Source: Sneathiella sp.
GTDB taxonomy: Bacteria; Pseudomonadota; Alphaproteobacteria; Sneathiellales; Sneathiellaceae
Reading direction: 5' to 3'
NCBI GenBank assembly: GCA_021741195.1
Contig: JAIOYL010000019.1
Span: forward strand, 1 to 32,259
Length of the DNA: 32,259 nucleotides
Shown: in pieces, positions 1 through 32,259 of the stretch
Position numbering within the stretch: the first letter of the stretch is position 1
How the letters are laid out: every line of letters begins with the position of its first letter
Made by a program: the position numbers and the translations under genes
Notes under the pieces: model-generated
What the model saw: only the letters and a program-made list of their open reading frames with translations
Told to the model about the DNA's origin: nothing
Databases searched by the model: none

Positions 1-1133
1 AATCTCACTGATTCCGCAGCGCCGTTCACGTCAATCTCCGCCCGGGAAGGTGGGCCCGAAAGCGCCGTATCCACCTTCTCCGCCAGGCGCGCCGGTGTCA
101 AACCTTCTTCATCGGCTATCTGTAACACACCTTTTTCGGCTAGTAGTCTCGCCCTGAGGGTCTGCTCGGTCTCGAGGCCACCGGCATAGGGCACGATGAC
201 TGCCCGGCATTTCGCATGGAGAACTTCCATAACCGTATTATAGCCGCCCTGGCTGATGGAAAGCGCACAGTTCATCAGCAATGTCGTGAAATCTGCCCTC
301 GCCCGCTCAATAATAACACCCGCCGGAGCAAGCGCGGAAAGCTCCTCGAATTTCTCGGCCTCTACCGTCGCGCCCACCATCATACGCCATGTCCGGTCTT
401 GGGCGCCGGTAAGTTCGCGCGCCTGCATTGCGGTCTTGAGAAGGTTGGTTCCGACCGCTCCACCGCCGCTGGAAACGATAACTTCTCCGGCACCGGGCGC
501 ACCGGTTCCACCCTTGACGCCGCTGTGATCGACAACATAGCCGGTATAGCAGATCCTGTCCGCAATACGCGCCGTATGAGGAAAAGTCTTGCCCAGCGAG
601 ATCAGCTCCGGATCACCATGCACCATGACATGATCGAAATATCTCTCGACCAGTTCCAGCATCTCGTCATTGCGGCCGGGCTTTGTCTGCGCCACCAGAA
701 TATCGCGCACAGAGGAGATAATCAGCGGTGGCTTTGCCGCCGCCCTGGCCGCGTCGAGTAATGGCAGGAGCTCGAAGCGCATCTGTCGGCGGCCAAACGG
801 AAACAGTTCCGTGATCAGGATATCCGGCTGGTAATCTTTATAGATATCAAGAAGGCGCTCCGCCCGCATCGCCCGCCACCCCTCGTCGATCTGCTGCCCG
901 TCTTCATCGACAAGTACCTTGAAATAGAGATCGGTCGCGCGGGTCGCAGGCAGCTGGATCAGCGTCGCACCACCGAGATCGACCTCAATCTCGTGACCGC
1001 CGGAGACAACCGTGACATCAAATCCCGCCCGCATCATGTTGCGCGCCAGTGTCGCCGTCCTTTTCAGATGCCCGATCCCGAGCAGATGCTGGACATAGAA
1101 CAGGATTTTGACGGGAGGAACTAGAATGGTCAT
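1..1133 (-). CDS. Predicted glycosyltransferase, COG4671-like (3' end cut by window)
   Basis: Reading the minus strand from the ATG at 1133 gives an uninterrupted frame to the left edge, about 377 codons, with no stop, so the C-terminus lies outside the window. The N-terminus (MTILVPPVKILFYVQHLLGI, then GHLKRTATLARNM) resembles the start of MurG/UGT-type GT-B glycosyltransferases, which act on nucleotide-sugar donors. A central GEVIVSSGGGAVG segment and a later SISQGGYNTVMEVL segment, followed by an IVPYAGGLETEQ stretch, match the donor-binding C-terminal half of the family (glycosyltransferase 28 C-terminal fold, as in COG4671 proteins). It is the last visible gene of the operon and its ATG overlaps the upstream phosphatase stop by 4 bp (ATGA), so translation is probably coupled. 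The sugar and acceptor are unknown. Family assignment is by motif recall, not by search. Confidence 0.75.
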   Translation of the reverse strand, partial: MTILVPPVKILFYVQHLLGIGHLKRTATLARNMMRAGFDVTVVSGGHEIEVDLGGATLIQLPATRATDLYFKVLVDEDGQQIDEGWRAMRAERLLDIYKDYQPDILITELFPFGRRQMRFELLPLLDAARAAAKPPLIISSVRDILVAQTKPGRNDEMLELVERYFDHVMVHGDPELISLGKTFPHTARIADRICYTGYVVDHSGVKGGTGAPGAGEVIVSSGGGAVGTNLLKTAMQARELTGAQDRTWRMMVGATVEAEKFEELSALAPAGVIIERARADFTTLLMNCALSISQGGYNTVMEVLHAKCRAVIVPYAGGLETEQTLRARLLAEKGVLQIADEEGLTPARLAEKVDTALSGPPSRAEIDVNGAAESVR

Positions 1134-1711
1134 GTTTTCTCCATGGCTATATTGATGCGGAGCGGGCGGAGATCGCCCTCCGGGGTCACCTCGAAGAGAT
1201 GTCCGGTGGCCCAATCGAAGCTGACCGGCGCCTTGTCTGTCATGTCCCAGTCATAGGCGAGGGATTTAAGCGCGCGGATCACTCCCTTATGGGTTACCGC
1301 AATGGTATCGCGCCTGAGGCTGGCAAGCCAGGGTTTGAGCCGCGCAACGACATCCGCCGGACTTTCGCCGCCGGGCGGCGTCATCAAAATCCCGCGCGCC
1401 TCATTATACCTGAAATCATCGCCATATTTTTCGAGGAGCCCCGGCAGTGTCTCCCCCTCCCAGTCACCCCAGCTCATCTCGATCAGCGCCGGTTCAATTT
1501 TGAGGGAAGTCACGCCAAGAAGTTCCGCAGTTTCACGAGTGCGGTTGAGCGGGCTTGCCGTCCAGTCGAACCCTGAAAATTCCGTCGGGACGCACCGGCC
1601 CGCAAGCTCGGCGCGGCCTTCGGGGCTGAGCGGGATATCCGTTCGCCCCTGAATTCTCTTCTGCAAATTCCAGTCGGTTTTTCCATGCCGTATGGCGAGC
1701 AAGCGGACCAT
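1130..1711 (-). CDS. Histidine phosphatase family protein (phosphoglycerate mutase-like)
   Basis: A 193-residue protein of the branch-1 histidine phosphatase superfamily. The N-terminal RHGKTDWN motif holds the phospho-accepting His with its Arg, and IAVTHKGVIRAL near residue 140 supplies the second catalytic His. MSWGDWEGE in between is the usual acidic region. The length fits small cobalamin- or sugar-phosphate phosphatases. A TTG lies immediately before the ATG at 1711; I chose the ATG because it gives a TGATG junction with the stop of the upstream glycosyltransferase (stop 1713-1711). It is embedded between glycosyltransferases in a tightly overlapping operon, so a substrate tied to glycan synthesis, such as a sugar phosphate, is plausible but unproven. 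The exact substrate cannot be read from sequence. Confidence 0.85.
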   Translation of the reverse strand: MVRLLAIRHGKTDWNLQKRIQGRTDIPLSPEGRAELAGRCVPTEFSGFDWTASPLNRTRETAELLGVTSLKIEPALIEMSWGDWEGETLPGLLEKYGDDFRYNEARGILMTPPGGESPADVVARLKPWLASLRRDTIAVTHKGVIRALKSLAYDWDMTDKAPVSFDWATGHLFEVTPEGDLRPLRINIAMEKT

Positions 1712-2838
1712 CAAAGCGCCGCTCCGATATGTTCTTTCAGGAGCGCCGCCGCTGTCGCCAGATCATGCGCCGCCATCACATAGTCGCGCGCGGCGGCGCC
1801 CATCCGCTTCCGCTCTTCCGGATTTTGGAGCAAATTCCCGATTGCCGCCGCAAACGCCGCCTTATCACCCTCCGGCGTCAGAATGCCGGTCACCCCATCT
1901 TTGACGACATCGGGAACCCCCCGGATATTTCCGGCGACCACCGGCAACCCGCAGGCCTGTGCTTCCAGAAACGCCATGCCGTAGGCCTCACCATGGGCGG
2001 GCCAGACATAAAGATCGGCAAACCCATAGAAGGCAGGGAGCTGTTCCGCGGGCCGCGGACCGAGATACGCGACCTGCGCACCCTGCGGCGCCAGTGCCTG
2101 CTCGACGCGGGCGCGCTGGTCGCCCTCGCCGACCACCAGCAACTGCCAGTCACCGCCCTTTAATCGGCGTAAAGACTCTCCCAACTGCTCGTAGGAAATC
2201 ATCTTGTCGCCGGAGCGCATCATGGCGACGGCCAGCAGGTTCGTCATACCCGTTTTTCCGCCTGCTTTAACAATTTCTGTTTCGACATCGACGGGCACCG
2301 CCGCCTGCAGGAAGCCCTCGATATCGAGAAAGGGCGGCAGGAATACCAGTCTTTCCGGTTGGCTGACCAACGGCCTCAGGCAGGCGCCGTCGAGCGCCGT
2401 CATATGAAAAACGAGGCGCGCAGAGGCGATCCCGCTAGCGGCGGCGTCATATCCCAACTGCCACAGCCCCGACGCCCGTTTCGGCGCATGGCTTGCCTCC
2501 GCAACGAAATAGGGAATATCGAGCGCGCGACAGACGGTCGGGCCGATCCAGTCCGGGGCCTTGTGATACAGATGATAGGTGAACCAGCCCTTTGGCGCAT
2601 CAACGGGATTTTCCCGCCATTTCGCAATCAGGTTATCTGCTTCCTCTTTGCCCTTCTCCGCAATTGATTTCTGCAATGCCGGATCGCCCCGGCCATCGAA
2701 ACTGCGCAGACTGGAGGTCAGCTCCGGCTCGAACCCGGCAAGTTCCAGCGCCTGCCAGAGCAGACGGCCCATGCGTCGGTCGCCGGAGGGAACAGGATGA
2801 TCCGGCGATTTCATGGGCGCGTAAAAGGCCAGCTTCAT
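1711..2838 (-). CDS. Glycosyltransferase family 4 (GT-B) protein
   Basis: A 375-residue protein with the GT4 architecture. The N-terminal Rossmann half begins MKLAFYAPMKSPDHPVPSGD, as in glycosyltransferases with a glycine-rich acceptor loop. The C-terminal half carries LLVVGEGDQRARVEQ (start of the donor-binding domain, about residue 233) and the EAYGMAFLEAQACGLPVVAG segment containing the E-x7-E signature (about residue 285-300), then GVPDVVKDGVTGIL. Such retaining enzymes move sugars from NDP donors onto glycan or lipid acceptors at the cytoplasmic face. Its ATG overlaps the stop of the upstream GT4 gene by 4 bp (ATGA), and its own stop overlaps the phosphatase start. The specific linkage made is unknown. 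Confidence 0.88.
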   Translation of the reverse strand: MKLAFYAPMKSPDHPVPSGDRRMGRLLWQALELAGFEPELTSSLRSFDGRGDPALQKSIAEKGKEEADNLIAKWRENPVDAPKGWFTYHLYHKAPDWIGPTVCRALDIPYFVAEASHAPKRASGLWQLGYDAAASGIASARLVFHMTALDGACLRPLVSQPERLVFLPPFLDIEGFLQAAVPVDVETEIVKAGGKTGMTNLLAVAMMRSGDKMISYEQLGESLRRLKGGDWQLLVVGEGDQRARVEQALAPQGAQVAYLGPRPAEQLPAFYGFADLYVWPAHGEAYGMAFLEAQACGLPVVAGNIRGVPDVVKDGVTGILTPEGDKAAFAAAIGNLLQNPEERKRMGAAARDYVMAAHDLATAAALLKEHIGAAL

Positions 2839-4109
2839 GGCAAGGTTCCGGTTTTTTTTGTTCCGGTATTGGCGCTGAATTTATCCGCCAGCCTGCCGAT
2901 CCAGGCCTCCGCGTCGAAAAGATCACGAAGCCGCCGGTTGCCACCCTCTGCAAGGCGCTCGCGCAAGGCGGGATCCTCGCAAAGGCTCAGCAAGGCAGCC
3001 CGCATCGCCTCAGGATCGCGTTCCGGCACAAGAAATCCGGTCTCCCCGTTGATAACCAGCTCGGGAATTGCCGAAACATTGGTGGCTGCGACGGCGAGTT
3101 TCTGGCTTTGCGCCTCCATCAGGACATTGGGCAGGCCATCGCGGTCACCATCATCGGCGATCCGGCTTGCGAGCACGAATATGTCCGCCGACTGCAGCGC
3201 CGCCAGCACGCCGCTTTGCGGCAGGGCCCCGCGCCAATTGATCCGGCCCGCAATTCCAAGCTGGCTCGCCCGGGCTTTCAGGGTGTCCAGGAGCGGTCCA
3301 CCGCCGATATGGGTAAAGCTCCAGTTCAATGTCTCCGGCAACCCGGCGAGCGCCGCCAGCAGATTGTCATAACCTTTCTTGGCGACCGCGCGGCCGACCG
3401 ACACAAGCTGTACCGGGTTCGACGGATCACTCCCGTCCCGGTCGTGGCGGCGGATTGCAAATTCTGGAAACCGGGCAAGATCGAGGCCGTGATACATAAG
3501 CTCGACTTTTGACGGATCCGCCGCAAGGCTCCCCAGATAGTCGGCGTTTAACGACGTGCAGGTGACAAGCCAGCGAAGCGCATCGAGTTTTTCCCTGAGC
3601 TCCCATTCCGGCGACGTCCAGATATCCTTGGCATGGGCGGAACAGCTCCAGGGCAGTCCGGTCATCAGGCTCGCATACCTGGCGACGGAGGCTGGCGTAT
3701 GCAGGAAATGCGCATAGATATGGCTGGCCCCCTCCGGCATCTCGACCGCCAGCACCAGCGCCTGCCCAAAGCGGCGTACACGGTTGGGCGTGAGGTCGCG
3801 CCTCAGATCCTTAAGCCAGATCTCTTTCGCTGCCCGGTAACCCGGAAGCCGCCGTGCGTACCGCCATGCGTGCAAAACCCGGAGCGGCTCCTGATACAGA
3901 TATTCCGGCAGGTAATTTACGGGAGCCACAATCTCATCATGGATTGGATGCGTTTTCTTGTCTGTGGGATGGCGCAGCGAGACAAGCGCAAGCCTGATCC
4001 CCCGCCGCTGCAATGATAACAGCTCCTGGGCGATGAAGGTTTCCGACAGTCGCGGATAGCCCTTGAGGACCACCACTACCACAGGATTTGTATCAGGCGA
4101 GACAGACAT
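2835..4109 (-). CDS. Glycosyltransferase family 4, WcaL-like, first gene of operon
   Basis: A 424-residue GT4 protein. KGYPRLSETFIAQEL near residues 16-30 is the typical beginning of colanic-acid-type (WcaL-like) glycosyltransferases, SAHAKDIW near 158 is the conserved central His motif of that group, and VQLVSVGRAVAKKGYDNLL starts the donor domain. DGDRDGLPNVLMEAQSQ contains the donor-binding E-x7-E region. It likely transfers a sugar from a nucleotide donor in capsule, lipopolysaccharide or glycolipid assembly. It is the first gene of the overlapping four-gene set. The start at 4109 lacks an obvious Shine-Dalgarno sequence, and a perfect TATAAT lies only 8 bp upstream on the same strand, so the message may be almost leaderless. 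Confidence 0.88.
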   Translation of the reverse strand: MSVSPDTNPVVVVVLKGYPRLSETFIAQELLSLQRRGIRLALVSLRHPTDKKTHPIHDEIVAPVNYLPEYLYQEPLRVLHAWRYARRLPGYRAAKEIWLKDLRRDLTPNRVRRFGQALVLAVEMPEGASHIYAHFLHTPASVARYASLMTGLPWSCSAHAKDIWTSPEWELREKLDALRWLVTCTSLNADYLGSLAADPSKVELMYHGLDLARFPEFAIRRHDRDGSDPSNPVQLVSVGRAVAKKGYDNLLAALAGLPETLNWSFTHIGGGPLLDTLKARASQLGIAGRINWRGALPQSGVLAALQSADIFVLASRIADDGDRDGLPNVLMEAQSQKLAVAATNVSAIPELVINGETGFLVPERDPEAMRAALLSLCEDPALRERLAEGGNRRLRDLFDAEAWIGRLADKFSANTGTKKTGTLP

Positions 4110-4117
4110 AGGGTTTT

Positions 4118-4123
4118 ATTATA
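4118..4123 (-). promoter_or_regulatory. Perfect -10 hexamer for the glycosyltransferase operon
   Basis: On the minus strand, TATAAT reads from 4123 to 4118. Transcription from it would begin near 4111, two bases before the ATG at 4109. No strong -35 hexamer is visible 16-18 bp upstream. The divergent gap to the ABC-type gene is only 186 bp and would have to hold promoters for both directions. Confidence 0.35.
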
Positions 4124-4295
4124 CTCACGGATTATAAACAGGATACTTGTTAAGGGCTGAACCGGTAAATATCAACAGGCAAAGAACCGCCGAGGACACG
4201 CTTCTGCGTCGCGTTCACAATTTCCTTCTTGCGGCGGGGGATGGAACTGTGAAAAACTACGCCGTCCTTGACCCCTTGTATCCTGCGAGGCGTAT

Positions 4296-6974
4296 ATGGA
4301 AGTGAGCAGGCCGCGTTTAATGGAACATAACATTTACAAGTACATTCTGCGTTACAGTATGAAACAGCAGATTATACTTACCGTTTTGTCCATAGCCTCC
4401 TTCCCGTTTCTCTATTACTTCCTCACCCTGCCGAAAGTGATCATCAACCAGGCAATCCAGGCGAACGATATTGCTTTTCCGGTTGAGTATGTCGGGTTTG
4501 AGTTTGACCAGAATGAATTTCTGTATCTGACCGTCGGGATTTTTCTCGTGATGGTGATCGTCAATCAGGCGTTCAAATATATTATCAATGTCTATCAGGG
4601 AATTTCCGGCGAACAGATGCTGCGCCGGCTCCGGTACGATCTTTACGGGCGCATCCTGCGGTTCCCCATGCCAACGTTCAAGAAGAAGAGCCCAGGCGAG
4701 ATCATTCCAATGATCACCGCCGAAGTCGAGCCATTGGGCGGGTTCATCGGCGAAGCATTCGCCGTACCTATTTTCCAGGGCGGATATCTGCTGGTTATTG
4801 TCGGCTTTCTGGTTGTTCAGAACTGGGCGATGGCAGTGGCGGCAATCGCACTTTACCCCCTTCAGGCTTATTTTATCCCGAAACTGCAAAAGCAGGTGAA
4901 CCTGCTGGGCAAGGCGCGGGTGCGGCTGGTACGCACACTATCGGATCATCTTGGCGAAGCCGTCAGTGGTGTCGAGGAAGTCCATGCCCATGACGGCTCC
5001 AACTATATGCGCGCGCAATTCTCCCGCCTGCTGGATGAGATTTACACCGTCCGCTACCGCATTTACCTGTTGAAATTCGTCATCAAGTTCCTGAACAACT
5101 TCATCCAGCAGCTCGGGCCGTTTTTTTTCTACGCAATCGGCGGCACCATGGTCATCAACGGCACGCTTGAGGTTGGTACACTTGTTGCCGCTATCGGGGC
5201 GCATAAGGAAATGGCTGCCCCCTGGAAGGAATTGCTGGCCTATTATCAGCGCCGCGAGGATGCCCGCATCAAATACGAACAGGTCGTCGAGCAGTTCGAT
5301 CCGGCGGGAATGCGCGACGAGAGTAATCAGCTGACAGAGCCCGAAGAGCTACCCCATCTCACCGGGGAAATGGTCGCCAGCAATATTGAGCTCGCCGATG
5401 ATACGGGAACGAAATTGCTGGAAGGGTTGACGGCCCGCTTCAAGCTCAACGAGCGGGTCGCGATTATCGGCCCCGCCGGATCGGGGCGTGAGGCCCTGAC
5501 CCATGTTCTTTCACGGCTCATAGATCCCGATCAGGGACGATTGACCGCTGGTGGCCTCGATTTGATATCAGCGCCCGAAGCCATTGTCGGCAGGCGGCTC
5601 GCTTATGTCGGGCAGCATGGCTATGTCTTTAATTCGACGCTCGGCGACAACCTCTTTTTCGGCCTGAAACACCGGCCCCTGCATGAGAAAAAGTATGAGG
5701 GCGAGGAAGAAACACGGCGGCAAACCTATATAAAGAATGCGGAACTTACCGGAAATACACCAGACGATGTCGACGCCGACTGGTTCGACTATGACCTGGC
5801 TGGCGTCACTGACGCGGAAGGCCTCAAAGCCCGCGCCCTGACTGTCCTTGAGATGGTCGATTTGAGCGACGATGTTTACCGGCTCGGCCTCCGCAGCACC
5901 ATCGATCCGCGTCAGGCACCGGAAACGGCGGAACTCATCCTGTCGGCGCGGCGCCGGTTTTTCGAAAAAATCGAAGCGGATCCAAGTCTCAAGAACATGC
6001 TCGAGGCCTTCGAGCAGGATCGCTATAACACCAATGCGACGGTTGCTGAAAACCTGCTGTTCGGCACCCCGGTCGGCGATGATTTCGACCTCGACCGCAT
6101 GGCCGAAAACCGCTACGTCCAGAAAATCATCGAGGAAGCCGGATTGACGGAAACCTTCCTTCAGATGGGCTATCAGGTCGCCACCCTGATGATCGAACTC
6201 TTTGCCGGTCTGCCGCCGGATCATGAGTTTTTCCAGCTTTACGGTTTTATTTCTTCGGACGACCTGCCGGAATACCAGGCGATGATCAGCCGGATCGACT
6301 GGGATCATCTGGACCAGTTGAAGGAGGAGGACCGGCTGCGTTTCATGTCGCTCCCGTTCAAGGTTATCCCGTCCAGGCATCGTCTCGGTGTTCTGACCGA
6401 TGACATCCAGGAAAAGGTGGTTCTGGCCCGACAAAAATTTGCCGCCGAACTGCCGCCCCATCTCAAAGACAGCGTTGCTTTCTTCGATGCGGACGCCTAT
6501 AACGCGGCGACGAACCTGCAGGACAATATCCTGTTCGGCAAGATCGCCTTTGGTTACGCGCAGGCCGCGGAGAAAATCGGCGCGGTCCTTGGGACCGTCG
6601 TCGAGGAGATGAGCTTGCGAAACACCATCATCGCCGTCGGCCTCAATTTCAAGGTCGGAACGGCCGGAGCGCGCCTCAGCGCCAATCAGCGCCAGAAACT
6701 CTGCATCGCCCGGGCCATCATCAAGAACCCGGATGTGTTGATCCTGAACCAGGCGACTTCCTCTCTCGATGCGGTCACACAAGCCCGCCTGATGGAGAAT
6801 ATTCTTAATGAATTCAAAGGCAAGGGGCTGATCTGGTCTATCGATCACGCCGACAAGACGGCAGGATTTGATCATGTTCTGATATTGAGGAGAGGCAGAC
6901 TTGCAGAGTCGGGAAGCCCTGAAAAATTGGGCCAGGGAAGCGTTCTTTACAAGGATATGCTGACAGGTTCTTGA
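4296..6974 (+). CDS. ABC-type membrane protein with degenerate, expanded ATPase half
   Basis: An 892-residue fused ABC half-transporter-like protein. Residues 20-330 form an exporter-type membrane domain (hydrophobic spans near 24-44, 77-95, 155-195 and 260-300). The nucleotide-binding half begins near 355 and is abnormal. The Walker A equivalent at 392-399 reads GPAGSGRE, lacking the Lys and Ser/Thr. The signature at 794-800 is LSANQRQ instead of LSGGQ. Walker B at 814-825 is VLILNQATSSLD, with Asn and Gln where Asp and catalytic Glu are expected. A Gln (440) and His (851) fit the Q- and H-loops. About 300 extra residues lie between Q-loop and signature, with the post-Q-loop motif occurring three times (NLFFG 452, NLLFG 586, NILFG 744). 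It is cotranscribed with a cNMP-binding protein 34 bp downstream. ATP hydrolysis is doubtful; transport substrate unknown. Confidence 0.8.
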   Translation: MEVSRPRLMEHNIYKYILRYSMKQQIILTVLSIASFPFLYYFLTLPKVIINQAIQANDIAFPVEYVGFEFDQNEFLYLTVGIFLVMVIVNQAFKYIINVYQGISGEQMLRRLRYDLYGRILRFPMPTFKKKSPGEIIPMITAEVEPLGGFIGEAFAVPIFQGGYLLVIVGFLVVQNWAMAVAAIALYPLQAYFIPKLQKQVNLLGKARVRLVRTLSDHLGEAVSGVEEVHAHDGSNYMRAQFSRLLDEIYTVRYRIYLLKFVIKFLNNFIQQLGPFFFYAIGGTMVINGTLEVGTLVAAIGAHKEMAAPWKELLAYYQRREDARIKYEQVVEQFDPAGMRDESNQLTEPEELPHLTGEMVASNIELADDTGTKLLEGLTARFKLNERVAIIGPAGSGREALTHVLSRLIDPDQGRLTAGGLDLISAPEAIVGRRLAYVGQHGYVFNSTLGDNLFFGLKHRPLHEKKYEGEEETRRQTYIKNAELTGNTPDDVDADWFDYDLAGVTDAEGLKARALTVLEMVDLSDDVYRLGLRSTIDPRQAPETAELILSARRRFFEKIEADPSLKNMLEAFEQDRYNTNATVAENLLFGTPVGDDFDLDRMAENRYVQKIIEEAGLTETFLQMGYQVATLMIELFAGLPPDHEFFQLYGFISSDDLPEYQAMISRIDWDHLDQLKEEDRLRFMSLPFKVIPSRHRLGVLTDDIQEKVVLARQKFAAELPPHLKDSVAFFDADAYNAATNLQDNILFGKIAFGYAQAAEKIGAVLGTVVEEMSLRNTIIAVGLNFKVGTAGARLSANQRQKLCIARAIIKNPDVLILNQATSSLDAVTQARLMENILNEFKGKGLIWSIDHADKTAGFDHVLILRRGRLAESGSPEKLGQGSVLYKDMLTGS

Positions 6975-7008
6975 GCGCGAGGCCCGTGAAAATGAAGGGA
7001 GACAATCA

Positions 7009-7464
7009 GTGAGCTTGAAAGAAGAAGTTGAGATCCTTCGGCAGATACCCCTATTTGCAAAGATAGAGCCGTCGAAAATAAAGCTCCTCGCGTTCACATC
7101 CGAGCGCCTGACATTCCAGCCGGGTGACTTGCTGTGTAAGCAGGGGGATAACGGCGACGCGGCTTATTTTATCATGGCCGGCGAGGCAAGTGTAATTGTC
7201 GAAACGCCCTCGGGCCCGCTGACAGTGGCGACGCTTGGAAAGAATGATGTTGTGGGCGAAATTGCCATTCTGATAGATGTACCAAGAACGGCGACCATCG
7301 AGGCGGCGACGGAGCTTACTGCCCTCAAAATAACCAAGGATGTATTCTTCCGAATGGTGACGGAGTTCCCGGAAATGGCCGTTGAAATGATGCGGGTCCT
7401 GGCCGAGCGCCTGGTACGTACCACCGATGATCTTCAGAAAGCCAAGGAAAGCAATCGAAAGTGA
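7009..7464 (+). CDS. Stand-alone cyclic nucleotide-binding domain protein
   Basis: A 151-residue protein made of one CRP-type cNMP-binding beta-roll with no DNA-binding helix-turn-helix after it. LFAKIEPSKIKLLAF opens the domain, and VVGEIAILIDVPRTATIEA (about residues 84-102) matches the phosphate-binding cassette, with the Glu that contacts the ribose and the Arg that contacts the cyclic phosphate. The C-terminal helix ends at residue 151. The start is a GTG at 7009 preceded by GAAGGGA. It lies between the ABC-type gene and the dehydrogenase-like gene, whose GTG start overlaps its stop (GTGA). It probably senses cAMP, cGMP or a related ligand for the membrane protein next to it; that partnership is inferred from position. 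Confidence 0.85.
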   Translation: MSLKEEVEILRQIPLFAKIEPSKIKLLAFTSERLTFQPGDLLCKQGDNGDAAYFIMAGEASVIVETPSGPLTVATLGKNDVVGEIAILIDVPRTATIEAATELTALKITKDVFFRMVTEFPEMAVEMMRVLAERLVRTTDDLQKAKESNRK

Positions 7465-8585
7465 AAATAGGCATCCCCAGGGAAATCAAACCGCAAGAAG
7501 GCCGTGTCGCATTGTTGCCGCCGCAGGTTCACGATCTGGTACCCGCCGGTAACAGCCTTTTCGTGCAGTCCGGCGCAGGCGTCCTCTCCGGCGCGAGCAA
7601 CGCGGATTATATCGCCGCCGGCGCCTCCATCCTGCCGACTGCAAACGGCGTATATGAGACCGCCAAGCTCATCGTCAAGGTCAAGGAAATCCTGCCCGCC
7701 GAATTCGGCCTGCTCAAAAAGCATCATATCCTGCTGACCAATATACATTCCGCCAATGACCGCAAGCAGCTCGATCACCTGCTTGACGTGGGCCTGACCG
7801 CCCTTTCCGCCGAGGATACCCACCAGTTCGGCTCTCCCAACTGTGCCCTCGCGGGGGAAGTCGGCGCCTTTGAAGGCGTGCGTCTCAGCCTTGCGCCGCA
7901 TGGCGGAACGGGACGGCATTTCATGGCGCATTTCGGCGCGCCGCCCGCCAAGGCGATCATTCTCGGACTTGGCCATGTCGGACGCGGGGCGCTGCGCACC
8001 CTGTTGTCATTGGGCATTGATGTCGTCGGCCTCGATATCAACCCCGGCGCCCGCAAGCAGGCGATGCTTGACTGGCATAACAACCGTTTTACCGCAGGCC
8101 CGATTTCAGATCTGGAGATGCATCTGGCCGATGCGGACATGATCTTCAACTGCGTGATGTGGCCGAAACATCGCGACGATCATCTGATCAGCCGCGCGGA
8201 CCTCGCAAAACTGAAGCCGACCGCCATTATTGTCGATATCTCCTGCGACGAGGGCGGCGCGATCGAGACCAGTCATCCGACGAGCTGGCAGGACCCGGTC
8301 TATGTGGCGGAGGGGATCCGCCATTTCTGTGTCGATAATATTCCGGGCGCGGTGCCAGTCACGGCGGCAGCGGGCTATGCCACCGCGTTGCTGCCGCATA
8401 TCAAATCCATTGCCGAACATGGCGCGCTTGAAGCCTGCCGCCGAGATCCCTGGCTCGCGCGGGGACTGACCTGCGTGGGTGGCATTCTGACGCATGAAGA
8501 AGCTGCGCGGGTGCAAAAGCGGGAATTTACTCCAGCTGCGGAATTGCTGGAAAAACAAAGGAATGCGGAAAAGGCTGGCCGATGA
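7461..8585 (+). CDS. Alanine dehydrogenase / transhydrogenase-like NAD(P) oxidoreductase
   Basis: A 374-residue member of the AlaDH/PNT family, close to the usual 370 residues of alanine dehydrogenases. It opens with MKIGIPREIKPQEGRVALLP, the family N-terminal signature. Lys 73/75 (IVKVKEI), His 96 and Asp 263 (VDISCDEGG) fall where alanine dehydrogenases have their substrate-binding Lys, catalytic His and Asp. AIILGLGHVGRGAL at 165-178 is the dinucleotide-binding glycine loop. The central part (EDTHQFGSPNCALAGEVGA) departs from classic alanine dehydrogenase, so a related amino or keto acid, possibly as in saccharopine dehydrogenases, could be the substrate. It starts at a GTG overlapping the cNMP-binding gene, and its stop overlaps the permease gene by 4 bp. 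Confidence 0.75.
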   Translation: MKIGIPREIKPQEGRVALLPPQVHDLVPAGNSLFVQSGAGVLSGASNADYIAAGASILPTANGVYETAKLIVKVKEILPAEFGLLKKHHILLTNIHSANDRKQLDHLLDVGLTALSAEDTHQFGSPNCALAGEVGAFEGVRLSLAPHGGTGRHFMAHFGAPPAKAIILGLGHVGRGALRTLLSLGIDVVGLDINPGARKQAMLDWHNNRFTAGPISDLEMHLADADMIFNCVMWPKHRDDHLISRADLAKLKPTAIIVDISCDEGGAIETSHPTSWQDPVYVAEGIRHFCVDNIPGAVPVTAAAGYATALLPHIKSIAEHGALEACRRDPWLARGLTCVGGILTHEEAARVQKREFTPAAELLEKQRNAEKAGR

Positions 8586-9877
8586 CCGGCTGGATTTCCG
8601 CCCTCGCAGTCTATCGTGACCGGCGCATCCTGAGCATTACGCTGCTCGGTTTTTCCTCGGGCGTTCCGCTTCTGCTGACCGCCAGCATCTTGCAGGCCTG
8701 GCTGACGCAGGAGAAAGTGGACCTCACCTCGATCGGGCTGTTCACGCTGGTGGGGCTGCCCTATACGCTCAAGTTCCTCTGGGCGCCGCTCATCGACAGC
8801 ATCCGGATTCCCGTACTTTCAAACCTGTTTGGCCGCCGTCGAAGCTGGCTGCTGCTGCTGCAGGCCTTCCTGATCGCGGCAACGCTTGTCCTCGCCTTCA
8901 GCGACCCGAAAGCCAATCTCTTCCATGTCGCCGTCGCCGCGCTGGTCGTCGCCTTCGCCTCCGCGTCCTACGACATCATCGTTGACGCCTTCAGAATAGA
9001 GATTTGCGACGAGAAGAACATGGCGGCGGGTGCGGCGACCTATGTCTATGGCTATCGCATCGCCATGTGGCTGACCGGCTTTTCCAGCTTCGTCATCGCC
9101 GATTATTTCGGCTGGACGATCAGCTATATGGTGATGGCCGCCTTTATCCTTATCGGCACTGTCACGGTCCTGTTCACGGCCGAGCCAAGGGTCGAAAAAG
9201 CCGTCCTTGACAATAAATCCCTGGTGACAACGAACGCCTATCTCGACTGGCTGAAAACCTCCGTCATCGACCCCTTTCTCAATTTCATGCAGAAACCGGA
9301 CTGGCTGATCATCCTTCTCTTCACCGTGCTCTACAAGTTCGGCGACAGTCTCGCGGGGGCCATGACGAACCCCTTCTATCTGCAAACGGGCTTCACGCTC
9401 ACCGAAATTGCGGAGATCGTCAAAACCCTCGGCACCGTTGCGATTTTCGGCGGGCTGTTCCTCGGCGGTTGGCTGCTCGCCGCAACCACCATGTACAAAG
9501 CCTTGTGGATTTCCGGGCTGCTGCAGATGGTCTCCAACCTGATGTTCGCGGCCCAGGCCGCCATCGGGCCGGACCTGTCTTTTCTTGCGCTCACCATCGG
9601 CATCGAGAATGTGGCAAGCGGGATGGGAACCGCCGTCTTCGTCGCCTATCTTTCCAGCCTCTGCAATGTCGCCTACACGGCGACGCAATATGCGCTGCTG
9701 ACCTCGCTGATGGCGGTCGCGCGCACGGTGCTGGTTTCCCCGGCTGGCTGGCTGGTCGAGCGCACCGGCTGGATCGAATTTTTTATCCTTACCACTCTGG
9801 CGGCCTTGCCGGGGCTAGCGCTCCTCTGGTATCTCTCGTACCGTCAGCCGATCGAACAACAAGAAGGGGCCGCCTGA
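8582..9877 (+). CDS. AmpG-like permease (MFS)
   Basis: A 431-residue, roughly 12-span MFS membrane protein. The N-terminal run LLGFSSGVPLLLTASILQAW, then GLFTLVGLPYTLKFLWAPL and GRRRSWLLLLQ, is nearly diagnostic of the AmpG group, whose known members import anhydromuropeptides or glucosaminyl-anhydromuropeptides into the cytoplasm for cell-wall recycling. VDAFRIE is another conserved piece. Length is shorter than the roughly 490 residues of Escherichia coli AmpG but normal for alphaproteobacterial relatives. Its ATG overlaps the dehydrogenase stop (ATGA), and the acyl-CoA synthetase follows after 22 bp. No muropeptide amidase or beta-lactamase lies nearby, so cell-wall recycling is not supported by context and the true substrate may differ. 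Confidence 0.8.
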   Translation: MTGWISALAVYRDRRILSITLLGFSSGVPLLLTASILQAWLTQEKVDLTSIGLFTLVGLPYTLKFLWAPLIDSIRIPVLSNLFGRRRSWLLLLQAFLIAATLVLAFSDPKANLFHVAVAALVVAFASASYDIIVDAFRIEICDEKNMAAGAATYVYGYRIAMWLTGFSSFVIADYFGWTISYMVMAAFILIGTVTVLFTAEPRVEKAVLDNKSLVTTNAYLDWLKTSVIDPFLNFMQKPDWLIILLFTVLYKFGDSLAGAMTNPFYLQTGFTLTEIAEIVKTLGTVAIFGGLFLGGWLLAATTMYKALWISGLLQMVSNLMFAAQAAIGPDLSFLALTIGIENVASGMGTAVFVAYLSSLCNVAYTATQYALLTSLMAVARTVLVSPAGWLVERTGWIEFFILTTLAALPGLALLWYLSYRQPIEQQEGAA

Positions 9878-9899
9878 ACGCCCTCGGGAGACTAGCCAA

Positions 9900-11423
9900 A
9901 TGAATATCGCAAATCTGCTGGAACGGACCGCCAAGACCTATCCGGACCTGCCCGCGCTTACCCATGGCAAGGAGATTGTCGCCACTTACCGCGAATATGC
10001 CGGTCAGGTCGCGGGGCTCGCAGGCGCACTTCGCGGCTCACTCGGCCTTGCCGCCGGAGACCGCGTCGCCTTGATTATGAAAAACCATCCCGAATACTGG
10101 GTCGCGCTTTTCGCGATCTGGCGCGCGGGATTGGTGGCGGTGCCGGCTAACGCCAAGCTGCATATCAACGAATTTCGCTATATTCTGGAAAATTCCGACA
10201 GCCGAGTGGTCTTCGCAACGGCGGAACTCGCGGACGAGCTAGCCCCCCTCGCCGGCGAGCTTGCCGCGCTGGAACGGGTGATTTCGGTGCAGGACGCTGG
10301 CTTTCGGGCGCTTAAACAGGAACCGCCGCTCGCGCTTCAGGATGTCTCTCCGGAAACCCTCGCCTGGCTTTTCTATACTTCCGGAACTACGGGCAAGCCC
10401 AAGGGCGCGATGATCAGCCATCGCAATATCCTGATGGCGGTCCTGAGCTATATCACCGACCTGGTCTCCGTAGAACCGGGCGACGCGGCCATTCATACGG
10501 CCCCGCAGACCCACGGCTCGGGTTTTTCCGGCCTGCCGATGATCGCCAAGGCGGGCATACAGGTAACGCCGTTGAGCGGCGGGTTCGATCCGGCGGAAAC
10601 CCTTGAACTGATCGCCCACTACCCCAATTCCTGCTTTTTCTTCGCGCCCACCATGGTGCACCGGCTGATCTCCAGCCCCGCGTTCGAAGGAGCCGATACC
10701 AGCAACCTGAAAGTCATCGTCTATGGCGGCGGCCCGATGTATGAGGCCGATATCCGCCGCGCCATCGCCGCTTTGGGACCCAGATTCGCCCAGCTTTACG
10801 GTCAGGGCGAAGCGCCGATGACCATCACCGGCCTCTCCACGGCGCTTATCCGCGACGAAAATCATCCAAGGCGGAGCGAGATTCTCGCCTCCGTCGGCAC
10901 CGAGCGCACCGATGTCGAGGTCAGGGTGTTCGATGCGGACGACAATCCGCTGCCTGTTGGTGAGATTGGCGAGGTTGTCGTGCGCGGCGATGTCGTCATG
11001 CTGGGCTACTGGAAGAACCCGGAAGCGACGGCGGAGAGCTTACGCGGTGGCTGGCTGCATACGGGCGATATGGGTTGTTTCGATGAAGAGGGCTTTCTGA
11101 CATTGAAAGACCGCTCGAAAGACATGATCATCTCGGGCGGCACCAATATCTATCCTCGCGAGATCGAGGAGGCCCTTCTCACCCATCCGGATGTCGAGGA
11201 AATCTCCGTCGTCGGCCGTCCTCATGCCGACTGGGGCGAGGAAGTCGTCGCCTTCGTCGTCCGAAAAGGTGGCGCCGTGACGCCAGAAGAACTGGACCGC
11301 CATTGCATCGAGCATATCGCAAGGTTCAAGCGGCCCAAAGAGTATTTCTTTGTCGACGAACTGCCGAAGAACAACTACGGCAAGGTTCTGAAGACGGAAT
11401 TACGGGCGCGGCTAAACAGCTGA
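9900..11423 (+). CDS. AMP-dependent acyl-CoA synthetase/ligase
   Basis: A 507-residue ANL-superfamily enzyme of normal length for acyl-CoA ligases. LFYTSGTTGKPKGAM at about 157-171 is the AMP/phosphate-binding loop. GWLHTGDMGCFDEEGFL is the adenylate-binding region with the Asp that contacts ribose, KDRSKDMIISGGTNIYPREI is the hinge and pantetheine region, and Lys 495 in NNYGKVLKTEL is the expected catalytic Lys. It would activate a carboxylic acid through an acyl-AMP to its CoA thioester. The sequence resembles medium/long-chain fatty acid or aryl acid ligases, and the acid cannot be fixed from motifs. It lies 22 bp after the AmpG-like gene on the same strand, so it probably ends that operon. 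Confidence 0.88.
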   Translation: MNIANLLERTAKTYPDLPALTHGKEIVATYREYAGQVAGLAGALRGSLGLAAGDRVALIMKNHPEYWVALFAIWRAGLVAVPANAKLHINEFRYILENSDSRVVFATAELADELAPLAGELAALERVISVQDAGFRALKQEPPLALQDVSPETLAWLFYTSGTTGKPKGAMISHRNILMAVLSYITDLVSVEPGDAAIHTAPQTHGSGFSGLPMIAKAGIQVTPLSGGFDPAETLELIAHYPNSCFFFAPTMVHRLISSPAFEGADTSNLKVIVYGGGPMYEADIRRAIAALGPRFAQLYGQGEAPMTITGLSTALIRDENHPRRSEILASVGTERTDVEVRVFDADDNPLPVGEIGEVVVRGDVVMLGYWKNPEATAESLRGGWLHTGDMGCFDEEGFLTLKDRSKDMIISGGTNIYPREIEEALLTHPDVEEISVVGRPHADWGEEVVAFVVRKGGAVTPEELDRHCIEHIARFKRPKEYFFVDELPKNNYGKVLKTELRARLNS

Positions 11424-11429
11424 GTTCCA

Positions 11430-12044
11430 TCACGTAGGCGTTTTGATAAGTTTTTTGAGAGCATCAGCGGCTTCGGTAATATTCCCCGCGCCCCAGAAAC
11501 CATCATTATACATCAGGAAGGGGGATGAGCCGGACCAGGCGACGATACCCCCGCTCATACCAGGCACCCATTTCTCCTTGTCATCCTGATAGGGATCGGG
11601 GGCTTTCGTTTTGCTTAAGCGAAGGCGGATATCACCACGCCCTTTGGCAAACCGCTTGAGGTTAAAATCCGTAATGTCAGCGGGAAAAAAAGCCGTCTCA
11701 TGCACCCGAAACGACCCCTTTCGTAAAATTATGGCGCGTTTGTCCGTCACAAAATAGGCTGTACGATAGGCTCGCCATCCATACCGTAGCGGGCTTAGCA
11801 AGAGCCACAGAGACCCCAGAACAAGCAGAGTTTCAGGAAGTCGTATGTCACCGATGCCGTCCGACGCCCGCCACAGCATGACCAGGAATAAAGTCAGAAA
11901 GACGCCAACAACACAAAACCAGAAATTAAAGTATAGCGAACGAAAGATATCCGGCCGGCCCGTCCAGAGCAGTGTCTCCTCCGGCCACATGACGTGCTGG
12001 CGAAACCATGTTTCGGCGGAAGAAAGCGGTTCCACCGGCGTCAC
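11430..12044 (-). CDS. Small membrane protein with bacterial PH-like domain
   Basis: A 204-residue protein. The first 40 residues include WPEETLLWTGRPDIFRS, the usual lead-in of bacterial PH-domain membrane proteins. Two hydrophobic spans follow (about 36-58 and 68-88), then YFVTDKRAIILRKGSF and later DITDFNLKRFAKGRGDIRL, the strand pattern of a bacterial PH domain. Function is unknown for the family. It starts at a GTG (12044) that overlaps the stop of the MarR gene (GTGA), so the two are translationally coupled. It converges on the acyl-CoA synthetase with a 6 bp gap. Whether it has any link to homogentisate metabolism is not shown. Confidence 0.65.
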   Translation of the reverse strand: MTPVEPLSSAETWFRQHVMWPEETLLWTGRPDIFRSLYFNFWFCVVGVFLTLFLVMLWRASDGIGDIRLPETLLVLGSLWLLLSPLRYGWRAYRTAYFVTDKRAIILRKGSFRVHETAFFPADITDFNLKRFAKGRGDIRLRLSKTKAPDPYQDDKEKWVPGMSGGIVAWSGSSPFLMYNDGFWGAGNITEAADALKKLIKTPT

Positions 12045-12487
12045 TTGCCGTTTTCAGGTTCGAGATAGAGTGCTTCGAGCGCTGCCAGGCCCTTGAATAA
12101 CGCCTTGCTGTTCTCGCTGCCCAATCGGGAGATCATCTCCTTCTCCATCCTCTGCATCATAGGCACCAGCCGGTCATACGCTTTTTTTCCCTGCGCCGTT
12201 AAGGTAATTCGCGCCATCCGGCGGTCGCCTTCATCGACTTCACGCACCAGCCAGCGTTTCTGCTCCAACGCATAGATGGCCCGGCTGACCTTTGTCTTGT
12301 GCATTGTTGAAAAATGCGAAATCCCGGTCGCGGTCATGGTCCCCTTCTGTCCAAGCAGGGCAAATGCACGCCATTCCGGACGGGTCAGGCCATATTCCGA
12401 TTGATAGGCTTTACTCGCATTTTTACTCAAGGTTTCCGCCAATCGGTTAAACCGGTAAGGTAGAAATTCCTCCAAAACGAGCGTCAT
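12041..12487 (-). CDS. MarR-family regulator, probable repressor of the homogentisate operon
   Basis: A 148-residue protein with the MarR winged-helix layout. An N-terminal dimerisation helix is followed by LTRPEWRAFALLGQKGTMTA and GISHFSTMHKTKVSRAIYAL (the recognition helix, about residues 53-75). The wing REVDEGDRRMARITLTAQGK (about 80-99) carries the family's DxRxxxxxLT-type pattern. C-terminal helices complete the dimer interface. It is transcribed away from hmgA across an 85 bp gap holding three GTTAC repeats, the arrangement of self-regulated MarR repressors. By analogy with HmgR- and HpdR-type regulators of tyrosine catabolism, homogentisate or another aromatic acid could be the ligand. 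That role rests on position, not on residues. Confidence 0.85.
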   Translation of the reverse strand: MTLVLEEFLPYRFNRLAETLSKNASKAYQSEYGLTRPEWRAFALLGQKGTMTATGISHFSTMHKTKVSRAIYALEQKRWLVREVDEGDRRMARITLTAQGKKAYDRLVPMMQRMEKEMISRLGSENSKALFKGLAALEALYLEPENGK

Positions 12488-12507
12488 ACGAAAAAACTTT
12501 CTTGATA

Positions 12508-12536
12508 GTTACATTTTCAACGGTTACATATGTTAC
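12508..12536. promoter_or_regulatory. Candidate operator: three GTTAC direct repeats between marR and hmgA
   Basis: GTTAC occurs at 12508, 12523 and 12532 within the 85 bp divergent gap, with TTGATA at 12502 just ahead. The repeats would overlap promoters for either direction. They are direct, not palindromic, which is not typical for MarR dimers, so this is tentative. Confidence 0.35.
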
Positions 12537-12572
12537 TAAATATGCTGATCAAGATCAACAAGGATTGTTCCT

Positions 12573-13880
12573 ATGGCTCTGACCTATATGTCCGGCTTCG
12601 GCAATGAGTTTGAAACCGAGGCGCTGCCGGGCGCCCTTCCCGAAGGGCGGAACAGCCCTCAGAAATGCGCCTACGGTCTTTATGCGGAGCAGCTTTCGGG
12701 CTCCGCCTTTACTGCGCCGAAGGCGACCAACGCACGAAGCTGGCTCTACCGGATGCGGCCCTCTGTGCGGCATACCCGGCATTTCAAACCCGTCGAACGC
12801 TTCCTTTGGAAATCCGCGCCTGCGGTGTTTGACGATGCGCCGCTCGGTCAGTTTCGCTGGAACCCGATCCCGCTGCCGGATGCGGAAACAACCTTCCCCG
12901 CTGGTATCGCGACAATGACTACCGCAGGCAGCGTCCTTGCCCAGGCCGGCATGGCGGCCCATGTCTATGCCTTCAACGCAAATATGACGGATGACTATTT
13001 CTTCAACGCCGATGCGGAAATGCTGCTGGTGCCGGAGCTTGGGCCGATCAGGATCATGACCGAGCTTGGCATCCTCGATGTTGCGCCACTGGAGATTTGC
13101 GTTCTACCGCGCGGGATGATGTTCCGTGTCGAATGTCCGGATAAGGCCGCGCGCGGGTATATCTGCGAGAATTACGGACCGCGCTTCACCCTGCCGGAAC
13201 GCGGACCGATCGGCGCCAACGGCCTCGCCAATCCCCGCGATTTCAAATATCCCGTCGCCGCCTATGAGGAGACAGAAACACCCTGCACTATCGAGGTCAA
13301 ATGGGGCGGGAAGTTTTACCAGACGGAAATCGTTCATTCACCGCTCGACGTTGTCGCTTGGCATGGCAATTATGCGCCGTACAAATATAGCCTCCGGCAT
13401 TTCAACACGATCGGCTCGATTTCATTCGATCATCCGGATCCGTCCATTTTCACCGTTCTGACGGCCCCGACCGGGGAGCCTGGCACGGCGAATGTCGATT
13501 TCGCGATTTTTCCGCCGCGCTGGCTGGTCGCCGAAGACACCTTCCGCCCCCCCTGGTATCACCGCAATATCATGAGCGAATTTATGGGGCTTATTCATGG
13601 CCAGTATGATGCCAAGGAGGAAGGGTTTGTACCCGGCGGCATCAGCCTGCATAACATGATGCTGCCGCACGGGCCGGATACATTCGGCTTCGAGAAGGCC
13701 AGCAACGCAGACCTTGCGCCGCAAAAACTCGATGATACCATGGCCTTCATGTTCGAAACGCGTCTGCCGCAGATTGTAACGGAATTCGCGGCCCGTCATG
13801 ACAGCCTGCAAAAGGACTATATCAATTGCTGGGACGGGCTGGAGAAGAAGTTCGACGGCACCATTGAGGGAAAGAAATGA
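12573..13880 (+). CDS. hmgA: Homogentisate 1,2-dioxygenase
   Basis: A 435-residue protein of the usual size for this Fe(II) enzyme, which opens the ring of homogentisate with O2 to give 4-maleylacetoacetate. The N-terminal [17 protein letters not shown] is the family signature. The iron ligands expected from the human enzyme (His 335, Glu 341, His 371) match His 330, Glu 336 and His 366 here with identical spacing, in [12 protein letters not shown] and MMLPHGPD. The catalytic His 292 matches His 287 in [18 protein letters not shown] is also conserved. A Shine-Dalgarno AAGGA sits 8 bp before the ATG. It is the first gene of a six-gene operon, and its stop overlaps the next start (ATGA). Confidence 0.97.
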
Positions 13881-14908
13881 AACTTGCGACATTAAAAGAC
13901 GGCAGCCGCGACGGCAAGCCGGTGGTGGTCTCAAAAGACCTGTCCCGTTGTGCGGCGATGCCGGAAATCGCTGCCAATTTGCAGGCAGCGCTCGATAACT
14001 GGCCGGATATTGTGCCAAAGCTCACGAAAATCGCTACCAGGCTGGTGGAAGATCCCTCTTTTGGCGAAAAGTTCGACGAGAAGACCGCCCATTCGCCTTT
14101 GCCGCGCGCTTATCAGTGGGCGGACGGCTCCGCTTATGTCAATCATGTGGAGCTGGTGCGCAAGGCGCGAAATGCCGAGATGCCGCCCTCCTTCTGGACC
14201 GATCCGCTGATGTACCAGGGCGGCTCCGACAGCTTCCTTGCCCCCCACGATCCGATTGTCATGGCCGATGAGGCCTATGGCATCGACATGGAAGGGGAAG
14301 TCGCGGTGATCGTCGGGGATGTTCCCATGGGCGCAGGTCTTGAACAGGCGCGCGCCGCCATCCGCCTTGTCATGCTCGCCAACGATGTCTCCCTTCGCGG
14401 CCTTATCCCGGCGGAGCTCGGCAAGGGTTTCGGCTTTTTTCACGCAAAACCCTCCAGCGCCTTTTCCCCGGTCGCCGTGACGCTGGACGAGCTTGGCGAT
14501 GCCTGGGACGGCGCGAAACTGCATCTGCCGCTGCTCGTTGATTATAATGGCGCGCCTTTCGGCAAAGCCAATGCCGGGATCGACATGACCTTTGACTTCG
14601 CCGAACTGATTGTCCACGCGGCGAAAACCCGGCCACTCGGCGCAGGGGCTATTATCGGCTCGGGCACCGTCTCCAATAAACTCGGCGACGGGCCAGGCAA
14701 GGCCATCAGCGAGGGCGGTGCGGGCTTTTCCTGTATCGCCGAGGTCCGTATGATCGAGACCATCAACGGCGGCGCGCCCGCGACGCCCTTCATGAAATTC
14801 GGCGATACCGTGCGGATCGAGATGAAAGATAAAGGTGGCGCCTCCATCTTTGGCGCGATAGATCAGGTTGTTGAACAGTATCATCCAGATAACTCAAAAG
14901 ATATTTAG
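13877..14908 (+). CDS. fahA: Fumarylacetoacetate hydrolase family protein (likely fumarylacetoacetase)
   Basis: A 343-residue protein of the FAH fold, shorter than the roughly 420-residue eukaryotic enzyme but normal for a bacterial group found beside hmgA. The order of conserved segments is [33 protein letters not shown] (Glu residues for the divalent metal), [11 protein letters not shown] and [11 protein letters not shown]-like [11 protein letters not shown] near residue 255, which matches the C-terminal active-site loop. It would cleave fumarylacetoacetate to fumarate and acetoacetate, the last step of tyrosine breakdown. Translation is coupled to hmgA by an ATGA overlap, and an MBL-fold gene follows after 10 bp. 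Its role is well supported by context together with maiA. Confidence 0.9.
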
Positions 14909-14918
14909 GGAAAATACC

Positions 14919-15869
14919 ATGAGCAAGGCATTTGCCTCACAAGGCGATATGGAAGAAAAGACCATCTCATTTACCGAGATTGGCCGCGATCTCTGGGCCT
15001 TCACCGCCGAAGGGGATCCCAATACCGGCGTCATCATCGGCGACGATAGCGTGATGGTCATCGATACCCAGGCAACGCCGAGAATGGCGAATATGGTGCT
15101 CGAGAAAATCCGCGCCGTCACCGACAAGCCGGTCAAATTCGTCGTCCTCTCCCATTACCATGCGGTGCGGGTGCTGGGCGCCTCCGCCTATGGCGCCGAG
15201 CAGGTCATCGCCTCCGACAAATGCCGCGCCATGGTCGCCGAACGCGGGCAGGAGGACTGGGATAGCGAGTTTGAGCGCTTCCCGCGCCTGTTCGAGGGCT
15301 ATGAGAGCATTCCCGGCCTGACCTGGCCAACCCATACTTTCTCCAAATCCATGACCGTCTATCTTGGCAAGCGCCGGGTTGACCTGATGCATCTCGGTCG
15401 CGCCCATACGGCAGGCGATACCGTCGTTCATGTTCCCGACGCCGGCGTGATTTTCTCTGGTGACATCGTCGAGTATCATTCCGCCTGCTATTGCGGCGAC
15501 GGGCATTTCAAGGATTGGGGCAAGACACTGGATGCCATTGCCGCCTTCAACCCAAAATCCATCGTGCCGGGACGTGGTGATGCACTGGTCGGGGATGAGT
15601 TGGTAAATGCCGCGCTCCGCAACACCCGCGATTTTGTCGAAAGCACCTACCGTCCGGCGGCGGCCGTTGCCGCCCGCGGCGGAAGCCTGAAGGAAGCCTG
15701 GGATGCTGTACGGGCCGAATGCGATCCGAAATTCGCCGACTATGCAATCTATGAGCATTGCCTGCCCTTCAACGTCGCGCGCGCCTATGACGAGGCGCAA
15801 GGCATCGATACGCCGCGCATCTGGACCGCCCAGCGCGACAAGGAAATGTGGGCGTCACTGCAGGGGTAG
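14919..15869 (+). CDS. MBL-fold protein with half of the metal site missing
   Basis: A 316-residue metallo-beta-lactamase-fold protein. An in-frame upstream start at 14868 would run inside fahA; the ATG at 14919 follows the fahA stop by 10 bp and has TTTAGGG before it, so I use that. The usual HxHxDH metal motif reads HYHAVR (residues 79-84): the two first-site His are kept but the Asp and His of the second site are Val and Arg. His 163 (RAHTAGDT) and Asp 182 (FSGDIVEY) are present. The final His expected in a PGHG-type loop is Arg 219 (VPGRGDA). A mononuclear or non-hydrolytic activity is therefore likely. It sits between fahA and an FAD monooxygenase, 4 bp before the latter. Substrate unknown. 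Confidence 0.82.
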   Translation: MSKAFASQGDMEEKTISFTEIGRDLWAFTAEGDPNTGVIIGDDSVMVIDTQATPRMANMVLEKIRAVTDKPVKFVVLSHYHAVRVLGASAYGAEQVIASDKCRAMVAERGQEDWDSEFERFPRLFEGYESIPGLTWPTHTFSKSMTVYLGKRRVDLMHLGRAHTAGDTVVHVPDAGVIFSGDIVEYHSACYCGDGHFKDWGKTLDAIAAFNPKSIVPGRGDALVGDELVNAALRNTRDFVESTYRPAAAVAARGGSLKEAWDAVRAECDPKFADYAIYEHCLPFNVARAYDEAQGIDTPRIWTAQRDKEMWASLQG

Positions 15870-15873
15870 AGCG

Positions 15874-17466
15874 ATGCATTATGAAAACCGGCAATATCCG
15901 TTTAAAACCCCGCCGGAGCTGAAAGGTGAGGCGCCCGGCAAATATTCCGTCGCCATTATCGGTGCAGGGCCCATCGGTCTCGCGATGGCCATCGACCTTG
16001 CGCTGCACGGCATCCGATCCATCATTCTTGACGATAATAATGTGGTTTCCGTCGGCTCGCGCGCCATCTGCTGGGCCAAGCGGACGCTTGAGATTTTTGA
16101 CCGGCTCGGCGTGGGCGACCGGATGATGGAGAAAGGCGTCACCTGGAAGGTCGGCCGTTTGTTTCATGGCGAGAAGGAAGTCTACAACTTCGACCTGCTA
16201 CCGGACGAAGCGCATAAAATGCCCGCCTTCATCAATCTCCAGCAATATTATGCCGAGGAATATCTGGTTGACCGGGTCAATGATTTTCCCGATTTCATCG
16301 ATCTGCGCTGGCTCAGCAAGGTAACCGGAGAGGATATCCGGGATGACGGCGTGACGCTCCATGTCCAAACGGCGGAGGGGGATTATCAAATTGAGGCCGA
16401 CTATGCGCTTGCTTGCGACGGGGCGAAATCCGGCATCCGGAACCGCATGGGACTCAGGTTCGAAGGACATACGTTCGAGGAGCACTTCCTCATCACCGAT
16501 ATCGAAATGGCCGAGCCGCCGTTTGAGAGCAGCAGCCCCGAGCGCTGGTTCTGGTTCAAGCCGCCATTTCACTCTGGCCAATCGGCGCTTCTGCACAAGC
16601 AGCCAGATGATATCTATCGCATCGACCTGCAGCTTGGACCTGACGCCGACCCGATCGAGGAAAGCAAAAGCGAACATGTCATCCCGCGTCTTCGCCAGAT
16701 TGTCGGCGACCGCGAATTCAAGATCGACTGGGTCAGCGTCTACAGCTTCACCTGCGCCATGCTCGAACGGTTCGTCCATGGCCGGGTGATCTTTGTCGGC
16801 GACAGCGCCCATGTGGTTTCACCGTTCGGCGCGCGCGGCGGCAACGGCGGCATTCAGGATGTCGATAATCTGGGCTGGAAGCTTGCGGCGGTCCTTAAAA
16901 AAGAGGCGGATCCCGCCCTCCTCGATAGTTACGACGAGGAACGACGCCACGGCGCCATTGAGAATATCATGAACTCCTCCCGCGCGACCAGCTTCATGAC
17001 CCCCAAGTCGAAAATGGAGGCGGTATTTCGCGATGCCGTCCTCAATCTCGCCCGCGATCAGCCCTTCGCCCGCCATCTCGTCAATTCCGGGCGTCTGTCG
17101 GTTCCCTGCTCGCTGGAAGGGTATCCACTGCAAACGCCACGGACGACGACCAGAGGACTCGCGCCGGGGACGCCCTGTCCCGATGCGCCATTGGAAGGCG
17201 GCTGGCTTCTAAACAAGCTTGGCGGGGAATTCTTGCTGCTGACCATCGGCGAAAAGAAGGCCGGAAAGGTTCTTCCCGGCATCAGGGAGCTGCATATCAA
17301 GGATAATCCCGACGTCGTCGCTCATTATGGGGAAAATATGATTTACCTGATCCGCCCCGATCAACATATCGTAGCGGCATTCGAGACGTCAGCGGCAGAA
17401 CCTGAAGCCCTCGACGCCGCGCTCGCGCGCGCCATGTCGAAACCTGTTCTGGAGACAATAAGATGA
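15874..17466 (+). CDS. FAD-dependent monooxygenase (aromatic hydroxylase type)
   Basis: A 530-residue class A flavoprotein monooxygenase. An upstream in-frame start (15703) would overlap the MBL gene by 167 bp; the ATG at 15874 lies 4 bp after that gene's stop. VAIIGAGPIGLAMAIDLALH puts the FAD-binding GxGxxG at 30-35, CDGAKSGIRNRMGL at 181-194 is the DG motif for FAD and NAD(P)H, and GDSAHVVSPFGARGGNGG at 309-326 is the second FAD-ribityl motif. A thioredoxin-like C-terminal part (about 400-530) is typical of phenol, MhpA and TfdB relatives. Such enzymes hydroxylate phenolic rings. Inside an hmg operon it could make homogentisate from a hydroxyphenylacetate, or act on a related compound; the substrate is not readable. 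Its stop overlaps the DUF2783 start. Confidence 0.88.
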   Translation: MHYENRQYPFKTPPELKGEAPGKYSVAIIGAGPIGLAMAIDLALHGIRSIILDDNNVVSVGSRAICWAKRTLEIFDRLGVGDRMMEKGVTWKVGRLFHGEKEVYNFDLLPDEAHKMPAFINLQQYYAEEYLVDRVNDFPDFIDLRWLSKVTGEDIRDDGVTLHVQTAEGDYQIEADYALACDGAKSGIRNRMGLRFEGHTFEEHFLITDIEMAEPPFESSSPERWFWFKPPFHSGQSALLHKQPDDIYRIDLQLGPDADPIEESKSEHVIPRLRQIVGDREFKIDWVSVYSFTCAMLERFVHGRVIFVGDSAHVVSPFGARGGNGGIQDVDNLGWKLAAVLKKEADPALLDSYDEERRHGAIENIMNSSRATSFMTPKSKMEAVFRDAVLNLARDQPFARHLVNSGRLSVPCSLEGYPLQTPRTTTRGLAPGTPCPDAPLEGGWLLNKLGGEFLLLTIGEKKAGKVLPGIRELHIKDNPDVVAHYGENMIYLIRPDQHIVAAFETSAAEPEALDAALARAMSKPVLETIR

Positions 17467-17660
17467 ACAGCCGTTTAACCCCGGAAGACCGCCTGCAACA
17501 GCACGGCGATGATTTCTACGAGTTGCTGATGAAAACCCATGAAGGGCTTGAGTTTGAGCAATCTGCCGCCGTGAATGCGCGGCTTGTTCTTATTTTGGCG
17601 AACGAAATCGGGAACTTGGACATTCTCGCAGCCGCGCTCGCCCGTGCGGCGGAAGAGTAG
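17463..17660 (+). CDS. DUF2783 small protein
   Basis: A 65-residue protein with no membrane span. The pattern DFYELLMKTHEGLEFEQSAA followed by NARLVLILANEIGNLDIL matches the DUF2783 family, short helical proteins that I know from homogentisate and related aromatic-acid clusters. Function is unknown. Its ATG overlaps the monooxygenase stop by 4 bp (ATGA) and maiA follows 13 bp later. The tight coupling suggests that it serves the flavoprotein, for example as an accessory or stabilising subunit, but that is inference. Confidence 0.8.
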   Translation: MNSRLTPEDRLQQHGDDFYELLMKTHEGLEFEQSAAVNARLVLILANEIGNLDILAAALARAAEE

Positions 17661-17673
17661 GAGTGACGGGCCG

Positions 17674-18321
17674 ATGAGCGATATTATTCTTTATGACTAT
17701 TGGCGGTCTTCCGCCAGCTACCGTGTCCGTATCGCGCTCAACCTCAAAAGACTTGCCTACAAGACTGTTCCTGTAAACCTGCTGACCCGTGACCATCTCA
17801 CGGCCGAACACCTCAACCGCAATCCGCAAGGATTTGTGCCCGCGCTTGAAATAGACGGCGAAATGATGACGCAGTCCCTTGCCATCATCGACTATCTCGA
17901 TGAAACCCGGCCCGAATTTCCGTTTCTGCCCGAAACCTCAGCCGCCCGGCAACGGGTGCGCGCCATGGCCCATGTTATCGCAATGGATACTCACCCGATC
18001 TGCAACCTCAATGTCGTCGCTCATGTCATTGGGCTGACGGGTGGGAGCGATACGGAAAAATCCGCCTGGATGCGGCATTTTATCACCAGGGGCCTGACGG
18101 CGCTGGAGACCATGATTGCCAGGGCCGGAAAAGGCGCCTTCTGCTTTGGGGATGAACCGACCCTCGCGGATATCTGTCTTGTCCCACAGATCTATAATGC
18201 CATTCGGTGGGGTGTCGATATGACGCCTCTTCCGCTCATTTCGGCGATTGGTGAGCGCTGCGCCCGGATAGAGGCCTTCGAAAAAGCCTATCCCGAAACC
18301 GTCCATACCGCCACTTCATGA
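17674..18321 (+). CDS. maiA: Maleylacetoacetate isomerase (zeta-class GST)
   Basis: A 215-residue protein, the normal length of zeta-class glutathione transferases. The ATG at 17674 fits the 13 bp spacing after DUF2783; an upstream in-frame start would lie within that gene. The N-terminal YDYWRSSASYRVRIALNLKR is the zeta signature, with Ser 12-13 kept and Ala 14 where Cys is usual (SSCS). NPQGFVPALEIDGEMMTQSL is the cis-Pro glutathione-binding segment, and TLADICLVPQIYNA is the C-terminal helical signature. It isomerises 4-maleylacetoacetate to 4-fumarylacetoacetate with glutathione, joining hmgA to fahA in the pathway. It is the last gene of the operon and converges on the CHASE2 gene. Confidence 0.95.
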   Translation: MSDIILYDYWRSSASYRVRIALNLKRLAYKTVPVNLLTRDHLTAEHLNRNPQGFVPALEIDGEMMTQSLAIIDYLDETRPEFPFLPETSAARQRVRAMAHVIAMDTHPICNLNVVAHVIGLTGGSDTEKSAWMRHFITRGLTALETMIARAGKGAFCFGDEPTLADICLVPQIYNAIRWGVDMTPLPLISAIGERCARIEAFEKAYPETVHTATS

Positions 18322-18348
18322 GCGCTTTTCGTCATGCGCATGCGGGGT

Positions 18349-20745
18349 TTAAAAGGATGCGCTTCCGGCGCACCACAAGCTCGTAGCCTCGGCACATCCC
18401 GGAACCTTCTGCCCCTTCTGCTCAGTGAATCCAGCCAGCAATTCGGCTGAATTCCCTGCGTCCCGAGCTTCCTTCACCAACTTTGCGGAGGCAATCACCC
18501 TCGCGCCCTCTGCCGCAGGCGCCTTGTGCAGGTTGCTCGTAATATATATTGCGTCGCCTATAGCGCTGACGACAGGATTTGCCGCATCTCCGGCAGCGTA
18601 AACAAGGACAGGGCCATACCCAAGACTGATACAGAACTTGACGGAATTATCTTCCGGCAATATCTGACGCGTCCCCCATTCAGAGAGCGTTACCGCCAGT
18701 TCCCGGCCACATTCAAGCGCGTTCACCGCATCATTCCGGCCGGCTTCCGGCAGACCGAACAGCGCCATGACGCCCTCGTCCGCGTCATCACCATATGTTT
18801 CAAGAAAGCCCGCATGTTTGACGACGGTCTTTTCAATAAGCCGGTTCAGGGCATGCAGAAACTGAGAGGCCCGCGTCGGCCCGAACGCTTTCCCCAGAGA
18901 TTTGAACCCGCTCATATTGATATAGAGCACCGCGACATCAAATGCGTTTACGGCGCCTTTTTCTATCGTCCCCGTCGCTGATAACGGCGGGAGCAGCGCC
19001 TTGGCCTTACGCGGTGAAGCTTCCATCACCGGGATAAGAGACGCCGGTTTCTTGCTTTTCTGCATAACATACTGCCCTCCCGGCTCGTCCTTTAATGGCG
19101 GCACCGGCAGTGGAACTACGCCGGGTGGAGGAAATACACCAGGCGCCTTCACCGTTTCAGGCTCGGGCTCCGGTTCAGGCTCCGGTGCCGGTTCAAGTTC
19201 AACGATGGATTCCGGTTCGACGAAACTTGCCGAGTCAGGGGTGCTTCCCACTTCCGGAGGATATACCTCATGCGAAATCTCCGGAACCGGCACGACGTCA
19301 TTTCCGGAACTGGAAAACCCCGTTATCTCGTTATCCGGCCCAAGCGTCACCTCGCCATCCTCCGGCACAACAACGGATTCTGATTTGGATTGAGGAAGTC
19401 TGGTCACCCGGTCAAAGGTCCAGGGCGCCATAAACTGTTTGGCATCAGCCTCCTCCGCTGCCTCAAATGCCCGTTTCCGCCGCGCAGAAATTCTCTTGGT
19501 TACCACCAGAACGGTTGTGCAGAGGATAATCGCAGCAAGTGGAAATGTAAGGCCGAGCCACAGGTTAAGCAAAACAAGGGCTTCAACATTTGCCGCTAGC
19601 AGCAGTGCCGTCGCCAAGCCCGCCAGCGTTAGAACAATCGAAATCCGGTTTGCCGCCGCCAGAAGCGCAAAAAACAAACCGATGAGGGCGAGCAGGAGGA
19701 TATCAAGGACGATTATCTGCTGGGACCGGATCAGTGGATTAAAATGCAGCAGATTATCGATAACATTCGCCAGAAACTCAATCTCCGACAGGTCCGGATC
19801 GAAGGGCGTTGCAACACTTGCGCCAGGACTCGTTGGTTCCAGCCCGATCAGGACCAGCTTGTCCTTGAAAGTATCCTGCGGCAACGTGCCGTCAAGCAGT
19901 TCCTCGAGGGTATGGCTCCGATACGTGCCCGCCGGACCATGATAATTCACCGCAAGCCGCATCAAGCTATCAGTTGGCAAATAAAGGCTTCCAATATTCA
20001 GGCCTTCGCCAAAGGCAACCACAATACCGGTGAGTTTCATATCAACGGAAAGACGGAAGACCTGCAATGCCGCTGAGGGATAAAAGGCGCCGCCGTATCC
20101 GACGACCGGATAGGCATATTGACGGCTTCTGGTCCCCCCAGTGCTCCCGATTACATGGCCCGGCATTCCCGCAACGAGAATTTCAGCATTTGGCGCCAAA
20201 AATCCACCGGCTTCGAGCGGCTTTTTCACGGATGCTGTTTCCCGGGAACGGAAAACGCTATAGGCAGTCCGTTGAATGGCATCCGGCAGGGCGGTGCGGC
20301 CACCATTGGCGGGTCCCATTGTAAAAACATAGGGAACCACAGCAGCGTTGGATCGATTTAAAGCCTTTGCCAGCTCTATATTCAACGCAGGATCCGATCC
20401 GGGGGCACCCGGCGCACTCATCTTTAACAAATTCGGATCGATCGCGATAACCCTGACGCCTTGCCTGTCCAGTAGATCAATCGCCTGAACAATCGACCCG
20501 GTGGCAACAGTTGACTGACCTGACGTTCCCGGCTTGTTGCCTCCGGCAAAGATGAGCTCGATACTCTGGTCTGCCAGAATTGGTCCACGCAACAGGAAGC
20601 GCCAGTCAAGCAGCTGACCCTCAATCAATTGAATAACAGGCTTGTCCCGTAAATTGACGAAAGCAACAATGAGCGCGGCACAGAGGCCCAGAACAATCAT
20701 TGCCTGGCTCATTCGTGTTATCGGGGAAGGTAAGCTTGTCGTCAT
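18349..20745 (-). CDS. CHASE2-domain membrane protein with degenerate class III cyclase domain
   Basis: A 798-residue sensor. One membrane span (13-31) leads to an extracytoplasmic CHASE2 domain (about 40-335), followed by three spans (about 344-415), a long acidic, proline-rich linker with an EP repeat (517-529), and a cyclase-homology domain (about 600-760). In place of catalytic residues it has Asn 610 in VLYINMSGF where the first metal Asp belongs, Glu 657 in DEGVMALFG for the second, Tyr 734 in GDAIYITSNL for the transition-state Asn, and Asn 738 for the Arg. Adenylate or guanylate cyclase activity is therefore unlikely, although the fold appears intact. It stands alone, convergent with maiA (27 bp gap). 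Ligand and output are unknown. Confidence 0.85.
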   Translation of the reverse strand: MTTSLPSPITRMSQAMIVLGLCAALIVAFVNLRDKPVIQLIEGQLLDWRFLLRGPILADQSIELIFAGGNKPGTSGQSTVATGSIVQAIDLLDRQGVRVIAIDPNLLKMSAPGAPGSDPALNIELAKALNRSNAAVVPYVFTMGPANGGRTALPDAIQRTAYSVFRSRETASVKKPLEAGGFLAPNAEILVAGMPGHVIGSTGGTRSRQYAYPVVGYGGAFYPSAALQVFRLSVDMKLTGIVVAFGEGLNIGSLYLPTDSLMRLAVNYHGPAGTYRSHTLEELLDGTLPQDTFKDKLVLIGLEPTSPGASVATPFDPDLSEIEFLANVIDNLLHFNPLIRSQQIIVLDILLLALIGLFFALLAAANRISIVLTLAGLATALLLAANVEALVLLNLWLGLTFPLAAIILCTTVLVVTKRISARRKRAFEAAEEADAKQFMAPWTFDRVTRLPQSKSESVVVPEDGEVTLGPDNEITGFSSSGNDVVPVPEISHEVYPPEVGSTPDSASFVEPESIVELEPAPEPEPEPEPETVKAPGVFPPPGVVPLPVPPLKDEPGGQYVMQKSKKPASLIPVMEASPRKAKALLPPLSATGTIEKGAVNAFDVAVLYINMSGFKSLGKAFGPTRASQFLHALNRLIEKTVVKHAGFLETYGDDADEGVMALFGLPEAGRNDAVNALECGRELAVTLSEWGTRQILPEDNSVKFCISLGYGPVLVYAAGDAANPVVSAIGDAIYITSNLHKAPAAEGARVIASAKLVKEARDAGNSAELLAGFTEQKGQKVPGCAEATSLWCAGSASF
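19156..19197 (-). repeat. Glu-Pro repeat tract in the CHASE2 linker
   Basis: Codons for alternating Glu and Pro (residues about 517-530) form an imperfect 6-base tandem repeat inside the coding sequence. It should give a stiff, extended, acidic spacer between membrane and cyclase-like domain and could vary in copy number between strains. Confidence 0.7.
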
Positions 20746-21002
20746 GCTCTATTATGCCAACCTTAAGGAGGACTGTTGCTGATAATTCTGGAAAAATACC
20801 CGGTCAATTCAGGGCCATAGCCTATCAGTATCGGGCAATTTTACTACTGATTTTTTGAAAACACTCCAGTTGTCCAGTCCCATTACGCGGAGTAGGCAAC
20901 ACAGCCTTTACCTCAGGCGATAAATTTGAAATACTCGCCGTTCCGGTAAGCAACAATCAACAAGAACCGGTCAATCCCGCATCCCGGGAAATGGAGGAAC
21001 CC

Positions 21003-21791
21003 ATGCCATCGAACAACTATGTCCGGCTCAGGCAGATCTGCCTTGCGGCGTCCGACATCAAACATGCGGAGACGGTTTTGAGCAATGTCCTCGGTCTGGA
21101 GGTCTGCCATCGCTCAAACCTGCCGCAATTCGGGCTTGAAAACATCATGTATGCGCTCAACGGCGTTTTTCTCGAAATTGTGGCGCCGACAAAAGCCAAT
21201 ACAGCCGTCGACAGGTTCCTCGCGCGCAACAAGGGGCGCGGCGGCTATATGGCTATTTTTGACTGCGCCGATGTCACCCGCCACAAGGCCCTTGCGCATG
21301 CCGCGGGAGTTGAGCCGATTTACGAGCGGAGTGACGAAAAGGCCGATCTTCTTCAGCTCAACCCCAAGCAGACAGGTGCCACCATGATGGAATTTGACCA
21401 CCATTATGGTGACGATGGCATGCTGGGTCATTATGAATGGGCCGGGGATGGCTGGCACAAATTCGTCAAGACGGATGTCACCAAAGATGTGCTCAGCATC
21501 GAAATCTGCAGCCCTGATGTTGGCGCGCGCGCCGCGCTCTGGGGAAGGATATGTGACAGGCCCGTCTTGGACCTGGGAAACAATATACGGGAAATCAGTC
21601 TCGATTATGGAACGATCCTCTTTCGCGATGCCGTCAACGGTGAGGCGGAGCAGCTCTCGGCCATGGACCTGACCGTTGCCGATCCCGGCAAAATGCTGGA
21701 AACGGCGAAGCGGGCGGGATGCCCCGTTTCAGATAAGAGTTTCGATTATTGCGGAGTGGAATTTCGACTGCACGCGGGCACAAAACCATAA
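21003..21791 (+). CDS. VOC-fold (glyoxalase/dioxygenase superfamily) protein
   Basis: A 262-residue protein with two VOC-like halves. The first opens VRLRQICLAASDIKHAETVL, the usual beta-alpha-beta start, then FGLENIMYALNGVFLEIVAP with the metal-ligand Glu near residue 58. The second is VLSIEICSPDVGARAALWGR and ends in FDYCGVEFRLHAG. An ATG at 20991 is in frame, but GGAGG of that stretch is the Shine-Dalgarno for the ATG at 21003, so the latter is the better start. VOC proteins include glyoxalases, epimerases and extradiol dioxygenases. It is not a typical 4-hydroxyphenylpyruvate dioxygenase, which is longer and has a different C-terminal half. Two MaoC-like genes follow after 58 bp, so a CoA-linked pathway is plausible. 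Confidence 0.78.
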   Translation: MPSNNYVRLRQICLAASDIKHAETVLSNVLGLEVCHRSNLPQFGLENIMYALNGVFLEIVAPTKANTAVDRFLARNKGRGGYMAIFDCADVTRHKALAHAAGVEPIYERSDEKADLLQLNPKQTGATMMEFDHHYGDDGMLGHYEWAGDGWHKFVKTDVTKDVLSIEICSPDVGARAALWGRICDRPVLDLGNNIREISLDYGTILFRDAVNGEAEQLSAMDLTVADPGKMLETAKRAGCPVSDKSFDYCGVEFRLHAGTKP

Positions 21792-21849
21792 CAAGAAGCG
21801 AAGATGGCGTCACGGCGCCACTAAAAACGCCCTAGGAGGGGAAAAGTAA

Positions 21850-22332
21850 ATGACTGTACTTGATCTTGACAACTTCGAAACCGACTTCTGGAAGGACGTC
21901 GACAAACGCGCCACCTGGGATGAGATCATTCCAGGAGAACTCCGCGATACCCGGCCCGTCACACTCAGCAAGGAAGTAATCGCCCGCTACGCCAAGGGCG
22001 TCGGCGAGGATAATCCACTCTATTTCGATGAGGACTACGCGAAAACGACCATTTACGGCGGCGTTATCGCGCCGCCCTCCATCCATATCCTGCTGATGTT
22101 CGCCTGTACGACGACGGAGGACTGGATGCGCTCTCCCGGCACCATCAACGCGGGGCAGAACTGGTCCTATCATGTGCCGATCCGGCCGGGCGACACCATC
22201 ACCATGCGCGGCACCGCGCTTGACCGGTTCATCCGCAAGGACCGGCTTTTCGCCGTCCATGAAAATACCTTCACCAATCAGTTCGGCGAAGTTGTCTGCA
22301 CCGGCCGTGGCCAGACCATCCGGCCTGCTTAA
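21850..22332 (+). CDS. MaoC-like hydratase subunit lacking the catalytic His (subunit A)
   Basis: A 160-residue hot-dog-fold protein of the MaoC N-terminal type. KEVIARYAKGVGEDNPLYFD resembles the hydratase-2 motif, but the catalytic position that is His in active enzymes (NPLH) is Tyr here (NPLY). YGGVIAPPSIH and NWSYHVPIRPGDTITMRG are family segments. A strong Shine-Dalgarno (AGGAGGGG) precedes the ATG. It is followed 19 bp later by a second MaoC protein that keeps the His, so the two probably form a heterodimer with one active site per pair, as in the steroid-degrading ChsH1/ChsH2 hydratases. The acyl-CoA substrate is unknown. Confidence 0.85.
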   Translation: MTVLDLDNFETDFWKDVDKRATWDEIIPGELRDTRPVTLSKEVIARYAKGVGEDNPLYFDEDYAKTTIYGGVIAPPSIHILLMFACTTTEDWMRSPGTINAGQNWSYHVPIRPGDTITMRGTALDRFIRKDRLFAVHENTFTNQFGEVVCTGRGQTIRPA

Positions 22333-22351
22333 TCAACAAAGGAATAGAAAA

Positions 22352-22810
22352 ATGACTGCAGAAGAACAGTTTAACAAGGTTGATGAGGGCGAGGTTATCA
22401 CCGGTCGTCCCTTCACCGTCACCCGCGACACGATCCAGGCCTTCGCCGATGCGTCGCTTGACTACAACCCGCTTCATTTCGATGATAACTACATGAAGAA
22501 CAAATTCGGCAAGACCAGCTTCGACGGCGTTATCATGCATGGCATGCAGAATTTCGCGCTGATCACGCGGACCCTCACCGACTGGCTGATCCCGCGCGGC
22601 GGGTTTCACCGGCGGCTGGAAACGCGCTGGCTGAAACCGGTGCAGCTCGGCCATACCATCACCCCCGTCGTCACGCTGCAGAGCAAGAAGAAGACAGAAA
22701 AGGGTTACTGGCTCCTGTTCGACGTGGAGGTGAACAACCAGGACGGCATGCTCGTCGCCACTGGTAACGCCATGGCCGAGTTTATCGACGCCATTCCGGG
22801 CATGAGGTGA
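22352..22810 (+). CDS. MaoC-like enoyl-CoA hydratase subunit with intact motif (subunit B)
   Basis: A 152-residue single hot-dog protein. TRDTIQAFADASLDYNPLHF matches the hydratase-2 signature with catalytic Asp and His, followed by FDGVIMHGMQNFALITRTL. Longer in-frame starts run back into the preceding gene; the ATG at 22352 follows AAGGAATAG and leaves a 19 bp gap. It would hydrate a trans-2-enoyl-CoA to a 3-hydroxyacyl-CoA, with the partner subunit upstream shaping the substrate pocket. It ends the VOC-MaoC-MaoC set and converges on the ankyrin gene 38 bp away. Confidence 0.87.
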   Translation: MTAEEQFNKVDEGEVITGRPFTVTRDTIQAFADASLDYNPLHFDDNYMKNKFGKTSFDGVIMHGMQNFALITRTLTDWLIPRGGFHRRLETRWLKPVQLGHTITPVVTLQSKKKTEKGYWLLFDVEVNNQDGMLVATGNAMAEFIDAIPGMR

Positions 22811-22833
22811 GGCGCGCTGAGCGCTGAAGTTCC

Positions 22834-22864
22834 GGCGGCGCGGCCGGGCTAACCCCGCGCCGCC
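22834..22864. terminator. GC-rich hairpin between convergent genes
   Basis: GGCGGCGCGG at 22834-22843 and its exact complement at 22855-22864 form a perfect 10 bp stem with an 11-base loop. It overlaps the last codons and stop of the ankyrin gene and lies just after the MaoC stop. There is no U-run on either strand, so it is a possible bidirectional transcript-end stabiliser, not a classic intrinsic terminator. Confidence 0.4.
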
Positions 22865-23382
22865 TTCATCGCCGCCGCGATCTCATCATACCCGCTGATC
22901 TCCGCCTCCTCGAGCGCGGAGGTGTTGTCGTCGATCCGTGTCTTGAGGTGCGGATCGGCGCCGCGCGAAAGCAGGAGCTTGACCGCCGTCAAATCGCGCT
23001 GCGCCGCCGCGTAATGGAGCGCCGTCCAGTCATTGATCCCGCGCTGGTGAATATCCGCCCCGTGATCGAGAAGAAGCGCGATCAGATCGTATTTATCCGC
23101 CCGGTCCGTCGAGAGCAGCGTGAACAGCGCCGGAAATCCGTCATTCTCGCTGTAGTTCACATCAGCGCCGAGGGCGAGAAGCTCGTATATCATCGAGGTC
23201 GGCGACCAGCAGAATGCGTAGTCGAGGGGCGCGCCCGCGCAGCCCAGTTCAAATGGCTGGATGCAATTGGGAAAACCCGGCGGATCGCCGAGCAGATGCC
23301 GGATTCTCTCCAGGTCTCCGGCGCGGTAGGCGGCGTCGAGTTCAATGGTCCGCCGCCGGGTATCGGTTGGGTCCTTTGACAT
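22849..23382 (-). CDS. Ankyrin repeat protein
   Basis: A 177-residue soluble protein with about three to four ankyrin repeats. The clearest is NDWTALHYAAAQRDLTAVKL with LLLSRGADPHLKT (about residues 115-150), preceded by DKYDLIALLLDHGADIHQRG and MIYELLALGADVNYSENDGF. The N-terminal 40 residues (RRRTIELDAAYRAGDLERIR) form a capping repeat. Ankyrin stacks bind other proteins; no catalytic domain or signal peptide is seen. It lies 52 bp downstream of the oxygenase-like gene on the same strand and is likely cotranscribed with it. Partner unknown. Confidence 0.85.
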   Translation of the reverse strand: MSKDPTDTRRRTIELDAAYRAGDLERIRHLLGDPPGFPNCIQPFELGCAGAPLDYAFCWSPTSMIYELLALGADVNYSENDGFPALFTLLSTDRADKYDLIALLLDHGADIHQRGINDWTALHYAAAQRDLTAVKLLLSRGADPHLKTRIDDNTSALEEAEISGYDEIAAAMKAARG

Positions 23383-23434
23383 GGTGGCATCATATCAGGA
23401 AAAACGCCGCCGCCGAGAAAAATCCATGCTGCGG

Positions 23435-24385
23435 CTACTCCGCCGAAGGCGCCTTATAGACGCTGGTGATCGTTTCTTTCCACGCCTCATCATTCCAGAA
23501 ATCGCCGGGCCGCGCCGTCCTGATCCCGCGCGCCGCCAGGTCGTCGCAAAAGACATCGATGATCAGGTCCTTGCTGAGGTCATTGCTGTGATCGTCATAG
23601 GCGGCGGCTTCCGCCTCATCCTTGAAGCAATATCCCTTCCAGAGGACAGAAAGGCGCACTTCGCCATAGGCAAGATCGGCGACGATCTTCCCTTCATCCT
23701 CGACCCGCCAGCGGTTGTCCGGCGTCAGCGTCAATGTCGCGTCATGGCCGAAATCGTCATAGCGGTGCCGTTCCGCCTCCGGGCCGACGCTGCCGACCCG
23801 GTGCCACATATATTCGTTGTCGGCGAGGACGCAGCAATTGCTGTAGGGCGGCCGCTCGGTTTTCGAGGGCGCGCCGAGGCCGTCGGGCCAGTATTCGAAC
23901 TCGCCGCCCTCGCCATCGTAGAACCAGGTGATCGCCGAGGCGACCGGCACCGCCCAGTTATGGAAAAGGCCGGAATAACCCATCGGCTCCAGCATCCAGC
24001 TCGGCACCTCGCGGTTCTGCGCGCCGCGGAAAAACGGCAAGTCCTGATGGGCGGGTAATCCTTCCGCAGGCAGGTTGAGATTGGTCATCATGGCGACGGG
24101 GCGGATCACTTCCGCCTCGAAGGACTTTTTCGCCGCCTCAATGAAGCGATCATTGTGGAAAAAGGGCTCGGCCCCGTCGAAAACGACCTTGCCACCGAGC
24201 GCCCAGAAATTACGGAACCAGCCGCCGGATGTTTCTCCCTTATTGCGATGAACCGCTGAAAGCGTCTTGTAGGGGCTGCCCTTTTTGATCAGTTCAACGA
24301 CGCCTTCGGGATCGTCGAAAGCCGGATCAAGCCGGACCGGCGGCGCGAGCAGATGTTTCGGACGGATTTTGAATGGAATGTTCAT
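23435..24385 (-). CDS. 2-oxoglutarate/Fe(II) oxygenase-like protein of unknown function
   Basis: A 316-residue soluble protein that I cannot place in a named family. Its central part has the spacing of the 2OG/Fe(II) facial triad: His 113 and Asp 115 in GLPAHQDLPFFRG, then His 195 in NEYMWHRVG about 80 residues later, and a later Arg in YGEVRLSVLWKG that could hold 2-oxoglutarate. AITWFYDGEGGEFEYWPDG between them is the usual strand region of the jelly-roll core. A longer in-frame start (24445) would add 20 Lys/Arg-rich residues; I prefer MNIPFKIRPKHLL at 24385. It stands between an MFS transporter (115 bp upstream, after a terminator-like hairpin) and an ankyrin gene. Assignment rests on the triad only. 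Confidence 0.6.
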   Translation of the reverse strand: MNIPFKIRPKHLLAPPVRLDPAFDDPEGVVELIKKGSPYKTLSAVHRNKGETSGGWFRNFWALGGKVVFDGAEPFFHNDRFIEAAKKSFEAEVIRPVAMMTNLNLPAEGLPAHQDLPFFRGAQNREVPSWMLEPMGYSGLFHNWAVPVASAITWFYDGEGGEFEYWPDGLGAPSKTERPPYSNCCVLADNEYMWHRVGSVGPEAERHRYDDFGHDATLTLTPDNRWRVEDEGKIVADLAYGEVRLSVLWKGYCFKDEAEAAAYDDHSNDLSKDLIIDVFCDDLAARGIRTARPGDFWNDEAWKETITSVYKAPSAE

Positions 24386-24482
24386 TCTATTTTCCTTTTT
24401 CTTCTTATTTTTTCGTAATATGCCACAGTTGATCTTTCCAGGCAATCGCAGACTGAACTTTCGCAGTACAAGAGAGGCCGTG

Positions 24483-24502
24483 AAAAAACCGTCAAACGGC
24501 TT
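24483..24502 (-). terminator. Intrinsic terminator after the MFS gene
   Basis: On the minus strand AAGCCGT-TTG-ACGGTTT forms a 7 bp stem (one G.T pair) with a three-base loop, running into six Ts at 24488-24483. It overlaps the last base pairs of the MFS stop codon region. The stem is short, so termination may be partial. Confidence 0.45.
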
Positions 24503-25715
24503 ACTCGGCCGGTGAGATTACCGTCCCCAGCCGCTCCCGGCGGACCCGGCCCGGCAAGATCAGCGCCGCCAGTGAAATCAGGGCGGCAACGATTGCAACG
24601 ACGGTGATCACGCCTTCAAATCCGGCGCCCGATTCCAAAATGAAACGCGCCGCCATGAGCGACAGCGCGCCGATCACAAGGTTCAGCATCAGCTTCACCG
24701 ACATGACCTTTGCCCTCCAGGCATCCGGGACATAGCGCGCAATAACCGTATCGGTTATCGGTATCTGGCCGAAAACAAAGGTCATCGCAACCACGGTCGC
24801 AAAGAAAAGTGCATAGTTGGTCTGCATCGCCATAATGCCGATCAACACAGGCTGCGCGAGAGCAATCGTAAAGAGCACCGGCTTGACCCGGTATTTATCA
24901 ATCAATCGACCGACCACGAGCTGTGCAAAGGCAGCAATAGCATAAACCAGCGCCGCAAGCAGGCCTGTCGTGGCGATATTTGAGGTGACGCCCGGCAGGC
25001 TGACCTCGAACATGCGAGGGATGATGAAGGTCATGGTCCCGAAAACAAAGCCGCCAGCGGACGTCACCAGCGCGATGGCGAGCAATGCGCGCTTCCAGCC
25101 CGGCATAAAGCCAACAATCTCCTTTTCACCCGCCGCATGGACAGGCGGCCGTGCCCCGCCCCGGCGGGCGAAGATGAGGAAACCGATGCCGGTGAGTATG
25201 GCGGCGATCCCCGGCAGGATGAAGGCGAGCTGCCAGTTATGGCCGGCGAGGATGAAGCCCGTGATCAGCGGCGCCGCCGCGACGCCCATATTACCCCAGA
25301 CGCCGTTGATCCCCACGCGCCAGCCGACCCGACCGCCCCCCTGAACAATCATGGCGATGCCCACGGGATGATAGATCGAGGCGAACAGGCCGATCGCGGC
25401 GAGGCCAAAGGAAATTTGCAGAGGCGACTGCGCAAAACCCGTGATGATGGCGGCAAGTCCGACCCCGATGAAAAACACGGTGATCACGCCAATACGGTTC
25501 CATTTATCGGCAAGATAGGCGGCAAATGGCGCTCCGGCGCCAAACAGAACCAGCGAAGGAATACCGTAGGGGATCATTTCCGCATAAGCCCCGTCGGCTG
25601 CCAGACCAAAGGAAAGCCCCGCGCTAAACGCCGCTTTCGCAAAAATCAGCATGAACAGATGATCAACGAAATGACCGAAGTTAAGAAAGGTAAAGCGAAG
25701 CTGCTGACTGGTCAT
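24501..25715 (-). CDS. MFS transporter, fosmidomycin-resistance-like
   Basis: A 404-residue, 12-span membrane protein. FTFLNFGHFVDHLFMLIF at the N-terminus, FAAYLADKWNRIGVITVFF (the loop 2-3 motif) and GLFASIYHPVGIAMIV in span 4 are typical of the Fsr-like branch of the major facilitator superfamily. VVGRLIDKYRVKPVLF marks the second-half repeat of the loop motif. Substrate unknown; Fsr relatives are mostly proton-driven exporters. It is divergent from the TPP-riboswitch operon with about 140 bp between start codon and that promoter, which raises but does not prove a link to thiamine metabolism. No THI element is seen on its own strand. Confidence 0.82.
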   Translation of the reverse strand: MTSQQLRFTFLNFGHFVDHLFMLIFAKAAFSAGLSFGLAADGAYAEMIPYGIPSLVLFGAGAPFAAYLADKWNRIGVITVFFIGVGLAAIITGFAQSPLQISFGLAAIGLFASIYHPVGIAMIVQGGGRVGWRVGINGVWGNMGVAAAPLITGFILAGHNWQLAFILPGIAAILTGIGFLIFARRGGARPPVHAAGEKEIVGFMPGWKRALLAIALVTSAGGFVFGTMTFIIPRMFEVSLPGVTSNIATTGLLAALVYAIAAFAQLVVGRLIDKYRVKPVLFTIALAQPVLIGIMAMQTNYALFFATVVAMTFVFGQIPITDTVIARYVPDAWRAKVMSVKLMLNLVIGALSLMAARFILESGAGFEGVITVVAIVAALISLAALILPGRVRRERLGTVISPAE

Positions 25716-25857
25716 GGGTTTTATCCTGACATTGGACGGGGCCGGTTGGGGCCGTATCCCCGCTCTTTTATCGCTTCAATTTATCATAAAGGCAGCCAGG
25801 CTGTCACAGTCCTTTTTTGAACCCGCCGCATTAGGTTTTTTCACGCGATATTTCACA

Positions 25858-25885
25858 TTGCAAAACGGCCATAATACCCTAGAAT
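25858..25885 (+). promoter_or_regulatory. Sigma-70-type promoter of the TPP-riboswitch operon
   Basis: TTGCAA (25858-25863) and TAGAAT (25880-25885) are separated by 16 bp and match the -35 and -10 consensus at 4 and 5 of 6 positions. Transcription would begin near 25892, immediately before the riboswitch. Confidence 0.5.
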
Positions 25886-25893
25886 AAAGATTA

Positions 25894-25981
25894 CTCATCG
25901 GGGTGCCTGTTTGGGCTGAGAGGCAGAATAAATGCCGACCCGTAGAACCTGATCCGGTTAGAACCGGCGGAGGGAATTGAG
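25894..25981 (+). promoter_or_regulatory. TPP riboswitch (THI element)
   Basis: The conserved blocks occur in order: GGGGTGCC (25900-25907), GGCTGAGA (25914-25921), GCCGACCC (25934-25941), GAACCTGATCCGG (25945-25957) and CCGGCGGAGGGAA (25964-25976). CTCA (25894-25897) and TGAG (25978-25981) close the P1 stem, and CCGGTT/AACCGG form the P4/P5-type arm. The element binds thiamine pyrophosphate and lowers expression of the genes downstream. GAACCGGC inside the aptamer (25961-25968) can instead pair with GCCGGTTC just after it (25982-25989), which offers a switch helix. Confidence 0.96.
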
Positions 25982-26011
25982 GCCGGTTCATTTCATCGAA
26001 TGCTTTCCGCG

Positions 26012-26038
26012 CTTTTTTCCCCGAAATATGGAAGGAAG
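26012..26038 (+). promoter_or_regulatory. Possible hairpin hiding the thiM ribosome binding site
   Basis: CTTTTTTCC (26012-26020) can pair with GGAAGGAAG (26030-26038), nine pairs including two G.U, around a 9-base loop. The second arm holds the Shine-Dalgarno of the ATG at 26044. This suggests translational control by the riboswitch; the pairing is a reading of the sequence, not a computed fold. Confidence 0.35.
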
Positions 26039-26043
26039 AAAGT

Positions 26044-26784
26044 ATGCGCGATAACAATGCCTTACCGCTTTTAAATGAGATCGCCATGCGCCGTCCGGCG
26101 GTGCATTGCCTCACCAACACGGTGGTTCAGGCCCTGACGGCCAATATGCTGCTCGCCGTCGGAGCCATCCCCTCCATGTCCTCGGATATCGTGGAGGTTG
26201 CAGATTTCACAAAGAGCGCGGATGCGCTTCTTGTCAATATCGGCACCCTTGACGGGGACCTGAAAGCCTCGATCAGGGCCGCCATCGCGGCAGCGCGCGA
26301 GAATGGCATTCCCTGGATTTTCGATCCCGTTTTTATCGACCGGTCGCCGCCGCGCGCCGCCTATGCGAAGGAACTGCTTGCACTTGGCCCGGCACTGATC
26401 CGCGGCAACAAGGGGGAAATTGCAACGCTTGGCGGCGGTCCCGCCGATCTTGCGCGGAAAACCGGCGCCATCGTCGCCATGACCGGCGTTACCGACCTCG
26501 TCACCGACGGAGAGGCGGAAATCACCCTCGACGGCGGTCATGAGCTGATGAGCCTGGTCACCGGCATCGGTTGCGCGGGAACGGCGATGCTGGCGGCCTG
26601 CGTCGCGGTCAGCGCACCCAACGTCCGCCTTGCCTCTGTCGCCGCCGGTCTCGATCTTTTTGGCAAAGCCGGGGAACAGGCGGCGCGTGAAAGCAAGGGC
26701 CCGGGCACCTTCGCCGTCGCCATTCTCGACCAGCTCTATCAATTCAGTCAGTCCAGCCTTCAGGAAAGGAAGGTAGAAGCATGA
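26044..26784 (+). CDS. thiM: Hydroxyethylthiazole kinase (ThiM-like)
   Basis: A 246-residue ribokinase-like protein, slightly shorter than the usual 260-270 residues. PAVHCLTNTVVQALTANMLL and GAIPSMSSDIVEVADF at the N-terminus are ThiM signatures for thiazole binding. WIFDPVFIDRSPPR and LIRGNKGEIATLGGG follow, the latter in place of the common GNASEI loop. VTGIGCAGTAMLAAC at 172-186 holds Cys 177 and the anion hole of the kinase. It phosphorylates 4-methyl-5-(2-hydroxyethyl)thiazole for thiamine salvage. It is controlled by the TPP riboswitch in its leader and overlaps the TRAP binding-protein gene by 4 bp (ATGA). The changed GNKGEI loop leaves room for a related substrate. Confidence 0.88.
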   Translation: MRDNNALPLLNEIAMRRPAVHCLTNTVVQALTANMLLAVGAIPSMSSDIVEVADFTKSADALLVNIGTLDGDLKASIRAAIAAARENGIPWIFDPVFIDRSPPRAAYAKELLALGPALIRGNKGEIATLGGGPADLARKTGAIVAMTGVTDLVTDGEAEITLDGGHELMSLVTGIGCAGTAMLAACVAVSAPNVRLASVAAGLDLFGKAGEQAARESKGPGTFAVAILDQLYQFSQSSLQERKVEA

Positions 26785-27869
26785 GTAAACAACCTCTCTC
26801 CCGCCGGAAATTCCTCGCGACCGCTGGCGTCGGCGCGATCGGCGCCGGACTGCTGGCGAAGCCCGCCATCGCGAGCGGCACGCGTCACTGGAAGATGGTC
26901 ACGTCCTGGCCGAAAGGCGCGCCGGGTGTCGGCATAACAGCACAGCGGCTCGCTGACCGGATCACCCTGATGAGCGGAGGAAAGCTTAAAGTGAAGCTTT
27001 ATGCGGCCGGGGAACTGGTCCCGCCGCTGGAAGTTTTCGGGGCCGTCGGCGGCGGCACAGCGGAGCTTGGCCATACCGCCTCCTTCTTCTGGCAGGGAAA
27101 GGCCAAGGCGAGCGTCTTTTTCACGACCGTTCCTTTTGGACTGACCGCACTCGAGCATATGGCCTGGATCAACCAGGGCGGCGGGCAGACGCTCTGGGAC
27201 AAGCTCTACGCGCCGTTTAATATCAAGCCTTTCATGGCCGGGAATACGGGTATCCAGATGGGCGGGTGGTTCAAGAAGGAGATTAACTCTCTCGATGACC
27301 TGAAAGGCCTGAAAATCCGGAGCGCCGGGCTCGGCGGCGACCTGTATGAAAAACTGGGCGCGACCGCGGTGCTGCTGCCGCCCGGTGATATCTATGCGGG
27401 CCTGCAGAGCGGTCTTGTCGATGCGGTCGAGTTTCTCGGCCCATGGAGCGACAGGGGTTTCGGTTTTTACAAGGCAGCGCCCTATTACTATTGGCCCTCT
27501 TTCAACAAGCCCAACGGCACCGCTGAATGCCTCGTCAACGGGCACGCGTTCGAGAGCCTGCCGCCGGATCTCAAGGCCGTTGTCGAGAACGCCTGCCAGG
27601 CGGAGAACGCCTTCGGGCTTTCCGAATCCGATTGGGAGAATGCCCGCGCCCTCGATGACCTGATCACCAACAAGAAGGTCGACGTCCGCGAATTCCCGGC
27701 AGATGTCATTGCCGCTGCGAAATCACTGACGCCTGCGCTTCTTGATGATTTCGTCAAGGGAGATGCGATAGCGGAGGAAATTCTCACCGCCTACCGCAAG
27801 GCGCTTGGTCTCGCGGCAAGCTGGTCCCGCGTCAGCCGGCAGGCCTTCCTCAACGCCCGCGACGGATAG
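26781..27869 (+). CDS. TRAP transporter substrate-binding protein (DctP family), Tat-exported, orphan
   Basis: A 362-residue periplasmic binding protein. The N-terminus SRRKFLATAGVGAIGAGLLA is a twin-arginine signal, cleaved near residue 30. HWKMVTSWPKGAPGVGITAQ, SLDDLKGLKIRSAGLGGDLY with the conserved Arg that binds a carboxylate, and VDAVEFLGPWSDRGFGFYKA resemble the TakP-like branch that binds 2-oxo acids. TRAP systems need DctQ and DctM membrane subunits, and neither is in the window. Its ATG overlaps the thiM stop, so it is under the same TPP riboswitch. That ties it to uptake of a thiamine precursor, though the ligand is unknown. An inverted repeat follows the stop. Confidence 0.88.
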   Translation: MSKQPLSRRKFLATAGVGAIGAGLLAKPAIASGTRHWKMVTSWPKGAPGVGITAQRLADRITLMSGGKLKVKLYAAGELVPPLEVFGAVGGGTAELGHTASFFWQGKAKASVFFTTVPFGLTALEHMAWINQGGGQTLWDKLYAPFNIKPFMAGNTGIQMGGWFKKEINSLDDLKGLKIRSAGLGGDLYEKLGATAVLLPPGDIYAGLQSGLVDAVEFLGPWSDRGFGFYKAAPYYYWPSFNKPNGTAECLVNGHAFESLPPDLKAVVENACQAENAFGLSESDWENARALDDLITNKKVDVREFPADVIAAAKSLTPALLDDFVKGDAIAEEILTAYRKALGLAASWSRVSRQAFLNARDG

Positions 27870-27883
27870 AGGAAATTAAGGGA

Positions 27884-27976
27884 CGCACCCATTATGGTTA
27901 GCAAGACGTTATCAACGGCACCATAATGGGTGTGTTCATCCCGGATCCGCAAAGAATTGCCCCCATAATGGTGTAA
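27884..27976. repeat. Intergenic inverted repeat with a third related copy
   Basis: CACCCATTATGGT at 27886-27898 is the exact complement of ACCATAATGGGTG at 27920-27932; allowing one G.U the stem reaches 16 bp around a 21-base loop. A third CCATAATGG lies near 27965, and ATCCGCAA occurs twice close by (about 27945 and 27977). It follows the TRAP gene without a U-run, so it may stabilise the 3' end or be a protein-binding or repeat element. The rest of 27870-28104 shows no gene. Confidence 0.6.
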
Positions 27977-28104
27977 ATCCGCAAGTCCTTGCCGCAAATT
28001 GCAGCGGCGTGCGGCGTGCAGGCGAAACCTATTTGATTCTTGACACCCGCCATTACTGAACCCCTAATATGAATTTTGAATAAAGTAATTAAGGGGTAGT
28101 CGAC

Positions 28105-28368
28105 ATGGGAATTGAAAGTCTCCTCATATTCTTGGTCATTGGTGCCGTGGCCGGTTGGCTGGCTGGACTGATTGTAAAAGGATATGGGTTCGGTTTGATC
28201 GGGAACATGGTTGTCGGCATTATTGGCGCCTTTATCGCCGGGCTTATATTGCCGAGAATCGGGATCAATATCGGCGGCGGCATAATCGCCGCGATAATCC
28301 ATGCAACCATTGGCGCCGTGCTGCTTCTTTTCCTCATCAAGCTCATCAAATCGAACGGGAACGGCTAG
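28105..28368 (+). CDS. GlsB/YeaQ/YmgE-family small membrane protein
   Basis: An 87-residue protein with three hydrophobic spans and the family pattern IFLVIGAVAGWLAGLIVKGY, then GLIGNMVVGIIGAFIAGLIL and a C-terminal GGGIIAAIIHATIGAVLLLF. These are small, often stress-induced inner-membrane proteins annotated as transglycosylase-associated; the biochemical role is unknown. AAGGGGT lies 9 bp before the ATG. It stands alone, 235 bp after the TRAP gene and about 160 bp before the hydrolase gene, and is probably transcribed on its own. Confidence 0.9.
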   Translation: MGIESLLIFLVIGAVAGWLAGLIVKGYGFGLIGNMVVGIIGAFIAGLILPRIGINIGGGIIAAIIHATIGAVLLLFLIKLIKSNGNG

Positions 28369-28527
28369 CCGAAATCGGACAATCGCCCCTTAACGCATAA
28401 ATTCCGCGCCAGATAGGATTACGGTCACGCCGACTCATGGCATCCCGTCCGGCCCTCCCCCCTTGACCCGCCAATAACACCGGGCCAATATCCCCGGAAG
28501 TTAAGGAAAGTGGCGGATAGGAGCGAT

Positions 28528-29370
28528 ATGTCCTTGCAGAACGCCTTGATTCTCTCGGGAGTGCTGATCGCGATGGCCGTTGCCGCGGGGTTCGTCGGAC
28601 TGCGTGTCTTTTATGGCTCCATCTACAAATTCGATCAAAATCCCGGCGACCCGCAGCAACTTGGGCTCGACGGCATAAAGATCGTCGATTTCAAGTCCGA
28701 GGACGACGCCGATATCAAAGCCTGGATCAAGACCCCGGAAGATGGCGCGCCGGTTATTCTCTATTTCATGGGTAATTTTGCGTCCATCGGCCCGTCTGTC
28801 CAGCGCCTGAAGCCGTTTCTGGATCAGGGCTTCGGGCTCGCCGCTTTAGTATACCGCGGATCAAGCGGTCAGGGCGGCATCCCAGCCGAGGAAAATTTCG
28901 CCGCAGACGCCCGCGCCCTCTACGATCAGCTGGATGTCCTTATGGGGATGAAAATCCCGGAAGAACAACGGGTTGCCCATGGCTATAGCCTCGGAAGCGG
29001 CATTGCCGTGCGGCTTGCGTCGGAAAGGCCTGTTGCCGGTCTAGTGCTGGAAGCGGCCTTTGCCCGCTTTTGTGACTATTTTACCGACCGCTATTACGGG
29101 CTTCCCTTCTGTTATGTGATGAACCGGGAACGCTATGATTCGATTGACCGCATTGGCAAAATTCAGGCGCCGATTCTGGTCCTGCATGGCGAAAAGGATA
29201 CGGCAATAAATATCCGCTCCGCCAGACGGTTATTTGACGCCGCGCGGGAGCCCAAGCATTTCATTGCCTATGAGAACGGCACGCATGTCAATTTATCCGG
29301 CCAAGGCCTTTTGAAAGATGTGCCTGCATTCTATTCAGGCGTTGTGCCGGGCGCCGGGACTAGTCATTGA
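28528..29370 (+). CDS. Membrane-anchored alpha/beta hydrolase
   Basis: A 280-residue protein with an N-terminal membrane span (about residues 5-28) and an alpha/beta hydrolase fold. The catalytic triad is visible: Ser 154 in HGYSLGSGIAV, Asp 224 in LHGEKDTAI and His 253 in ENGTHVNL. It resembles the BEM46/ABHD13-like serine hydrolases anchored in membranes. A GTG at 28510 is in frame, but the ATG at 28528 has AGGAG at the right spacing and is preferred. The gene converges on the polyketide synthase and the two reading frames overlap by 11 bp at their ends. Substrate unknown. Confidence 0.82.
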   Translation: MSLQNALILSGVLIAMAVAAGFVGLRVFYGSIYKFDQNPGDPQQLGLDGIKIVDFKSEDDADIKAWIKTPEDGAPVILYFMGNFASIGPSVQRLKPFLDQGFGLAALVYRGSSGQGGIPAEENFAADARALYDQLDVLMGMKIPEEQRVAHGYSLGSGIAVRLASERPVAGLVLEAAFARFCDYFTDRYYGLPFCYVMNRERYDSIDRIGKIQAPILVLHGEKDTAINIRSARRLFDAAREPKHFIAYENGTHVNLSGQGLLKDVPAFYSGVVPGAGTSH

Positions 29371-32259
29371 CCAGCAATTCATTCAATATCTTGCCGATTT
29401 CTCTGATCGTTGGATCGATCATCATGTTGAAATGGTCGCACTCGAAGACTTGAACCTCAATATGACCGGAAATCCATTTCTTCCAGCCGAGTTCATTGCC
29501 GGCTCTTAAAAACTCGACACTAGCCTCGCGCGCCTTGAACAGTAAAACGTCCCCCGGATACGTTACCGGTTGATAGCGGTGCTCCGCCCTGAGATAGGCC
29601 TGCGTCATGTATCGGCCAACCAATGCATCAGGTATACGTTCCCCATTTTTTAAACATCGCTCTATTTCATCCATCTCACCGCGAGCGGATCGGCTTCGCA
29701 GTTTTCGCAACGGCCATTGCAGGGCGAATTTCAAGCTCCAATGCCGGGCCACCCAGATTTTTTCAAGCACGCTCACCGTTTTCTGATCATCTTCCGGCGC
29801 CAATGTGTCGAAAAAGATCAAGTTACCAACCTCATCTCCAGCCCGCGCGAGCTGTTGCGCCATTTCGAACGCGATAACCCCGCCACCTGAGTAGCCTGCC
29901 AGGTTAAAGGGGCCTTCCGGTTGATGTTTCCGTATCGCGTCCAGGTAACAAGCCGCCATTTCCTCAATGGTTTCATGAACTTCGCCTCCGCCATCTGATC
30001 CGAGTGCCCGGAGTGCATAAAAAGGCAATTTTGTATCAAGATAGCCGGACAAAGACCGGAAATTCAAAACATTGCCCCCAGCACCATGCACGAGATAGAG
30101 CGGCTTGACCGCGGAAGACCCATCCTTGATCCGGACAAGCGGAGACCATCGCTGTTCCGGGGCGCCCCTTTCATTGCTTTCCCCCTTCACCATTTCGCCA
30201 ACTTCCAGTTGCCCTTTTTCGATCACGACTTCTGACAGGCTCCGCAGCGTCGGCGCCTGAAAGAGGGTCGCGAGCGGCAAGTCAACTTTATACTCCTTGC
30301 GGATCTTGGCAAACAGCCGGACCGCCGCCAGCGAGTGGCCGCCGAGATCAAAGAAATCCGCCTCTGGCTTCGGTTGATCAACACCGAGAAGATCGGACCA
30401 GAATTCCGCAACTTTCTTCTCTACTGAGTTAGCGTAGGCGGTCTCTTTCTGCTGCGCCCCCTCTTTGCGGTGCGATGGTTTCTTTCGCCGCGGTTCGGCC
30501 GTTCTCGCCATCTCGCGGCGAAGATCTGTCATTGACGTCGGGGATACAACCATCTGGCGCGCCGGAACCTCAAGCATCCGGCTGAAAACCGCTTCAGACT
30601 CGGCGGCGCATATTCCTTGCGAAATCATCAAGTCAACCAGCATCTCAGGCGAACCCTTTAAGTCAAAACTGCCGCCATCGACACGGCGCAGAGCGAACCC
30701 TTCCAACATCATTAGCGGCTTTTCGTCATTGTGACCCAGAAACACAACGTCAAAACTGGCGAATCGCCCCGGTGTCTCGGCAACAAGCCTGGCCCTTGTG
30801 ATGAGCTTCTGCGGCAACGGTTTCAGGATACGGATACGATCCACCGACATCGGGGCGTAGAAGGCGCCCTCGTTGCCCACATCGGCCAGCAAATTCAGCC
30901 CGATCGTCGCGGCTGTATCCATAAGTCCCGGATGCGCGGCAAATACGCCCAGATCAGAGACAAACGCGTCGGGGAGCACAAAATCAGCTTCTATTTCTTG
31001 CGTTCCAGCCCGGATTTCACCAACATTTTTCCAACGCGGGCCGAAATCGATCAGGTCTTCCTGCGAATCCCGTCCACTGCTGTCTGAAAGACGTAAACCC
31101 GACATCGTCTGCAGATCACGCGGAATTTTTCTGTCCTGGAACCGTTTGAACACAACCCGGGCATGGCAATGATCGATCAGCGGCGCTTCCGCCGAGAGGG
31201 CGCTCTGAACCCGGAATTCATATCCCTGCTCGTCCGGGGTCAGGGTGATGACGACGCGGGCGCCCAAGCCTTCCGGGAAAACCATCGGGTTGACCAGTGA
31301 CAGGGAATTTATCTCCCAATTGCGGCCACTCGCAACCTCGTCCATGGCGGCGCGGGCAATTTCAATGTAGGCGGTGCCGGGAAGCACTGGCACACCGCCG
31401 ACCACATGCTCACTGAGGACCCAGAGTTTCTTGGGATCATAACCGGCGGTAAAGGAAACCGTGCCGTCCTCGGCCGTTTGCTTGCGGCCAAGTAACGGAT
31501 GCCCGCCCGCCGGTATTTCCATGGAAGTCCCATAGGCGCGCGCCGCCATGCCGACATCCCGCCAGACGCCCCAGGAAATGGCAAGACCGTCGGCGCGCGA
31601 GGCCGCCAACGCTTCAAGGTAACTGTTGGCCGCCACGTAATCAACCTGGCCCGGCGGCGCGGTTATCACGGAGGTTGAGGAAAAGACGGCGAAGAAATCG
31701 AGATCGCCCCCGGGAAGCAACGCCGCAAGATTTTCACCGCCGGTAACCTTGGCAGACATGACGCGATGGGCATCCTCAAGGGTTTTTGCCATCATCGGCG
31801 CATCATCCATGGTTCCCGCCCCATGGAACAGGCCATCTATCCCGCCAAACTCGGCGCGGATCGTTTCAAGCGCCCCGGTCAATTGCACGCGGTCCGCGAC
31901 ATCGGCAGCAACGAAAAGCGCAGTCCCGCCGAAGCTTTCCACTTCTTTCAGAGTCTGGATCGCCCGCGCCCTGCCCGAGCCGGGCTCGGTTTTCAAAATA
32001 CCGTCCCAGTCTGCCTTTTCCGGCATCTTGCTGCGGCCGATCAGGGCGATCTTCGCTTTCACCGACCTGGCAAGATATTTGGCAAGCTCCAGGCCGATCC
32101 CCCCGGTTCCACCGGTAATAATATAGCTGCCGTTTTCCTTCAGCCTGGCAGGCATTCCCCTGGGTGCGGCGGCATCAAGCTGCGAAAGGGTCTGCTTGAA
32201 CCGTTGCCGTCCGCGGAATGCGACGCAGTCCTCCGCCGTCACCCCGTCATGCTCCTCCA
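29360..32259 (-). CDS. Type I polyketide synthase C-terminal module: KR-DH-ACP-TE (5' end cut)
   Basis: The frame is open to the right edge, so the N-terminal domains (KS and AT, presumably) lie beyond it. Residue numbers here count from the GTG at 32242, which is not a real start. A ketoreductase occupies 38-235: GGTGGIG at 44-50 for NADPH, Ser 189/190 and Tyr 202. A dehydratase spans 248-520: HVVGGVPVLPG with His 279, and Asp 442 in GLMDTAAT. A carrier domain at 605-675 has the pantetheine Ser 637 in LGGHSLAAV. A thioesterase at 712-955 shows the nucleophile in GYSGGG (Ser 785), Asp 812 and His 937. KR before DH is not the usual modular order, and the carrier motif looks peptidyl-carrier-like. 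The thioesterase should release the product. Product unknown. Confidence 0.9.
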   Translation of the reverse strand, partial: EEHDGVTAEDCVAFRGRQRFKQTLSQLDAAAPRGMPARLKENGSYIITGGTGGIGLELAKYLARSVKAKIALIGRSKMPEKADWDGILKTEPGSGRARAIQTLKEVESFGGTALFVAADVADRVQLTGALETIRAEFGGIDGLFHGAGTMDDAPMMAKTLEDAHRVMSAKVTGGENLAALLPGGDLDFFAVFSSTSVITAPPGQVDYVAANSYLEALAASRADGLAISWGVWRDVGMAARAYGTSMEIPAGGHPLLGRKQTAEDGTVSFTAGYDPKKLWVLSEHVVGGVPVLPGTAYIEIARAAMDEVASGRNWEINSLSLVNPMVFPEGLGARVVITLTPDEQGYEFRVQSALSAEAPLIDHCHARVVFKRFQDRKIPRDLQTMSGLRLSDSSGRDSQEDLIDFGPRWKNVGEIRAGTQEIEADFVLPDAFVSDLGVFAAHPGLMDTAATIGLNLLADVGNEGAFYAPMSVDRIRILKPLPQKLITRARLVAETPGRFASFDVVFLGHNDEKPLMMLEGFALRRVDGGSFDLKGSPEMLVDLMISQGICAAESEAVFSRMLEVPARQMVVSPTSMTDLRREMARTAEPRRKKPSHRKEGAQQKETAYANSVEKKVAEFWSDLLGVDQPKPEADFFDLGGHSLAAVRLFAKIRKEYKVDLPLATLFQAPTLRSLSEVVIEKGQLEVGEMVKGESNERGAPEQRWSPLVRIKDGSSAVKPLYLVHGAGGNVLNFRSLSGYLDTKLPFYALRALGSDGGGEVHETIEEMAACYLDAIRKHQPEGPFNLAGYSGGGVIAFEMAQQLARAGDEVGNLIFFDTLAPEDDQKTVSVLEKIWVARHWSLKFALQWPLRKLRSRSARGEMDEIERCLKNGERIPDALVGRYMTQAYLRAEHRYQPVTYPGDVLLFKAREASVEFLRAGNELGWKKWISGHIEVQVFECDHFNMMIDPTIREIGKILNELLVND

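Follow-up and report, generated by a model that had tools for sequence, protein, structure and literature searches.

The window, by which we mean the whole analysed stretch of 32,259 nucleotides from Sneathiella sp., carries a pair of forward-strand genes next to a divergent group of glycosyltransferase (GT) genes. The features of this part are as follows.

3..1214, minus strand: GT28-like glycosyltransferase, reaching the contig end (PF04101, 1.2e-9)
1130..1714, minus strand: histidine phosphatase, kept mainly in near relatives (PF00300, 1.4e-35)
1711..2838, minus strand: GT4 glycosyltransferase, a conserved divergent neighbour (PF00534, 4.9e-31)
2835..4109, minus strand: GT4 glycosyltransferase, a conserved divergent neighbour (PF00534, 4.3e-31)
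4110..4295, no strand: divergent intergenic region of 186 bp separating the glycosyltransferase genes from the pair (ORF coordinates)
4296..6974, plus strand: pseudo-ABC exporter, 892 aa; start at 4296 or 4320 (probable)
4320..5303, plus strand: membrane domain (TMD) of the ABC exporter type, the best-conserved part of the protein
5358..5666, plus strand: N-terminal half of the pseudo-NBD, with degenerate Walker A (GPAGSGRE), Q-loop and the beginning of the first ENLxFG segment copy
5667..6500, plus strand: NBD enlargement of about 280 aa, with a second Q-loop/ENLLFG segment copy and the start of a third (hhalign, structure model)
6501..6971, plus strand: third ENLxFG segment, degenerate signature LSANQ, degenerate Walker B ILNQATSSLD and an H-loop without His
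7009..7464, plus strand: stand-alone cyclic-nucleotide-binding (cNMP) protein, 151 aa, GTG start, pocket GEIAILIDVPRTAT (PF00027 only)

The 892-aa protein has the features of the ABC exporter class, with an ABC_membrane TMD (Pfam, 1.6e-25 for the whole protein) and an NBD fold (ABC_tran, matched in two stretches), and its ATPase motifs are not intact. Its start may lie near 4320, since the called ORFs of 15 of 22 relatives begin at what is residue 8 or 9 in the window protein. In the 151-aa product of the next gene, Pfam finds a single cNMP_binding domain (PF00027, 1e-18), confirming the preliminary description of a lone cyclic-nucleotide-binding domain, and finds no DNA-binding domain up to E 0.01. 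The identity as a Crp/Fnr transcription factor given in the Sinorhizobium meliloti annotation is therefore rejected for the window protein, the one scanned, which is without a C-terminal DNA-binding domain. The phosphate-binding cassette (GE...PRTA) is present, and this protein has solved sequence relatives in protein kinases G and A and in the SthK channel.

Relatives of the pseudo-ABC protein occur in 132 of 385 genomes of the class Alphaproteobacteria, two of these positives not being full-length (G324, TMD-only; G283, locus L122, in which the N-terminal half is diverged), and loci were fetched from 106 of the 131 positive genomes besides the window's own. With L137 excluded, 121 proteins of 850 aa or more entered the motif survey. 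Motif and pairing counts use 120 of them, as L023, a copy of L002, was also dropped; counts of TMD residues and of cyclase genes in the flanks use 119, with L122 (very long branch) dropped as well. The family tree, built with FastTree only, has 119 rows, with L018 dropped and L122 kept. Shorter or broken copies (L014, L016, L020, L021, L104 and L134-L136) and TMD-only copies (L126-L133) were excluded from the counts.

Read directly, the window protein has a Walker A-like GPAGSGRE, a Q-loop QHGYVF, a signature LSANQ and a Walker B-like ILNQATSSLD, and the H-loop position holds Asp, not His; none of Walker A GxxGxGK[ST], Walker B DE, SGGQ and the H-loop His is complete. The Walker A, Walker B and signature losses first noticed in this one gene are real and recur family-wide, so they are not the oddity of a single genome. 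Most homologues lack intact Walker motifs: across the 120 family proteins the SGGQ signature is found in none, full Walker A in 4 and full Walker B in 4, and all four scored motifs are missing in 86 copies, with one member, L062, having three of the four. The Walker A Lys is retained in 61 of the 120 and the H-loop His in 32, which makes ATP binding possible in some members, and Glu stands at the catalytic position in 58. Along the family tree the K/R position switches at least 18 times, unlike what is expected of a catalytic residue. We conclude from the alignments that the ATPase motifs are degenerate throughout the family.

The clean reading frame had been taken as a sign of selection rather than decay, and this view is upheld: there is no internal stop, dN/dS is low and the same losses recur family-wide, so the window gene is not decaying and the decay of a single gene is ruled out. 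Against eight relatives with unsaturated synonymous change, the TMD gives dN/dS of 0.04-0.08, and the NBD parts and the insert give 0.07-0.21, rough values given that many synonymous estimates are near or past saturation. Over 19 genomes, identity within the pseudo-ABC family is 58% in the membrane part and about 43% in the NBD, an inversion of the pattern in a canonical exporter from the same 19 genomes (38% and 61%; putative orthologues, the best 19 of 30 loci with 11 weaker paralogues omitted, and with Walker A forms that cover 15 of 20 rows). Polar residues in the predicted TMD helices are near-invariant, with K260, K264 and D322 each kept in 118 of 119 proteins, N267 in 119 and E312 in 115. 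By these measures constraint on the protein is strongest in its membrane domain, and the purifying selection together with the inverted conservation would fit the proposed selected loss of hydrolysis.

The enlarged ATPase half of the preliminary description is present, and the roughly 280 extra residues can now be traced to repeated post-Q-loop segments. The enlargement holds additional copies of the NBD's own segment, the second at about residues 563-627 and the third at about 721-784. In hhalign the second and third copies align with E 7.6e-13 (prob 97.8), the first and second with E 3.9e-6 (prob 87.2) and the first and third with E 2.1e-5 (prob 76.8), and a strand-helix-strand spacing recurs in the predicted structure of the enlargement. 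These alignments show an NBD made larger through repetition of its own post-Q-loop segment.

A conserved adjacent pair had been proposed as something to look for across genomes, and it is found: of 119 assessable loci, 101 have the cNMP gene directly after the pseudo-ABC gene, and a further 12 have it fused at the C-terminus of the pseudo-ABC protein. A cNMP partner is thus present in 113 of 119 loci (92 of 98 outside the near set), which rules out chance pairing. The gap between the two genes has a median of 30 bases (98 loci measured), and the fused and separate states have interchanged at least twice on the FastTree tree. Two of the loci scored as adjacent (L063 and L111) have an overlapping open frame with the cNMP match downstream of the ABC gene, and a third (L083) has a partial, frame-overlapping match; L008, with 180 bases remaining on the contig, lies outside the assessable loci. 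The cNMP gene is missing in six loci (L081, L086, L088, L093, L101 and L122). The pocket Arg is found in 113 of 113 paired loci and the pocket Glu in 106; in L117-L121, the five fused copies that have diverged most, the Arg remains and the RTAT motif is not kept, with Asp replacing Glu in three. The comparison shows a cNMP protein that adjoins or is fused to the pseudo-ABC protein, with key pocket residues kept in nearly all cases.

Divergent upstream GT genes are found at 82 of the 112 loci with room for them, a count without a genome-wide background rate and for which the comparison set is eight TMD-only loci, one of them (L133) with a GT match. Three or more such genes are present at 71 loci; 30 of the 112 have no divergent upstream GT and 27 have no GT on either side. 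These 27 include every one of the 12 fused copies, so a glycan role may not be universal. The histidine phosphatase cluster comprises 25 loci, six of them outside the near set. At L133 the TMD-only copy keeps the divergent GT28-GT4-GT4 trio in a stretch with neither an NBD nor a cNMP gene. TMD-only paralogues also occur elsewhere.

In S. meliloti the pair has GT genes on one side and the LacI gene SM_b21272 on the other. Counting genes from SM_b21272, SMb21265, SMb21252 and SMb21247-SMb21249, a count under which one or two small genes below SMb21252 may have gone unlisted, it would be SMb21269/SMb21270 and would lie within the smb21252-smb21271 "PPP" polysaccharide region. By this numbering the PPP locus would hold a homologue together with its cNMP gene; the available portions of the locus descriptions do not name the pair and do not describe a degenerate ATPase (PMC10128002). 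Transposon insertions in nine smb21252-smb21271 genes are reported to cause sensitivity to phazolicin, with an 8-fold lower MIC in the smb21252 and smb21265 GT mutants, and cyaA, encoding adenylate cyclase, was depleted in the same screen; its MIC change was 2-fold, which the authors call small and connect with the way polysaccharide synthesis is regulated (PMC10128002). In S. meliloti cAMP acts also through the regulator Clr (PMC5498481). Class III cyclase (PF00211) is present in 131 of 132 carrier genomes and 118 of 253 non-carriers, raw counts that ignore genome size and descent, and the sole carrier without one (G108, locus L101) also has no cNMP gene. For 9 of 119 loci the fetched flanks contain a cyclase gene, again a raw count without a background rate.

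The closest known systems are the type IV (B-type) ABC exporters MsbA, PCAT1, TM287/288 and ComA, from which the family differs in its degenerate Walker A, Walker B, signature and H-loop, its repeat-enlarged NBD and its cNMP partner. In the structure-relative lists, the 50 matches listed in each are ABC exporters and their relatives, including SUR2 and KATP entries; SbmA is absent there, which is uninformative either way. SUR1/SUR2 and CFTR likewise use an ABC exporter fold as a regulator or channel and not as a pump, although they bind ATP in at least one site and belong to an unrelated setting. HetC of Nostoc also combines an ABC exporter with a cNMP-type sensor domain; its N-terminal sensor binds ppGpp in vitro, its ATPase residue is essential and a peptidase domain is present (PMC10986499). 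In our family, by contrast, the sensor is C-terminal or separate and the ATPase is degenerate, and no peptidase domain was found in the window protein, for which Pfam gives PF00664 and PF00005 only (up to E 0.01). SbmA/BacA (SLiPT) shares an ABC-exporter-like membrane domain that in our family, too, would work without ATP; SbmA imports peptides and is related only to the TMD (PMC13316013). Full-length members of our family differ in keeping an NBD fold and an added cNMP subunit. Membership of SbmA/BacA was rejected, since PF05992 matches 1 of 14 TMD rows (E 0.023) and PF00664 matches all 14.

Our preferred reading, held tentatively and at little short of an even chance, is that the pair forms a cAMP-responsive, ATP-independent membrane component for surface-glycan assembly or export. 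It would be an alphaproteobacterial two-gene module whose ABC exporter fold has changed from an ATP-driven pump to a cyclic-nucleotide-responsive membrane protein that serves the assembly or export of surface polysaccharide (or lipid-linked glycan). The cNMP protein would dock onto the pseudo-NBD, as the C-terminal fusions suggest; cAMP binding, not ATP hydrolysis, would switch the membrane domain between states; and the cargo or partner would be a glycan from the adjoining glycosyltransferases, as at the PPP locus of S. meliloti. A broader version is possible but doubtful: a class-wide family derived from ABC exporters in which cNMP binding by a partner or fused subunit replaces ATP binding and hydrolysis as the trigger for membrane-domain movement, surface-glycan flipping or export is gated by a second messenger, and the NBD has been remodelled by repeating the segment that in ordinary NBDs provides the coupling to the membrane.

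An ordinary ABC exporter that works with slow turnover would explain why the Walker A Lys and the catalytic-position Glu persist in about half of the proteins and why L062 has three of four motifs, but the lack of SGGQ in every member, the inverted conservation and the repeated changes at the K/R position make this very improbable. The protein might instead act like the dead-site half of TM287/288 or TAP, with a canonical ABC half-exporter from another locus as its partner. A degenerate site in one half is common in heterodimeric exporters, TM287/288 and TmrAB are among the structure-relative matches listed, and 7 of the 120 stretches hold a second exporter-like ABC frame, of which three (in L084, L097 and L107) are related. 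However, such halves usually keep Walker A and ATP binding, which are mostly lost here, and the other 113 stretches have no exporter-like neighbour (linked partners only), so we regard this arrangement as improbable. A cNMP-gated channel on an ABC frame, CFTR-like, draws on the 12 C-terminal fusions, which recall CNG/HCN channels with their C-terminal cNMP domain, and on SthK among the solved relatives of the cNMP protein, next to protein kinases G and A. Most loci stand in a glycan setting, though, and we keep the channel as a weak and quite unlikely rival; of the three functions first proposed (channel, scaffold and regulated flippase), the GT setting of 82 of 112 loci favours the flippase or scaffold over the channel, with the 12 fused copies standing outside that setting.

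SUR proteins regulate a channel without transporting, and a membrane scaffold of that kind, which transports nothing and anchors glycosyltransferases while the cNMP subunit toggles assembly, is unlikely but credible. It would account for an NBD retained as a fold and not as an enzyme, with no intact ATPase, in a GT neighbourhood; yet the TMD is the best-conserved part, with many near-invariant polar residues beyond the need of a plain anchor, and TMD-only copies persist without an NBD. Those stand-alone TMD-only relatives, in a GT setting at L133 and as paralogues elsewhere, suit a secondary transporter, in which an ion gradient would drive the TMD, as with SbmA/BacA, and the NBD and cNMP partner would act as a regulatory brake only. 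Near-invariant charged residues in predicted TM helices point the same way, and SbmA gives the precedent of a proton-driven ABC-type TMD (PMC13316013); against this, PF05992 matches a single TMD row of the 14 at E 0.023, and we judge a secondary transporter a serious but unlikely reading.

Among the matches listed, titles and abstract starts of the open-access literature do not describe the pair. ABC proteins are defined by ATP, and this widespread, conserved family retains the fold of an exporter with ATPase motifs that have degenerated. If the preferred reading of a cAMP-responsive membrane component is true, it would show how an ATP motor can be turned into a ligand-controlled device through an acquired cyclic-nucleotide sensor. 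The pair would also offer an entry point to a poorly known rhizobial surface polysaccharide which is reported to protect from an antimicrobial peptide (PMC10128002), and its two genes would make an action of cAMP on envelope assembly, other than by transcription, testable.

The window, contig C185, belongs to a draft genome of 3.38 Mb, with Sneathiella as the closest named relatives found. In it, the pseudo-ABC gene has the following setting:

upstream, opposite strand: two GT4 and one GT28-like glycosyltransferase (GT) genes
upstream, opposite strand, beside the GT genes: histidine phosphatase gene
4296-6974, + strand: pseudo-ABC protein, 892 aa; ABC exporter transmembrane domain (TMD), then a nucleotide-binding domain (NBD) with a Pfam match in two pieces
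7009-7464: lone cNMP-binding domain protein, 151 aa

Direct reading of ORF 4296-6974 bears out the degenerate motifs GPAGSGRE, LSANQ and ILNQATSSLD reported in the preliminary description, with Asp at the H-loop position. Pfam likewise agrees with its lone cNMP-binding domain as the next gene (ORF 7009-7464) and finds no DNA-binding domain in that protein. Downstream, an alanine dehydrogenase/PNT-like gene (7461-8585), whose cluster takes in 5 of the fetched loci, has a GTG start overlapping the end of the cNMP gene and scores 242, far under the alanine dehydrogenase cut-off of 391.85. Further on are an AmpG-family muropeptide transporter (8582-9877; TIGR00901, 477.7 bits) and, at 12041-14908, a MarR regulator adjoining homogentisate dioxygenase and fumarylacetoacetase-like genes.

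Loss of the ATPase motifs is family-wide. The count covers 120 pseudo-ABC proteins no shorter than 850 aa. Lys occupies its Walker A position in 61 and the following Ser/Thr is retained in 5; Walker B keeps its Asp in 16 and the Glu position in 58; 32 have the H-loop His, 35 have the Q-loop Gln, and none has an SGGQ signature. Four motifs were scored for completeness: 86 proteins have no complete motif, 29 have a single one, 4 have two and 1 has three. The Walker A K/R site has changed at least 18 times on the TMD tree (FastTree). As a conservation control we used the canonical exporter of the window's genome and its relatives (best 19 of 30 loci) in 19 genomes that also carry pseudo-ABC. In the TMD, median identity to the query is 38% for the canonical exporter and 58% for pseudo-ABC of the same genomes; in the NBD the canonical exporter reaches 61%, and pseudo-ABC 43-46% over its NBD parts and insert. 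Walker B, signature and H-loop are intact in 20/20 canonical rows, and Walker A in all 15 rows listed. Pseudo-ABC dN/dS is low, a value made rough by synonymous sites near saturation.

Pseudo-ABC matches (E <= 1e-40) occur in 132/385 Alphaproteobacterial genomes, at least two of which have no full-length relative (G324, TMD-only, and G283). A phylum-wide draw gave 32 matching genomes of 398, 31 from Alphaproteobacteria and one from another class, the latter with a TMD-only protein. The named plasmid records with a match number 262, mostly from Rhizobium (144) and Sinorhizobium (80). Distant relatives at locus L122 (2673-5225, in G283) and in genomes G506, G513, G528 and G629 of the phylum-wide draw match the family model only at about 499-871, its insert and C-terminal half, and their N-terminal half looks diverged; in G528 a full-length copy is present as well. 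The copy at L104 (4059-6074) is broken by an in-frame stop (one TAG; ORFs of 432 and 234 aa) and was left out of the counts.

The preliminary description had suggested looking for conserved adjacent pairing across genomes, and such pairing is found: the cNMP gene is adjacent at 101 of 119 assessable loci (counting one partial match, and two loci assigned on a second reading of overlapping frames), C-terminally fused at 12 and absent at 6. The median gap is 30 bases (98 adjacent loci measured), and pairing holds at 92/98 loci beyond the near set (L001-L026 and the window). The distribution of fused and separate forms takes at least two changes on the tree, and that of fused, separate and absent states jointly takes six. 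The pocket Arg is present at all 113 paired loci and the Glu at 106 (Asp at 5, Met at 2); in L123 and in L117-L121, the five fused copies that have diverged most, the Arg is retained and the RTAT motif absent. The best solved-structure sequence match to the cNMP protein is a many-domain Toxoplasma protein; domains of protein kinases G and A come next, with Crp-type proteins and the SthK channel ranking lower.

Class III cyclase matches number 15 in the window's genome. Across the class, 131/132 carrier vs 118/253 non-carrier genomes have a cyclase match (raw counts, uncorrected for genome size and kinship). The sole cyclase-less carrier, G108 (locus L101), is also one of the six without a cNMP gene; it has one cNMP domain elsewhere in its genome, the other five 7 to 16. 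A class III cyclase gene lies within the fetched flanks of 9/119 loci (for example L044:6140-7525), a count without background control.

HMMs of the three GT families, applied where the upstream sequence extends for 2.5 kb or more, found a divergent GT gene at 82/112 and three or more at 71/112 (beyond the near set, 60/90 and 49/90). The 27/112 loci whose stretch has no GT match include all 12 fused copies. At L133 (2194-3231, genome G324) a TMD-only orthologue of 345 aa stands opposite a divergent GT28-GT4-GT4 trio; its stretch contains no NBD and no cNMP gene, and the draft genome has no match elsewhere to the pseudo-NBD insert (model positions 470-750). TMD-only paralogues are also present elsewhere. 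Stand-alone ABC-exporter TMDs of about 400 aa, whose frames contain no NBD, occur at L126:3768-4994, L127:3940-5181, L148:4001-5200 and L149:4031-5230. A PCu(A)C copper-chaperone gene adjoins the L127 TMD, and neighbours of L148 and L149 resemble copper or heavy-metal resistance genes (translations judged by eye). A second exporter-like ABC frame is present in 7/120 stretches; at the three related loci L084 (frame at 2029-4191), L097 (2015-3907) and L107 (6788-8644) such a frame directly adjoins the pseudo-ABC gene on the opposite strand.

S. meliloti pSymB records place a pseudo-ABC homologue and a 'Crp/Fnr' neighbour with a methyltransferase/GT group on one side and FkbM and LacI genes on the other; the region also holds a class III cyclase gene, some 12 kb away from the ABC gene. 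Since SM_b21272 is described as a LacI regulator (PMC11387232), and the pSymB gene order agrees with the products of SMb21247-SMb21249, of SMb21252 and of SMb21265, the pair presumably corresponds to SMb21269 and SMb21270. Under the antimicrobial peptide phazolicin, according to Travin et al. 2023 (PMC10128002), fitness is strongly lowered by Tn insertions in nine genes of the smb21252-smb21271 interval, which the authors assign to an uncharacterised polysaccharide (PPP). The MIC is 0.18 ug/mL for smb21252 and smb21265 mutants vs 1.47 ug/mL; cyaA is depleted in the same screen, and its mutant has an MIC of 0.74. By its inferred position the pair would fall within this interval and may be among the nine genes. 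An alternative route for cAMP in S. meliloti is cAMP/Clr control, under which Zou et al. 2017 (PMC5498481) place a neighbouring polysaccharide cluster.

Most likely, the cNMP subunit would act on the pseudo-NBD, with cAMP probably taking the place of ATP as controlling ligand, and the TMD would flip, export or organise a lipid-linked glycan. Precedents are SbmA, whose ABC-type membrane domain works independently of ATP (PMC13316013), and HetC, an ABC exporter bearing a cNMP-type domain (PMC10986499). The preliminary interpretation, a cNMP-gated channel, scaffold or regulated flippase, finds partial support. The sequences establish the fold, the family-wide motif loss, the conserved partner and the genomic setting; how the two proteins dock, which ligand controls them, what is carried and what supplies the energy are what we infer. 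Judged by sequence, pseudo-ABC is a new and widespread variant form of the ABC exporter fold, and the pseudo-ABC/cNMP idea is open to experimental test.
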